From an uncultured Parasphingopyxis sp. (lineage in GTDB: Bacteria; Pseudomonadota; Alphaproteobacteria; Sphingomonadales; Sphingomonadaceae), in the NCBI GenBank assembly GCA_947259005.1, contig CAMYKP010000001.1, forward strand, positions 45,696 to 109,695: a stretch of 64,000 nucleotides of DNA. Reading direction: 5' to 3'. Below are positions 1 to 64,000 of the stretch, piece by piece. Position 1 is the stretch's first letter; each line of letters starts with the position of its first letter. The notes below the pieces were generated by a model. That model was not told where the DNA came from and did no database searches. It saw nothing but the letters and a program-made list of their open reading frames with translations. A program made the translations under genes and the position numbers.

Positions 1-310
1 CATCGATCGCTTCGGGTATCCTTACCGCAAGAGCCGCGAACTGGGTCACGATCAGACCGCCGAAGATCCAGCTCACCGTTCCCAACAGCCCGAACAGCGC
101 AAGGACGGCAAATGTCACTGAAAGGCCCTGGGGGAGGCCGAAGCGCATGAACTGGCGCGCAATGGCCCTGAGGATCACTGCAACGACGAGCGAGGCGAAT
201 ATCAGGAGCAGAAGATTGCCCAGCGCGAGGATAACCGCCGCCAGGGCCACGATGGCCAGAACGGCAAAGCAGCGCCTGACAAAATTGTTATGTGACGCCT
301 GATCGTCCAT
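1..310 (-). CDS. AI-2E family transporter, N-terminal part (truncated by window edge)
   Basis: Reverse-strand reading MDDQASHNNFVRRCFAVLAIVALAAVILALGNLLLLIFASLVVAVILRAIARQF..., hydrophobic, AI-2E/PerM-like N-terminus. Confidence 0.7.
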   Translation of the reverse strand, partial: MDDQASHNNFVRRCFAVLAIVALAAVILALGNLLLLIFASLVVAVILRAIARQFMRFGLPQGLSVTFAVLALFGLLGTVSWIFGGLIVTQFAALAVRIPEAID

Positions 311-384
311 GGCTTACCCCAATTGCGTTGACGGCTCTTTATCGGCGCGATTTCATTGGCGGGCAAGAACCCGAATGCATCGGT

Positions 385-1218
385 TCAGCCGAGCCGTTCC
401 GCATGCCAGCGCAGATGGTTATCCATGAAGGTCGAGATGAAATAATAGCTGTGATCGTAGCCGGGGCGGATGGTGAGGGTCAGCGGGATGCCTGCCTTTG
501 TGCAGGCCTCCTCCAACAGATGCGGTTTGAGCTGTTCGTCGAGAAAATTGTCGGCCCCGCCCTGATCGACAAGGATCGCGGAGACCCTCGCGCCATCTTC
601 GACAAGCGCGCAGGCATCGTAATCCCGCCATACCGACCGGTCGGCCCCGATATAGCCGGTCAGCGCCTTATGCCCCCAGAGGCAGTTGAGCGGTGATACG
701 ATCGGCGCGAAGGCGGAAACGCTGCGGAAGCGATCGGGGTTTCTCAAGGCAATGGTAAGCGCGCCATGCCCGCCCATCGAATGGCCGGTGATGGACTGGC
801 GCTCCATATCGGCCATCGGAAATTCGGCAGCGATTAGCGCGGGCAGTTCGGTCTCGATATAGCTGCGCATCCGGAAATGCCTGGCCCATGGCGCTTCGGT
901 CGCATCGACATAGAATCCCGCGCCCTGACCGAAATCATAGGCTTCATCGTCGGGGACGTCTTCGCCGCGCGGCGATGTGTCGGGCGCGATGAAGATCAGG
1001 CCCAGCTCCGCACAGGTCCTGCGGTATTCGCCTTTTTCAGTGGCATTTGCATGGGTGCAGGTCAGCCCGGACAGATACCAGACAATCGGGAGCTTCGCGC
1101 CCTCGGCATGATCGGGAACGAACACGGAAAACCGCATCTCCGTACCCGTTTCCCTGCTGTCATGACGATATACGCCCTGCGTGCCGCCAAAGGCCGTGTT
1201 CGTTGAAACTGTTTCCAT
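385..1218 (-). CDS. fghA: S-formylglutathione hydrolase
   Basis: 277 aa; LSGLTCTHAN, GHSMGGHGAL and DQGGADNFL motifs typical of the esterase D / FGH family. Confidence 0.93.
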   Translation of the reverse strand: METVSTNTAFGGTQGVYRHDSRETGTEMRFSVFVPDHAEGAKLPIVWYLSGLTCTHANATEKGEYRRTCAELGLIFIAPDTSPRGEDVPDDEAYDFGQGAGFYVDATEAPWARHFRMRSYIETELPALIAAEFPMADMERQSITGHSMGGHGALTIALRNPDRFRSVSAFAPIVSPLNCLWGHKALTGYIGADRSVWRDYDACALVEDGARVSAILVDQGGADNFLDEQLKPHLLEEACTKAGIPLTLTIRPGYDHSYYFISTFMDNHLRWHAERLG

Positions 1219-1260
1219 GGCCGCGATCTATCATTCTTTGGCGGCCGCGCGAAAGGGGGT

Positions 1261-2226
1261 TCAGCAGGCCAGCAATGCCCGCATCGCTGCCACCAGTGCC
1301 AGGGGCTGATCGACCATCACATGGTGTCCGCTATCGGGGATAGCGATGAACGGCGTATCCTCCGGCATAATGTCATGCATATGAACGAGCGCTTCCTCGT
1401 CCATGAGCGCCGAACGCTCGCCGTAGATTACCGCCACTGGACAGGTTATTTTGCGCGCCATCTCCGCGCTTTCGAGGCGTATGGTCTTGCCGAACCCGTT
1501 GGGGTCGAAGCACCAGCTCCATCGCCCGCCCTCGACTTCGACGATCGCGTCTCTTGCTAGCATGTCCGCGATAAAATGATTGTCGCAGGGCTGCGGGGGC
1601 ATGAAGCGAAACCGGGCCAGCCCTTCTTCAAGACTTCCGAAAAAGCGGCGTTCGCGATGCTGGCCTTCGTGCTGGTCTGGCGAATGGCGCATCTGGAGGG
1701 AGGAATCGATGATGAATACGCGCCCGATCCAGTCCGCAGGATCGGCAGCCGCCGTTACTGTCGGTGCGGCGCCGAAACTGTGTCCTGCCACCACCGGTTT
1801 GCCTGCAGCGCAGAGTCCTGCTGCCTCGGCGACAACCCGCATGTCTGCCGCATGTTGCAGGATGGAATAGTCCTCTCGCCAGCCCGATCCGCCCATCCCG
1901 GCCATGGACATTGCCGCCACGCGGTACCCGTCGGCGAAGTAAGGGGCGATATGCGCCCACCAAAGGGCATGGGCGGCTCCGCCATGAAGTAAAAGCAGAC
2001 CCGGTTTGCCCTCGTCGCCCCAAGTGAAATATTCGATGGGCGCGCCATTGCTCGCGACTTCGCGACGCTCCGGCTTGTGCGACAATGCTTGCGTGAACCA
2101 GTCCGGCGCCACGGGCTTTGCGCCTTTGTACGCGGCGAGGAGAGTGGCGGGAGGGGATGACGCATCCATCGTGACTATCGAGCACGGCTTTACGCTAACG
2201 TCAACTGCGAAAGACAGTCGGGGCAT
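1261..2226 (-). CDS. alpha/beta hydrolase (exact start uncertain)
   Basis: LLLLHGGAAHALWW, AGHSFGA nucleophile elbow, C-terminal SGHHVMVDQP. Confidence 0.85.
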   Translation of the reverse strand: MPRLSFAVDVSVKPCSIVTMDASSPPATLLAAYKGAKPVAPDWFTQALSHKPERREVASNGAPIEYFTWGDEGKPGLLLLHGGAAHALWWAHIAPYFADGYRVAAMSMAGMGGSGWREDYSILQHAADMRVVAEAAGLCAAGKPVVAGHSFGAAPTVTAAADPADWIGRVFIIDSSLQMRHSPDQHEGQHRERRFFGSLEEGLARFRFMPPQPCDNHFIADMLARDAIVEVEGGRWSWCFDPNGFGKTIRLESAEMARKITCPVAVIYGERSALMDEEALVHMHDIMPEDTPFIAIPDSGHHVMVDQPLALVAAMRALLAC

Positions 2227-2382
2227 CAGCCATCTTTCATTAACCCTTTCAAAGAAAAGGCAATTGCCGAAACAATCCTGATTTCGGGGGTGGGACGCAG
2301 ATTATCATCTCGTTAACCGCATCGTTCAATCCGATGTTTACGACTTTGAGGGATACGCAGATGACAGAAAAAAGGGTTTCCA

Positions 2383-2715
2383 ATGTCCATTGCCGCTCAA
2401 TTGCTCACCAGAGCCGATGATTTTGACGAGCGGCGATTTGCCGTCCGAACGCCGGTTGAATTACAGGCGGGCTTTCGCAAATCGGGCTTCGATTCGGCGA
2501 AGGTCGACGTCAGCGATCTTTCCAGGACCGGGTGCAAGATCGACAGTGCCGTGAATCTCCGCACGAAAACGCAGGTCTGGATCAAGTTTCCGGGCCTTCA
2601 GGCGATGCCGGCAACTGTGGTGTGGGTGAATGGTTTCGAGGCCGGCTGCGAATTTTCTGCACCATTCTACGGGCCTGTGCTCGATAATTTCCTGAGCCGC
2701 CACAAAGCTGCGTAA
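2383..2715 (+). CDS. PilZ domain protein
   Basis: 110 aa; ERRFAVRTPV...VDVSDLSRTGCKI...PATVVWVNGFEAGCEF pattern of PilZ domains. Confidence 0.85.
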   Translation: MSIAAQLLTRADDFDERRFAVRTPVELQAGFRKSGFDSAKVDVSDLSRTGCKIDSAVNLRTKTQVWIKFPGLQAMPATVVWVNGFEAGCEFSAPFYGPVLDNFLSRHKAA

Positions 2716-2724
2716 ATTCCGCCG

Positions 2725-3342
2725 TCAAATGACGGTTGTATTGTAGGAATGCCAGGCGAAGATCGCCGCTGTTCCGCGATGCGGTCGCCATGCTTCTGCG
2801 GCATCGCGAATATCCTGTTCGGACGGGCGTTCCGGCCAGCCCAGTATCTTCCCGGTTTCTATCTGCACGGCGAGATCCCCGGCCGGCCAGATGTCCGGTC
2901 GCCCTTCGGCAAACAGCAGATAGACTTCGGCAGACCAGCGACCGATCCCCTTGACTGCGGTTAGCGCGGCAATTGCTTCTTCATCGTCTGCCGGCAGTGC
3001 ATCCAGATCGAGAGTGCCGGAAACGACCAGTTCGGCCAGGCTGCGCGCATAGCTGTTCTTCTGCCTACTCATTCCCGCGCCGCGCAATGTTTCGTCGCTT
3101 GCCGCGATGAAATTTTCCGGGTTGGCGGCATCGCCCAGCGTATCGGAAAGCTTGCGCCAAACGGCGTCCGCCGAGGCAACGCTCACTTGCTGGCCAAGGA
3201 TCGTACGCAACAGGGTTTGATAGCCGCGGTCGCGGATTCGCGGTGGCGGGTAGCCGATTTCGCCCAGTCGTTTGCCAAAGGCTGGCTCAAGCAAGGCCAG
3301 CGCATCCATCGACTTTCGCAACTGTCCTTCGCCAATTCCCAT
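2725..3342 (-). CDS. DNA-3-methyladenine glycosylase 2 family (HhH-GPD)
   Basis: TILGQQVSVASADAVW, LTAVKGIGRWSAEVYLLFAEGRPDIWPAGDLAVQ. Confidence 0.88.
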   Translation of the reverse strand: MGIGEGQLRKSMDALALLEPAFGKRLGEIGYPPPRIRDRGYQTLLRTILGQQVSVASADAVWRKLSDTLGDAANPENFIAASDETLRGAGMSRQKNSYARSLAELVVSGTLDLDALPADDEEAIAALTAVKGIGRWSAEVYLLFAEGRPDIWPAGDLAVQIETGKILGWPERPSEQDIRDAAEAWRPHRGTAAIFAWHSYNTTVI

Positions 3343-3424
3343 TCAAACGGCCCTTGATTTCATATGCGGGCCATCACATAGCCGCGCCGCAGCATTTGTC
3401 GAACCTGCCCAGAAGGAATAGTTC

Positions 3425-3742
3425 ATGCCCAAGCTTATTGTCGTCAATCGCGATGGCGAAGAAACCACCGTCGATGCGGATAACGGCCTCACCGTGATGG
3501 AAGTAATTCGTGACAATGGCTTTGACGAGCTCCTCGCGCTGTGCGGCGGCTGCTGCTCATGCGCGACCTGCCATGTGCATGTCGATCCGGAATTTGCTTC
3601 CAAACTTCCCGAGATGGATGAAGACGAGAATGATCTTCTCGAAAGCTCGGATCATCGCGATGAAACATCCCGTCTTTCCTGCCAGATTCCGTTCGATGAC
3701 GAACTGGACGGCCTTAAAGTCACGATCGCCCAGGAAGACTAG
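3425..3742 (+). CDS. 2Fe-2S ferredoxin (adrenodoxin type)
   Basis: 105 aa; [12 protein letters not shown] cluster-binding loop plus downstream LSCQIP. Confidence 0.93.
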
Positions 3743-3757
3743 GCTCCGCCTCCGGCC

Positions 3758-4498
3758 TTATCCGCTGGTTGCGGCAGCGTAGAGCGCAATCGCCGCAGCA
3801 TTCGAGACGTTCAGGCTTTCGATTTTATCGCTGATCGGCAGGCGGGCTATCGCGTCGCAATGGCTGGCCGTGTTCGGTCGCATCCCCGCGCCCTCCGCAC
3901 CGAGCACCAGCGCAACCCGCTTGCTGCCCAGGGCTTCCGACAATGTGAGTTCGCCCTCTCCCGCGAGCCCGATCCGCCAGAAGCCGGCTTCGGCAATCTG
4001 GTCCAGCGCCCGGGCGAGATTGACGACGCGGCACCAAGGCAGAATTTCCAGCGCGCCCGATGCGGACTTGGCGAGCGCGCCTGATTCGGGCGGCGCATGC
4101 CGGTCCTGCGTCACCAGGCCCAGCGCGTTGAAGGCGAGGGCGGAGCGCATTATCGCGCCGGCATTATGGGGATCGGTCACCTGATCCAGGATCACCAGCG
4201 GCCTGCCATCTTCGGCGCCGGCGAGCAGATCTTCTATGCCGATATCCTCCAGCGGTTCGACTTCGATCACCAGCCCCTGATGCGGTGCATCCTGCGGGAC
4301 CAGCCTGCCAAGATCGGCGACACCGGCCATTTCCAGCTGAAGGCCGGGCGGCACGTCGATTCCGGCTATCCCTTCATGCGTCGCCCATAGCTTGCGAATC
4401 GTCCGCGCCGGATTGTCCATTGCGGCGAGCACCGCATGGCGCCCCCAGAAGCGTGGTGCGCGGCTCTCGCGCTGTTTTGCCTTGCGTCTCTTTGCCAT
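3758..4498 (-). CDS. rlmB: 23S rRNA (guanosine-2'-O-)methyltransferase RlmB-like (SpoU family)
   Basis: FWGRHAVLAAM, LDQVTDPHNAGAIMRSA, LVLGAEGAGMRPNT, IESLNVSNAAAIALY motifs. Confidence 0.92.
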   Translation of the reverse strand: MAKRRKAKQRESRAPRFWGRHAVLAAMDNPARTIRKLWATHEGIAGIDVPPGLQLEMAGVADLGRLVPQDAPHQGLVIEVEPLEDIGIEDLLAGAEDGRPLVILDQVTDPHNAGAIMRSALAFNALGLVTQDRHAPPESGALAKSASGALEILPWCRVVNLARALDQIAEAGFWRIGLAGEGELTLSEALGSKRVALVLGAEGAGMRPNTASHCDAIARLPISDKIESLNVSNAAAIALYAAATSG

Positions 4499-4607
4499 GG
4501 GGCCATGCTTTCTAGTAACCGGCGTTGACAGGCAAGCGGTGTTTCGCCATTGAGCCGCCCTTCGCCGCGCTTTAATTGCATTGTTAGAGCGCGTGTTCGA
4601 TCCCGAT

Positions 4608-4693
4608 GGACGGGTGGCCGAGTGGTTAAAGGCAGCAGACTGTAAATCTGCCCGCGTAAGCGTACGCTGGTTCGAATCCAGCCCCGTCCACCA
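4608..4693 (+). tRNA. tRNA-Tyr (GTA), encoded CCA
   Basis: Acceptor GGACGGG/CCCGTCC, anticodon loop CTGTAAA (GTA), long variable arm, GGTTCGAATCC T-arm, 3' ACCA. Confidence 0.95.
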
Positions 4694-4736
4694 TTTTCAA
4701 GAATGCATGCTCCGACGGCCTGAAGGCAAGGCAGGC

Positions 4737-5319
4737 CTAGCGGATAACCGGTGTGCGCGGCCTGTATCGGCGTTCATCCGATTCCGTCATGATAACGGAC
4801 GTTTCCCCAAAGGGGCGATTGAGCATTGTGCCGCCGCCGAAATACCATTGATCGCCGTCCAGAGCCATGGCCACATATTCAGGCTGGGGCGGTGCGGCAT
4901 TCTCATATTCGGTCGCTAGCGTGAAAAGCACATATTGAACGCCGGGGCGGTAGCAATGGCCTTGTTCGGAACAGGGCAATTGCTCTGCCGTAACTTCCGA
5001 CTGTCCGGTGATCGTGTAGGAAAGTAGTGCGCCGTTGGTCCGCGCGCCACGCCGCATGACCCGGTTCCAGAGGCGGCGAGGGCGCCATCGCCTGATGCGG
5101 GGATGGGTCAGCCGCCACTGATCGTCATACTCGCCGGCCTGGTATGCCGTGATCCATTCGATCAGCGCAGTACGAGCGTCCACAATATGTGCTGAGGGCA
5201 CTACCTCTGCTTGCGAGGTTTGAGCAGGGGCGGAAGAACCCATTGAGACGGAGATCGCTAAGGCAAAAGCGAGGCCAGTGGCGCCCATCGGACTTCGCAA
5301 GCGCGGGGAGCATTTCATG
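4737..5319 (-). CDS. exported hypothetical protein, possibly DUF4019-like
   Basis: ORF with signal-like N-terminus MKCSPRLRSPMGATGLAFALAISVSMGSSAPAQ followed by a single domain; ORF track start is at 5444. Confidence 0.6.
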
Positions 5320-5550
5320 CGCGGCATCGAATTGCCATTTCGCCAGCTGATGCGTCTGCTATCATGGTCGCAAGGTGTCGGTACATTGGCCGGCCGGTGC
5401 AATTGCGAAGCGACAAAGCCGCGACGTTGATCGATAAAATGCAAGATTCAGGGAATAACCGGCCATCGCCGGTCGATTTCGAAACCACCGTTTTCAGGCG
5501 CGACAAACGGCGTTTTTCGCCTATAAACCATGCTCAGGGGAGACAGGACA

Positions 5551-6441
5551 ATGCAGCTAGTCGCGAACGGCATCAGCCTTGAAGTCGAGGATCATGGCAA
5601 CAAGGGCGATCCCGCGCTGTTGCTCGTCATGGGGTTTTCCGGACAGCTTTCGCTTTGGCCCGATGCCTTTGTCGACGGGCTTGTCGAACGCGGTTTCCGG
5701 GTCATTCGCTTCGACAATCGCGATATCGGGCTCTCCCATAAACTGCACGGCATAAAGGCGCCCCATCCGATCTGGCAGTTGCTGGTCAAACGTTTCTTTC
5801 CGGGCCGCCGGATGGCGCCCTACCGGCTTACCGACATGGCTGCCGACGCGATTGGCGTGCTCGACGCGCTGGAGATCGAGCGCGCGCATGTGCTCGGCGT
5901 GTCGATGGGCGGGATGATTTCGCAGATCCTTGCCGCCGATTATCCCGACCGGGTTTCGTCCCTGATGCCGGTGATGACATCGACCAACGCGCCGGGGCTT
6001 CCCGGCCCCGATGGCGAAGTTCGCAAAGCGTTGATCAAGGCCGCGCGCAACCGACCGGAGACGGCCGAGGAGGCACTGGAAGCCGGGATGCGTTTCTTCA
6101 CCGTCATCGGCTCTCCGGGCGGGGAGGAGCGGCGCGCGGAGATCGAGGAGCTGATCCGCAAGAATGTCGAACGCAGTTTTTATCCCGAAGGCCCCTCGCG
6201 CCAGATGGCGGCGATCATCGACACCGGGAATTTGCGGCCATGGGCAAAGCGGGTGCAGGCCGATACTCTGGTTATTCACGGGGCGGATGACCCGCTAATC
6301 CCCTATGCCTGCGGCGAGGACGTGGCCGCCCATATCGGCGGCGCCCGCTTCGAAATGGTTGATGGCATGGGGCATGATCTGCCGCAGAACAAACATGCGG
6401 AATTGATCGATATGGTGGCGAGCCATTGCCTGGCCAGGTGA
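5551..6441 (+). CDS. alpha/beta hydrolase
   Basis: LLVMGFSGQLSLWP, HVLGVSMGGMISQ, IHGADDPLIPY, MGHDLP motifs. Confidence 0.9.
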   Translation: MQLVANGISLEVEDHGNKGDPALLLVMGFSGQLSLWPDAFVDGLVERGFRVIRFDNRDIGLSHKLHGIKAPHPIWQLLVKRFFPGRRMAPYRLTDMAADAIGVLDALEIERAHVLGVSMGGMISQILAADYPDRVSSLMPVMTSTNAPGLPGPDGEVRKALIKAARNRPETAEEALEAGMRFFTVIGSPGGEERRAEIEELIRKNVERSFYPEGPSRQMAAIIDTGNLRPWAKRVQADTLVIHGADDPLIPYACGEDVAAHIGGARFEMVDGMGHDLPQNKHAELIDMVASHCLAR

Positions 6442-6445
6442 AGCC

Positions 6446-7093
6446 TCAATCGGCGCGATAGGCGCGCAGGAAGAGATCGATCCCGTGCCGGACATGGCGT
6501 TTGATCTCGGCTGGACTGGGCGTTTTTGCGACCCCGAACCGGGCTTCAATGTCCCTGAACCCCCGCCACAGGGATAGCAGGTCTTCGGCGGCACGCTGTG
6601 GCTTGTCGAGTATCAGGTCGCCGCGTTTGCGCGCCTGTTTCAGAATCGCGGTAAGTTCGCTGCGCATGGTTCCCGGGCCGGCATCGAAAAAGCGTCTGGT
6701 CGTTTCAGGATGGCGCTGTTTCCCGACGGCAAGCATCGAATCGAAATCGAAATGCTTCTGTTCGACCAAAAAGCTCATCAGGGTACAGCCGAAATTGACG
6801 AGCTGTGCCTCCAGCGTAGCTGCGCCGCGATTGGCCTCGCGGATCGTCTCGGTCATATGCCGGGCCTGACGACGGACCAAAGCTTCGAGCAGCCCCGCCT
6901 TGTCGCCAAAACGCTTGTAGATCGTCACTTTTGAAACGGCGGCTAGCTCGGCGATGCGTTCGATCGAAGCCGCTGCAAAACCTTCGCTAAAAAACACCGT
7001 TCGTGCCGCGTCGATAATGGCTTCCGTTTTCCGCTCGTCGGTCGGGCGACCCGCACGCAGCGGTGCCGCATCATGGGCTTTGTCGTGGATCAT
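6446..7093 (-). CDS. TetR/AcrR family transcriptional regulator
   Basis: N-terminal HTH: IIDAARTVFFSEGFAAASIERIAELAAVSKVTIYKRFGDKAGLLEALV. Confidence 0.93.
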   Translation of the reverse strand: MIHDKAHDAAPLRAGRPTDERKTEAIIDAARTVFFSEGFAAASIERIAELAAVSKVTIYKRFGDKAGLLEALVRRQARHMTETIREANRGAATLEAQLVNFGCTLMSFLVEQKHFDFDSMLAVGKQRHPETTRRFFDAGPGTMRSELTAILKQARKRGDLILDKPQRAAEDLLSLWRGFRDIEARFGVAKTPSPAEIKRHVRHGIDLFLRAYRAD

Positions 7094-7221
7094 TTCGGAC
7101 AGCCTTGCACATGTTGGGGCCTGACGTCACCTGCAATTCCGCAGCGATTGGTGAATGCGATGCGCTGCCGCATATTGCCAAGGGCGCAGCAAGCGACTAA
7201 CTCCCGCCTCGCGCTTGGCGA

Positions 7222-7295
7222 GCGGGTATAGCTCAATGGTAGAGCACTAGCCTTCCAAGCTTGTGATGCGGGTTCGATCCCCGCTACCCGCTCCA
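7222..7295 (+). tRNA. tRNA-Gly (TCC), encoded CCA
   Basis: Acceptor GCGGGTA/TACCCGC, anticodon loop CTTCCAA, GGTTCGATCC T-arm, TCCA end. Confidence 0.95.
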
Positions 7296-7383
7296 GCGCT
7301 TTTTCGATCCAATCTCTGCCTAAGTCGACTGGATGGAGCGTACGCGCCTGTGCCGGAGATATGCGCCCTGGTTATTCCGGAGG

Positions 7384-8160
7384 CTAGGGAGCTCCCGGTG
7401 GCGGCGCGAAAGCCATTGGCGGCACCGCAGCACCCGGATGACCGGCTGTCACTGCCTGATATATGGCATCGCCGACCGGGCTGTGGGTGATCGCTTCGGT
7501 GAGCAGGAGCATGCCGATCATGGCCCCCATGCCCCAGCGCCAGGCCGGGTGCACAGGATTGCCGCGCCGGATATCGGTCAAGGCGCCCACAATCGGAAAA
7601 ATCATCGACGTCGCGAAGAATGTCTCGAACGCAAAGGGCTGAAGCAACGGGTTCGGCAGGAGCCGGGCGATGCCCGGACCGACCAGCAGGGCCAGACCGC
7701 AAAAATGCAACCGCCGGTGCCAGTCCGTACGGCGGCGCTGCATGATGGCTGCGATTGTCAGCCCTGCAAAGGCAAACATGATCATCGGGTCGAAGATGAG
7801 GAAATGTTGCGGCTGGAAGAAAAACGGGACTTGTCCACGCCGGACCATGGCAAGGGTTACGGCGCATCCCAGAACGACCATTGCGGCCATCCAGCCAGCA
7901 CCGATCCAACCAAGGCGTCGGTGCATCGTAATCCTGTCTGTTGTCACGAAGAAGTTTTGCAAAAGATAGAGCGCGAGCCAGCCCATAAACACGACGGCAT
8001 GCGCATGAACGAGCAGTGGCGCGGAGAAACTCGACCGCCCCATGGCCAACTGAAATGAAAAACCCGCAACGGCCAACAGCGACATGACGATGGCCCAGCC
8101 CAGGAACCATCTTTCATCGCGCGCGGGTGCAGGATCCGGAACATCTGCGAGAGTGGCCAT
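7384..8160 (-). CDS. multi-pass membrane protein of unknown function
   Basis: Several hydrophobic segments; VHAHAVVFMGWLALYLLQNF and RRLGWIGAGW; start chosen at MATLADVP. Confidence 0.75.
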   Translation of the reverse strand: MATLADVPDPAPARDERWFLGWAIVMSLLAVAGFSFQLAMGRSSFSAPLLVHAHAVVFMGWLALYLLQNFFVTTDRITMHRRLGWIGAGWMAAMVVLGCAVTLAMVRRGQVPFFFQPQHFLIFDPMIMFAFAGLTIAAIMQRRRTDWHRRLHFCGLALLVGPGIARLLPNPLLQPFAFETFFATSMIFPIVGALTDIRRGNPVHPAWRWGMGAMIGMLLLTEAITHSPVGDAIYQAVTAGHPGAAVPPMAFAPPPGAP

Positions 8161-8383
8161 TTGGATATCCCCCCGGATTATCTGTCCAGACCATAGCTTC
8201 GCGAAGATCGCCAAGCAAATTTGATGAGACCGGCTGGCGGCGGCGCGCGTGCAACGGAGGCCGCCGCGCGCGAATTTTTCGATCCTATTTCCTGTCCTAC
8301 ACAATCCCGCCCATGTTATTGTCCCGCCAGCGCCCCGTGCCGCAGGCTCTTTGACGCCGTCGATCTCCACCGTCTGGACCGCT

Positions 8384-8431
8384 GCGTCCTATTGGACGCG
8401 GTCGGGCGGTTTGCTGTGTCCAATAGGACGC
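8384..8431 (+). repeat. perfect 14-bp inverted repeat GCGTCCTATTGGAC ... GTCCAATAGGACGC followed by GGTTTTT
   Basis: Arms 8384-8397 and 8418-8431 read directly; T-run immediately after the right arm. Confidence 0.85.
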
Positions 8432-8526
8432 GGTTTTTCCCCGCCAGTTTTATTCGAACACCGGTTGTCCTGGAAACTTTGTAAACTTGTTCAGGGCGTG
8501 TTCGCTTTTCCTGAACGGCCACCCCG

Positions 8527-8563
8527 GCTTTACCCCCGGCCTGTGTCAACCAGTGTCAACTTG
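8527..8563 (+). repeat. 37-bp dispersed repeat, copy A (GCTTTACCCCCGGCCTGTGTCAACCAGTGTCAACTTG)
   Basis: Exact reverse complement at 37145-37181. Confidence 0.9.
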
Positions 8564-8585
8564 ATCGCGGGTCGGTCGTTCGCTG

Positions 8586-9959
8586 CTAGAAGCTCTCTTC
8601 CGCGTAGACCTTTGTGACATCGCCGCCCCAGGCGCCGTGATAACGCTCAAGCAGCCGTTCGGCGGGGGTTTTGCCGCTGGCGACGATTTCGCGCAGCGGA
8701 TCGAGGAAGCCGCTTTCATTGTCGCCGCTGCCGTTGAGACGGCCGCGCGCGCTGAGCCCGGCGGTTGCGATGTCGAGGACTTCGGGGGCGATGTCGCCGA
8801 GGGTGCGGCCGCCCGGCACTGGCGCTTTCAGGCCGAGTTTGGGGACCCCGTTTCGCAGGGCTTCACGCTCCTCAAGCGACCAGCCCTTCACCATGTCCCA
8901 GGCTGCATCGAGCGCGGCCTGATCGTAAAGCAGCCCGACCCAGAGCGCGGGCAGGGCGCAGATCCGGTTCCACGGTCCGCCATCGCTTCCGCGCATTTCG
9001 AGGAAGCTTTTGAGGCGCACCTCGGGAAAGATTGTCGAGAGATGATCGTTCCAGTCGTCGATCGTCGGCTTTTCGCCGGGCAGGATCGGCAGCTCGCCGT
9101 TGAGGAAATCGCGGAAATTGAGGCCTGACGCATCGAGATATTTGCCGTCCCGATAGACAAAATACATCGGCACATCGAGCGCGTAATCGGCATAGCGCTC
9201 ATAGCCGAAGCCGTCTTCGAAGACGAAGGGCAGCATGCCTGTGCGGTCCGGATCGGTGTCGGACCAGATATGGCTGCGATAGGAGAGATATCCGTTGGGC
9301 TTTCCCTCGGTGAAGGGGGAGTTGGCGAACAGCGCGGTGCCGAGTGGCTGGAGGGCGAGGGCCACGCGGAACTTCTGCGCCATGTCGGCCTCGCTCGAAT
9401 AATCGAGATTGGTCTGGATGGTGCAGGTGCGCAGCATCATGTCGAGCCCGAGATTGCCCTTTTTCGGCATGTAGTCGAGCATGATCTTGTAGCGCCCCTT
9501 GGGCATGATCGGCAGCTCGGCGCGGGTCTTGTCCGGCCACATGCCAAGGCCGAGAAAGCCCTTGCCGGTCTTTTCGCCGATCGCCTTGACCTGTTCGAGA
9601 TGGCGGCCAGTTTCGGCGCATGTCTCGTGCAGATTGTCGAGCGCCGCGCCGGACAGTTCGAGCTGGCCTGCCGGTTCCAGGCTCACGGTACCATCGGCGC
9701 CGCGCATGGCGATAACCTTGCCATTCTCCTCGATAGGCTCCCAGCCAAACTCGCGCAGGGCGAGAAGCAGATCGCGGATGCCGCCGGGTTCGTCATAGGA
9801 GGGGGCGTGAAAATCGCCCCGGCAATAGACGAATTTCTCATGCTCGGTGCCGATCAGCCACTTGTCGACGGGCTTTTCGCCACCGGCAAACACGGTCAGC
9901 AGCTCCTCCCGGCGTTCGATTGCCGGGGCGTCGCTCTGGGAATCCGTCTTCGTGCTCAT
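8586..9959 (-). CDS. gshA: glutamate-cysteine ligase
   Basis: 457 aa; LIGTEHEKFVY, VSLEPAGQLELSGA, MLRTCTIQTNLDYSSE typical of the alphaproteobacterial/plant-type GCL. Confidence 0.93.
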   Translation of the reverse strand: MSTKTDSQSDAPAIERREELLTVFAGGEKPVDKWLIGTEHEKFVYCRGDFHAPSYDEPGGIRDLLLALREFGWEPIEENGKVIAMRGADGTVSLEPAGQLELSGAALDNLHETCAETGRHLEQVKAIGEKTGKGFLGLGMWPDKTRAELPIMPKGRYKIMLDYMPKKGNLGLDMMLRTCTIQTNLDYSSEADMAQKFRVALALQPLGTALFANSPFTEGKPNGYLSYRSHIWSDTDPDRTGMLPFVFEDGFGYERYADYALDVPMYFVYRDGKYLDASGLNFRDFLNGELPILPGEKPTIDDWNDHLSTIFPEVRLKSFLEMRGSDGGPWNRICALPALWVGLLYDQAALDAAWDMVKGWSLEEREALRNGVPKLGLKAPVPGGRTLGDIAPEVLDIATAGLSARGRLNGSGDNESGFLDPLREIVASGKTPAERLLERYHGAWGGDVTKVYAEESF

Positions 9960-10067
9960 GGAGCGCCTTTAGCCGCGTTGCCGGCTTTGCGCCAGTATAG
10001 GAAGGCTATAGGGGGGCGAAGAAAAGGCGCAGGTGGATACGGCCAGGTAATAGAGGCCGGATTGGCG

Positions 10068-12050
10068 CTAGTTGACGGTTGCCCGGAATTTCAGTGCGAA
10101 CGCGGCGCTGGGGCCAAGGGTGGCGGCGGTTGCCGTGATCGTCGACCCGCTGATCGACGCGCCGAAGGGATCGCTTTCATCCGCTCCTGTTGCATCGTCA
10201 TCCTCGGCAGTGGTCGCGGTTGCGCAGTTCGAGCCGCTGTTCATGGTGCCGGCTGAATAGGTGATATTGGCCGGTAGCGCATCCGTCGCCGTCACCGATG
10301 TCGCGGTGGCCGAGCCCGGGTTCGATATCAGAATGCAATATTCGATCACCGCGCCGGGAATGGCATAGGGATCGCTCGCATCGTTGACCGGATCGCTGAT
10401 CAGCGAGCTGATCTTCGTTACGCTGAGCGTCGTTTCGGGATTGCAGAACGTGAAATCATAGATCGAGGCTGCCTGGCCATCCGGATCGTCGGGCGCGGTG
10501 CTGTGATTGCCATAGACAATCGTCACCGTATCGACGGGCGAGAGAAAGGTGACGACGACATTGCCATCGGCGGATGACCCGCCGGACCCGGCATCGCCGA
10601 TCGCAACATTGCCGACGACATAGTTGGCGATGCCGTTCGTGAGGACAGGCATCACGGGCGAGCCATTGAAAGTTCCGGTGACCGTCAGCTTGTCCGCAAA
10701 GTCGTTGGCGGCATAGTCGATGTCGAACACCCCGAATTGCAATCCGGGAACGGCCGTCGGCAGCGTCAGCACCGTGGTCGCGACCTGATCGCGGTTTGTG
10801 TATTCGAGATACTGGTACAGCGCCTGCTCGCTTCCACCGAATCCGCCCGTATTGTCGCTCGTGTCGTCGGGCGTGGAATTCACGAAGGTGCCATTGGTCG
10901 AGATATTGAAAATGATCGTCCCGATATTGGTGACGGCATAGCTCGCGTTGACGGCACCGGCCGTCCAGCTGCGGGTGTTCCAGTCAAACAGCGTCTGGTT
11001 GATTGGAAGGCAGACCGCGGAAAGGCTGGGCGGAGTGCCTGCCGTGCGCGTGCCGGAAACGGTGAAGGTCGCGCTGGAATAATCGTCTTCGCTTGAAAGA
11101 CCGTTGCCCGGCGTTGAATCGCTATCGACGACCGATGATGCCGTGACTTCGGCTGTGTTGGTGACCGTGGCACCTGACGTGGCGGTGACGGTCGCGGTGA
11201 TTGTCAGCGTGCGCGTCTGCCCGGGGGCGATGGACGGCACAGTCCAGATACCGCTGCCGCTGCTATACGTGCCATAGCCGGAATGGCTCACATAGCTGAC
11301 ACCGAGAGGAAGGCTGTCGGCCACCGTTACCGATGTTGCGGTCTGGGTCGAGCTTGAAGAATTGGTCAGCGAGAGCGTGTAGGTGATGCTGGTGCCGTTT
11401 GCCGGGCTGCTGTTGCTTACCGATTTGGACAGCGCAAGGTCGGCATAATTTGTCGGGGTCTGTGTCAGAAACAGGTCCGCTTGGTAGAAATTTCCAGAGT
11501 CCTGATTGTAGCGATCGCAGATTTGCAGCTGCCATGTGCCCTGCGCATTCTGGCCATTGAAAGCCGATAGCGCGTTGGCCGGTGCAAAGGTGCGCTGATA
11601 GGGCGGAACGCTGGTTCCGCTCGTCGCAGTATCCGCGCTGCTATGGGAGGTTACCGAGGTTCCCGCCGCATCATCCAGCAGCACGTTGAAATTGTTGGCG
11701 CCGGCCCCTGTTCCCGTGAAAATCTGTACGCGGGTGCCCGAAGGGGAACGAAGATACATGAGAAGGTCGCCGCGATAGGTGTGCGCAAGCAAGACGCCGA
11801 TATTGACATTGGAAACAGTATAGCTTGTCCCGACGGTGAAATTTCGGGTCAGATAGCCGGATGTTGTGCAGGGCGTGGCGCTCTCATTGACGGCGCCGTC
11901 GGTCGAGTTGGTGTAGGTTGTCGTTTGCGCATGTGCGGCAACTGAAAACATGCTCCAGACGAATGCCGCGAGCAGGCACAGCCACGACTTCAGCGCGAAA
12001 AAGCTGAAATCGAACTGTCGAATTCGTGCAATGGTCCCCCAACTATGCAT
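10068..12050 (-). CDS. exported protein with proprotein-convertase P-domain and DUF11-type repeats
   Basis: Signal peptide ending VAAHAQ; P-domain-like VSNVNIGVLLAHTYRGDLLMYLRSPSGTRVQIF...GTWQLQICDRYNQDSG; DUF11-like LSKSVSNSSPANGTSITYTLSLTN... and VTDALPANITYSAG. Confidence 0.82.
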   Translation of the reverse strand: MHSWGTIARIRQFDFSFFALKSWLCLLAAFVWSMFSVAAHAQTTTYTNSTDGAVNESATPCTTSGYLTRNFTVGTSYTVSNVNIGVLLAHTYRGDLLMYLRSPSGTRVQIFTGTGAGANNFNVLLDDAAGTSVTSHSSADTATSGTSVPPYQRTFAPANALSAFNGQNAQGTWQLQICDRYNQDSGNFYQADLFLTQTPTNYADLALSKSVSNSSPANGTSITYTLSLTNSSSSTQTATSVTVADSLPLGVSYVSHSGYGTYSSGSGIWTVPSIAPGQTRTLTITATVTATSGATVTNTAEVTASSVVDSDSTPGNGLSSEDDYSSATFTVSGTRTAGTPPSLSAVCLPINQTLFDWNTRSWTAGAVNASYAVTNIGTIIFNISTNGTFVNSTPDDTSDNTGGFGGSEQALYQYLEYTNRDQVATTVLTLPTAVPGLQFGVFDIDYAANDFADKLTVTGTFNGSPVMPVLTNGIANYVVGNVAIGDAGSGGSSADGNVVVTFLSPVDTVTIVYGNHSTAPDDPDGQAASIYDFTFCNPETTLSVTKISSLISDPVNDASDPYAIPGAVIEYCILISNPGSATATSVTATDALPANITYSAGTMNSGSNCATATTAEDDDATGADESDPFGASISGSTITATAATLGPSAAFALKFRATVN

Positions 12051-12184
12051 GAGAGCCTGATTAGCGGCCGCCAGCTAATTTTTGGTAAATTTTGTGCTAA
12101 ATTCAGCATGGTTGAGAGAGCGGTAGAATCCGAACGATATCCGTCCCAATAGTCTGATTCAAAGGCGGAATCAGGAAACCGCCA

Positions 12185-12943
12185 CTAACTCCAGTCGCCG
12201 TGTCCCGCCATCCACAGGCTGATCGCTGCTGCCGCTGCCGTGTCGGCGCGGAGAATGCGCGGGCCAAGGGAGACGGGCGCTGTCTGGGGAATGGCACGGA
12301 TCGCCTTGTCCTCATCGTCGGTAAATCCACCTTCCGGCCCGATCAGGATGGCCGCTGGTCCATCATGGGCGACAAGCGCCTTGCGAAACGAGTCTCCCCC
12401 CCGTTCGGCGGCATAGAATAGCGTTCGGTCCTCCGGCCAATCCGCCAGCAAAGCGCTGAGCGACGTTAACTGCGTCAGTTCGGGAAGGGCCGTTCGTTCA
12501 CATTGCTCGGCGGCCTCGATCAGATGGGCCTTGAGCCGGTCCGGCTTGAGCTTGTCGACAATCGTCCGCTGCGTGCGGACCGGGACGAGCCGGGACACGC
12601 CCAATTCGCAGGCCTTTTCGACGAGCCAGTCGATCCGGCCTTTTTTGATTGGTGCAAAGCATAACCAGAGATCGGGCACATCTTCCCGATCACGCAATTT
12701 GCCTTCGACCCGCAATATGGCGTCGCGTTTGCCGATATGGGCCAGCTCGGCGAGCCATTCGCCCGTCCGATCGTCGAACAGTTTGACCTGTGCACCGGCC
12801 TTTAGCCGAAGAACGCGGACCAGATAATTGGCCTGGGCGGAATCGATGACGATTTCCTCATCGACGGCCAGGGCCGTATCGACAAACAGGCGCGGCAGGC
12901 TGCCGGGAGGCCAGGCGGGAGTTGCGGGCATGGAATCGCTCAT
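12185..12943 (-). CDS. rsmE: 16S rRNA (uracil-1498-N3)-methyltransferase
   Basis: NYLVRVLRLKAG, CELGVSRLVPVRTQRT, ILIGPEGGFTDDE, LGPRILRADTA. Confidence 0.93.
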   Translation of the reverse strand: MSDSMPATPAWPPGSLPRLFVDTALAVDEEIVIDSAQANYLVRVLRLKAGAQVKLFDDRTGEWLAELAHIGKRDAILRVEGKLRDREDVPDLWLCFAPIKKGRIDWLVEKACELGVSRLVPVRTQRTIVDKLKPDRLKAHLIEAAEQCERTALPELTQLTSLSALLADWPEDRTLFYAAERGGDSFRKALVAHDGPAAILIGPEGGFTDDEDKAIRAIPQTAPVSLGPRILRADTAAAAAISLWMAGHGDWS

Positions 12944-12999
12944 AAACCGATCTTCTCAAGCTTGTCCAAGCTTAGTCATAGGGGATAGGGCGTTGAGCA

Positions 13000-13911
13000 A
13001 TGGAATCGCAGTCATCTCTCCCCGATACGGAACGGCACTGGCTGATCGCCGCCTTGCCTGCTTCCGCGCGACCCTTCGGACTGCTTGCGCGGTTCGACCG
13101 GCCGATTGGCTGGTGGCTGCTCTTCTGGCCGTGCGCATGGAGCGTGGCGCTGGCGGGCGGGGCGATGGAGCGATGGAATCTGCTGCTTTGGTTTCTGCTG
13201 GGGGCCATCGCGATGCGCGGGGCGGGCTGCGTCTATAACGATATCGTCGACCGTGAACTCGACCGGAAGGTTGAACGCACTCGAACGCGGCCTCTGGCCA
13301 GCGGACGGGTGTCGTTGCGTGCGGCATGGATATGGCTGGTGCTGCTTTGCCTGATCGGATTGGCGGTGCTCCTCCAGGTACGATGGGAAGCGCAGCTGGT
13401 CGCGCTGGGCAGCCTCGCCCTTGTCGCCGCCTATCCTTTCATGAAACGCATCACCTGGTGGCCCCAGGCCTGGCTGGGCCTCGTTTTCAGCTGGGGAGCT
13501 TTGGTCGGCTGGGTGGCGATCACCGGCGAATATGCGCCAGCCCTTTTCTGGCTCTATGCGGGCTCCGTGTTCTGGGTGATTGGTTATGATACTATCTATG
13601 CCTTGCAGGATATCGAGGATGATGCGCTGGCGGGCGTAAAAAGCACAGCGCGAAGATTTGGCAAGAATGCGCGGCTCGGAATAGCGCTTTTCTATATGGC
13701 CGCCCTTATCTGCTGGTGCTTCGCGATCTGGCAGATCCGGCCGCAATGGCTGGGCGTATCGGCGTTGCTACCGGCCGCGTTGCATTTCATCTGGCAAGTC
13801 GCGACTTTGCACCCGGGTAGCGGCAGGGATGCGCTGGCCAAGTTCCGGTCGAACCGGGAGGCGGGATTGCTTGTCGCTCTTGCATGTCTTGTCGTGGGAG
13901 CCAGCGCCTGA
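13000..13911 (+). CDS. ubiA: 4-hydroxybenzoate polyprenyltransferase
   Basis: RFDRPIGWWLLFWPC, GCVYNDIVDRELDRKVERTRTRPLASG, GYDTIYALQDIEDD. Confidence 0.94.
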   Translation: MESQSSLPDTERHWLIAALPASARPFGLLARFDRPIGWWLLFWPCAWSVALAGGAMERWNLLLWFLLGAIAMRGAGCVYNDIVDRELDRKVERTRTRPLASGRVSLRAAWIWLVLLCLIGLAVLLQVRWEAQLVALGSLALVAAYPFMKRITWWPQAWLGLVFSWGALVGWVAITGEYAPALFWLYAGSVFWVIGYDTIYALQDIEDDALAGVKSTARRFGKNARLGIALFYMAALICWCFAIWQIRPQWLGVSALLPAALHFIWQVATLHPGSGRDALAKFRSNREAGLLVALACLVVGASA

Positions 13912-13957
13912 CCGTATACAGGGTGACAATTCCGTACCGCCTCCCTAAATCGCCACC

Positions 13958-15304
13958 ATGCTTACAGTCACCGAAGCGCAGGCGCGCGTCTCCGATCTTG
14001 TTACTTCCGCAAAAAAAGCCGGAGCCGATGCGGCCGACGTGCTTTATTCGGGTGGGGCATCCACAGAAGTGCAGATTCGCCTTGGCGAACTGGAAGATGT
14101 CCAGCGCTCGGAAGGCGAAGAGATCGGGCTGCGTTTCTTCGAAGGCCAGCGGTCGGCCAGCGTGTCGTCCTCCGACCTGTCGGCCGATGCCCTCGCGACG
14201 CTTGTCGAACGCGCAGCAGCCATGGCGCGCGAGGCACCGGAAGATGCCTATGCCGGGCTCGCACCGGAGGACAGGCTCTTTCACGGTGTGTTGCCTGATC
14301 TCGATATCGATGATGGCCGCGATGCCGAGCCCGAAGCCTTGCGCGCCGCCGCACTTGAAGCGGAAGATGCGGCCCGCGCGGTTGAAGGCGTGACGAACAG
14401 TGAGGGCGGCGGGGCGTCGGCCAGCCGTTCGATCATGGCGCTGGCGACGAGCCATGGTTTTTGCGGTGGATATCAGGCATCCAACTATGGTTATTCTGCC
14501 AGTGTAATCGCGGGCGAGGGCAGCGGGATGCAGCGCGATTACGCCTATCGCACGGCGCGCCATCTTGCCGATCTCGATAGCCCTTCAAGCATCGGCCGCC
14601 GTGCGGGCGAACGGACTGTCGCGCGCTTGAATCCGGCGAAGCTGTCCAGCGGGGCCATGCCTGTAGTCTTCGATCCGCGGGTTTCCGGAGGGCTCCTCGG
14701 TCATCTGGTCGGCGCGATCACCGGCTCAGCAATTACCCGCGGCACAAGTTTCCTGCGCGACGATCTGGGCAAACAGATATTCCCGGCTGGCATCACCGTT
14801 GTTGACGATCCCCTGCGTAAGCGAGGCCTTCGGTCGAGGCCCTTTGATGGAGAGGGGCTGCCGGTCGCTAAGAGCGCGATCATCGAGGATGGCGTGTTGA
14901 CCGGCTGGCTGCTCGACAGCGCGTCGGCGCGTCAGCTTGGCCTGGAGCCCACGGGCCATGCCAAGCGCGGGATTGGCGGTCCGCCGGGCGCAGGAACGAC
15001 CAATCTGCATCTGAAAGCCGGATCGGTGTCACGGGATGAGCTGATCGCGGATATTGCGCAGGGCGTTCTGGTAACGGAACTAATCGGCATGGGCGTAAAC
15101 CCGGTAACCGGCGACTATAGCCGCGGTGCATCAGGCTTCCTGATCGAAAATGGCCAGATTGGAGCGCCGGTTGCCGAGATTACCATCGCGGGCAACCTGA
15201 AGGATATGTTCAGCGAATTGACCCCGGCTGACGATCTGGAGTTTATTCGCGGTGTCAACGCGCCGACCTTGAGGATCGAGGGCATGACGGTGGCGGGTGC
15301 CTGA
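13958..15304 (+). CDS. pmbA: TldD/PmbA family metallopeptidase
   Basis: VVFDPRVSGGLLGHLVGAITGSAITRGTSFL, TGYSRGASGFLIENGQIGAPV-like C-terminus. Confidence 0.9.
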   Translation: MLTVTEAQARVSDLVTSAKKAGADAADVLYSGGASTEVQIRLGELEDVQRSEGEEIGLRFFEGQRSASVSSSDLSADALATLVERAAAMAREAPEDAYAGLAPEDRLFHGVLPDLDIDDGRDAEPEALRAAALEAEDAARAVEGVTNSEGGGASASRSIMALATSHGFCGGYQASNYGYSASVIAGEGSGMQRDYAYRTARHLADLDSPSSIGRRAGERTVARLNPAKLSSGAMPVVFDPRVSGGLLGHLVGAITGSAITRGTSFLRDDLGKQIFPAGITVVDDPLRKRGLRSRPFDGEGLPVAKSAIIEDGVLTGWLLDSASARQLGLEPTGHAKRGIGGPPGAGTTNLHLKAGSVSRDELIADIAQGVLVTELIGMGVNPVTGDYSRGASGFLIENGQIGAPVAEITIAGNLKDMFSELTPADDLEFIRGVNAPTLRIEGMTVAGA

Positions 15305-16073
15305 GGTAACTCTCTCTGCAATAGCGGATATCGCCGCCGAGGCGGCTGAAAAGGCGTCGGAGCGCTGGAAGGGTGAGCTTGAAATCTGGGAAAAATCGCC
15401 CGACCACCCGGTTTCCGATGTCGATCTTCTTGTCGATAATTTTTTGCGGGAACGATTGGCAGCGCTTGATCCGGATGCTGGATATTTGTCCGAGGAAACG
15501 ACCGACAGTGCGGCGCGGCTGGGGAAGTCGCGTGTCTGGGTCGTCGATCCGATTGATGGAACGCGTGATTTTATCCGCGAGCGAACGGGGTGGTGCGTTT
15601 CGGTTGCGCTGATCGAAGATGGCCAGCCAATCTTTGGCGTGCTTGAAGCTCCGGCGCGGGGCGAACGCTGGTTGGCGAGTGCGGGCGGGGGCGCAACGCG
15701 CAATGGTTTGCCGATTGGCGTAAGCGACCGCACCGAGTTACCGGGTTCTCGCATTCCCTTTGCCAATCTGGCGAAGGATTCCGATCTGGTCGCGGTAAAT
15801 CAGCCCAATTCAATTGCGCTCAGAATTGCCATGGTTGCTGCGGGAGAGGCGGATCTCGTGGCGACCCTGCGCTGGGGCCATGAATGGGATGTCGGTGCGG
15901 CCGCCCTGATAGCGAGTGAGGCTGGAGCAACGGTTTCCGATGCACTGGGAGCACCCCTGATATTCAACACCCATGCTGCGGAAGCCTTTGGCGTGCTGAT
16001 CACAGCGCCGGGAATTCATGCGGCAGCGGTTGAGCGATTGCGCGAGCAAGCTGAGAAACTGTCCGTCCGCTAG
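15297..16073 (+). CDS. inositol monophosphatase / 3'(2'),5'-bisphosphate nucleotidase family
   Basis: LSEETTD, VWVVDPIDGTRDF, HEWDVGAAALIASEAGATVSD. Confidence 0.9.
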   Translation: MPEVTLSAIADIAAEAAEKASERWKGELEIWEKSPDHPVSDVDLLVDNFLRERLAALDPDAGYLSEETTDSAARLGKSRVWVVDPIDGTRDFIRERTGWCVSVALIEDGQPIFGVLEAPARGERWLASAGGGATRNGLPIGVSDRTELPGSRIPFANLAKDSDLVAVNQPNSIALRIAMVAAGEADLVATLRWGHEWDVGAAALIASEAGATVSDALGAPLIFNTHAAEAFGVLITAPGIHAAAVERLREQAEKLSVR

Positions 16074-16079
16074 TTTGCG

Positions 16080-16496
16080 TTAGAGTCCGAGCCTCGGCAT
16101 TTCCTGTGCCGGGCATTTGTCCATCACCACTTTGAGGCCCGCTGCCTCGGCGCGCGCAGCCGCCGCTTCGTTGATTACGCCAAGTTGCATCCAGACGGCT
16201 CTTGCTCCGGCGGCTATCGCCTGATCGACCGCTTCCCCGGCGGCTTCGCTGTTGCGAAAGATATCGACCATGTCGATCGGCTCGTCGATATCCGAGAGGG
16301 CGCCGACGACGGTTATGCCATGAATATGGTCACCGCCTCTCCCTGGATTGACCGGGATGACCGTGAAACCCTTGTGGAGCAGGAATTCCATCACATGGTT
16401 GCTGGCGCGCTCGGGATTGACCGAAGCGCCGACCATCGCAATCGTTGAGGTTTCTTCGAGCAGCTCTGTAAGCTCTTCATCGCTCGTCAATGGCAT
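16080..16496 (-). CDS. CoA-binding protein (Rossmann)
   Basis: IAMVGASVNPERASNHVMEFLLHKGFTVIPVNPG...WMQLGVINEAAAARAEAAGLKVVMDKCPAQE. Confidence 0.9.
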   Translation of the reverse strand: MPLTSDEELTELLEETSTIAMVGASVNPERASNHVMEFLLHKGFTVIPVNPGRGGDHIHGITVVGALSDIDEPIDMVDIFRNSEAAGEAVDQAIAAGARAVWMQLGVINEAAAARAEAAGLKVVMDKCPAQEMPRLGL

Positions 16497-16532
16497 GAAA
16501 CACCTCCTTGGCGTTGAAGGGGCCAGCTTTTC

Positions 16533-17527
16533 CTATTTATCCATCCAGTCGGTGACTTTCCCGGCTATCGCGTTGAAGGCGTCAGCGCTTTTGCCATTGC
16601 TTGCGGCAGGCGGGATACCATTATCCGACGCTAGGCGAATATCCATTTCGAGCGGGATCCGGCCCAGAAAATCATAGCCCAGCTCTTGGGCTGCTGCCTC
16701 GGCACCTCCGGTTCCGAACGGGTCGGAAATTGCGCCGCATTCCGGGCATTCATAACCCGCCATATTTTCAACCAGTCCGATAATCGGGACATCGGCTTCG
16801 GTGAAAAGGTGGATGGCACGCCGCGCATCGATGAGCGCCAGATCCTGCGGCGTCGACACGATGAGCGCGCCGGCGGGCTTGTATTTCTGCACCATCGTCA
16901 ACTGCACATCGCCGGTGCCGGGTGGCAGGTCGATGATCAGCGTTTCCGTGTCTCCCCATTCGGCATCGATCAGCTGGCCCAGAGCGTTGCCCGCCATAGG
17001 GCCGCGCCAGGCAATCGCCTGTCCCGGCTTCACGAGTTGGCCCATGCTGAGCATCCCAATGCCAAAATCCGTTTGAACCGGCACAAGCTTCTTATGCTCG
17101 TTCGCGGTCGGCTTGCGGTCTTCCGCGCCCAGCAGGCGCGGTTGCGACGGGCCGTAAATATCGGCGTCGATCAGGCCGACACGCAGTCCGCGCCGGGCAA
17201 GGGCAATCGCCAGATTGGCCGAGAGTGTCGATTTTCCAACTCCACCCTTGCCCGATCCGACGGCGATGATCCGCCGGGTTGTGCGCTTGCTGGTCATGGC
17301 AACCCGGACGGTGTCGACCCCGTCGATCGCCTTGAGGGTGCGATTGATATCGGCCTCGATCAATGCGCGCTTGTCTTCATTGATATCGGTTACATCGAGG
17401 ATGGCGCTGGCGATGCCATCTGCAAATCGCGGAGCGGGGGCCCTGCCGGAATCTACAAGCCCCTTGCCCGAAACCGGGTCTGGAATGGCGTTCAGGGCGG
17501 CGGATAGCTGGTCACTTATTTCGGTCA
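16533..17527 (-). CDS. mrp: Mrp/NBP35 family Fe-S carrier ATPase
   Basis: VGSGKGGVGKSTLSANLAIALA deviant Walker A; IIDLPPGTGDVQLTM; NMAGYECPECG; start chosen at MTEISDQ. Confidence 0.93.
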
Positions 17528-17598
17528 TGTCGGTCAAATAGGGAGCCGCCGGGCAAATGACACTGTTTTTCCCTGCAAGGGTTCCTATAAAGAGAGCT

Positions 17599-18747
17599 AT
17601 GAGCGTTTTAACCAGTATAGGTGCCAGACTTGGCGCATTGTTGAACAGCGAGGGCCGCGGCCCTTGGGGTGGCCGTGGCAGCGGCGGGTCGGGCGGCAAC
17701 GGCTCGGGCGGTGGTTCTGGCGGTGGAGGAGGCGATGATGGCCCCAAAAACCCCTGGTCCCAGCCGCCTCGCAAAAGGCCAACAGGCGGTCAGAGCGGTC
17801 CGACGGCGCTTGACGATCTGTTGAAACGCGGTCGCAGCCAATGGGGCGGCAGCGGTGGACGCGGCCCGAATATGCCGACCTTTGGCGGTCGGCCGATCTG
17901 GTTCTGGGCGATTATCGTTCTCGTCCTGCTCTGGCTCTTTTTCACATCCTTCCATCTGGTCGGCCCGCAGGAACGCGGTGTGCTGACCCGGTTTGGCAAT
18001 TATCAGGGCACGTTCGAGCCGGGCGTCAGCCTTTCCTGGCCCGCGCCCATCGACCGGGTGCAGATCATAGATGTCGACAATATCCGCACCATCGATATCG
18101 GCGGCGGCGGCGAGAATGCCGAAAATCGCGTGCTGACCGGTGATCAGAATATCGTCGATCTTGCCTATCAGATTCGCTGGAATATCAAGGAGCCGCAAAA
18201 TTACCTTTTCCAGATCGCGGACCCCGACACGACGATCCGGGAAGTGGCCGAAAGCGCAATGCGCGCCGTCATGGCGCGGATCACGCTCGACGAAGCCATC
18301 GGCTCGGGACGTGCCGAAGCTGAGCAGCGGGTCCAGGTTCTGATGCAGGAATTGCTCGACGGCTACGGGGCTGGCGTGCTTATTCAGGGCGTCGCCATTG
18401 AAGAGGCTGATCCGCCGGCAGCAGTGGAAGAGGCGTTCCGTGAAGTGTCTGCCGCGCAGCAGACCGCACAAACCTATCTCAACGACGCCCGCGCTTATGC
18501 GCAGCAGCTTACCGCGCAGGCACAGGGTGAAGCAGCAGCTTTCACCCGCGTTTACGAAGAATACAGGCTTGCTCCGGAAGTGACGCGCAGGCGTATGTAT
18601 TATGAAACAATGGAACAGGTTCTGGGCCGCGTGAACATCACGATTGTCGAAAATGATGGCGTGACGACATATCTTCCTCTGCCAGAGGTGCAACGCCGGG
18701 CTCGCCAACAGGCAACGCCCGCCCCCCAGACGGGAGAAACACCATGA
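17599..18747 (+). CDS. hflK: FtsH protease modulator HflK
   Basis: SPFH/band-7 domain with Gly-rich N-terminus; IWFWAIIVLVLLWLFFTSFHLVGPQERGVLTRFG. Confidence 0.93.
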   Translation: MSVLTSIGARLGALLNSEGRGPWGGRGSGGSGGNGSGGGSGGGGGDDGPKNPWSQPPRKRPTGGQSGPTALDDLLKRGRSQWGGSGGRGPNMPTFGGRPIWFWAIIVLVLLWLFFTSFHLVGPQERGVLTRFGNYQGTFEPGVSLSWPAPIDRVQIIDVDNIRTIDIGGGGENAENRVLTGDQNIVDLAYQIRWNIKEPQNYLFQIADPDTTIREVAESAMRAVMARITLDEAIGSGRAEAEQRVQVLMQELLDGYGAGVLIQGVAIEEADPPAAVEEAFREVSAAQQTAQTYLNDARAYAQQLTAQAQGEAAAFTRVYEEYRLAPEVTRRRMYYETMEQVLGRVNITIVENDGVTTYLPLPEVQRRARQQATPAPQTGETP

Positions 18748-19613
18748 GCGTTGTTAGCCGCGTAATGCGCAATCCGATTGCCTATGGCATCCTGGCGGTG
18801 GTGGTCCTTGTTACGATTTTCAGCAGCTTCTCGATCGTTCCGGAAACCCGACAGGCGGTTATCGTCCGCTTTGGGCAGCCGGACCGGATCGTCAATCGCT
18901 ACGAACCGGGCGTTCCATTCGGTTCGGGCAGTGCCGGGTTGATGGCGCACATACCGTTTGCGGAACAGGTCGTATGGATCGATCGCCGCATCCAGAATGT
19001 CGAGATGGAGCGCCAGCAGGTGCTGTCGACCGACCAGCTCCGGCTGCAGGTCGATGCCTTTGCCCGCTATCGGATCGTCGATCCGCTGCAGATGTATATT
19101 TCGGCGCGGACCGAAGAACGGGTGAGTGAGGCCTTGCGCCCGATTCTTGCCTCCTCGCTGAGAAACGAACTTGGTCGCCGGCCGTTCGCGGCGTTGCTTA
19201 GCCCCGAACGCGGTCAGGTGATGGACAATATCCAGGAAAGCCTGAATCTTGCAGCTCGACAATATGGGGCGGAGATCGTCGATGTGCGGATCAAGCGCGC
19301 CGACCTTCCCGAGGGGCAGCCACTGGAATCGGCCTATGTGCGAATGAGCTCAGCGCGCCGTCAGGAAGCCCTGACCATTCGCGCGCAAGGGGCCAAACAG
19401 GCACAGATCATCCGGGCTGAAGCCGATGCAGAAGCGGCGCGCACCTATGCAGAGGCGTTTGGCGCTGACCCCAATTTCTACGATTTCTATCGGGCGATGA
19501 TCTCCTACCGGTCGACTTTCGGGGTAACCGGCGGCGATGACGATCAGGGCGAAGCAGCAATCGTGATGTCTCCGGACAACGAATATCTGCGCCAATTCCG
19601 TGGACAGCGCTAA
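18744..19613 (+). CDS. hflC: FtsH protease modulator HflC
   Basis: FSSFSIVPETRQAVIVRFGQP, DVRIKRADLPEG; overlaps the hflK stop. Confidence 0.93.
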   Translation: MSVVSRVMRNPIAYGILAVVVLVTIFSSFSIVPETRQAVIVRFGQPDRIVNRYEPGVPFGSGSAGLMAHIPFAEQVVWIDRRIQNVEMERQQVLSTDQLRLQVDAFARYRIVDPLQMYISARTEERVSEALRPILASSLRNELGRRPFAALLSPERGQVMDNIQESLNLAARQYGAEIVDVRIKRADLPEGQPLESAYVRMSSARRQEALTIRAQGAKQAQIIRAEADAEAARTYAEAFGADPNFYDFYRAMISYRSTFGVTGGDDDQGEAAIVMSPDNEYLRQFRGQR

Positions 19614-19724
19614 CTAATCGACCAACGGCATTGTGACCCCCTATGTTCAATATGTGTTAAGGCGCTATTGCGCAGATAACAGACAGGTGTCGTAACCGGA
19701 TTAAGTGGAAGAGATTGGAGAATT

Positions 19725-21293
19725 ATGGCCGTGCGTTACGCTTATGCGATCACAGGAATTCTACTGGCTGGAGGCACTGCAGCGACTTTGGCGTTGCAGC
19801 AACCGGTTGGCGCGCAAGTAGCCCAAAATGCCCCCTCAGCCATGCCGCAGGCAGGTGCCCCTGGCAGTTTTGCCGATCTGACCGAGCGGCTCGCGCCCTC
19901 GGTCGTCAACATCTCTACGACGCAGACGATCGAAGTGCAGGGGCAGGGACGCAATCCCTTTGCGGGCAGTCCCTTTGACGACTTTTTCCGTCAGTTTGGC
20001 CAGCAGCGCGGCAATGGCGCACCGATAACCCGAGAAGCGACTTCGCTCGGGTCTGGCTTCATCATTTCAGCCGATGGCTATGTGGTGACGAACAATCATG
20101 TGATCTCGTCCCGTGGCCGCAACGGCCAGCCGGGGACAGATCCCGTCGACACGATCACGGTGACACTTTCCGACCGTACCGAATATGAAGCGCGAATTGT
20201 GGGCCGTGATCCGGCATCCGATCTTGCCGTTCTGAAGATTGATGGCGAAAATCTGCCGTTCGTCCAATTTGGAAATTCGGATGAATTGCGTGTCGGAGAC
20301 TGGGTGCTTGCGATTGGCAATCCTTTCGGCCTTGGCGGTACAGTGACCGCAGGCATTGTTTCTGCGCTCCAGCGGACAATCGGCCAGGGCGGTGCCTATG
20401 ACCGCTATGTTCAGACCGATGCCTCGATCAACCAGGGTAATTCCGGCGGACCGATGTTCGATCTTTCGGGAAACGTCGTCGGCATCAATAGCGCCATCTT
20501 TTCGCCGACCGGCGGCAATGTCGGTATCGGCTTTGCGATCCCTGCCTCCGAAGCCTGGCCGATCGTTCAGACGCTGATGCGCGGCGAACGGGTCCAGCGC
20601 GGCTATCTCGGCGTTTCGATCCAGCCATTGGGCGATGATATCGCCGATTCTCTCGGTCTGCCGCACAATCGCGGTGAGATCGTTGCCCGCGTCGAACCGG
20701 GCGAAGCGGCCGAGCGTGCCGGTATCCAGCAGGGCGACGTGATTGTCAGCGTCAACGGCCGCGATGTGACGCCTGACGAGACCCTGTCTTACATCGTTGC
20801 CAATCTGCCGGTCGGCGAACGCGTGCCGATCACCCTGATCCGGGATGGCGAGCAGGTCCGCGTGACCGCGACGATGGGCGAACGGCCGACCGACGAGGAG
20901 CTGATTGCGCGTGCGCAGCAGAACCAGCAGGAAGATGAAGGCCTGCAGGAGCCGACCAAGGAAGATCCGGGCAGCGACGAATCCGAAGCGACGATGGAGG
21001 CCATCGGTATCGGCTTCCAGACGCTGACCCCGCAAATCGCCCGCCAGATCGGTATTCCCGGTGGCGTCCGCGGACTGGTTGTGAACCAGGTCGATCCATC
21101 CAGCGATGCCGCGCAAAAGGGCATCCGCCGGGGCGACGTGGTCCTGTCGATCAACCGCACGGCGACCCTGCAACCGTCTGATGCGGTACGGGTAATTTCC
21201 AGTGCACAGCGGGCCGGGCGCAGCTCGGTGCTCCTGCTGCGGCAGCGTGGAAATTCCATCCCGCTCTATGTCGGCGTCGATATCATCGAGTAA
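19725..21293 (+). CDS. Do/DegP-like periplasmic serine protease with PDZ domains
   Basis: [55 protein letters not shown]; two PDZ regions. Confidence 0.95.
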
Positions 21294-21409
21294 GCATGAC
21301 GCCCCGGGCCGCGATTGGGCGGCCGGGGCATCATCGCCCTGGGGATTGGCGGTTTTCATCGCCAATCGGGCCGTCTATCGTTCCCGCAAAAACATTAAGG
21401 GGCGTATCG

Positions 21410-23002
21410 ATGAGTGAATCCGCAGGCATATTTCTCGGCAAGGGTGGTGGAGAGAAGCAATTTCTCAACCTGTCCCGCGCCAACCGGCACGGCTTGATCG
21501 CGGGTGCCACTGGCACGGGCAAGACCGTGACTGTTCAGGGCCTGTGCGAGAGTTTTTCCAATGCCGGCGTTCCGGTGTTCGTGGCCGATGTCAAAGGCGA
21601 TCTCTCTGGCGTTGCGATGCCGGGCAGCGAGAGTTTCAAACATCACGACAAGTTGATCGAGCGGGCTGAAGAGATCGGGCTCGAAGATTATCACTATCTC
21701 GATAGCCCGACGATTTTCTGGGATCTGTATGGCGAAAAGGGCCATCCGGTCCGCACGACGATCAGCGAGATGGGGCCGCTCCTGCTCGGGCGGTTGATGG
21801 ACCTTTCCGACGCCCAGCAGGGCGTTCTGGAAATTGCGTTCCGCTTTGCCGATGATGAAGGGATGCTGCTCCTCGATCTGGAGGATCTGCAGGCGATGAT
21901 GGTCGCCACATCCGAAAATGCGAAGGAATTGTCAGCACAATATGGCAATGTCTCGCGGCAAAGCGTCGGCGCGATTCAGCGCAAGTTGCTCCAGCTCGAA
22001 GGGCAGAGTGCTGCCGAGTTTTTCGGCGAACCGGCGCTCGATATCGACGACTTCTTTCGCACAGACGATCAGGGCCGAGGCTTCGTCAACATCCTGATGG
22101 CCGACAAGCTGATGGAAAATCCGAAGCTTTATGCGACATTCCTGCTCTGGCTGATGAGCGAACTTTTCGAAGCGCTCCCCGAGGTCGGCGATCCCGACAA
22201 ACCCAAGCTCGTATTCTTCTTCGATGAGGCGCATTTGCTCTTCGATGATGTACCGGATGCGCTAGAAGACAAGATCGAACAGGTGGTCCGCTTGATCCGT
22301 TCAAAAGGGATCGGCGTCTATTTCATTACGCAGAATCCTATCGATATTCCCGAGAGGGTTGGCGGCCAGCTTGGCAATCGTATCCAGCATGCGCTGCGCG
22401 CTTTCACGCCGCGCGACAAGCGGGCAATCAAGGCCGCTTCCGAAACTTTCCGGATCAATCCCGATCTCGATGTCGAAACCGCGATAACCGAACTCAAGGT
22501 CGGCGAGGCGCTGGTTTCGACCCTGATGGACGATGGCGCGCCATCGCCGGTTGAACGGACGCTCATCCGGCCGCCCTATTCGCGGATGGGACCGATCTCG
22601 ACCGGAGAAAGGGCGGCGATACGTGCCGCGTCTCCCATCGGCGATATCTATGACGAGCGGGTCGATCGCGAGTCCGCTGCCGAAGTATTGGAACAGAAAG
22701 CGCTGGACGCAGCCGAGACCGCCCAGGAAGTCGAAGAGCAGGGCGAAGAGGCCGTGCGTGAGCGACCGCGCAAGAGCAAATCTCTCTGGGCGCGTGTCAG
22801 CCGTGCCGCCGCAGGGGCCGCCGCGGCATCTGCCGGATCTGCTTTGGGGCGTAGAATGTCTGGCCGCACGAGCCGCGCCAATCCTACGGCTTCAGCCGCC
22901 AGTGCTGCGGGCAGCACGATCGGCAACGAGATCGGCAATGCGATAGGTATTCCCGGCGTGGGTCGGTTCGTCCGCGGCGTATTGGGCGGGCTGCTACGCT
23001 AA
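21410..23002 (+). CDS. HerA-like ATPase, DUF853 family
   Basis: [68 protein letters not shown]; start chosen at MSESAGIF. Confidence 0.93.
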
Positions 23003-23428
23003 CTAGCGCTGGGTTTTCTCGGGCAGGAACAGCGCCGCGATTTCCTCGGCGATACGGGCAGGGCGCAGCGTTTCGGCATCGATGCAGCACCAGCGGGACT
23101 TCACCTCGGCAAGCACTTCCTCGCCGCGTTTGATGATCGTGTCGTAAAAGGCGCTGGCGCCCTGCACTTTTTCGACGACGACCGAAGCGATCACATTGTC
23201 GTCGAGAAATGCGGGCTTGCGGTAGGTGATTTCATGCTTGAGCGCGACCCATAGATGTGCCGCAACTGCTTGTGGCGGAGCGATTTTCTGCCAATGCGCC
23301 AATACGGCGTCCTGCACCCAGTTGAGATAATTGGCGTTGTTCACATGCCCCATGAAATCGATGTCGGCCTTGTCGACAGCGATTGCATGCTCGTGACGGG
23401 GGGAATTGGTGTCGGACAGTGTACGCAT
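23003..23428 (-). CDS. acyl-CoA thioesterase (4-hydroxybenzoyl-CoA thioesterase-like hot-dog fold)
   Basis: VDKADIDFMGHVNNANYLNWVQDA, LKHEITYRKPAFLDD. Confidence 0.9.
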   Translation of the reverse strand: MRTLSDTNSPRHEHAIAVDKADIDFMGHVNNANYLNWVQDAVLAHWQKIAPPQAVAAHLWVALKHEITYRKPAFLDDNVIASVVVEKVQGASAFYDTIIKRGEEVLAEVKSRWCCIDAETLRPARIAEEIAALFLPEKTQR

Positions 23429-23490
23429 ACTCCACGATATAGAGATGATGATACCGCTTACAACTGTGTCAGTAAATCGATGATCCGCCG

Positions 23491-24576
23491 CTAGGCCTGG
23501 CGCATCTTTCCATTGTTGAAATGAATAGGGGGAAATGGCGGGAAATTCCGGAACGCCGATCCGCCGACCGCCTCGAGAAAGGTGTCGGCTGCAGTCTTGC
23601 CCGCACCATCCAGCGCACGATAGAAATCCAGCGGTCGCTGGAGCATCCAGAGGGAGAAGGGCGAGGCAAATCGCTCGCCGTCCACGCCTTCTATTCGATA
23701 GGGTGCCATGCCAATCGCTCGCGGTATTTCCGTATCCGGATTGGCCTGTGCCCAGTCGGTGTAGAGATTCGCGACCGCCTGGAGATGGGGCATCTGTTCG
23801 CTCATCATCCGCTGCAAGACCGGAAGCAATGTGTCCGGAATCGCATCGTCTTCCAGGAATTCTCCGGACAAGGGGGCAGCCGCCTCCATCATGCGCTCAA
23901 CCCATATCGCGACATGGGGTGCGAGGCGTTTCATGAGGTTGCCGGATTCCGGATCGCGGTAGAGATGCGCATAAAGCGGGCCAATCAGCCCATAGTCGCC
24001 GATCGAAGGGCGGGTGCCGAACAAATAGTCGTGCACCGCGAAATGGGCATCGAGATCCGCAAGCAGCGTCTCATAGCTTTTCTCGATAGCGGGTATCGTG
24101 GCGGGGTTGACGCCGAGCATCGGGACAAAGCCCTTGAATCGCTGGCCAATCTCGCGGCCGCGTTTGACCTGTTCTTCGCGGCTTCCCCCGGGCAGGTTCG
24201 ACTTTCCGAACTCGCCGTAAATCCACTCCTCATTGTAATTCCAGCGGTAATGCATGGCCGGGATGACGAGCCATTCATCGCCGTAAAGTTCGAACAAAAG
24301 GGCCACGAGTTTCTGGACCGGCGTATCGGGATAGACGGACGGACTGCCCGCCTCTGCCTCGAAATGATCGATGATGCTTGTCGTATCCTGGATGACCGTG
24401 CCATCGTCTTTCTGGACGACCGGTACCACCGGATAGCCGACAGCGGGAATGATAACGTCCTGCATGACCTCCGGCGACGGAGGCAGCTCCTGATAGTCAA
24501 TCTGTTTCCAGTCGAGATAGGCTCGCGCCTTGCCGGAGAAGAGCGATGCCGGGGCCCCGTACAGGATATGCGTCAT
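23491..24576 (-). CDS. glutathione S-transferase family protein
   Basis: YGAPASLFSGKARAYLDWKQIDYQELPPSPEVM...VPVVQKDDGTVIQDTTSIIDHFE. Confidence 0.88.
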   Translation of the reverse strand: MTHILYGAPASLFSGKARAYLDWKQIDYQELPPSPEVMQDVIIPAVGYPVVPVVQKDDGTVIQDTTSIIDHFEAEAGSPSVYPDTPVQKLVALLFELYGDEWLVIPAMHYRWNYNEEWIYGEFGKSNLPGGSREEQVKRGREIGQRFKGFVPMLGVNPATIPAIEKSYETLLADLDAHFAVHDYLFGTRPSIGDYGLIGPLYAHLYRDPESGNLMKRLAPHVAIWVERMMEAAAPLSGEFLEDDAIPDTLLPVLQRMMSEQMPHLQAVANLYTDWAQANPDTEIPRAIGMAPYRIEGVDGERFASPFSLWMLQRPLDFYRALDGAGKTAADTFLEAVGGSAFRNFPPFPPIHFNNGKMRQA

Positions 24577-24608
24577 CGAAATGTCTCCGCGATGGGGATG
24601 GTTCCGGC

Positions 24609-25064
24609 CTAGCCGCGGCCGCGATAGGAAGCGACACCTTGATCGGGCAGCCAGAGTCCCTCTGGCGGCGTGCCCGATTGCCAGAAAATATCGATCGGAA
24701 TGCCTCCGCGTGGATACCAGTATCCGCCGATGCGCAGCCACTGGGGCTGCATCTCCTCAAACAGGCGTTTGCCGATACCCACTGTGCAATCTTCATGGAA
24801 TGCCCGATGGTTACGAAAGCTTCCGAGAAACAGTTTTAAAGATTTGCTCTCAACTATTGTCTCGCCCGGTGCATAGTCGATCACCAGATGTGCGAAATCG
24901 GGCTGCCCGGTAACCGGGCAGAGCGATGTGAATTCCGGCGCGGCGAATCGCACCAGATACAGCTCTCCTGCACGCGGGTTGGGAACATAATCGAGGGAAG
25001 CGTCTTCGGGAGACGGTGGCAGAGATGAACTCTTGCCGAGATGCTTGGCGTCCATGCGGCTCAT
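24609..25064 (-). CDS. queF: NADPH-dependent 7-cyano-7-deazaguanine reductase
   Basis: [49 protein letters not shown]. Confidence 0.95.
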
Positions 25065-25080
25065 CTAGTCGATTTGGCGG

Positions 25081-26409
25081 TTGATGTCATTCCCGGCATG
25101 CGGTTCACTGACGATTAAGCTGGCGCGGCGTTGGTTCGACGCTGTATCGGGGCCGGGGCAAAATAGGGTAGCAACAGTGCGGCATAGTGCGTTTTGTATA
25201 TTTGGGATTCTGGCGGCCGTTGCTGCGCCGCTTTCCCCTGTTTTGGCTCAGGAGGCCGGAACGGAGGCGCAGACTGAGACGCCATCTGCCGAGCCGCAGC
25301 GACCACCGATATTCAGCCTGCCGCCCGGCGAAGTCCGCGAACGTCCTCAGCCCGATGTCCAGGGGCCCCGGGCTCCCGGCATCTCCTCTCCGCGCCTGAT
25401 CGGGCCGGACCCAGAGCCAACGCCATCATCCTCTGCGAACAGCTCCCGCCCGGCGGTACCATCGCGACAGCCTGATCCGGCACCCCCGGTGATTGTGAGC
25501 AGACCGCAAAGTGCGCCCGACCATGCGGCTCAGTCCAGAGTGCCGGTTTCGCGGCCGCCATCCAACACACCGGATACCGACTCGCCGTCAATCGCTGATC
25601 TCCCTCGACCGCGGATTGCAGAGGAGTCATCGGCGCCCGAGCAAGCCGAAACAGACTCCAGCTCCGTTGCCGCCGTGCCTGCCGATCAGGGCGGTATCGC
25701 GTGGTGGGTCTGGCTGCTCGGGCTGGGTGCGATTGCCGGTCTTGCCGCTGCAATACGGTTGGTACGCACGCGTCGGTCCGTCGAAGAAGAGAAAACCCTC
25801 GAGCCAGCACCGCTTGTCCGGAAAAAGGCGGAACCAGAGGCCGATCCAGCACCGACGCCCGCCGCAGAGGCGCCAACGCCCGCTATGGCCACCGCGCCGA
25901 GTGCGCCGCCCACTGCGGATGCACCGTCCCGGATCGAGGTCGATTTCCAGCCCCTGTCGGCGCGCCTGTCCACGCTTGGGTTGACGCTCAGCTATCGGCT
26001 GACGCTTTTCAACATCAGCGATGAGCCGCTGCGGGACATCGCCGTCCGGCTGGGGATGCGTTGCGCCGACAGTGCGGCGATGGAGGGGTCTTCTGAAGCC
26101 GGCCCGCCCTGCGTTTCACTCGATGCGCTGGAGGCCGGTGCATCGCATACGCATACGGGTGAAATCCGCCTTGATCCGCAGGTGTTCAAGCCATTTCAAT
26201 CCGACGGCAAGCCGATGCTGGTGCCCATCGTCGACATGTTCCCCTGCTACCGGGACAGTGATGATGTGCTGCATGAAATGCATGCGGCGATGCTGGTCGG
26301 CCGTGAGCATGAGCCGCCAGCCCCAAAGATGCAGCCCTTCTGGCTGGAACGGGGATTCGGACAATTCGGCATGATCGGTTGCCGGATGCTGAGCGTTAAA
26401 ACGGCCTGA
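25081..26409 (+). CDS. exported Pro/Ser/Ala-rich protein with a single central TM segment, unknown function
   Basis: ORF with N-terminal hydrophobic region, long P-rich linker, WWVWLLGLGAIAGLAAAIRL TM segment, C-terminal globular region; start uncertain. Confidence 0.7.
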   Translation: MMSFPACGSLTIKLARRWFDAVSGPGQNRVATVRHSAFCIFGILAAVAAPLSPVLAQEAGTEAQTETPSAEPQRPPIFSLPPGEVRERPQPDVQGPRAPGISSPRLIGPDPEPTPSSSANSSRPAVPSRQPDPAPPVIVSRPQSAPDHAAQSRVPVSRPPSNTPDTDSPSIADLPRPRIAEESSAPEQAETDSSSVAAVPADQGGIAWWVWLLGLGAIAGLAAAIRLVRTRRSVEEEKTLEPAPLVRKKAEPEADPAPTPAAEAPTPAMATAPSAPPTADAPSRIEVDFQPLSARLSTLGLTLSYRLTLFNISDEPLRDIAVRLGMRCADSAAMEGSSEAGPPCVSLDALEAGASHTHTGEIRLDPQVFKPFQSDGKPMLVPIVDMFPCYRDSDDVLHEMHAAMLVGREHEPPAPKMQPFWLERGFGQFGMIGCRMLSVKTA

Positions 26410-26507
26410 TTCCGGCATTTCTGCCTGTTTCGGTAGCGCGCTTCCTTCGCTTGTCGCTATCGGTACTCCATGCCATAGATTAGCGGGTTTTCCGAAGGGG
26501 GCGGCGA

Positions 26508-28010
26508 ATGTTTTTCCGATCAATAGCGGCGGGTTTTGCGATACTGGCGATGGCACCGGCGCTCGCACAGGATGCGGAAGGGAGCTCCGCCCAAATAGTC
26601 GCAGAAATTCCCGATCCCGTTGTTTCGGTTACCCGCCACCGTGGCACCTTTGGCGGTCAGGCGATCAGCTATACGGCAACGGCGGGTGAGACCTATCTGA
26701 CGGACGATGACGGCAATCCCAATGCGCGTATCTTCTCGATCGCCTATATTCGCGATGGTGGAAACGCTTCACGGCCAATCACATTCCTGTTCAACGGCGG
26801 GCCCGGCTCCGGGTCAATATGGCTGCACATGGGTGCTTTCGGGCCGCGCCGGGTCGCCATCCCTTCAAACGGTACGGATGACGGCGCGCCGCCCTATCGC
26901 GTGATCGACAATCCGGACAGCCTGCTCGACGTTACCGACATCGTCTTTATCGACCCGGTCGGTACAGGGTTCAGCACCGCACTTGGCGATACGGAGCCGA
27001 CCGAATTCTGGGGTGTTGATGCCGATGCCCGGTCGATCGGCACATTCATCCGGCGCTGGCTGTCGGAAAATAATCGCTGGAATTCGCCCAAATATCTGGG
27101 CGGAGAAAGCTATGGCACGACCCGGACAGCTGCTGTCGTCAATGAACTGGAGGGCAGCTTCAACGATGTCGCATTCAACGGTTTGCTGCTGATTTCGACG
27201 ATCCTGGATTTCGGCGCACAGGCCGAAGTTCCAGGCAACGAAATGCCCTATATCCTGCATCTGCCAACTATGGCTGCGACCGCTTTTTATCATAATCGCG
27301 CACCCACCGACGTCACCAATCTTGAAAGCCATGTCGCCGCAGCGCGCGAATTTGCCCGGGGTGACTATCTAACGGCGCTGATCCGGGGCAGTGACCTGGA
27401 AACAGATGCGCGCGCCGATATCCGTCGCCGTCTCGCCTATTTCACGGGCCTGTCTGAAACATATCTCGAACAGGCGGACCTTCGTGTTTCCCCGCGTCGC
27501 TACTATAAAGAGCTGCTGCGCGGCCAGGGGCTGACGGTGGGGCGGCTGGATTCCCGCTATACGGGCCGTGACTATGATAATGCCGGCGAAGCGCCGGACA
27601 ATGATCCCAGTTTCTACGGTATCGACGCCAGCTATACGGCGGCGCTCAACAGTCATGTCCGTGAAACGCTCGGCTTCAATCCGGACCGTCAATATGTGAC
27701 GATCGGCGGGGTTAGCGAATGGGACTGGGATTTAAGCCGGGGAGGGCGGGACAGCACCTATTATCGAAGCGTTGCGCCCTATATTGGCCGTGCCATGCGG
27801 GAAAATAGCGGTCTCAATGTCTTCGTTGCCCAAGGCTATTATGATTTTGCGACACCCTTTTTCGGTGCCGAATATGCGCTGTCGCGAACCGGCATGCCCA
27901 CCGAGCGCATCCATTACCGCTATTATGACGCCGGCCACATGATGTATGTGAACGAGCCGGAACTGACCCGGCTGACACAGGATATTCGCGCATTCATTCG
28001 GTCCAGATGA
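26508..28010 (+). CDS. S10 family serine carboxypeptidase-like peptidase
   Basis: FLFNGGPGSGSIWLHMGAFGPRRV, YLGGESYGTTRTAAV nucleophile region, HMMYVNEPE near the C-terminus. Confidence 0.92.
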   Translation: MFFRSIAAGFAILAMAPALAQDAEGSSAQIVAEIPDPVVSVTRHRGTFGGQAISYTATAGETYLTDDDGNPNARIFSIAYIRDGGNASRPITFLFNGGPGSGSIWLHMGAFGPRRVAIPSNGTDDGAPPYRVIDNPDSLLDVTDIVFIDPVGTGFSTALGDTEPTEFWGVDADARSIGTFIRRWLSENNRWNSPKYLGGESYGTTRTAAVVNELEGSFNDVAFNGLLLISTILDFGAQAEVPGNEMPYILHLPTMAATAFYHNRAPTDVTNLESHVAAAREFARGDYLTALIRGSDLETDARADIRRRLAYFTGLSETYLEQADLRVSPRRYYKELLRGQGLTVGRLDSRYTGRDYDNAGEAPDNDPSFYGIDASYTAALNSHVRETLGFNPDRQYVTIGGVSEWDWDLSRGGRDSTYYRSVAPYIGRAMRENSGLNVFVAQGYYDFATPFFGAEYALSRTGMPTERIHYRYYDAGHMMYVNEPELTRLTQDIRAFIRSR

Positions 28011-28130
28011 TCCGACTCACCGGGAAATTCTTCACGGAGCGGTCGATTGTCCACTTGATGAGGGAATCCCTCGACTAGGCCGACGGCCAAAGCTAAGGAT
28101 TGAGGGAATCGAAACCCAAGCAGGAATTAG

Positions 28131-28982
28131 TTGAACATGGAAATGCTCGTCTCGACCGAATGGCTCGCCGGAGAAATGGGAGCCAGCGATCTGCACATCA
28201 TTGATGCGACGCAGTTCCTTGCCGATGCGGGGCGCGATGCGAAGGCCGAATATGGCTTTGAGCATATTCCCGGTGCCGTGTTCATGGATCTGGAAGAGGT
28301 ATGCGATACGTCGAGCAGCCTTCCGGGGATGCTGCCGACCGCGGAAAAATTTGCCAGCCGGATGCAATCGCTGGGCATCGGCGATGGCAGCCGCATCCTG
28401 ATTTATGACAATTCGCCCCTTCATAGCGCGGCCCGGGCATGGTGGATGACCAAGGATGTGTTCGGCGCGCACAATGTTGCCGTTCTGGATGGCGGGCTCG
28501 CCAAATGGAAAGCGGAAGGCAATGCCGTCGAGCAGGGCAAGCAGCAGGTTCGCCACCGGCATTTCACGCCTTTCCACGATGACGGTTCCGTGCGCGATCT
28601 GGCCGCGATGAAGGCGCTCGCCGGCTCGAACGAAGCCGAAATCGTCGATGCCCGCCCTGAAGAACGTTTCAAGGGTGAAGGCCCCGAACCGCGCCCGGGT
28701 GTTGAGCCGGGTCACATCCCGGGTTCCAAAAATGTCCCGCATGCCACGCTCTTCAATGAAGATGGCACTTGGAAACGCGGCGATGAACTGAAGGCGGCCT
28801 TTACGGCGGCCGATGTCGATCTCGACAAGCCGATGGTTACAACCTGCGGCGGCGGAACGACTGCGGCGGTGCTTCTCTTCGGGGCAAAGCTGCTCGGAAA
28901 GAGTGATGTCGCGCTCTATGATGGCAGTTGGGCCGAATGGGGTAGCCAGGCCGATACCGAAAAAGCGACAGGAGCCGCGTGA
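28131..28982 (+). CDS. sseA: 3-mercaptopyruvate sulfurtransferase / rhodanese
   Basis: Tandem rhodanese domains; EIVDARPEERFKGEGPEPRPGVEPGHIPGSKNVPH, VTTCGGGTTAAVLL active-site loop. Confidence 0.92.
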   Translation: MNMEMLVSTEWLAGEMGASDLHIIDATQFLADAGRDAKAEYGFEHIPGAVFMDLEEVCDTSSSLPGMLPTAEKFASRMQSLGIGDGSRILIYDNSPLHSAARAWWMTKDVFGAHNVAVLDGGLAKWKAEGNAVEQGKQQVRHRHFTPFHDDGSVRDLAAMKALAGSNEAEIVDARPEERFKGEGPEPRPGVEPGHIPGSKNVPHATLFNEDGTWKRGDELKAAFTAADVDLDKPMVTTCGGGTTAAVLLFGAKLLGKSDVALYDGSWAEWGSQADTEKATGAA

Positions 28983-30181
28983 GCGGCGGCGGGTCGGACA
29001 GGAAACCCGCGACCCGCCTCGTAACGGGCGGGCGGCGCAAGGAGTGGACCGGCGCGGTCGTCAATCCGCCGGTCTGGCGCGCCAGCACCCATCTCTATGA
29101 CAGTGTTGCGGATTTGCGGGCTGGCCCAACAACCAATGAAGATGGCCGCTTTTTCTACGGTCGGCGCGGTTCGCCTACGCAATGGGCCCTAGCGGAAGCA
29201 CTGACCGAGCTGGAACCGGGGGGGCACGGGACGATGCTGTTCCCATCCGGCGTTTCCGCCATCGCCTGCGCGCTATTGGCGGTTCTCAGGCCCGGCGATG
29301 TGCTGCTTATGACGGACAGCAGTTACGATCCGACGAGAAGCTATGCCGAGGCATTTCTGAAGAAGTGGGGCGTGGAGACGCGCTATTATGATCCGCTAGT
29401 CGGTGCCGGAATCTCCGATCTGATCTGTGATCGGACCCGCGCGATCATGATGGAAAGCCCCGGCAGCCTGACATTCGAGATTCAGGATGTGCCTGCAATC
29501 TGCGCTGCGGCGCAAGAACGCGGCGTGATAACTCTGCTCGATAACACCTGGGCGGCATCCTACTTCTTTCGCGGGATCGAACGGGGCGTGGATATTACAA
29601 TCCTTGCCGGCACCAAATATATTGTCGGGCACAGCGACGTGATGCTCGGTTCGGTCACATGCCGGGAGAAATACTGGCAGCGGTTGAGGCGAACGGCGCA
29701 GCAACTGGGACAGGTGATTTCCCCCGATGACGCCTATCTGGCGTTGCGCGGTCTGCGTACTCTGGACGTGCGGATGCGCCAGCATCAGGAATCGGGCCTT
29801 ACAATTGCGCGCTGGCTTTCCCAGAAGCCGCAGATCGCAAAAGTGCTGCACCCGGCTCTGCCGGATTGCCCCGGCCATGCCACCTGGCAGCGCGATTTTT
29901 CAGGGTCCGCCGGCCTGTTTTCATTCGTCTTGGATGGTGGAGACGATGAGGCCGCCGCCTCCCTGATCGACGGTTTGGAGCTGTTTGGCATCGGTTATAG
30001 CTGGGGAGGGTATGAGAGCCTTGCCCTGCCTGTCGATCCTGCGCCTGACCGCACGGCCACCAAATGGCAGACCGAAGGGCCGGTAATTCGGCTGAATATC
30101 GGCCTTGAGGATTGTGATGATCTGATAGCGGACCTTGCGAAGGGTCTGGAAAGATACGAGAAGGCGGCATGCAAGAGGTAA
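28979..30181 (+). CDS. metC: cystathionine beta-lyase (GTG start)
   Basis: TLLDNTWAASYFFRGIERGVDITILAGTKYIVGHSDVMLG PLP-lysine region of the Cys/Met metabolism family. Confidence 0.93.
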   Translation: MSGGGSDRKPATRLVTGGRRKEWTGAVVNPPVWRASTHLYDSVADLRAGPTTNEDGRFFYGRRGSPTQWALAEALTELEPGGHGTMLFPSGVSAIACALLAVLRPGDVLLMTDSSYDPTRSYAEAFLKKWGVETRYYDPLVGAGISDLICDRTRAIMMESPGSLTFEIQDVPAICAAAQERGVITLLDNTWAASYFFRGIERGVDITILAGTKYIVGHSDVMLGSVTCREKYWQRLRRTAQQLGQVISPDDAYLALRGLRTLDVRMRQHQESGLTIARWLSQKPQIAKVLHPALPDCPGHATWQRDFSGSAGLFSFVLDGGDDEAAASLIDGLELFGIGYSWGGYESLALPVDPAPDRTATKWQTEGPVIRLNIGLEDCDDLIADLAKGLERYEKAACKR

Positions 30182-31512
30182 TCGAACTTCTGACCCGCCT
30201 GGGTGTCCCGCTGCCGGATGACCTAAACTGGCTCGCGGTTGCGATCGGTATGTTCTTTGTCGGTATCGGCTGGGCTCTTGGCTGGATTGCTAGCCGCTGG
30301 GCCGGTCAGCATCTGGCGGGGCTCTGGGATAAAGCAGTCGGAGACCGGGCTGAAGGCCTTAGCGCGCGCATGGTGCGCATCGTCTATCACGCGACAGTAT
30401 CGATTGTCCTCGCAATCGCCTTTTTCGCCATGGACTGGTGGACCTTCACTGATCTTGTAATCGGAGCGGGTTGGGGCATTTGCGCAGGCTATCTGATCTG
30501 GCACATCGCGAGGGCTATCAATTTTTCCCGCTGGATTTCGTTAATTGCCGGCCTGTTCACGTTCGGTGTAATCCTGAGCAACGCTGTAGGTGGTTTGGAG
30601 CGGGTCACATTCGTCTTTGACCGCATTGGCGTTACGGTCGGAAGCACGCGGATTTCTTTGCTAACGGTACTGATAATTGTCATTACCGCGCTTGCGCTCT
30701 TTGCCGTTGTTCGCATCACGCGCCGGGTTATCAGTCATTCGATCCAGAGTTCCAGCGGTCTTGATCCTGCCCAGAAGCTGCTGGCGGACAAGCTCGCGAC
30801 CGTCGTCATCATGGCGGCTGCCTTTTTCATCGGCATCGATATTCTGGGGATCGACCTTACCGCACTGGCATTCTTCTCGGGTGCGCTTGGCCTGGCCGTC
30901 GGTTTCGGTATGCAGAAAACGGTCGGCAACCTGATCGCTGGCATCATTCTGCTAATGGATCGGTCGATCAAACCCGGAGACGTGATCGCGGTCGGAGAGA
31001 GTTTTGGCTGGGTCAACAAGATCGGGGTCCGCGCGGTTTCGATCATTACCCGCGATGGCAAGGAACATCTGATTCCGAACGAGAACCTGATGACGGAAGA
31101 GGTGGAGAACTGGTCTTATTCCAGCCTTGAAGTCCGCGTTCATATCGAGGTTGGCGTATCTTATAATTGCGATATCCGGTTGGCACAGGAACTGATGATC
31201 GAGGCCGCGCTCGATGCGCCGCGCGTTCTCAAAAGCCCGAAACCTAAAACGCTCTTGTTTGAATTTGGCGATTCGTCCGTGAATTTCGATATTCGCGTCT
31301 GGATCAAGGATCCTGAAGAAGGCGTCGCCAATGTCCGGTCGGAAATTCTCAACCGGATCTGGTGGAAGTTCAAGGAGCATGGGATCGAGATTCCGTTCCC
31401 GCAGCGCGATCTTCACATCAAGGAATGGCCGGACGGCAAGCCCATGGCTCTGGCCGGCGAAGATATCACCGCATCTGCGCCTGTCGCGTCGCCAAAGCCG
31501 GGTGCCAGCTAG
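30169..31512 (+). CDS. mechanosensitive ion channel (MscS family)
   Basis: Hydrophobic N-terminus; FFSGALGLAVGFGMQKTVGNLIAGIILLMDRSIKPGDVIAVGESFGWVNKIGVRAVSIITRDGKEHLIPNENLMTE. Confidence 0.94.
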   Translation: MQEVIELLTRLGVPLPDDLNWLAVAIGMFFVGIGWALGWIASRWAGQHLAGLWDKAVGDRAEGLSARMVRIVYHATVSIVLAIAFFAMDWWTFTDLVIGAGWGICAGYLIWHIARAINFSRWISLIAGLFTFGVILSNAVGGLERVTFVFDRIGVTVGSTRISLLTVLIIVITALALFAVVRITRRVISHSIQSSSGLDPAQKLLADKLATVVIMAAAFFIGIDILGIDLTALAFFSGALGLAVGFGMQKTVGNLIAGIILLMDRSIKPGDVIAVGESFGWVNKIGVRAVSIITRDGKEHLIPNENLMTEEVENWSYSSLEVRVHIEVGVSYNCDIRLAQELMIEAALDAPRVLKSPKPKTLLFEFGDSSVNFDIRVWIKDPEEGVANVRSEILNRIWWKFKEHGIEIPFPQRDLHIKEWPDGKPMALAGEDITASAPVASPKPGAS

Positions 31513-31928
31513 ATTCCGACAAACCTGCCGAGGCGTGATATCCGCAAGCGCAGGTAGCGTACAAGCTCTTCCGCTGCGTTCGTCGCCTTCGGGCCTTTGT
31601 CGAGCAGAGCGCGTGCGCCGGCGGTCGCGGCAATAACAGTTTCGTCGGCGACAGCATGAAATCCGTTTTTGGCAATGCCGGACGTCATGGTGAAGGCATC
31701 GCACAATGCAGATTCGTCGGGAATTTCGATCAGATCAGATTCCGGAGGAATCATCTGTTCGATTATCGAGAGCACGGCATAGAGCTGGGAAATCTGGTCC
31801 AGCTGGAAGGCAGAGGATTCTTGCGCAACTATCGGATTTTGAACGGTCATTGCTGGGCTCTCTTCAGTGGGGGTGCCATAGTCGCGCAAAGCTTCTAACA
31901 TTTGCCTAATCGCATTGCGGCGCACCAA
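31509..31928 (-). CDS. small conserved-looking hypothetical protein (start may be internal Met at ~31850)
   Basis: 139 aa ORF fitting the gap between mscS and the porin; stop overlaps the mscS stop. Confidence 0.6.
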   Translation of the reverse strand: MVRRNAIRQMLEALRDYGTPTEESPAMTVQNPIVAQESSAFQLDQISQLYAVLSIIEQMIPPESDLIEIPDESALCDAFTMTSGIAKNGFHAVADETVIAATAGARALLDKGPKATNAAEELVRYLRLRISRLGRFVGI

Positions 31929-31929
31929 T

Positions 31930-31951
31930 AATGTTGCAGCGCAGCAACATT
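31930..31951. repeat. perfect inverted repeat AATGTTGC-AGCGCA-GCAACATT
   Basis: Direct reading; 8-bp arms, 6-nt spacer. Confidence 0.85.
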
Positions 31952-31999
31952 CTCGATCTTTTCCACGTGATTCTGTGAAATATCATTGTGTGCAACTGC

Positions 32000-32015
32000 G
32001 AACATCTGCATGTTC
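32000..32015. repeat. inverted repeat GAACAT-CTGC-ATGTTC upstream of the porin gene
   Basis: Direct reading; 6-bp arms, 4-nt spacer. Confidence 0.75.
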
Positions 32016-32115
32016 ATAATCAATTGCCCTATCGGTCCGCCTTTACAGGGACAGAGAGCGAAGGGTGCGCTGGGACGAATAGAACCGTATTCGAACGACA
32101 AAAGGACTATTTTAC

Positions 32116-32823
32116 ATGCGCACCTCGATCTTCGCCCTTGCTCTTCTGGCATCCACCGCAGTCGCCGCTCCGGCACATGCCGAAGACCTTGGCGGCGGCT
32201 TCAGCGTCTCCGGCAATGCCGCGCTCGTCACAGACTATCGTTTCCGCGGCGTTTCCTTCTCGGACGAAGATATCGCTATTCAGGGCGGCATCGATATCGA
32301 ACATGACAGTGGCTTCTATGTCGGAACCTGGGCATCTTCGATCGAAGACAGCCCGGTATTCGGCCATACCGAGCTTGACGTTTATGTCGGCTGGTCCGGC
32401 GAAGTCACATCGGGCCTGAGCCTTGATGTCGGTGTTCTCGCCTATCTCTATCCCAACGGAAATGTTGGTGATGCCGATTATGTCGAGCCTTATGCATCGC
32501 TTACCTATGCGATCGGCCCGGCAGAAGTCACCACCGGTGTTGCATGGGCTCCGAGCCAGAATTCGATCGGCAACGACGACAACCTTTATATCTACACCGA
32601 CGTCGGAGTGGGCATCCCGGGTACGCCGATCTCCGTAGGCGGTCATCTCGGCTATACCGATGGCAGCCTCTCGATTGATCCGGATGGCGACTATTGGGAC
32701 TGGGGCCTGAGCGCAGAAGCTTCGTTCGGCATGCTTTCAATCGGCGTTGCCTATGTCTCGACGGCCGTTAGCGGCCCGGGCACGGACGGCGCTGTCGTCG
32801 GTACGCTTGGCGTGAGCTTCTAG
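32116..32823 (+). CDS. TorF-family putative porin
   Basis: Signal peptide MRTSIFALALLASTAVAAPAHA; FSVSGNAALVTDYRFRGVSFSDEDIAIQGGIDIEHDSGFYVGTWASSI pattern. Confidence 0.88.
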   Translation: MRTSIFALALLASTAVAAPAHAEDLGGGFSVSGNAALVTDYRFRGVSFSDEDIAIQGGIDIEHDSGFYVGTWASSIEDSPVFGHTELDVYVGWSGEVTSGLSLDVGVLAYLYPNGNVGDADYVEPYASLTYAIGPAEVTTGVAWAPSQNSIGNDDNLYIYTDVGVGIPGTPISVGGHLGYTDGSLSIDPDGDYWDWGLSAEASFGMLSIGVAYVSTAVSGPGTDGAVVGTLGVSF

Positions 32824-34373
32824 GCGCGCGAAGCCACGACCAGTTTTTGAGTAACCGGATGGGTCGGTGCAGCGATTACCTGCTGCGCCGGCCCTTCCTC
32901 TATTATCTCCCCCGCTTCCATCACAGCGATCCGGTGGCATAGCCTTCTGGCAACGGCGAGATCATGGGTGATGAACAGCAGTGCGAGATCGCGCTCATGC
33001 TGAAGCTTTTCGAGAAGATCGAGCACTCGGCCTGCGACTAATACATCGAGCGCTGATGTCGCCTCATCAAGCAGCAGCATTTCGGGCTCGCTCACCAGCG
33101 CCCGTGCAATGGCGACTCGCTGCGCCTGTCCCCCGGATAGCTCTCTCGGAAAACGGTCGGCAAATTCCGCAGGCAGATCGACCTCCTGCAGAACCTGCTT
33201 GATCAGTCCGGCGCGTCCCCTTTCCGCGAGATCCGGACGCAGATGGCGAAGCGGTTCCGCAATAATGTCTGAAACCCGCCATTGCGGATCGAGGCTCGCG
33301 CTCGGATCCTGAAAGACCGGCTGGATCAGACGGCGATGAAGGGGGGACATGCGCTTGCGTTGAGGCAGCGGATCGCCCCGCCAGCGAACCACCCCCGTAT
33401 CGACCGGTCCAAGCCGCGCGATGGCGCGTGCGAGAGTCGACTTGCCCGATCCCGACCCCCCGACCAGGGCAAGTGCCTCGCCCTCATGCACGGTGAGCGA
33501 CGCACCGGACACCGCCTGGACTCGACCCTTGCGCCAGCCCGGGCGCGGAAAGGAGACATGGATATCACCTGCAACGAAAAGCGGTGCGCCGGTTTCAGGC
33601 AGTGTCGGCGGCGGATCTGTGAGACGGGGTGTCGCTGCGACCAGCTCCCGCCCATATTCGCTCGTCGGCGCGGCGAGATGCAGGGCCGCCGGTCCGCTTT
33701 CCTCCACCCGGCCATCGCGCAGCATGACGATCTGGTCCGCATGGCGATCAATGGTCGCAAGATCATGGCTGACCAGCAGCAGCGCCAGCCCGTCTTCGCG
33801 CCGCAATGCATCGAGCAGTGCCATGATATCGTTCCGCAGGCTGGCATCGAGCGCGCTGACCGGTTCGTCGGCAATCAGCAATTTTGGGTTGTGCGCGATT
33901 GCCATGGCGATCAGGGCGCGCTGCCGCTGGCCACCCGACAGACGATGGGGGAACTGGTCGAGCCGGCTTTCCGGTTCGTCCAGGCCAACGCGCTCCAGGG
34001 CGACGATCATCGCCTCTCGTGAAGGGGCCTCCGCCCCGGCCTGCTGCCAGGCTTCGGACAGCTGGGTGCCGATGGTCAGATGCGGGGTGAGGGCGGTCAG
34101 CGGGTGCTGGAAGACAAAGCCGACATCCCGTCCGCGTTGCCGTTGCAGTATGGCCCGACCGGCACCGATCAGTTCCGTATCTCCCAACCGCGCCGATCCG
34201 CCGGGAATGCCGGGCGACAGGCCGAAGGGCGCAAGGCAGCTTTGGCTTTTCCCGGATCCCGATGCGCCGACAAGTGCGACGCATTGGCTTGCCTCGACCG
34301 TGAAACTGACATTTTCGACGACGGTTTTCCCGTCGATCCGAACGCTGAGATCCTCGACTGTATAGACGATCAT
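32820..34373 (-). CDS. ABC transporter ATP-binding protein with two fused ATPase domains (peptide/Opp-Yej type)
   Basis: Two Walker A (GASGSGKSQS, GGSGSGKSTL) and two signature motifs (LSGGQRQR, LSGGQAQR). Confidence 0.94.
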   Translation of the reverse strand: MIVYTVEDLSVRIDGKTVVENVSFTVEASQCVALVGASGSGKSQSCLAPFGLSPGIPGGSARLGDTELIGAGRAILQRQRGRDVGFVFQHPLTALTPHLTIGTQLSEAWQQAGAEAPSREAMIVALERVGLDEPESRLDQFPHRLSGGQRQRALIAMAIAHNPKLLIADEPVSALDASLRNDIMALLDALRREDGLALLLVSHDLATIDRHADQIVMLRDGRVEESGPAALHLAAPTSEYGRELVAATPRLTDPPPTLPETGAPLFVAGDIHVSFPRPGWRKGRVQAVSGASLTVHEGEALALVGGSGSGKSTLARAIARLGPVDTGVVRWRGDPLPQRKRMSPLHRRLIQPVFQDPSASLDPQWRVSDIIAEPLRHLRPDLAERGRAGLIKQVLQEVDLPAEFADRFPRELSGGQAQRVAIARALVSEPEMLLLDEATSALDVLVAGRVLDLLEKLQHERDLALLFITHDLAVARRLCHRIAVMEAGEIIEEGPAQQVIAAPTHPVTQKLVVASRA

Positions 34374-35161
34374 CGGGACAGCCTGTCGCGTAACCGCTCG
34401 CCCGCGATGGTCAGGCAGACGATGACGAGGACCAGCACGCCGCCCGGGATCAGAAGCGCATGGGGCTGGAGGTCCATATCGTCCGCGCCTTCCTTGACGA
34501 GGATACCGAGCGAAGTCAGCGGCTCCTGCACTCCAAGGCCGAGAAAGGAGAGAAAGCTCTCCACCATCACGACCTGGGGGACCGTAAGCAGCAGATAGGC
34601 CAGCGCCACGCCGGCCACATTAGGCAGGATATGACCGGTCAGGATGCGACTCGGCGGTGCGCCTGCGGCCTCGGCAGCGGCGACGAAAGATCGTTCCTTC
34701 AGCGCGATGACCTGTCCGCGCACGACCCGCGCCATCGTCAGCCATTCGACCGCGCCGATCCCGATGAACACCAGGATGATCGAGCGCCCGAACACGACCA
34801 TCAGCAGGATGACGACGAACATGAAGGGCAGGGCGTAGAGCCCGTCGACGAGGCGCATCATCGCCTCATCGATCTTGCCGCCATACCAGCCCGCAATCGC
34901 GCCCCAGGCCGTGCCGATCACCAGCGCGACCAGCGCTGCGGCCAGCGCGACGGCCAAGGTGACACGCGTGCCCACCAGGGTGCGGGCGAGCAGGTCTCTT
35001 CCGACCGTATCGGTGCCGAACAGATGGCCGGGCGAAAAGAGCGGAGCACGAACGGCGTCCCAGTCGATCGCGCTATGTGTCCAGGGGAGGAGCGGTGGCA
35101 CGATGAGCGCGGCAAGCGCGATGGTCGCCACGATCAGGAGCGGAAGGCGTGAGCGCATCAT
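34370..35161 (-). CDS. ABC transporter permease (OppC/DppC-like)
   Basis: HLFGTDTVGRDLLARTLVGTRVTL; EAAGAPPSRILTGHILPNV EAA loop. Confidence 0.92.
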   Translation of the reverse strand: MMRSRLPLLIVATIALAALIVPPLLPWTHSAIDWDAVRAPLFSPGHLFGTDTVGRDLLARTLVGTRVTLAVALAAALVALVIGTAWGAIAGWYGGKIDEAMMRLVDGLYALPFMFVVILLMVVFGRSIILVFIGIGAVEWLTMARVVRGQVIALKERSFVAAAEAAGAPPSRILTGHILPNVAGVALAYLLLTVPQVVMVESFLSFLGLGVQEPLTSLGILVKEGADDMDLQPHALLIPGGVLVLVIVCLTIAGERLRDRLSR

Positions 35162-36081
35162 TCGGCCCGCATCCTCGGGTCGAGCCAGCCATAGATCAGG
35201 TCGGCGACGAGATTGAACAGGATGATAAGGCCCGCATAAAGCGTTACCACACCAAGGACGAGCGGATAGTCGCGGTTCAGTGCGCCCTGCACGAAGTAGC
35301 GGCCAAGACCGGGGAGAGCGAAGACGGTTTCGATAATGACCGCTCCGGTCAGTAGGCCCGCTGCCGCCGGGCCGAGATAGCTGGCGACCGGGACGAGCGC
35401 CGGACGCAGGGCATGGCGCGCGATAACCTGGCGTTCTGCCAAACCTCGGGCCCGTGCGGTGCGGACATGATCTTCATTGAGCGCACGGGCCAATCCCGCG
35501 CGTGTCAGCTTGGCAATGGCCCCTGCAAAAGGCAGAGCGAGGGCGACAACCGGGAGCACCAGATGGGAAGGGCTGCCCGCTTCCCAACCCGAGACCGGCA
35601 GCCAGCCAAGGCCCAGCGCGAAGATCAGCACGAAGAGCGGGCCGGTGACGAAGACGGGCAATGCCGTCAGCAGCGTTGCCGCGCCCATGATTGCCTCATC
35701 CTGCCAGCGTCCGGCGCGGACGGCCGCCCACAACCCTCCGCCGATTCCCAGCGCGCAAGCAAGCAGCAGCGCCAGTCCGCCGATGGTAAGCGATATCGGC
35801 AGGCCCTGGGCTATCAGCTCGCTGACGGTGAAGTCCCGATAGACGAGGCTCGGTCCGAAATCGCCGCGCACAATCCGCCCGATATAAAGCAGAATCTGTT
35901 CGCCAAGCGGCAGGTCCAGGCCATAGGCCGCGTCCATTGCAGCGCGGGTTTCCTCGTCAAGCGCGCGTTCGCCATCGAACGGACCGCCCGGTGCGAGTCG
36001 CATCAGCACGAAAGACAGGATTACAACGCCCAGCAGCGTCGGGATTGCGGTTATCAGGCGCCTGAGAAGGAGGGCGCGCAT
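35158..36081 (-). CDS. ABC transporter permease (OppB/DppB-like)
   Basis: LLRRLITAIPTLLGVVILSFVLMRLAPGGPFD; ARGLAERQVIARHALRPALVP; ETVFALPGLGRYFVQGALNRDYP. Confidence 0.93.
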   Translation of the reverse strand: MRALLLRRLITAIPTLLGVVILSFVLMRLAPGGPFDGERALDEETRAAMDAAYGLDLPLGEQILLYIGRIVRGDFGPSLVYRDFTVSELIAQGLPISLTIGGLALLLACALGIGGGLWAAVRAGRWQDEAIMGAATLLTALPVFVTGPLFVLIFALGLGWLPVSGWEAGSPSHLVLPVVALALPFAGAIAKLTRAGLARALNEDHVRTARARGLAERQVIARHALRPALVPVASYLGPAAAGLLTGAVIIETVFALPGLGRYFVQGALNRDYPLVLGVVTLYAGLIILFNLVADLIYGWLDPRMRAE

Positions 36082-36084
36082 GAA

Positions 36085-36186
36085 CCGTTTACACCATCCG
36101 CTGAGGCTGGACTTGTCGAAGCCCTGTTCTTTGCTTTTCTATTGCCGAAAGAAAGGGCAACCCTTCGACAAGCTCAGGGTAAACGG
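36085..36186. repeat. large imperfect inverted repeat with CTTGTCGAAG/CTTCGACAAG and CCGTTTAC/GTAAACGG arms (REP-like)
   Basis: Arms at 36085-36092/36179-36186 and 36112-36121/36163-36172, plus partial matches between. Confidence 0.8.
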
Positions 36187-36206
36187 CTTCTTTCAATTTC
36201 CCCGCC

Positions 36207-36620
36207 TTATTGCGGCGTCGAGACCGTCGCTTCGGGGGCGTCGCCCTCCGGTGCGTTCAGGATGGCCTGAGTCGTCGCCCCATAGTCCACGGCCTGCGTG
36301 TCGGGATCGCCGACATTGCTGCGGATGCCGGGACGGGCAGAAGCGGGGTCGGCTTCGCTGATCAGCGCCCGTTCGGCTGCGCTGCGCGGGGCAGGGCCGC
36401 CAAACATCGCCTGGAGCGCCTGCGTGCTCGAATCGGCACCGCGGGCAGCCGGCTCACCGGGGCGCGGCGGGGTCAGCGCGAAATCAGGGGGAATCACCAG
36501 TGGTGCTGACCGTGATACGAGAAACTCGTCGGGCCGGTCACGACCGCCGAAAACGCTGCATGCCGAAAGGCTTGCGCCCATTACAACAAGGCTCGTTACC
36601 ACCATTACTTTACGCATCAC
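36207..36620 (-). CDS. DUF3035-family lipoprotein
   Basis: Lipobox VMGASLSAC; RSAPLVIPPDFALTPPRPGEP; position directly downstream of lspA. Confidence 0.85.
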   Translation of the reverse strand: MMRKVMVVTSLVVMGASLSACSVFGGRDRPDEFLVSRSAPLVIPPDFALTPPRPGEPAARGADSSTQALQAMFGGPAPRSAAERALISEADPASARPGIRSNVGDPDTQAVDYGATTQAILNAPEGDAPEATVSTPQ

Positions 36621-37132
36621 TTTGTCTCCGCCGGTTCAGGCTTGTCGCGTAGCAGAAAAGCCCGCAACACCAAAATCACAACCCCTATGGTAATCGCCGC
36701 GTCCGCGACATTGAAGACCAAAAAGGGCTGAAAGTCTCCAAAATGCAAATCGATGAAATCCGCGACATAGCCGTAGCGGACCCGATCAATGAGATTGCCG
36801 ATTGCGCCGCCTAGCACAAGGCCCAGCGCCAGCACATCCTGTGTGCGCTTTTCGCGCCAGATCCAGATCACGACGCCGAGCGAAATCGCGCCCGTCAGCC
36901 CGACGAGCAGCCAGCGCTGCGTATCGGAGGAAGCGGTGAGCATGCCCAGCGAAACTCCGCGATTCTCGACCCAGGTGAAATTGAGGATGCTCATCAGCTC
37001 GATCTGGCCGCGCTGGGGCAGCTGGAGCAGCGTGATAATCCAGTATTTCGAGATCTGGTCGATCAGGAAAATCACCATGGCAAGGCTATAACCGGTCACA
37101 GTAGCTCGCGCTAAGCGCTTGTTTTCGCTCAT
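36617..37132 (-). CDS. lspA: lipoprotein signal peptidase
   Basis: DQISKYWI, NFTWVENRGVSLGML, GGAIGNLIDRVRYGYVADFIDLHFG, NVADAAITIGV; start chosen at MSENKR. Confidence 0.94.
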   Translation of the reverse strand: MSENKRLARATVTGYSLAMVIFLIDQISKYWIITLLQLPQRGQIELMSILNFTWVENRGVSLGMLTASSDTQRWLLVGLTGAISLGVVIWIWREKRTQDVLALGLVLGGAIGNLIDRVRYGYVADFIDLHFGDFQPFLVFNVADAAITIGVVILVLRAFLLRDKPEPAETK

Positions 37133-37144
37133 GCCGCGATCCGG

Positions 37145-37181
37145 CAAGTTGACACTGGTTGACACAGGCCGGGGGTAAAGC
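37145..37181 (-). repeat. 37-bp dispersed repeat, copy B
   Basis: CAAGTTGACACTGGTTGACACAGGCCGGGGGTAAAGC, exact reverse complement of 8527-8563. Confidence 0.9.
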
Positions 37182-37183
37182 TG

Positions 37184-40057
37184 CTAGGCACCGATGACCT
37201 CCGAACAGCGTCCGCACAATGCGCCATCTTCCTCGACATCGGGAAGGAGGCGCCAGCAGCGGCCGCATTTGTGATGATCGGTCTTGGTCACCTGCACGGA
37301 ATCGCCTTCATAGCGGGTGTCGGCAACGATACAGATTTCGCTGAAAGCATCGGCGTCCATTTCTTCCAGCGCGGGCATGGTGACTTCGGCTTCGAGGCTG
37401 GAGCGGATTACCTTGTCGCGCCTGAGCGGCTCGATAGCCTCTGTTACCTGTTCACGCGCTGAACGAATCCTATCCCATTTTCCGCCGAGCGCTTCGTCTT
37501 TCCACGCTGCATTGATTTCCGGCCATTCTTCGAGATGGATCGATCCGGAATCCGGATAGCGTGTCTGCCACACTTCTTCCGCCGTGAAGCAGAGGACCGG
37601 CGAAGCATAGCGCACCAGGGCATGGAACAGGATATCCATCGCCGTGCGATAGGCTTGGCGCTTGGGATCGCCGGGTGCATCGCAATAAAGGCAATCCTTG
37701 CGGATATCGAAGAAGAAGGCGGAAAGGTCTTCGTTCGCGAAATCGGTCAGCGCGCGGACATAGCGCGGGAAGGCGTAATCGTTGACGGCTTCCTTCAGCG
37801 TCCCGTCCAGCTCGGCGAGCAGGTGCAGCACATAGCGTTCCAGCTCGGGCATATCGGCCACGGCGACGCGCTCGCTCTCTTCGAAATCGCTGAGGCCGCC
37901 CAGCATGTATCGGAAGCTGTTCCTGAGCTTGCGGTACATGTCCGTCACGCCCTTGAGGATCTCCGGCCCGATCCGGTGATCTTCGGTATAATCGACGGTG
38001 GAGGCCCAGAGGCGGAGGATATCCGCGCCGTTGACGTCGATGATCTTTTGCGGATCGAGCGTGTTGCCAAGGCTTTTCGACATTTTGAAGCCCTTGGCGT
38101 CGAGCGTCATGCCATGGGTCAGCACGTCCTTATAGGGTGCGCGTCCGCGCGTGCCGCAGCTTTCGAGCAGGCTCGACTGGAACCAGCCGCGATGCTGGTC
38201 GGAGCCTTCGAGGTAGAGATCGGCGGGCGAACGGAGATTCGGCCATTTGCCGCTCTCCAGCACGAAAGCATGCGTCGATCCGCTGTCGAACCAGACGTCG
38301 AGAATGTCGGTGACGATTTCCCAATCGTCGAGGCTGTATTTATTACCGAGTAGCTGCTGGTGATCGGCGGCGAACCAGGCGTCTGCCCCGCCTTCACGCA
38401 CGGCTGCGATGATCCGGGCATTCACCTCGGGATCGTTCAGATAATTGCCCTGCTTGTCGACATAGACGGTGATCGGCACGCCCCAGGCGCGCTGGCGCGA
38501 AAGCACCCAGTCCGGGCGGCCCTCGACCATGGAGCGCAGCCGCTTGCGGCCGCGTTCGGGAACGAAGCGGGTCTTGTCGATCTCTGACAGGGCGGTTTCG
38601 CGCAGGGTTTTGCCGCTCTCCAATGCCTCGTCCATCCGCACGAACCATTGAGGCGTGCAGCGATAGATGACCTTGGCCTTGGAGCGCCAGCTATGCGGAT
38701 AGCTGTGCGGGAAATCGTCGGATGCCGCGAGCAGCGCGCCGGCTTCGCGCAGGTCCGAACAGATCGGGCCGTCGGAGGCATTGAATTTCTTGTTGATGAC
38801 ACTGTTCGAGCCTTCGGACCCGCGCGGCAGCCAGAGCCAGTCATCGCGATACACGCCGTCATCCTCGACCGCGAACACCGGATCGATACCGTGGTCCTTG
38901 CAGGCAAGGAAATCCTCTTCGCCATGGTCGGGCGCCATATGGACAAGGCCCGTACCGGCCTCGGTCGTCACATGATCGGCGGCGATAAAGGGGCGGGGCT
39001 TGGCATAGAAACCGCCAAGCTTGTGCATCGGGTGACGGGCAATGGTTCCTGCGAGTTCGGAGCCTTTGCCTTTCCAAAGATTTTTTTTGGTAAACCCAAA
39101 CGATACCTGGTGTGGATCGTAAAGCTCGGTAAAATAGTTCGAAAGCTGATGGAGTAGAAGCTCTTGGAGACCACGATCGGCAGCGACTAAAATCGGTCGA
39201 TCATTCCATTCATGTAGCTTTTTGAGATCATACGGATGGCCAGCTTCTAGTACATCTACGGTGGCGACTTCGATTAACTCGTATTCTATCTCCGGCCCAT
39301 AGGCCAAAGCCTGATTGACCGGGATCGTCCAAGGCGTGGTCGTCCAAATGACCGCCTTTGCACCGACCAGTTCCTCAACCGGGCTCTCAACAATCTCGAA
39401 CGCCACATCGATCTGCGTCGACTGAACATCTGCATATTCGACTTCGGCTTCCGCCAGCGCGGTCTTTTCCACGGGCGACCACATCACCGGCTTTGCCCCG
39501 CGATAGAGCTGGCCGCTTTCCGCGAATTTCAGGAATTCCTCGACGATCACCGCCTCGGCGTCGAAGTCCATGGTCAGATAGGGCTTGTCCCATTCGCCCA
39601 TCACGCCGAGCCGCTTGAATTCCTCGCGCTGCACATCGACCCATTTGGCCGCATATTCCCGGCATTCGGCGCGGAATTCAGCGGCGGGAACCTCGTCCTT
39701 GTTGCGCTTCTTTTTCCGGTACTGCTCTTCGATCTTCCACTCGATCGGAAGCCCGTGGCAATCCCAGCCGGGAATATAGGGCGCATCCTTGCCGAGCAGC
39801 GACTGGCTGCGCACGACAAGGTCCTTCAGAATCTTGTTCAGCGAATGGCCGATATGGATATTGCCGTTCGCATAGGGCGGACCATCATGCAGGATAAACT
39901 GTTCGCGGCCTTTGCGGGCTTCGCGCAGGCGTTCGTAGAGGTCTTGCTCTTCCCAGCGCGTCAGAATTCCCGGCTCCTTGTTCGCAAGGCCGGCTTTCAT
40001 CGGGAAGTCGGTCTTCGGCAGGAAAACCGTGTCTTTATAATCGGGCTGTTCGGACAT
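37184..40057 (-). CDS. ileS: isoleucyl-tRNA synthetase
   Basis: HDGPPYANGNIHIGHSLNKILKD (HIGH), KMSKSLGNTLDP (KMSKS), C-terminal zinc-binding CGRCWRLLPDVEEDGALCGRC. Confidence 0.97.
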   Translation of the reverse strand: MSEQPDYKDTVFLPKTDFPMKAGLANKEPGILTRWEEQDLYERLREARKGREQFILHDGPPYANGNIHIGHSLNKILKDLVVRSQSLLGKDAPYIPGWDCHGLPIEWKIEEQYRKKKRNKDEVPAAEFRAECREYAAKWVDVQREEFKRLGVMGEWDKPYLTMDFDAEAVIVEEFLKFAESGQLYRGAKPVMWSPVEKTALAEAEVEYADVQSTQIDVAFEIVESPVEELVGAKAVIWTTTPWTIPVNQALAYGPEIEYELIEVATVDVLEAGHPYDLKKLHEWNDRPILVAADRGLQELLLHQLSNYFTELYDPHQVSFGFTKKNLWKGKGSELAGTIARHPMHKLGGFYAKPRPFIAADHVTTEAGTGLVHMAPDHGEEDFLACKDHGIDPVFAVEDDGVYRDDWLWLPRGSEGSNSVINKKFNASDGPICSDLREAGALLAASDDFPHSYPHSWRSKAKVIYRCTPQWFVRMDEALESGKTLRETALSEIDKTRFVPERGRKRLRSMVEGRPDWVLSRQRAWGVPITVYVDKQGNYLNDPEVNARIIAAVREGGADAWFAADHQQLLGNKYSLDDWEIVTDILDVWFDSGSTHAFVLESGKWPNLRSPADLYLEGSDQHRGWFQSSLLESCGTRGRAPYKDVLTHGMTLDAKGFKMSKSLGNTLDPQKIIDVNGADILRLWASTVDYTEDHRIGPEILKGVTDMYRKLRNSFRYMLGGLSDFEESERVAVADMPELERYVLHLLAELDGTLKEAVNDYAFPRYVRALTDFANEDLSAFFFDIRKDCLYCDAPGDPKRQAYRTAMDILFHALVRYASPVLCFTAEEVWQTRYPDSGSIHLEEWPEINAAWKDEALGGKWDRIRSAREQVTEAIEPLRRDKVIRSSLEAEVTMPALEEMDADAFSEICIVADTRYEGDSVQVTKTDHHKCGRCWRLLPDVEEDGALCGRCSEVIGA

Positions 40058-40099
40058 TTGGGGCGATGTAAGGGGGAAGGGGCAGGGCGTCTAGCGGTT

Positions 40100-40262
40100 T
40101 TCGCCCTCTCCCAAGGGGAGAGGGACGCAGAGGCTTGGCGAGGAACGAGCCTAGTCGGCGCTGGGTGAGGGGTTCCCGTCTGTTGGATAGGGCAGAACCC
40201 CTCATCCAACTTCGCCTAAACTCCTGCGTCGTTAAGGCTGCTTATCCTCCTCCCCATGGGAG
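40100..40262. repeat. palindromic intergenic element (CCCTCTCCC/GGGAGAGGG and TGGGTGAGGGGTTC/GAACCCCTCATCCA arms)
   Basis: Arms 40104-40112/40116-40124 and 40162-40175/40195-40208. Confidence 0.75.
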
Positions 40263-40285
40263 AAGCTTTTCACAGCATATGCCGC

Positions 40286-41284
40286 TCAGGACCGGATGGA
40301 CGGACCCATCGTGTCGATATCGGTCAGCCAGAGCATCCCGCGAAAATCCTGCGGCACATCGCTTATCTCGTCGAATGTCTCCAGACCGGACAGGGTCGCA
40401 TCACCATTATTCGCGCGCACGATCATCGGCATGATATCCGCCGCCCGCATCCGGGCGTTGAAACGGTTGGGCCATCCCCAGATCATCCATTGCCGGTCCA
40501 GCGGTACCGAGATGAAGCCGCCGCTGCATTCCGCAGGGACGCGGCCGATCCAGCCAATGCGCATATAGCGGTCGAAACAGGCTTCGGCCGCCGCGACATC
40601 GAGCAGCCGGGCCTCGGGGAAACGTTCCCCGATCCGCCGGAGCAGCGCGGGCGCACCCGTCACGATGACGCTGTCGCCCATTTCCTCTCCGGCGAGCTCA
40701 TATTCCCGCACAAGCATATCCGCCTGGGCGGGATCGTCGTCTGCAAAATTGTAGATGATGCCGCCATCGCCTGCCTGGTCGAGCATCGTCGCAACGCTGG
40801 GCATCAGGCCGACTCCGCGTCCCCCGAGTGCGAAATTTTCGCCGTCATGGGTCAGGCCATAGCCGATATCCAGTTGCTCGAGATATTCCAGTGGATGATG
40901 GGACACTGCGCCCTCGCCGTCGGTTCGGCAGTCAAGCATGGCATCGCCGAACAATACCAGCCGGCCATCGGCCGTGGGGCGGACAATCACTTCGACTTTG
41001 CTCGCCCTCCGCGACCTTGCGAAGTTGATGGCGACAACCGAGTTGGCAATGAAGTTGTGCGGCTGAAGATGGGAAATGCGCGCGGACGGGCAAGGAGTGT
41101 CGCTGTCGATGTCGCCGGGTTTCTGGAAAATCCCGCCCTGCGCGACCAGTTCGAGCCTGCCCTGAGGCGGCCCGGCGAGCCAGGATGCGTGCAACAGGCT
41201 GAGCGGAATCACGATCAGCGCGATAATTGCGAGGGCGATGTTGAGGATCTTCACGGATTCAATCGCCGTTTCGCCTCTTCGCAA
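40286..41284 (-). CDS. GDPD-like protein with degenerate active site (start uncertain; ORF start overlaps ribF)
   Basis: Scaffold motifs LDCRTDGEGAV, LDIGYG, GVGLMP, WGWPNRFNARMRAA resemble glycerophosphodiester phosphodiesterase-family proteins; catalytic motifs altered. Confidence 0.72.
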   Translation of the reverse strand: MRRGETAIESVKILNIALAIIALIVIPLSLLHASWLAGPPQGRLELVAQGGIFQKPGDIDSDTPCPSARISHLQPHNFIANSVVAINFARSRRASKVEVIVRPTADGRLVLFGDAMLDCRTDGEGAVSHHPLEYLEQLDIGYGLTHDGENFALGGRGVGLMPSVATMLDQAGDGGIIYNFADDDPAQADMLVREYELAGEEMGDSVIVTGAPALLRRIGERFPEARLLDVAAAEACFDRYMRIGWIGRVPAECSGGFISVPLDRQWMIWGWPNRFNARMRAADIMPMIVRANNGDATLSGLETFDEISDVPQDFRGMLWLTDIDTMGPSIRS

Positions 41285-42177
41285 TCCTCGGCCATCTGCA
41301 CCTTGAGCGCGTCGAGATCGTCAAATTTCGCTTCCTCGCGGATGAAACTCACCAGCTCGATTCCGATGGTCTGGCCGTAAAGATCGCCCTCGAAATCGAA
41401 AAAATGCGGTTCGAGCAATTCGATGGGCGGATTGAAACTCGGCCGGATACCGAGATTGGCCGCGCCATCCAGCGTGCGGCCATCGGGTAGGCGGGCGCGA
41501 ACCGCGTAGATCCCATATTTCGGGCGGACATAGCTGCCAAGGCGGATATTGGCGGTCGGATAGCCGAGTTCCCGGCCCTGTTTTGCGCCATGCTCGACCA
41601 CGCCTTCGATGGTGAAGGGCCGGGTCAGGAGGCGGGCAGCGGTTTCGCAGTCGCCGGCCTTGAGCGCTTCGCGAATCCGGCTGGAGGAGATGATGTCCTC
41701 ATCCTCGGTGACAGGCGCGGCAATTTCCGTGAAAAAGCCATGCGATTTCGCATATTCCGCAAGTACCACGACATCGCCCCTGCGGCCTTTGCCGAACACG
41801 AAGTCATTGCCGGTGACGACGCCCGCCACGCCGAAGCGGCGCAGGAGAATCTCTTCGACAAAATCTTCCGCCGAAGTGCTGGCTAGTTCTTCGTCAAAGG
41901 CAAACACCATCATGGCGTCGGCGCCGGCTTCCTTGAACAGTTCTTCGCGCTGGTCGAGCGTGGTCAGGCGAAAGGGCGGGGCATCGGGCTGGAAATGGCG
42001 GACGGGGTGCGGATCGAAAGTGGCGACGATGATCGGGCGATTGTCGTCATGGGCATGCTGGACGGCGCGGCCGACAACCGCCTGGTGTCCCCGGTGAAAG
42101 CCATCGAAATTGCCAAGTGCGATAACCGCGCCCCGCAGATTTTCGGGCACCGTATCGCGGTGGAATAGCCGCTGCAT
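41251..42177 (-). CDS. ribF: bifunctional riboflavin kinase / FAD synthetase
   Basis: VIALGNFDGFHRGHQAVV, DFVFGKGRRGD, SSSRIREALKAGD, GRELGYPTANIRL. Confidence 0.95.
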   Translation of the reverse strand: MQRLFHRDTVPENLRGAVIALGNFDGFHRGHQAVVGRAVQHAHDDNRPIIVATFDPHPVRHFQPDAPPFRLTTLDQREELFKEAGADAMMVFAFDEELASTSAEDFVEEILLRRFGVAGVVTGNDFVFGKGRRGDVVVLAEYAKSHGFFTEIAAPVTEDEDIISSSRIREALKAGDCETAARLLTRPFTIEGVVEHGAKQGRELGYPTANIRLGSYVRPKYGIYAVRARLPDGRTLDGAANLGIRPSFNPPIELLEPHFFDFEGDLYGQTIGIELVSFIREEAKFDDLDALKVQMAEDCEEAKRRLNP

Positions 42178-42233
42178 CGGATGCCTATAGGGGCGCAGGT
42201 CGAGAGCGGCAATGCAGGCCCGTCACCGGCACC

Positions 42234-43403
42234 TCAGCCTGTCGGGAGACCGTTACGGAGCAGGCGGATCACATTGCCGCCCATCACCTGTGCGATTTCC
42301 CCCTCGCTCAGGCCCGCATCCATCAGGAGCTGGGTAATCACGGCAAGCTCGCTCGTATCGAAGCCGACCATCGTCGAACCGTCATAGTCCGAACCAAGGC
42401 CGACATGGCGGATACCGACAAGGGCGCGGACATGGAGGATGGAACGGACGACATCCGCCGGCTCGAACGAACAGAGCGCTCCGTCCCAATAGCCGATGCC
42501 GATCACGCCGCCCGTTGCGGCAACCGCCCGGATCTGCGCGTCGTTCAGATTGCGGTTCACGTCGCAAACCGCCTGCACACCGCCATGGCTGGACACCACG
42601 GGCCGGGTCGCCATGGCGAGTATATCGTCTACCATGGCCGGGCTGGCATGGGCGATATCGACCACCATCCGGCTTTCTTCCATCCGGCGGATGATGTCGC
42701 GGCCGAAATCGGTCAGCCCGCCTTTCTCTTCGCCATGCATCGATCCACCCAGTTCATTGTCGAAAAAATGGGTCGGGCTGGCCATGCGGAAGCCGGCGTT
42801 GAACAGCCGGTCCAGATTGGCGGCATTGCCTTCCAGATTGTGCAGCCCTTCGATCGAGAGCATCGCGCCTGTCACCTGTTCACCGCCCTGGCGGTCGGCA
42901 AGCAGCGTGTCGATATCGCGCCGCGTCCTGATGATCCTCAGTGCACCCTCACTGTCCGTTTCGGCGCGGCTGAGCCTGTCGGCATGGTAGAGCGAGCGTT
43001 CGAGCAGCGACGTCCATGTGCGGAACGGCTGGAGTTGGGCGATGGCGAGCCAGAGAATATTGTCGCTATCGGCTGAATTGGAATCATAGTTGAGGCCCGG
43101 TGGGGATTTGGTGACCGACGAGAAGAGCTGCAGCGCCACATTGCCGTCCTGCAGCCGGGGCAGGTCGAGATGGCCGCGCCCGGAGCGGTTCAGGAGGTTG
43201 CGGTCCCAGAGCAGCGTATCGCCATGCATGTCGGCAATGATGAGCCGGTCGTGCAGCGCCTGGGCCTCTGGCGAAACCTCCGGCAAGGCGACATCCGCCC
43301 GCTCGTTCATGCCGCGTTCGAGGATGCCCGGGCCAAGCGTGAAGAACAAACCCGCCAACACGGCGACAACCAAAAGGATGCCGATCAGGATCTTGCGGAT
43401 CAT
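42234..43403 (-). CDS. membrane-anchored dipeptidase (renal dipeptidase family)
   Basis: IIADMHGDTLLWD, VVDIAHAS, VVSSHGGVQAVCDVNRNLND, HVGLGSDYDG; start chosen at MIRKILIG. Confidence 0.93.
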   Translation of the reverse strand: MIRKILIGILLVVAVLAGLFFTLGPGILERGMNERADVALPEVSPEAQALHDRLIIADMHGDTLLWDRNLLNRSGRGHLDLPRLQDGNVALQLFSSVTKSPPGLNYDSNSADSDNILWLAIAQLQPFRTWTSLLERSLYHADRLSRAETDSEGALRIIRTRRDIDTLLADRQGGEQVTGAMLSIEGLHNLEGNAANLDRLFNAGFRMASPTHFFDNELGGSMHGEEKGGLTDFGRDIIRRMEESRMVVDIAHASPAMVDDILAMATRPVVSSHGGVQAVCDVNRNLNDAQIRAVAATGGVIGIGYWDGALCSFEPADVVRSILHVRALVGIRHVGLGSDYDGSTMVGFDTSELAVITQLLMDAGLSEGEIAQVMGGNVIRLLRNGLPTG

Positions 43404-43894
43404 TTCCTGCGCTCCAGAGTGATGAAACTGAAGGCAGGCTGCGCGTCTTCTGCCGGAAAATCTTCCCGCGCCGTTTCCGCCCATGTTTCGGGATCGAAGC
43501 CCTCGATTTCGGTGTCGCCTACGGGTTCGCAATGGACCTCGGTCAGCTCGATACGGTCTGCATGGGGCAGGAACAGTCGATAGATTTCCGCCCCGCCGAT
43601 CACTGCGATATCGCTGTCGTTCCCCGCTAGAGCTATGGCCTCTTCCGGGCTGTGCGCGATCTCCGCGCCTTCGGGCGCCCAGTGCTGCGAGCGTGTCAGC
43701 ACGATATGGCGACGACCGGGCAACGGGCTGGGGAAGCTTTCGAATGTCTTGCGGCCCATGATCATTGGTTTGCCCATGGTGCTTTTCTTGAAGCGCTTCA
43801 GGTCCGCCGAAATCCGCCAGGGCAGGCGGCCATCCTTGCCGATAACGCCGTTATCGGCGCGGGCGAGGTAGAAGACGATCTCGGCTTTGCTCAC
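43400..43894 (-). CDS. folA: dihydrofolate reductase
   Basis: [41 protein letters not shown]. Confidence 0.95.
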
Positions 43895-44685
43895 ACAGCC
43901 ACCGGCGCGGCGATATGCGGCTGGGCCTCGTAACCGGAAATCTCGAAATCCTCATATTCATAACCGTCGATGCTGCCGGGATCGCGCAGGATAGTGAGGG
44001 TCGGCAGAGGGCCGGGGGTGCGGGTCAGCTGTTCGGCCACCTGATCCAGGTGGTTGGTGTAGAGATGGCAATCGCCGCCGGTCCAGATGAAATCGCCGAC
44101 CTCGAGCCCGCATTGCTGGGCGAGCATATGGGTGAGCAAAGCATAGCTGGCGATATTGAACGGCACGCCGAGAAATACATCGCAGCTGCGTTGATAGAGC
44201 TGGAGCGAGAGCTTGCCGTCCGCGACATGCGTCTGGAACAGGCAGTGGCAGGGCGGCAGCGCCATGTTCGGTACGTCTGCCGGGTTCCATGCCGAAACGA
44301 TCTGGCGGCGCGATGCGGGATGGGTTTTGATCTGCTCGACGAGATCGGCGATCTGGTCGATATGCACGCCGCCCGGGCCTATCCAGTCCCGCCACTGCTT
44401 GCCGTAAACCGGGCCGAGATCGCCGTCTTCGTCCGCCCATTCGTCCCAGATTTTCACCTTGCGGTCCTGCAACCAGCGGACATTGGTGTCGCCGCGCAGA
44501 AACCATAACAGCTCGATAATGATCGAACGGATATGGAGTTTCTTCGTCGTCAGCAGCGGAAAGCCCTGTGACAGATCGAATCGCATCTGGTGACCGAATA
44601 CGGAAAGCGTGCCGACGCCGGTGCGGTCGTCCTGGCGGACTCCCTCATCGCGTATGCGCCGCATGAGATCGAGATAAAGCTGCAT
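43891..44685 (-). CDS. thyA: thymidylate synthase
   Basis: [49 protein letters not shown]. Confidence 0.97.
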
Positions 44686-44883
44686 CGTGCGGGCCTTATG
44701 GCGGAGAGGGCGCGCCCGGCCAAGCGGGATAAGTTTGTCCGATGTGGAGGAGTTAGCGCGATGTGCCCCCATAGCGGAGGCAATTCATATCGGTTTCGGA
44801 GCGATTGTCGCTTATGTCCAATTTTTTGCGAAGCATTCGCATCAAGGGAAAGCGTTCACTGACTGAATATTCGGGGGGAGAGC

Positions 44884-45273
44884 ATGGCTGCTGGTGGGGC
44901 GCTCTTGGCCAATACTGGTGTCGATACCGGCTTCTTCGCGCCGCTCGTCGTTGATCATCGCCATGAACATGCTGTCGTTGCCCATCTTGATGCCAGAGGT
45001 CGTTTGGTTGCGCTCAGCGAAGCGCAGGGCGGCGAGGACCGGATCGTCCTGCCGCTGAGACAGATCATCGGCGACGCCCTTGCCCATGACGGGCATACCG
45101 TAATGCTGGCCCATAACCATCCCAGCGGCGATCCCATGCCAAGCAAGACGGACATCGAAACGACGCGCAAACTGGCCGAGCTGCTCCGCCCCCTCAATAT
45201 CCGCGTTTATGACCATCTCATCCTGACGCGCAGCGGCGAGTCGACGAGCTTTCGGGATCTCGGCTGGATCTAA
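44884..45273 (+). CDS. RadC-like JAB/JAMM-domain protein, stand-alone
   Basis: VMLAHNHPSGDPMPSKTDIETTRKLAELLRPLNIRVYDHLIL metal-binding JAMM motif; no N-terminal HhH region in the ORF. Confidence 0.85.
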   Translation: MAAGGALLANTGVDTGFFAPLVVDHRHEHAVVAHLDARGRLVALSEAQGGEDRIVLPLRQIIGDALAHDGHTVMLAHNHPSGDPMPSKTDIETTRKLAELLRPLNIRVYDHLILTRSGESTSFRDLGWI

Positions 45274-45361
45274 GGCTGGTGCCGGGCCGCGTTTCGGCAA
45301 AACTTGCTACAGCGACGGACTTGATGCACCATCCCGGCGCGCTTCCATGGGGAGAGGAGCC

Positions 45362-46156
45362 ATGAGCACCGGCGAACACGCCCAGATCGCACCGGCAACG
45401 GTCGCAAGCGATCTCAGATTAGCTGACCTTCGCGCCGCACTTGCTGCGGGATGGCGCGATTTCAGGACCTATCCCGCATTCGGCCTGTTTTTCGCTGCGA
45501 TTTATGTCGGCGCGGGAATGTTTCTCTATTTCGCCCTGTTTTCCCGGGGCGAGATCGGGTGGCTGGTTCCGGCAGCGGCGGGATTTCCGATCCTTGCGCC
45601 TTTTGTCGCCGTGGGGCTGTATGAAGTGAGCCGCCGCCGCGAAGCCGGACTGCCGATGAGCTGGGGGGCGATCCTTGGGGCATTACGGGGGCGCGGCGAC
45701 GACCAGATTTTGAGCATGGGCGTGATCGTGTTTGTCGCCTTCGCGTTCTGGCTGATGGTCGCGCACGGGATTTTCGCCATCTTCCTATCGGGATCGGGGA
45801 TGGGGACGGAATCGATCGAATTCCTGCGTACCGAAACCGGTATCATCATGCTGGCCGTGGGCAGTGTCGTAGGCGCGCTGATGGCGCTGGCCTTTTACGC
45901 GATCACTGTCGTCAGCCTGCCGATGCTGGTCGACCGCGATGTCGATTTCATCACCGCCATCATTGTGAGCCTGGCCACGATGCGATCGAACGGTTTCGTC
46001 CTGCTGGCCTGGGCCGTGATGATTGCGGTCGCGCTGTTCGTCGCCATGATCCCGCTGTTCCTGGGGCTACTTGTCGTGCTGCCCGTGCTCGGGCACGCAA
46101 CATGGCACCTGTATCGCCGCGCGGTCGACGAACGACCCGGTTCCGATGCGGAATAG
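45362..46156 (+). CDS. DUF2189-like membrane protein
   Basis: LRAALAAGWRDFRTYPAFGLFFAAIYVGAGMFLYF... LAPFVAVGLYEVSRRREAG. Confidence 0.83.
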   Translation: MSTGEHAQIAPATVASDLRLADLRAALAAGWRDFRTYPAFGLFFAAIYVGAGMFLYFALFSRGEIGWLVPAAAGFPILAPFVAVGLYEVSRRREAGLPMSWGAILGALRGRGDDQILSMGVIVFVAFAFWLMVAHGIFAIFLSGSGMGTESIEFLRTETGIIMLAVGSVVGALMALAFYAITVVSLPMLVDRDVDFITAIIVSLATMRSNGFVLLAWAVMIAVALFVAMIPLFLGLLVVLPVLGHATWHLYRRAVDERPGSDAE

Positions 46157-46206
46157 CTTTGCAGTCGTGCCCTCATTGCATCGAGAATAGACAGGTCTTG
46201 TCCCGG

Positions 46207-47748
46207 CTATTTTTTTACCAGCCAGCCATTGGGGCAGTAAGTCGCGTTGCGGCCGTAGAAATCGCATAACTCCGTGTCGATCCCATAGCTGTCCGGATGA
46301 CCGAGCAGGAAATCGCGGACCGCGCGGTTCGGTCCATCCTCATAGTCCCTGTAGCGCGGGGCTGGCAGGTCGGCGACGATACCGTCTTCGACAACGATAT
46401 AGTCGCCCGGCAGAAGATGGGGGTCGAAATAGTCGAGCACGGCCTTGACGCTTTCATAACTGTGCGCGCTGTCTTCAATAACAAGGATGGGATGCTTTGC
46501 CGCTGAGATCCGCGCATGCGGGAAAGTTTCGCCAGGCCGAGTGCTGTCTGCGGTAAAGAAAGAAACCTGTTCTATTGGTTCGGCTGGTTCGTGAATATCC
46601 ATAGTCAGGATTTCGGTATTGAGTCCCAGCGCATCGCTCATGTCTCGGAACCAGCAGGCGCTGCCGCCTTCGGATGCACCAACTTCAATGATGGTGCGCG
46701 GTGCGAGCCGCTGGAGCAATTGCAGATAGATGCCGAGATCAAACGGGTTTTTGAGGAATTTGCGCCCCTTGTAGCATGATCGCATCGTTCCGGACTGGAT
46801 CGTCGCCAGCAAGTCAGCGGGGATGTCGACGGCGAACTGCCTGTCGAAAACCGAGTAGGCTTGGCGTGTCGGTTCTGCTGTCGAACCACCAAATTTGCGC
46901 ATGAGCTTTTCGCTCAGACATCCGACATACTGCCTTTCATAGGGCGGCATGGAGAAAGGCTTGCCGTTCAAGGCTTTGTATTCCCCAAACATCGCCGCGC
47001 GGCCGGCTGGATTGCCACTCGTCGCGGCTCCACCGTGAATCTGGTGAAAAGTGCCTTCTCCGAGCACGGTCCAAGCCGTATTTCCGGATGCTTTGACAGC
47101 ACGCGCCCAGAAATCCAGATTGGCGATGCCGCCGCCAGGTTGCCTAAAACGTTCGTCGAGTCCGCCAACCTTCTTCCACAGCGCCCGGTCCAAGAAGACG
47201 CCATTCGATTCCTTCATGTCGCCGAACCAGCCCTCGCGCGACGAACCTGACAAGACCGCGATGTCAAACAGCGCATATCCATCTTCTTCCCAATGCGATG
47301 CATCGAGCAGCGCGTCTTCGACCTGTTGATCGTAACCGGTCTCTTTCGAACGCATCTGGACATCGGGGCCAAGATGGAAAGACATCGTGCCGATGATCTT
47401 GGTTGGATCATTGCGATAGGCTTGAAGTGCGGCGGCAATAATGCCGGGTGAGGCGAGGCGGGCGCCGTCGATGAACAGTGCAAGACAACAACTGGTGGCC
47501 GATTGCATCGCCATGTTGATCGCTCTGACTGGGGATGGATTGCCAGGTTCGAAGCGGACCACGCGCAGATTGGGCGCAATTCGCTGCAGGGCGTGTTCGT
47601 CGACGGCGACTGCCGACCCGTTGTCGACAACGATGATCTCATAGTCGTTCGCTTCAACGCCGCGCTGCATGGCGGGGGACAGCGAAAGGATCGTGCGGGG
47701 CAGTTCGCGGTCCATGTCAAAAGCGCAGACGAGAATGGTGAGCTGCAT
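46207..47748 (-). CDS. fusion: GT2-family glycosyltransferase + CmcI-type class I SAM methyltransferase/hydroxylase domain
   Basis: N-term LTILVCAFDMDRELPRTILSLSP...YEIIVVDNGS; C-term YKGRKFLKNPFDLGIYLQLLQRLAPRTIIEVGASEGGSACWF...GDYIVVEDGIV...GPNRAVRDFL. Confidence 0.8.
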   Translation of the reverse strand: MQLTILVCAFDMDRELPRTILSLSPAMQRGVEANDYEIIVVDNGSAVAVDEHALQRIAPNLRVVRFEPGNPSPVRAINMAMQSATSCCLALFIDGARLASPGIIAAALQAYRNDPTKIIGTMSFHLGPDVQMRSKETGYDQQVEDALLDASHWEEDGYALFDIAVLSGSSREGWFGDMKESNGVFLDRALWKKVGGLDERFRQPGGGIANLDFWARAVKASGNTAWTVLGEGTFHQIHGGAATSGNPAGRAAMFGEYKALNGKPFSMPPYERQYVGCLSEKLMRKFGGSTAEPTRQAYSVFDRQFAVDIPADLLATIQSGTMRSCYKGRKFLKNPFDLGIYLQLLQRLAPRTIIEVGASEGGSACWFRDMSDALGLNTEILTMDIHEPAEPIEQVSFFTADSTRPGETFPHARISAAKHPILVIEDSAHSYESVKAVLDYFDPHLLPGDYIVVEDGIVADLPAPRYRDYEDGPNRAVRDFLLGHPDSYGIDTELCDFYGRNATYCPNGWLVKK

Positions 47749-47762
47749 GTTCAGGTCCGCGC

Positions 47763-48995
47763 CTATATGCCAAGAACCCTGCAAATATGTTCCCGATCAG
47801 GCGAGTCTATCTCGCTTCTCGAAAGCAGGGATTTGGGCGGATCTGGTGCGTCGCTGAGCAATTGGCGAACCACGGGGTTGTACTTGTCCCATAACGTCCG
47901 GTTTTTCGGATCGAGATTGCGTACGATCAGCATACCGGTCGGACTTGTATCAAGGAGAGTTAACTGCAAATCGGGACGCCACTTGGTGAGTGTTTCGATA
48001 ATGCGCCAAACGTCGCCGCACCAGACGTTCGTCTCCCGCTTTCGCGAGGCTTGAGAGGGATGATTGGGAAGGACGTCATCGATAACAATGACCCCGCCTC
48101 GACCCATATAGCGTTCGAGGTTCATGAAATCCCGAAGCACGAACTCGACATGATGCATCCCGTCGATAAAGGCCAGATCGACCTTCTCCGAAATCGCGCT
48201 CTCGGCATGAAAAAAGAAGAAATCGTCACTTGTGCATTCGTAGAGTTCCACCGCATCCGCAACGTTTTTCAAGTCGGGCGCCGGATCAATCGCTATCGAT
48301 TGGCACGAAGCAATGGCAAGGCTGTTTCCCTTGCGGACACCGATCTCCAGATAGAAATCGGGTCGCATCAGATCGTGAATATCGGCGAGCACGTCCAAAT
48401 AAGGCCTCGATCCCTGCGTTTTTTCAGCAATGGCGCTGGGGGTATCGCTGATCCAGGGTAAGAACGCCGGCTGCGGCAAGGGAGCTGTCCGGGGCGATAC
48501 GGCACCGCCTTTCTGGAAAACGCCGACCAGGTCCCTCCATGGCCCGCGTTCGTCCAGCCAACAATGAACAAGCCGCAGGCCAGACCATTCGGCCAGCGCC
48601 TGAAAACCGTCGGGGTAAAAGCGATAGCAATCCACGGGATATCGGTGAATGGGGCCGGCCGATGGCGCGATGACAAAAGCCATGCCTTCAGTTTTCATGA
48701 CGCGTGCCATTTCGGTAAATACGCGCCAGAATTGCGCACTGTGTTCGAGCATCTGACCGGACAGGATCAGATCAAATTTTTCGTCATCAAAGGGAAGGGT
48801 ATTGGGATCTTCAAGAACGATGTCGACACCGGGTCCCGGAGCGAGGTCGATACCCGTATAATTGCCATGTTCTCCGAAAAAGTCTCGATAGGAGCCGTTC
48901 ACATCTGACGAACCAAGGTCGGCGACGTCGATCGGTCCGCCGGGGCAATACCAGTCGATGCATCTTTGCATATTTTCTAGTGAGGAATTGTGCAT
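47763..48995 (-). CDS. fusion of two class I SAM methyltransferase domains (type 11 + type 24)
   Basis: IDVADLGSSDVNGSYRDFFGEHGNYTGIDLAPG...LPFDDEKFDLILSGQMLEH; then FYLEIGVRKGNSLAIA...KVDLAFIDGMHHVEFVLRDFMNLERYMGRGGVIVIDDVLP. Confidence 0.8.
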   Translation of the reverse strand: MHNSSLENMQRCIDWYCPGGPIDVADLGSSDVNGSYRDFFGEHGNYTGIDLAPGPGVDIVLEDPNTLPFDDEKFDLILSGQMLEHSAQFWRVFTEMARVMKTEGMAFVIAPSAGPIHRYPVDCYRFYPDGFQALAEWSGLRLVHCWLDERGPWRDLVGVFQKGGAVSPRTAPLPQPAFLPWISDTPSAIAEKTQGSRPYLDVLADIHDLMRPDFYLEIGVRKGNSLAIASCQSIAIDPAPDLKNVADAVELYECTSDDFFFFHAESAISEKVDLAFIDGMHHVEFVLRDFMNLERYMGRGGVIVIDDVLPNHPSQASRKRETNVWCGDVWRIIETLTKWRPDLQLTLLDTSPTGMLIVRNLDPKNRTLWDKYNPVVRQLLSDAPDPPKSLLSRSEIDSPDREHICRVLGI

Positions 48996-49169
48996 GCTAT
49001 CCCGCAGGCAAAATCCGACCCTGCTTGCAGTTGCTGACCATGTCAAAGCCTCTGTTGAGCGACAGGTGTCAATGGACCGGGGCAAGCCATCTCACAAGGC
49101 TTGCCGGCGATGGTCAAACGACAATCTCGTCCAGCAGGATTGGATAGCCGGATGGGGCCACCGCCGCTC

Positions 49170-49862
49170 TTAATCCTGGCCGCAGGGTTCGATATCGCCA
49201 GGATCAGGACGCGGCCCGACCCGTTCGAACATCGCGAAATAGCCGCCTATGCCGGGCATGGCGCGGAAGACGACGCGTCGATAGCCGACAGCTTCGAATT
49301 CGCAGTTCAGCAGGTCCGGCGGGGTGCCATGCCGATTTGTGGGCCGGTCCGCATCGACGACAACGACCCGGCCATTCTCCCGGAGCGCAGGGCGCATGTG
49401 CCAGAGAAATTCATACGGGCTTTCGATCTCGTGATACATATGCACCATGAAAATCCGGTCGAAGCTGTCGGCTGGCAGCTTGGGATCGGCAAACTCGCCC
49501 AGCCTCACGCTGACATTGTCGAGCCGCTCGCGCGTGACGCGTTCGGCCAGCCTGTCGCGCGTTTCCGCGATTACATCCTGTGCCAGTACGCGGCCCGTCT
49601 CTCCAACGCGCGGGGCGAGGCGGATCGTGTAATAGCCGTTGCCTGCGCCGATATCGGCCACCGTCATGCCGGGCTCGATTTCAGCCATATCCATGACGGT
49701 TTCGGCTTCGTTGCGCTTGTCCCGCGTTTCCTCGTCAGAAAACTGGCTGGATATAATGTCGGAGACAGGCCGGTCGGCGGGCGGGAATCCGGATTCGTCA
49801 GAGCCCCCCAAAGCGTTGCAGCTTCCGGCAAACAGCAAGAGCAGGCACGCAGCACGGCGCAT
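49170..49862 (-). CDS. class I SAM-dependent methyltransferase with signal/lipoprotein-like N-terminus
   Basis: [53 protein letters not shown]. Confidence 0.85.
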   Translation of the reverse strand: MRRAACLLLLFAGSCNALGGSDESGFPPADRPVSDIISSQFSDEETRDKRNEAETVMDMAEIEPGMTVADIGAGNGYYTIRLAPRVGETGRVLAQDVIAETRDRLAERVTRERLDNVSVRLGEFADPKLPADSFDRIFMVHMYHEIESPYEFLWHMRPALRENGRVVVVDADRPTNRHGTPPDLLNCEFEAVGYRRVVFRAMPGIGGYFAMFERVGPRPDPGDIEPCGQD

Positions 49863-50989
49863 CAGTCTATATCCTCGACCTCGACTTTTTCCCCTGTGAC
49901 CTGCTGGGATAGCGCCGCAGCCATGAACTTGTCGAGATCGCCGTCCAGAACATCGGAGGGGGAGGAGGAGGTGACGCCCGTCCTGAGGTCCTTCACCATC
50001 TGATAGGGCTGGAGAACATAGGACCGGATCTGGTGGCCCCAGCCAATATCGGACTTGTTGGCCTCGACGGCATTGGCCTCTTCTTCGCGGCGGCGCAGCT
50101 CTGCCTCATACAGACGCGCCTTGAGCATGCTCATCGCTTCCGCCTTGTTCTTGTGCTGTGATCGGCCGCTCTGGCAGGCGACAACGATACCGGTCGGTTC
50201 GTGCGTGATGCGCACCGCGCTGTCGGTCGTGTTGACATGCTGCCCGCCTGCGCCGCTGGCGCGGAAGGTATCGATCCTGAGTTCGCTCTCGTTGATCTCG
50301 ATATCGATATCCTCATCGATGACCGGATAGACCCAGACGCTGCAAAAGCTCGTATGGCGGCGGGCCGAGCTATCGTAAGGCGAAATCCGGACGAGGCGGT
50401 GCACACCGCTTTCGGTTTTCGCATAGCCATAGGCGTTTTCGCCTTTCATCTGCAGCGTCACGGCCTTTACGCCGGCCTGCTCGCCCGCATGATAGTCGAC
50501 GATTTCGACCTTGTAGCCGCGGCGCTCGGCCCAGCGCATATACATGCGCTGCAGCATTTCGGCCCAGTCCTGGCTTTCCGTGCCGCCGGCGCCCGCATGG
50601 ATTTCAAGATAGGTGTCGTTGCCATCGGCCTCGCCGGCCAGCAGGGCTTCCGTCTTGTCGAGCTCGGCGCGATCGGCCAGCGCCGCCAGCGCGGCGACGG
50701 CATCGTCCACCAGCCCCACATCGCCTTCGGCTTCGGCCATCTCGATCATCTCGGCGGCGTCGTCGCGCTCCTGGCTGATCTTGCGGACAGCCGTGATCGC
50801 GCTTTCCAGCCGACCCCGTTCGCGCATCACCTCGCGCGCCGCCTTGGGATCATCCCAGAGTGTCGGATCCTCGACCTTGGCGTTCAGTTCGTCCAGCCGC
50901 TCCTTGGCGACGTCCCAATCGAGGAAGCGGCGGAGCAGGTCGACGGCCTGGTTGATCTGGTCGATATGGGCTTGCGCTTCGGCGCGCAT
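49862..50989 (-). CDS. prfB: peptide chain release factor 2
   Basis: [39 protein letters not shown] (GGQ), [13 protein letters not shown]. Confidence 0.97.
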
Positions 50990-51102
50990 ATTCTGTCTAC
51001 TCCGGATAAGGGGATGTGCGGATCTCGAAATAACCGCTGGAACCCAATAGTAAATGCCCGGTCACCCGTCGAGTGGTATAGTTGGGCATCGGGCAGGAGA
51101 AA

Positions 51103-51636
51103 ATGATGGCGCGGCCCGAAACCGTGAAAGTACCGAGACTGGAAACCGAGCGTCTCATGCTCGTACCTCCCGGCGCGCAGCACGCAGCGCTTTACGAACG
51201 TTTCTACACCGATGCCGACGCCTCCGCATCATATGGCGGTCCGGTGACGCGGGCGCAGGCGTGGAGCAGATTGGCCCAGGACATCGGCCACTGGCAGCTG
51301 CGCGGATTCGGCGTCTGGGTCGCCGAGACCAAAGAGAAGGGTGAGGGGGTAGGCACTTGCGGTTTCTGGCAGGGACTGGACTGGCCGCGTGAATTGACCT
51401 GGTGGCTGTCGCCTGAAGCGCGCGGTAGCGGGTATGCGACCGAGGCGTCACTGGCGGCGATCGGTCATGCCTATAGCGGCTTCGGTTGGACTGAAGTCCA
51501 GACCTATATGGACGACAGAAATGAAGCGGCCCGCAAACTCGTGTCGCGGCTTGGCGGCAAGGTCATCGATCGCACCGGCTTTCCTGACGGGAAGATGCGC
51601 GATCTGTTTACGATACCGGAACCGGGCAGGGATTGA
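51103..51636 (+). CDS. GNAT-family N-acetyltransferase
   Basis: LETERLMLVPPGAQHAALYERFYTD...ELTWWLSPEARGSGYATEASLAAIGHAY...NEAARKLVSRLGG. Confidence 0.9.
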   Translation: MMARPETVKVPRLETERLMLVPPGAQHAALYERFYTDADASASYGGPVTRAQAWSRLAQDIGHWQLRGFGVWVAETKEKGEGVGTCGFWQGLDWPRELTWWLSPEARGSGYATEASLAAIGHAYSGFGWTEVQTYMDDRNEAARKLVSRLGGKVIDRTGFPDGKMRDLFTIPEPGRD

Positions 51637-51657
51637 TCGGCTGGACCGCTAGCCTGG

Positions 51658-54186
51658 TTAGTAAATTCCGCCCTCGGATTGCAGGAATTCGCTGTCGTTG
51701 CGCGGGGCGTCGGATTCCACGGTGTTTTGCGCTTCCTCGGGCAGCACGGTGCGGACGGGGCGCCGGGCCACGACATCGCGCCGGATGGTCCGGGTCGGTT
51801 CACTGTCCGGCCGGAACGCTTCCCAGATTATCGCACTGCGCGGATCGCTGCTCGGCCATCCACCGAAGACACGGCGGCCGCTGCGGCGATCAATGCGGAC
51901 CATGCGAATACCGCGAGGAGCCCGGAAGGGGATAACGGCTTCGCCTTCCATCGTTTCAGCCATGAACTGACGGAAAATCGGCGCTGCCAAAGTGCCGCCC
52001 GCGCCATAACCCAGAGAACGGGCCTGTCGGTCATAACCGAGATAGACACCGGCCACGAGATTGGGCGTCCCGCCGACGAACCAGACATTGGTTGGCCCCG
52101 TCGTCGTTCCGGTCTTGCCGAAGATCGGCCTGTCGAGATCGCGGAGCATCGTTGCCGTACCGCGCTGGATGACACCCTGCAGGATATGGACCATCTGGAA
52201 GGCTGTCATCGGATCGACGACCTGGCGGCCCGCAATGGGCGGTCGCGGCATGCGTTCCCCGTCCCAGTCACGGGCGTTGCAGCCTTCGCAGGCGCGCCAG
52301 TTGGCGGGATAAATCACATCGCCGTCCCGGTTCTGGACATAGTCGATCAGCGAAGGCCCGACATCGCGGCCATGGTTGGCGAGCATGCCATAGGCGTTCA
52401 CCAGCCGCAGTACCGTTGTGTCACCGGCACCGAGCGAGAAGGCGAGATAGGGATCATAATCGCCGATCCCGGCATTGCTGATCAGTTCGACGACATTTTC
52501 CATGCCCGTGTCGGAAGCGGCCCGCACCGTCATCAGGTTCCGCGAATTTTCCAGGCCCCAGCGCAGGGTTTGCGGCCCGGCAACGCCGCCGCCCGAGTTG
52601 CGGAAGCATTTTCGGCCCAGGGCAGCGGATTGATAGACGCAAAACGGACCATCGACGATGATCGACGCTGGCGTCATCCCGTTCTCGAGGGCTGCGGCAT
52701 AGACGAACGGCTTGATGCTCGATCCAGGCTGGCGTTCTGCCTGTGTCGCGCGGTTGAAAGCTTCGAGCGTGGAGCTGAACCCGCCCTGCATGGCATAGAC
52801 ACGGCCCGTCTGGACATCCTCTACGACCATGCCGCCGGAAACGTCTGGCACTCTGGCCAGCGCATAGCTGCTGCCGGTCGGGCGGACGGTGATGATGTCG
52901 CCCGGTTCGATCGTCGAAAAGGCCGTGCCGCCACCACGCCGAGCGACTGATGCGGCAGAACGCGGAAGGGATGCCGTTTCGCCATCCGAGAATCCGATTT
53001 GTGCCGCGTTGCCGTCTTTCGAGATGACAACGGCCACGCGCCAGTCTTCATAGCCGACGCTGAGATTCGCACTGCGCAGGCGCGATTGCCATTCGCCGTC
53101 ATCCATCGGGATCGAAGCTACCGGCCCGCCCCAGGGCCGGCCGCGATCGAAGCGGAGCAGGCCGGCGCGCAGGGAGTTTTCGGCGCTGGTCTGCATATCA
53201 GGATCATAGGATGTGCGCACCCACAGGCCGCCCGTATAGACGCCATATGGTCCGTCTTCCGTGTCCTCGCCGAAACTGTCGACGAGAATCCGGCGCACTT
53301 CTTCCATATAATAGCCGCCGACATTGTCGGTGACCGATTGGGTTGTGCGGGTTGTCCCAAGCGGGGTCGCCACTGCGGCGTTATACTCGGCTTCGGTAAT
53401 CCAGTCATTTTCGCGCATCATGCCGAGCACGGTGTTCCGGCGTCGGAGCGCCAGATCGGGATTGGTTACCGGGTTGTACCGGGATGGCGCTTGCGGAAGT
53501 CCGGCCAGGAACGCGGCTTCATGCAGGGCGAGATCGGCAACATCCTTGTCGAAATAGGCCCGCGACGCCGCTTGTACGCCATAGGAATTGCGGCCGAGAA
53601 ATATCTGGTTGAGATAAAGCTCGAGGATTTGCTCTTTGGTCAGCACGCTTTCGATACGCGTGGCCAGGATCGCTTCGCGAATCTTGCGTGTGATGGAATA
53701 GTCGTCCGTCAGGAGCAGGTTCTTGGCGACCTGCTGCGTGATGGTGGAACCGCCGCGCGCACGTTCGCCGGAACCCATCTTCGACACATAGTCGATCACC
53801 GCGCCGAACAGGCCGGTATAGTCGAGTCCGTTATGGGAGAAGAACGTCTTGTCTTCTGCGGCCAGGAAAGCCCGGATGAGTACCGGCGGGAACTCTTCAT
53901 AAGCGAGCTCGACCCGGCGCTCCCGCGCGAAACTTTGCACCGGTTCGCCATTCACGTCGCGCACGAATGTCGGCAGGGCAGGCTCATAGTCGAGCAGGCT
54001 TTCCGCGGAGGGCAGGTCCCGCATGAACGTCATCCAGAACGCGAACATGGCGATCAGCGCGACAATCAACAAATACAGCGGCCAGCGATAGCGCCGCTTG
54101 CCCAATATCCGGCGGGCACCCGCCATGAAGCCGGTCGCCTCACGGCGCAGCTTCATATTCATGTCAGGTTCGGCAGCTTCCGTCAT
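51658..54186 (-). CDS. mrcA: penicillin-binding protein 1A (class A)
   Basis: Transglycosylase: AFLAAEDKTFFSHNGLDYTGLFGA; RARGGSTITQQVAKNLLL; transpeptidase: QPGSSIKPFVY, FGKTGTTTGPTNVWFVG. Confidence 0.95.
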   Translation of the reverse strand: MTEAAEPDMNMKLRREATGFMAGARRILGKRRYRWPLYLLIVALIAMFAFWMTFMRDLPSAESLLDYEPALPTFVRDVNGEPVQSFARERRVELAYEEFPPVLIRAFLAAEDKTFFSHNGLDYTGLFGAVIDYVSKMGSGERARGGSTITQQVAKNLLLTDDYSITRKIREAILATRIESVLTKEQILELYLNQIFLGRNSYGVQAASRAYFDKDVADLALHEAAFLAGLPQAPSRYNPVTNPDLALRRRNTVLGMMRENDWITEAEYNAAVATPLGTTRTTQSVTDNVGGYYMEEVRRILVDSFGEDTEDGPYGVYTGGLWVRTSYDPDMQTSAENSLRAGLLRFDRGRPWGGPVASIPMDDGEWQSRLRSANLSVGYEDWRVAVVISKDGNAAQIGFSDGETASLPRSAASVARRGGGTAFSTIEPGDIITVRPTGSSYALARVPDVSGGMVVEDVQTGRVYAMQGGFSSTLEAFNRATQAERQPGSSIKPFVYAAALENGMTPASIIVDGPFCVYQSAALGRKCFRNSGGGVAGPQTLRWGLENSRNLMTVRAASDTGMENVVELISNAGIGDYDPYLAFSLGAGDTTVLRLVNAYGMLANHGRDVGPSLIDYVQNRDGDVIYPANWRACEGCNARDWDGERMPRPPIAGRQVVDPMTAFQMVHILQGVIQRGTATMLRDLDRPIFGKTGTTTGPTNVWFVGGTPNLVAGVYLGYDRQARSLGYGAGGTLAAPIFRQFMAETMEGEAVIPFRAPRGIRMVRIDRRSGRRVFGGWPSSDPRSAIIWEAFRPDSEPTRTIRRDVVARRPVRTVLPEEAQNTVESDAPRNDSEFLQSEGGIY

Positions 54187-54293
54187 CGCGCGCCGGTTTA
54201 CCAGCTTTGGCTATCGATGCCAGTCGGTTTTTGAACCCGCAGGCGTTCGCTACTTTCCTGCGCCATGCAAGATCATGACGATCGTTCTCCGAG

Positions 54294-55502
54294 TCAGTCC
54301 GTGCTTGCGGTGCGCCTTGCAAAATGGGTTTCGATGGCATCGGCCAAACCGCTTGCAATCGCCCTTTGTCCGTCGCGCGAGAACAGGCGCCGCGCATCGG
54401 CGGCATTGGTCAGATAGCCGGATTCGAACAGCACCGAAGGCAGGTCAGGTGCAGTGAGAACCCCGAAATCCGCCGAGCGGTGATAGTCGGCGCGGAACGG
54501 CACCGTGTCTCCGGCTTCGCGCCGCAAAAGGGAGGCGAAGCGGGCGGAAATATTCATCGTTTCGCGCCGCGTCAGGTCGATCAGGATCGATCTGACCTCT
54601 GAGTCGGCGCCGCCAAGATTGACGCCGTTGATAATATCGGCGGAATTTTCGCGCCTGGCCAGCTGTGCGGTTTCCCGATCGGAAGCAACTTCGGAAAGCG
54701 TATAGATCGTCGCGCCGTTCGCATCGGTGTTCGGAGCGCTGTCCGCATGGATGGAGATGAAGAGCTCCGCACCCAGCCTGCGCGCAATCTGATAGCGTTC
54801 CCGCAAGACAAGGAAGCGGTCATCGTCGCGGGTCAAGGCTACCCGCACACGGCCGGAGGCCAGCAGGGCATCGCGGGTGGCCCGCGCGATGGCGAGGGTG
54901 GCGTCTTTTTCGTGCCTGTTGCCGAATGGCGATATCGAGCCCGGATCATGTCCGCCATGGCCGGCGTCGATCACGACAAGCGGGCGGCCGCGCGGACCCT
55001 GAATAGTGGGCAGGCTTGTCTGGCCAGGTGGCGTGGCGCGGGGCAGGCGGACAGTCAGTTCGCCGCGACCGCGCGGTGGACGCGCGCGAAATGCCATGGG
55101 CGGCAAAAAGCTTGCGCGGCCAGCGGTTGCAGCGCTGGCAAACTGAATATGGCTCGCGGGCCGGATGTCGAGTGTGAAAGAGCGGCCATCGGCAGAAAAG
55201 CTGCCATTGCCGAATATTGCCGGCCGGGCGAGATCAAGCACAAGCCGTGCGGTCTGCGGGTCATATTGTCCCTGGCGCACGGCGCGAATGGGGCCTGCCT
55301 GTCCGCTGCCCGTGCCGGCGCGGGCACCGGTGACGTCGATGGCTATCCGATAGGGATTGTCGAGGACGAACGCCGATGCGTTTTCGACATAATCGTCGAA
55401 CTGCACGGTGATCCGGTCGGGTGTAACGTCCACGGCCTCGATGGCAGTCGCCAGGGCAGGCTGCCAACCGAAAATCGCGAATAAGGCGAATAGCAGGGAC
55501 AT
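54294..55502 (-). CDS. N-acetylmuramoyl-L-alanine amidase with AMIN-like domain
   Basis: PLVVIDAGHGGHDPGSI, ADSAPNTDANGATIYTLSE, PSVLFESGYLTNAADARRL. Confidence 0.94.
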   Translation of the reverse strand: MSLLFALFAIFGWQPALATAIEAVDVTPDRITVQFDDYVENASAFVLDNPYRIAIDVTGARAGTGSGQAGPIRAVRQGQYDPQTARLVLDLARPAIFGNGSFSADGRSFTLDIRPASHIQFASAATAGRASFLPPMAFRARPPRGRGELTVRLPRATPPGQTSLPTIQGPRGRPLVVIDAGHGGHDPGSISPFGNRHEKDATLAIARATRDALLASGRVRVALTRDDDRFLVLRERYQIARRLGAELFISIHADSAPNTDANGATIYTLSEVASDRETAQLARRENSADIINGVNLGGADSEVRSILIDLTRRETMNISARFASLLRREAGDTVPFRADYHRSADFGVLTAPDLPSVLFESGYLTNAADARRLFSRDGQRAIASGLADAIETHFARRTASTD

Positions 55503-56018
55503 GGTCCCATATTGCCGCGCTTGGCCCCCCTTGGTCCAGCACAAAGACATCATTAAGGTTACCCTTGTTGTTTTTTCGTCGATGTCAGGACTAGGACTGG
55601 CGCTTCAAAACTGGGTGTAAAAGTCCAGTTAACAGCGAGTTCACTATGTTTGTCCGGAGTTTATCTCCCATGTCTGAGATGCTTTTTCTTGCGGCGACCG
55701 GACGGCGCTGCTAGCGCAATTGCGATCAGGGGGTTGATTGTGCCGACCGGCATGACGACGTCTTGACCCATATGGCCGGTGCATTTTCGCCCGGCCCACC
55801 AGGTTGACGCTGCATGAGGCACTCACTTCCCGAACAACAGGCGATGCGCGAACCGCGCCGTCATGCGTTCGTGGGAAATCGTCCCGCCCCCGAGGCCGGA
55901 CATGCCAAAGCAGCAGAAGCGATTTTTCTTAGTTCACCCCGAATGGGCGCGACGCCCAATGTGCATATCACAAGGATATTGCGCGGTGCGGTCGCAAAAC
56001 GCTCATTCCCAATAATTC

Positions 56019-56055
56019 ACATGCCCGCCCGGCCCAGTTGGCCTGCCCGGCATGT
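56019..56055 (+). promoter_or_regulatory. hairpin ACATGCC-CGCCC-GGCC-CAGTT-GGCC-TGCCC-GGCATGT just upstream of the rne Shine-Dalgarno
   Basis: Complementary arms read directly; GGAGA at 56058-56062, start codon at 56070. Confidence 0.6.
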
Positions 56056-56069
56056 TCGGAGAAACATAA

Positions 56070-58622
56070 ATGGCAACGCGTATGCTAATCGATGCGCGCC
56101 ACCGGGAAGAAACCCGTGTGGCGGTCGTCAAGAACAACCGGATCGAGGAATTTGATTTCGAATCCGAAGAGCACAAACAGCTCAAGGGAAATATTTATCT
56201 AGCCAAGGTTACCCGGGTCGAACCGTCGCTTCAGGCGGCATTTGTCGATTATGGCGGCAACCGGCACGGGTTTCTCGCCTTCAGCGAAATCCATCCCGAC
56301 TATTACCAGATTCCGAAAGAGGATCGCGAAAAGCTGCTCGCCGAAGAGGTTGAGCAAGCCAAGGAAGAGGCTGAGCTGCGCGAAAGCGAAGACGACGAGC
56401 AGAGCAAATCTGCCTCTGACGAAACCGGCGAAGATGGCGATGAGGGCGATGAGGCAGAGGTTGAGGAAACCGGCGATGCCGATGCCGATGAAGAGCATCA
56501 TGACGAGCCCTCGGTCCAGAATATTCGCAAGCGCCGGATGGACCTGCGCCGTCGCTACAAGATTCAGGATGTTATCCGCCGCCGCCAGGTGCTTCTCGTC
56601 CAGGTTGTGAAGGAAGAACGCGGCAACAAGGGCGCTGCGCTGACCAGCTATCTCTCGCTTGCCGGACGCTATTGCGTTCTCATGCCCAACACATCGCATG
56701 GCGGCGGGATCAGCCGGAAAATCTCCAACGTTTCGGATCGTAAGCGGCTGAAATCGGTGATATCCGAACTGAAACTGCCCGATACGATGGGTTGTATCGT
56801 CCGCACTGCCGGCATGACGCGCACCAAGACCGAGATCAAACGCGATTTCACCTATCTTGCGCGCCTCTGGGATGAAATCCGCGAGGCCACGCTCGGCGCC
56901 ACCGCGCCGGCAAAAATCTATACCGACAGCGATCTCATCAAACGGGCGATCCGCGATATCTATAATCGTGAAATCGACGAGGTGCTGGTCGAGGGCGAGG
57001 AAGGCTATAAGGCGGCCAAGGACTTCATGAAGCTGCTGATGCCGAGCCATGCGCGCAAGGTGAAGCAATATGCCGAAGCGACGCCGCTGTTCCAGCGCTA
57101 TCAGGTCGAAGACCAGCTCGGTGCGATGTACCAGCCGGTCGTCCAGCTGAAATCGGGCGGCTATCTGGTGATCAACCCGACCGAAGCCCTGGTGTCGATC
57201 GACATCAACTCGGGCCGGTCGACCCGCGAGCATAATATCGAGCAGACCGCGCTGAAGACGAACATCGAAGCGGCGCGCGAAATAGCCCGCCAGCTGCGCC
57301 TGCGCGATATGGCGGGCCTTGTCGTGATCGATTTCATCGACATGGATCACCGGTCGAACAACCGGAAAGTCGAAAGTGCGCTCAAAGACGCGCTGAAGAA
57401 TGACCGCGCCCGCATCCAGGTCGGACGGATATCTTCTTTCGGCTTGCTGGAAATGAGCCGTCAGCGCTTGCGGACCGGCATGCTCGAAGCCTCGACACAT
57501 GAATGCCCGCATTGTGAGGGCACGGGCCTGATGCGCACCGCTTCATCGGCGGGTCTTTCCGCGCTTCGGATGCTCGAAGAGGAAGCGGCCAAGGGCAAGG
57601 GCTCGAAACTGGTGCTGACCTGTTCGCGCGATGCTGCCGTCTATGTGCTGAATTCCAAGCGCAAGGAACTGGGCGAGGTTGAAGAGCTGTATGGCGTTTC
57701 GATCGAAGTGCATCCGGATCGCACGCTGGAAGGCGCGGCGATGGAAGTTTCCGCTTCCGGCCCGGCACCGACCAAAAAGGTAGAGATTGTCCCGCTCGTT
57801 CTCGACGATGATGACGATGATATCGTCGACGAGATCGAAGAGGAAGAAGACGAGGAGCAGAATACCGAAGACCAGCCGCGTTCGTCGCGCCGCCGGCGGG
57901 GTCGCCGGGGTGGCCGCGGCCGCCGCAAACCTCAGTCGGCTTCATCTGCGAACGACAGCGACAGTGAAGGTGGCGAAAAAAGCGAAGGTGAACAGAGCCA
58001 GTCAGCGGACGGTGGTGACGATGGGGATGGTGCACCGCGCAAGAAATCACGCCGGGGACGGCGCGGTGGACGTCGCCGGAAATCATCCTCGGAAACCCAG
58101 ACTGCCGAGACCTCAGGCGAGAATGAGGCACCATCGGGAGAAGAAGCCAAGTCCGAGGATGCTGCTGCCGCTGAGCCGGTCGCCGCTGACACCGGTGCTG
58201 CAGAGCCCAGCGCACCGGAAGAAGCTGTAGCTGAAAAGCCGAAACGTCGCCGGTCGAGCAAGAAAACGGTGGCCGAAGCGCAGCCGGAGCCGGAAACGGT
58301 CGCATCGGAGGGCGCTGCCCAGGCCGAGGCTGCTGCTGAAGAAGCTCCTGCAAAGCCGAAGCGCGCACCGCGTCGGCGTACAACCAAAGCGGCGACAGCA
58401 AAGACGGAAGCTGCACCGGCCGCCGATACTCCTGCAGAGGCGGAAACGCCTGCAGAACCAGTGCCGACGAAACCCAAACGTACCCGCAAAAAGGCAGCGC
58501 CAGCCGCATCAAACGATGCACCTGCGGCGAGCGAAACGCCGGTCTCCGAATCCGCCGAACAAAGCGGTGGCGGCAACGAGCCTGCGCGTCGTGGCTGGTG
58601 GCAGCGGACATTTGGCGAGTAG
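56070..58622 (+). CDS. rne: ribonuclease E/G family protein
   Basis: MATRMLIDARHREETRVAVVKNNRIEEFDFES; S1 domain; VVIDFIDMDHRSNNRKVE; CPHCEGTG zinc-link; low-complexity charged C-terminus. Confidence 0.96.
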   Translation: MATRMLIDARHREETRVAVVKNNRIEEFDFESEEHKQLKGNIYLAKVTRVEPSLQAAFVDYGGNRHGFLAFSEIHPDYYQIPKEDREKLLAEEVEQAKEEAELRESEDDEQSKSASDETGEDGDEGDEAEVEETGDADADEEHHDEPSVQNIRKRRMDLRRRYKIQDVIRRRQVLLVQVVKEERGNKGAALTSYLSLAGRYCVLMPNTSHGGGISRKISNVSDRKRLKSVISELKLPDTMGCIVRTAGMTRTKTEIKRDFTYLARLWDEIREATLGATAPAKIYTDSDLIKRAIRDIYNREIDEVLVEGEEGYKAAKDFMKLLMPSHARKVKQYAEATPLFQRYQVEDQLGAMYQPVVQLKSGGYLVINPTEALVSIDINSGRSTREHNIEQTALKTNIEAAREIARQLRLRDMAGLVVIDFIDMDHRSNNRKVESALKDALKNDRARIQVGRISSFGLLEMSRQRLRTGMLEASTHECPHCEGTGLMRTASSAGLSALRMLEEEAAKGKGSKLVLTCSRDAAVYVLNSKRKELGEVEELYGVSIEVHPDRTLEGAAMEVSASGPAPTKKVEIVPLVLDDDDDDIVDEIEEEEDEEQNTEDQPRSSRRRRGRRGGRGRRKPQSASSANDSDSEGGEKSEGEQSQSADGGDDGDGAPRKKSRRGRRGGRRRKSSSETQTAETSGENEAPSGEEAKSEDAAAAEPVAADTGAAEPSAPEEAVAEKPKRRRSSKKTVAEAQPEPETVASEGAAQAEAAAEEAPAKPKRAPRRRTTKAATAKTEAAPAADTPAEAETPAEPVPTKPKRTRKKAAPAASNDAPAASETPVSESAEQSGGGNEPARRGWWQRTFGE

Positions 58623-58689
58623 ACAGACGATGATCTTCGGGACCCAGCTTTCATCCCCCGTTCAGGCGCAACGCCGGAAAGCGGTTGCG

Positions 58690-60087
58690 ATGACTGGGTC
58701 CCGCTTGATTCACACCGTTTCCCTTCGCCTGCTTTTGCGGGCAGTGCTGGTTTTGGTCCTCGGGCTAGTGATGGCGGTTCGGCCCGTCGCCGCGCAGTCC
58801 ATCCTGCGGGACGCCGAAACCGAAATGCTGCTCAATGACATCTCCGCGCCCTTGGTTGCGGCGGCCGGGCTCAATCCCAGCGGCTTCGAGATCGTTCTGG
58901 TCAATGATCCGAGCATCAACGCCTTTGTGGCCGGTGGGCAACGGGTTTACATCCATTCCGGCCTGATCATGGCTGCAGACAATGCCAATGAAGTGCAGGG
59001 CGTGATCGCGCACGAGATCGGCCATGTCACGGGCGGGCACTCGATTGCCATCCAGGATGCTGCTGGCGACTTCGCGGGCATCAGCATTTTATCGCTCCTG
59101 CTGGGCGCTGCCGCAATTGCCGCAGGTGCTCCGGAAGCGGGGCTGGGGCTGCTCTCCGCCGGTTCGCGCGCAGCATTGGGCAATTTTCTGGCCTTCAGCC
59201 GGACGCAGGAAGCCACGACCGATCTTGCCGGTGCGCAATATCTTTCGACAGCCGGGATCAGCGGGCGCGGCAGCCTTGCCTTCTTCCGGCGTCTGCAGAA
59301 TCTCGAATATCGACTCAACATCCCGCAGGACGAAGGCAGCTATGATCGCACTCATCCGCTGTCGCGCGAGCGGATCGCGATCCTGGAAGAACTGTACCAG
59401 AATGACCCTGCCTGGGATGCCGAGACGGATCCCGTTCTTGAAGCCCGGTTCCAGCGTGTCCGTGCCAAACTGAGCGGTTTTGTTTCGGAGCCCGAGCAAA
59501 CGCTGATCGCTTATCCGGTCAGCGATACCAGTGTACCTGCGCGCTATGCGCGGGCCTATGCATGGCATAAACAGGCATTTGCCGATCGGGCGCTTTCCGA
59601 GGTCGATGCATTGCTGGCCGATGCGCCGGACGATCCTTTCTTCCTTGAACTCAGGGGCCAGATATTCCTTGAATCGGGACGGCCTGACGAGGCTTTGGAG
59701 GATTTACGAACCGCGCTGGCCAATTCGCGCAACAACGCCCTTATCGCTTCCCTGTTCGGTCATGCCCTGATTGCGACCGAGGATGCGGACCATCTTGCCG
59801 AGGCGCGGCAGGTCCTCAGAACGGCTGTACAGCGCGACAATCGCAATCCCTTTGCCTGGCGCAGGCTTGGCTATATCTATTCGCAGGAGGGCGACATCGC
59901 CCGCGCCTATCTGGCAACCGCCGAATATGCGACCCTGGCCGGCTCTCCGCAGGAAGCCCTGGTCAATGCACGTCAGGCCATGCAGGGGATTCCGGACGGG
60001 ACGCCGGATTGGGTGCGCGCGCAGGACATTGCCATGATCGCAGAGGCGGCAATCGAAGAACAGGGCGGCCGCCGCCGCAATCGTTAA
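58690..60087 (+). CDS. M48-family metalloprotease with TPR-like C-terminus (BepA-like)
   Basis: GVIAHEIGHVTGGHSI HExxH; NFLAFSRTQEATTDLAGAQYLS; repeat region after ~aa 300; start chosen at MTGSRLIH. Confidence 0.92.
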   Translation: MTGSRLIHTVSLRLLLRAVLVLVLGLVMAVRPVAAQSILRDAETEMLLNDISAPLVAAAGLNPSGFEIVLVNDPSINAFVAGGQRVYIHSGLIMAADNANEVQGVIAHEIGHVTGGHSIAIQDAAGDFAGISILSLLLGAAAIAAGAPEAGLGLLSAGSRAALGNFLAFSRTQEATTDLAGAQYLSTAGISGRGSLAFFRRLQNLEYRLNIPQDEGSYDRTHPLSRERIAILEELYQNDPAWDAETDPVLEARFQRVRAKLSGFVSEPEQTLIAYPVSDTSVPARYARAYAWHKQAFADRALSEVDALLADAPDDPFFLELRGQIFLESGRPDEALEDLRTALANSRNNALIASLFGHALIATEDADHLAEARQVLRTAVQRDNRNPFAWRRLGYIYSQEGDIARAYLATAEYATLAGSPQEALVNARQAMQGIPDGTPDWVRAQDIAMIAEAAIEEQGGRRRNR

Positions 60088-60109
60088 GCGCCGGGAACAG
60101 GATGTTCGA

Positions 60110-60883
60110 ATGACCGTCAATCGCTGGATATGGGGCGGCGCTATTGCGCTGATCGCTGCCGTTGGAGTCTTTTTCCTGTTGCGCCCGGACGGAACGGACA
60201 CTGTCGATGGCCAGACGCCTGTCGATCTGCCTGCGGGTGTTGACCGTGCGGATCTCGAAATCATTATCCGCGAATATATCCTCGCCAATCCCGAAATCAT
60301 TCCCGAAGCCATGGAACGGTTGCAGGAGCGCCGGATGGTGCAGATGATTTCCTCGATTCGCGACCAGCTGGAAACGCCGTTCGAAGGCGCATGGGCCGGG
60401 TCTGCCGATGCCGATGTCACGATTGTCGAGTTTTTCGACTATGCCTGCGGCTTCTGCCGCACCAGCCTGCCCGATATCGAGCGGCTGCTGGCCGAGGATG
60501 ATAATCTTCGCGTCGTATACCGCGAGCTGCCGATTCTGAGCGAGGAGAGCCTTGTGGCTGCGCGCGTCAGCCTGTCGGCGGCCCGCCAGCGTCAATATAT
60601 CGATTTTCATGATGCGCTGTTCGCGGCTGGCCGTCCGGGCGATGCGACAATCGCCGAGGCCCAGCGCAGCGCCGGTCTCGATCCCGCGCGCGTGCGGAGC
60701 GATATCGCGGATGCTGCGATCGATGAGGAAATTCGCAACAACCGGGAGCTTGCCGGACAGCTCGAACTTACCGGCACACCGGCCTTCGTCGTTGGTGACC
60801 GGATATTGTCGGGCGCGGTCGGTTATGAACGCTTGCGTGACGCAGTCCGTGAAGCCCGCGAGCGGCCAGGCAGTGGCGACTAG
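60110..60883 (+). CDS. DsbA-family thiol:disulfide protein
   Basis: TIVEFFDYACGFCRTSLPDIERLL (CxxC), LELTGTPAFVVGDRILSGAVGYERL. Confidence 0.93.
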   Translation: MTVNRWIWGGAIALIAAVGVFFLLRPDGTDTVDGQTPVDLPAGVDRADLEIIIREYILANPEIIPEAMERLQERRMVQMISSIRDQLETPFEGAWAGSADADVTIVEFFDYACGFCRTSLPDIERLLAEDDNLRVVYRELPILSEESLVAARVSLSAARQRQYIDFHDALFAAGRPGDATIAEAQRSAGLDPARVRSDIADAAIDEEIRNNRELAGQLELTGTPAFVVGDRILSGAVGYERLRDAVREARERPGSGD

Positions 60884-61689
60884 TTTTTAGCCAGATCCGC
60901 CAACGGGGTCATCTCCGCTTCGTTCATGTCGTCCGGCATGAATGTTATTGAGCGCGACGGCGGCATGAACCAGCAGACGGATCGACCAAAATTCTGCGCA
61001 TATTCGTCGCTTTTGAACGCACTTCTTGAAACGTTGATCACAAGCGAGCGACAGGGCTGCATTGCCATCGAGCTCATCAGCAGAACGCGTGGCTCGGGAA
61101 CGTGCCAAATTTCCTTTAGATGGCCATCCAGCGCGCGGGCGGCTTGGGGTGACAGATAGTCTGCGGAAGGCGTGGAATGGAGTATTTTCGTGCCGGCCTT
61201 GATCGTCACATTCCCGCTTTGCGGATCACCGTTTGTTTCTGCCAGTTCGCTCGGTTCGCCGCGCCAATCCCGGTAGCGCACCAGACTCTCAATTACCCCC
61301 ATCGGAATCACATAAGCGGGCTGCTCCGCAGTGGGATCGGCATACAGAACCGCGCCTGACCCCGCATCGAGGCAGGGCCGGGCCAGACTGGCGAGATTAT
61401 GGGCGACGTAATCATCAGACGGCGTGATATCGAGGCGCAGATAAGGGAATCCGTCCGGCCCGACAAAAGGCGCGGAGGTAGGGACTTCGATTGCGGCGGA
61501 CCAGAGCGCGGAAAAAAAGGCATGTTGCCAACCATCGTCTCGCTGGTGGGGCGGCGCTGTGATCAGTTCCCGCAGGCGATCCGTCATGACGGGGTCGGGC
61601 AAGGTTTCCGCGTTTGGATCAATCGCCAGCAGTTCCGCGAAAGCGGGAGCTTGCTTGGCATTGCCGAACAGCTTTCCAAAAATGCTCAC
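60880..61689 (-). CDS. hypothetical protein, possibly SseB-like
   Basis: 269 aa ORF fitting between neighbours; distant SseB-like features only. Confidence 0.65.
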   Translation of the reverse strand: MSIFGKLFGNAKQAPAFAELLAIDPNAETLPDPVMTDRLRELITAPPHQRDDGWQHAFFSALWSAAIEVPTSAPFVGPDGFPYLRLDITPSDDYVAHNLASLARPCLDAGSGAVLYADPTAEQPAYVIPMGVIESLVRYRDWRGEPSELAETNGDPQSGNVTIKAGTKILHSTPSADYLSPQAARALDGHLKEIWHVPEPRVLLMSSMAMQPCRSLVINVSRSAFKSDEYAQNFGRSVCWFMPPSRSITFMPDDMNEAEMTPLADLAKN

Positions 61690-62327
61690 ATCCGTCCTTT
61701 AAACCCTTTCGCGATCACATACCATTCCGATGAGCCTTTGCGGCTGGCCGGTGGTTTGGCGTGCTTCACCGTGGTGAAATTGCGTTTGAGTTCGGCGACC
61801 AGCGTGTTGTCCGCGCCGCCTGCCAGAACCTTGGCGATAAACGTGCCGCCCGGGCGCAATATTTCGGTGGCAAATAACGCCGCCGCCTCGACGAGGCCCA
61901 TCGTCCGCAGGTGATCGGTCTGTTTGTGGCCGACAGTATTCGCCGCCATGTCCGACATGACGAGATCGGCTTCTCCGCCCAGCGCTTCGGTAAGTTTTTC
62001 CGGGGCGTCGTCGTCGAGGAAATCCATCTCGAAAATCGTGACGCCTTCGATTGGATCGGTCGGCAGAAGGTCGATTCCGACGATTTTTGCGTGCGGCACT
62101 TTCTTGCGCGCGAACTGCGCCCAGCCGCCCGGTGCGATGCCGAGATCGACGATGCGCTGTGCGCCTTTCAGGAGCTCGAACCGCTCATCCAGCTCGATCA
62201 GCTTATAGGCGGAGCGCGCGCGGTAGCCGTCGCTCTGGGCGCGTTTCACATAGGGATCGTTGATCTGCCGTTCGAGCCAGCGACGGGAGGATTCAGAGCG
62301 CCCGCTCGCCTTGCGTACCTGTTTCAT
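61686..62327 (-). CDS. rlmE: 23S rRNA (uridine-2552-2'-O)-methyltransferase
   Basis: YRARSAYKLIELDERFELL, VDLGIAPGGWAQFA, DLVMSDMAANTVGH, GGTFIAKVLAGG. Confidence 0.94.
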   Translation of the reverse strand: MKQVRKASGRSESSRRWLERQINDPYVKRAQSDGYRARSAYKLIELDERFELLKGAQRIVDLGIAPGGWAQFARKKVPHAKIVGIDLLPTDPIEGVTIFEMDFLDDDAPEKLTEALGGEADLVMSDMAANTVGHKQTDHLRTMGLVEAAALFATEILRPGGTFIAKVLAGGADNTLVAELKRNFTTVKHAKPPASRKGSSEWYVIAKGFKGRM

Positions 62328-63400
62328 CGCCTGTCCTGTGCCATCATGGAGCGCAAAATGCCTTCGCGAATGCCGCGGTCGGCAATGCCTATGCGCTCTG
62401 CTGGCCAGATGTCGAGGATTGCCTCTAATATGGCGCAGCCCGCAACGACGAGATCGGCCCGCTCTGAACCGATACAGGGGACTTCGGCCCGCTCCGGTAC
62501 CGATTTATAGGCAAGGTCCGTGCTGACGGCTCGCAGCGCCTCTGATGGCAGCACAAGTCCGTCAATCTTGCTGCGATCGTAGCTCGGGAGCCCCAGATGC
62601 ACGCTGGCCAGGGTCGTCACCGTGCCGCTGGTGCCCAGCAGGCGGGGCTGGTAGCCGATTGTCGGCAGGGTCGAAGCGAAGTCGGCGAAGCTGGCCGCAA
62701 CGCGGCTGCGCATGCGCTGATAGGTTTCGAGTCTGTCCTCCAGCGTGGTCAGATCGTTGAATTCCTTCTCCGCCAGGCTCACCACGCCCCAGGGCGCGCT
62801 GTACCAGGAGAGGATTTCGGGCTCGCCTGCGCGAGGGCCTTCCCTCCCCGGGTCGATCAGCACCAGTTCGGTCGAGCCGCCGCCGATATCGAAGATCAGC
62901 GCCGGGCCGTCTCCGGGTTCAAGCAGGATATGGCATCCGAGAACCGCCAGCCGGGCTTCCTCTTCCGGGCTGATGATATCGAGTACGATGCCGGTTTCTT
63001 CGCGCACCCGGCGAACGAAATGGCGGCCATTGGCGGCGCGGCGACAGGCTTCGGTGGCGACCGAACGTGCCAGGCTGACATGGCGGCGGCGCAATTTGTC
63101 TCCGCAGATGGCGAGCGCAGCGACCGCACGGTCGATTGCCGCATCGCTGAGCCGCCCGGTTTTGGAAAGACCCTCACCGAGCCTGACGATCCGGGAAAAG
63201 GCGTCGATAACGGTAAACCCGTCCGCCGCCGGCCGGGCGACGAGCAGGCGGCAATTGTTCGTGCCGAGATCGATGGCGCCAAAGCTGCGCCGGCTGTTGA
63301 ATTTGTGATGATGCCGGGATGAACCGCCTGATTTGCGGTCAACCGAACCCCCCGAAGCCACGCCGGGTTCCGATCTGGGGCTGGCGATGTGTTCGTCCAC
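62324..63400 (-). CDS. Ppx/GppA phosphatase family protein
   Basis: GAIDLGTNNCRLLVARP, LIFDIGGGSTELVLI, GTSGTVTTLASVHLGL. Confidence 0.93.
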   Translation of the reverse strand: MDEHIASPRSEPGVASGGSVDRKSGGSSRHHHKFNSRRSFGAIDLGTNNCRLLVARPAADGFTVIDAFSRIVRLGEGLSKTGRLSDAAIDRAVAALAICGDKLRRRHVSLARSVATEACRRAANGRHFVRRVREETGIVLDIISPEEEARLAVLGCHILLEPGDGPALIFDIGGGSTELVLIDPGREGPRAGEPEILSWYSAPWGVVSLAEKEFNDLTTLEDRLETYQRMRSRVAASFADFASTLPTIGYQPRLLGTSGTVTTLASVHLGLPSYDRSKIDGLVLPSEALRAVSTDLAYKSVPERAEVPCIGSERADLVVAGCAILEAILDIWPAERIGIADRGIREGILRSMMAQDRR

Positions 63401-63544
63401 GCCGTTTACTTCTTCTAATATTCTGTTTTCCGATACGGCTTATGCCGCCGGTACTTGGGCACGAGACTAGCGCAAAGAGACGCCAAAGAGCAAGCGGAGC
63501 GGATTGACAGCATTTGCGGCGCTCCCTATGTCGCCGCCTCCCGG

Positions 63545-63618
63545 TGCCCCGTCGTCTAATGGTAAGACTACGGACTCTGACTCCGTCAATTGTGGTTCGA
63601 ATCCACACGGGGCATCCA
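63545..63618 (+). tRNA. tRNA-Gln (CTG), encoded CCA
   Basis: Acceptor TGCCCCG/CGGGGCA, anticodon stem ACGGA/TCCGT with loop CTCTGAC, GGTTCGAATCC T-arm, TCCA end. Confidence 0.94.
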
Positions 63619-63746
63619 GGGGTTATCTAAATAAATCAAATTGATAGACGGCTGGCTTGTCGAGCATTGGTTGTGTTGGGTGTGTTCGCTCTATAGCGAC
63701 ATATTCCCCACGATTCCGCTAGTTTCCGTTATCTCTCGGCTAGTCC

Positions 63747-63767
63747 ATGCAACATGAATGCAACATG
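63747..63767. repeat. tandem direct repeat ATGCAACATGA/ATGCAACATG
   Basis: Two exact 10-bp copies with an 11-bp period. Confidence 0.85.
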
Positions 63768-63917
63768 GTTCTTGCGTGTGCGTTAAACGAGGTCGCTCTT
63801 GCACGATCCTCATGCCTACAACGGGCAACTCCAAAACTTTTTTGTCACGGTTTAGCACAAGCTCGGACTGCAATCGGTGTCCGGTTTCATTGCTCTGGAG
63901 AATAGGCCTGCCCCCTC

Positions 63918-64000
63918 ATGTTAACAATTGTTGATCTGCACGCCCATACTGCGACGTTCCGACCGGCTGGCCAAACAAGCTTGCGAGATGGTTTCTGGAG
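63918..64000 (+). CDS. possible start of an ORF running off the window (MLTIVDLHAHTATFRPAGQTSLRDGFW...)
   Basis: Open reading to the window end only; no family recognised. Confidence 0.25.
   Translation, partial: MLTIVDLHAHTATFRPAGQTSLRDGFW

Follow-up and report, generated by a model that had tools for sequence, protein, structure and literature searches.

A conserved four-module unit of glycosyltransferase and methyltransferases in an inserted gene pair of Parasphingopyxis, with a candidate role in O-methylated deoxyhexose formation

Analysis of a 64,000-nucleotide stretch of Parasphingopyxis DNA (hereafter the window) revealed a recent, horizontally acquired insertion that carries two adjacent genes for four protein modules: a GT2 glycosyltransferase (GT2) and a CmcI-type methyltransferase (CmcI) in the product of one gene (P0001), and a type-11 (M11) and a type-24 (M24) methyltransferase in that of the other (P0002). 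The four modules constitute a conserved unit that is present in many phyla and was not recognised in the first-pass annotation of this DNA. Our analysis suggests, at about even chances, that this cassette is a transferable rhamnosyltransferase with three O-methyltransferases, which would give a multiply O-methylated deoxyhexose on a surface glycan or glycolipid. Current annotation describes the proteins only as 'methyltransferase domain-containing' and 'CmcI family methyltransferase'; the four-module view offers a testable assignment.

The gene pair and its insertion

The host genome, a Parasphingopyxis draft, has 2.45 Mb and is 84% complete. The two minus-strand open reading frames reported earlier, about 14 bp apart, are both present (Table 1). 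If the ATG codons at 48995 and 47748 are taken as starts, P0001 begins 14 bp downstream of P0002, whose stop is at 47763. An upstream TTG at 47784 is an alternative start for P0001 and gives 525 aa. Both reading frames are intact with all invariant residues kept, and a simple scan found no sigma-70-type promoter for the pair. The locus had been placed between a DUF2189-like gene and the prfB block; the DUF2189 side stands, while on the other side a conserved gene not mentioned earlier (49170-49862) lies between the pair and prfB. This flanking gene is found in nine of ten Parasphingopyxis genomes. Its product, encoded next to prfB, carries a lipoprotein-type signal (LFAGSC), so that its SAM-type domain is predicted to lie outside the cytoplasm.

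Table 1. Coordinates of the gene pair, its domains, the inserted segment and the flanking genes in the window
Feature	Coordinates	Strand	Details
GT2 glycosyltransferase + CmcI-type methyltransferase CDS (P0001)	46207..47748	-	513 aa from ATG
Tandem methyltransferase CDS (P0002)	47763..48995	-	410 aa, Methyltransf_11 + Methyltransf_24
GT2 (GT-A fold) domain	46957..47742	-	Pfam PF13641/PF00535, homologue alignment, fold matches
RMNT_CmcI domain	46213..46773	-	PF04989, 94 bits; alignments to 2br3
Methyltransf_11 domain	48501..48995	-	PF08241, 49 bits
Methyltransf_24 domain	47841..48413	-	PF13578, 43 bits
DUF2189 membrane protein, flanking backbone gene	45347..46156	+	PF09955; aligned in congener G076
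Class I methyltransferase-like protein, lipoprotein-type signal; flanking backbone gene	49170..49862	-	
Inserted segment	46132..49160	.	3,029 bp, GC 0.560; 63 bp instead in congener G076

The earlier view that the pair was inserted into otherwise syntenic sequence was borne out by a congeneric Parasphingopyxis genome (G076) whose site is empty: there, 63 bp take the place of the 3,029 bp (46132-49160) of the window, with 85% nucleotide identity on both sides of the insert. Rather than occurring at this position in all close relatives, the pair is absent there in relatives. Homologues of P0002 were found in four of the ten Parasphingopyxis genomes, in one of the four as two fragments. The lower GC that hand counts had suggested was confirmed: the insert has a GC of 0.560, while other 3-kb stretches of the window have 0.605 +/- 0.015 (z = -3.1), although one of these is also low (0.562). 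Codon usage, proposed as a further check, is atypical for P0002 (third lowest of 50 genes) and mildly so for P0001. Terminal repeats, a transposase or an integrase were not seen at the inserted segment.

In the tree, the window copy is placed next to Maricaulis (95/88), both belonging to a 10-row clade (100/100) that also contains Rhodobacter, and both congeneric copies (L051, L090) fall in a separate clade (96/95). Since the window copy stands apart from the congeneric copies, the cassette was acquired more than once in the genus. The case for transfer is strong because of the empty site; tree placement by itself is no proof.

Domains and active sites of the four modules

Pfam analysis supports both halves of P0001 as the GT2-CmcI fusion first described: Glyco_tranf_2_3/Glycos_transf_2 at residues 15-211, with 30.1 and 27.1 bits, just above the cut-offs, and RMNT_CmcI (PF04989) at residues 338-524, with 94.2 bits against a gathering cut-off of 23.2. 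The type-11 plus type-24 assignment of P0002 likewise holds (residues 51-107, 49 bits; residues 216-308, 43 bits). Structure prediction gave confident AlphaFold models of both fusions. The P0002 model is a compact di-domain (mean pLDDT 90.8, pTM 0.91) whose fold search returned class I methyltransferases; the P0001 model (mean pLDDT 89.7, pTM 0.64) has a low-confidence linker at residues 290-297. The fold search with P0001 returned CmcI for one half and, for the other, GT-A enzymes including chondroitin synthase (K4CP), the WrtF fucosyltransferase and the RmlT rhamnosyltransferase; since chondroitin synthase scores higher, the fold does not single out deoxyhexose transferases.

Alignments revealed conserved SAM-binding and metal-site residues in the CmcI and M24 modules. 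In the CmcI half, D427, E455 and D456 (numbering of alignment A3) correspond to D160, E186 and D187 of CmcI and are invariant in 12 two-domain homologues. PDB titles mention D160 of CmcI with Mg, and we take D160, E186 and D187 to be all three metal ligands. The acidic residues D278, D306 and D307 of M24 are invariant in 23 homologues and follow the same pattern as the CmcI metal site, which suggests that they are metal ligands as well. The invariant residues of M11 are D26, G28, D50, E84 and H85. The best and sole NCBIfam match of the CmcI half is rhamnosyl O-methyltransferase NF045824, at 68 bits and thus short of the equivalog cut-off of 400; no NCBIfam equivalog model covers P0001 or P0002. 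The solved sequence relatives of this half are the CmcI structures (2br3-5, 2bm8-9), labelled cephalosporin hydroxylase.

At the DXD position of the GT2 module, D-G-A-R was found in 20/20 aligned homologues (alignment A7), and the canonical DXD motif is absent. Alignment with K4CP puts its D-S-D-D at the same position. Because all 20 homologues carry D-G-A-R, the second Asp of the motif is lost across this GT2 family. Judged from these alignments, the module is probably a divergent GT2 for which Pfam membership stands and canonical DXD chemistry is not claimed; it may bind the nucleotide sugar in a different mode.

Distribution, genomic context and rhamnose genes

A homologue search with a concatenated-alignment query yielded 74 genome loci; a single-sequence P0001 query gave no matches. 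All four modules occur in one polypeptide in Amphritea pacifica (L049, 977 aa) and in a deltaproteobacterium (L091, 962 aa). The two-gene form of the window was found at eleven examined loci (L055, L056, L058, L059, L061, L063, L072, L075, L082, L110 and L010), an M11-M24-GT2 protein with a separate CmcI gene in Parasphingopyxis marina (L051) and Hyphomonas (L053), and a three-gene form in Nocardioides (L067, L071). Rhodobacter viridis JA737 is a cultured bacterium with the two-gene form. That the modules are fused and split differently across unrelated bacteria strongly supports a joint function: the four are one functional unit and probably act as one machine. CmcI is missing in many relatives; its step therefore seems optional, and three methylations would not be universal. 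Matches in viral contigs were mainly to M11-only relatives, and none of them was a full-length cassette. On an Acuticoccus plasmid (L012, 6977-8821), the GT2 subfamily occurs in a 614-aa fusion protein, annotated as hypothetical, whose C-terminal part is sulfotransferase-like by eye.

As first noted, no polysaccharide gene lies beside the window copy, sugar-nucleotide and transport genes included; roughly one in two of its closest relatives is likewise an orphan, so context does not point to the acceptor. At L055, L056, L061 and L062 the pair stands amid housekeeping genes (dCTP deaminase, TrkH, PhoB/PstB; BacA, LptB; pyridine-nucleotide-disulphide oxidoreductase, RpiA; MdoG, GlmM), so the orphan position is common for the family and not peculiar to this genome. 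A Pfam tally of 75 neighbours revealed no common partner family. Several ABC-like matches in the vicinity of relatives proved to be the housekeeping proteins PstB and LptB.

Other copies lie near rhamnose genes. On a plasmid of Rhodobacter sp. CZR27, a pair 60%/55% identical to that of the window, with its gene order preserved, immediately follows rmlC-rmlB-MT-rmlD-rmlA, with replication initiator, GDP-mannose-type, LPS-biosynthesis, Wzz-, sugar-transferase-type and sulfotransferase genes nearby; this plasmid is presumably similar to the rhamnose 'biofilm' plasmids known from roseobacters. In Sphingobium (L075) rmlA/D/B/C are adjacent, and in Parasphingopyxis L090 rml genes are close. Distant M11 relatives in Pseudomonas (L109, L119) are N-terminal domains of WbsX/RgpF rhamnan glycosyltransferases/synthases, encoded directly after rmlBDAC-wzm-wzt, with a Wzt that has a carbohydrate-binding domain (Wzt_C). 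M11 homologues at four loci (L109, L119, L105, L104) lie directly after or near rml-wzm-wzt.

RmlC (PF00908, a family that also covers other dTDP-sugar isomerases) was found in 39/39 cassette genomes tested (10 + 29, the 29 including L064 and L083, which have M11-M24 without a detected GT2). Among Alphaproteobacteria with genomes at least 90% complete, 154 of 289 (53%) have RmlC; all 18 alphaproteobacterial carriers are positive, a binomial probability of ~1e-5 if the genomes are taken as independent, with phylogeny and genome size ignored. Of two genomes without the cassette, G076 (complete) has no RmlC and G144 has it. The rml set of the host is complete, with rmlB, rmlD and rmlC on contig C6 and rmlA on C3. 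A second, GT2-only paralogue, 41% identical, is found in the host at G000:C3 127-136 kb (L019); with two or three sulfotransferase-like genes, a 1,112-aa TPR-GT2 protein and rmlA as neighbours, this is probably a sulfated glycan locus.

Proposed role, alternative readings and known systems

In the proposed mechanism, the GT2 module would attach a 6-deoxyhexose at the terminus of a surface glycan or glycolipid; the likeliest sugar is L-rhamnose, from dTDP-L-rhamnose supplied from elsewhere in the genome. The M11, M24 and CmcI modules would then O-methylate the added residue at up to three free hydroxyls, the product perhaps being a 2,3,4-tri-O-methyl rhamnose/deoxyhexose. A terminal deoxyhexose offers as many free hydroxyls as the cassette has methyltransferase modules, namely three, and in PGL-tb, Rv2956, Rv2955c and Rv2954c methylate positions 2, 4 and 3 of the terminal fucose sequentially (PMC3594219). 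We infer that the methyl groups go onto a sugar, that rhamnose is this sugar and that several are added, at a terminal position. The role first suggested for the pair, to modify a surface or secreted glycan, stays a suggestion; it has gained support from the rml-adjacent pairs, the co-occurrence with RmlC and the one-protein fusions. If correct, the assignment would yield a small enzymatic toolkit for preparing highly methylated sugars and point to an easy way for bacteria to alter their surface, namely through horizontal transfer. A bolder version, which we put forward as a rather doubtful one, is a mobile and self-contained capping synthase that places fully O-methylated rhamnose onto any suitable host surface glycan end without other cluster genes; such an enzyme would alter the host surface at once, for example in how readily glycan-degrading enzymes, phages or grazers attack it.

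The chemistry would be unchanged if a protein such as flagellin, or a small lipid, took the place of a polysaccharide as acceptor. That the window copy and the copies at four other loci (L055, L056, L061, L062) stand alone between housekeeping genes suggests an acceptor widespread in hosts, and the mycobacterial analogues act on glycolipids (PMC3594219); however, the annotated plasmid homologue belongs to a polysaccharide region, its neighbours including genes of the LPS-biosynthesis, Wzz and sugar-transferase types, and we consider such an acceptor unlikely, if worth keeping in mind. It is far less plausible that the cassette gives an ABC-exported O-antigen a chain-terminating methyl cap for the carbohydrate-binding domain of Wzt to read. 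Methyl caps are known to act as signals for export (PMC9445017), the Pseudomonas M11 relatives directly follow rml-wzm-wzt genes with Wzt_C, and a KpsM-type permease lies 2.3 kb from the pair at L058. Neither P0001 nor P0002, however, has a kinase domain by Pfam, and Wzt_C (PF14524) is absent in 12/12 genomes, ten of them cassette carriers including the host (84% complete), which largely refutes a Wzt-read export cap in the tested hosts.

An activity of the oxygenase/hydroxylase type or in natural-product tailoring, in place of O-methylation, is also highly improbable for the CmcI and M24 modules. CmcI itself is annotated as a hydroxylase and its structures are the only solved sequence relatives of the CmcI half, but SAM-binding and metal residues are kept, the sole NCBIfam match of this half is a rhamnosyl O-methyltransferase, and there is no biosynthetic cluster nearby, with no cephamycin genes among the ORFs read near the pair. 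Intact frames, invariant residues kept and orphan copies recurring in several lineages argue against a stranded and functionless fragment of a larger polysaccharide cluster; this reading, to which the lack of sugar-nucleotide and transport genes nearby and of a sigma-70-type promoter in the simple scan would lend themselves, is very unlikely.

The CmcI half resembles CmcI (2br3, 2bm8) in fold, SAM-site pattern and metal-site residues; CmcI is a stand-alone enzyme of cephamycin biosynthesis, whereas in the cassette this domain is fused to GT2. Rhamnosyl O-methyltransferase (NF045824) has a related CmcI-type domain, the window protein scoring 68 against a cut-off of 400. In the part of the literature covered, no description of fusions of CmcI-type or rhamnosyl O-methyltransferases was found, and multi-module glycan assembly enzymes are already known (PMC3482155; PMC11231755). 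As in WbdD of E. coli O9a and ORF6-O7 of K. pneumoniae, a methyltransferase is fused to other glycan-assembly modules. Those proteins, however, methylate phosphate via a kinase module and serve ABC-exported O-antigens, WbdD and the A. aeolicus 3-O-methyl cap being examples of Wzt-read methyl caps, whereas the cassette has no kinase module and its tested hosts have no Wzt carbohydrate-binding domain. The Pseudomonas M11-WbsX-RgpF proteins (L109, L119) similarly carry a homologous M11 at the N-terminus of a multi-domain glycosyltransferase, but they lie inside rml-wzm-wzt clusters and have none of the M24, GT2 and CmcI modules of the cassette family. The PGL-tb set Rv2954c/Rv2955c/Rv2956 is alike in that one deoxyhexosyl transfer is followed by several O-methylations; the Rv genes are separate and belong to a lipid cluster, whereas the modules of the cassette are fused in pairs or in one protein.
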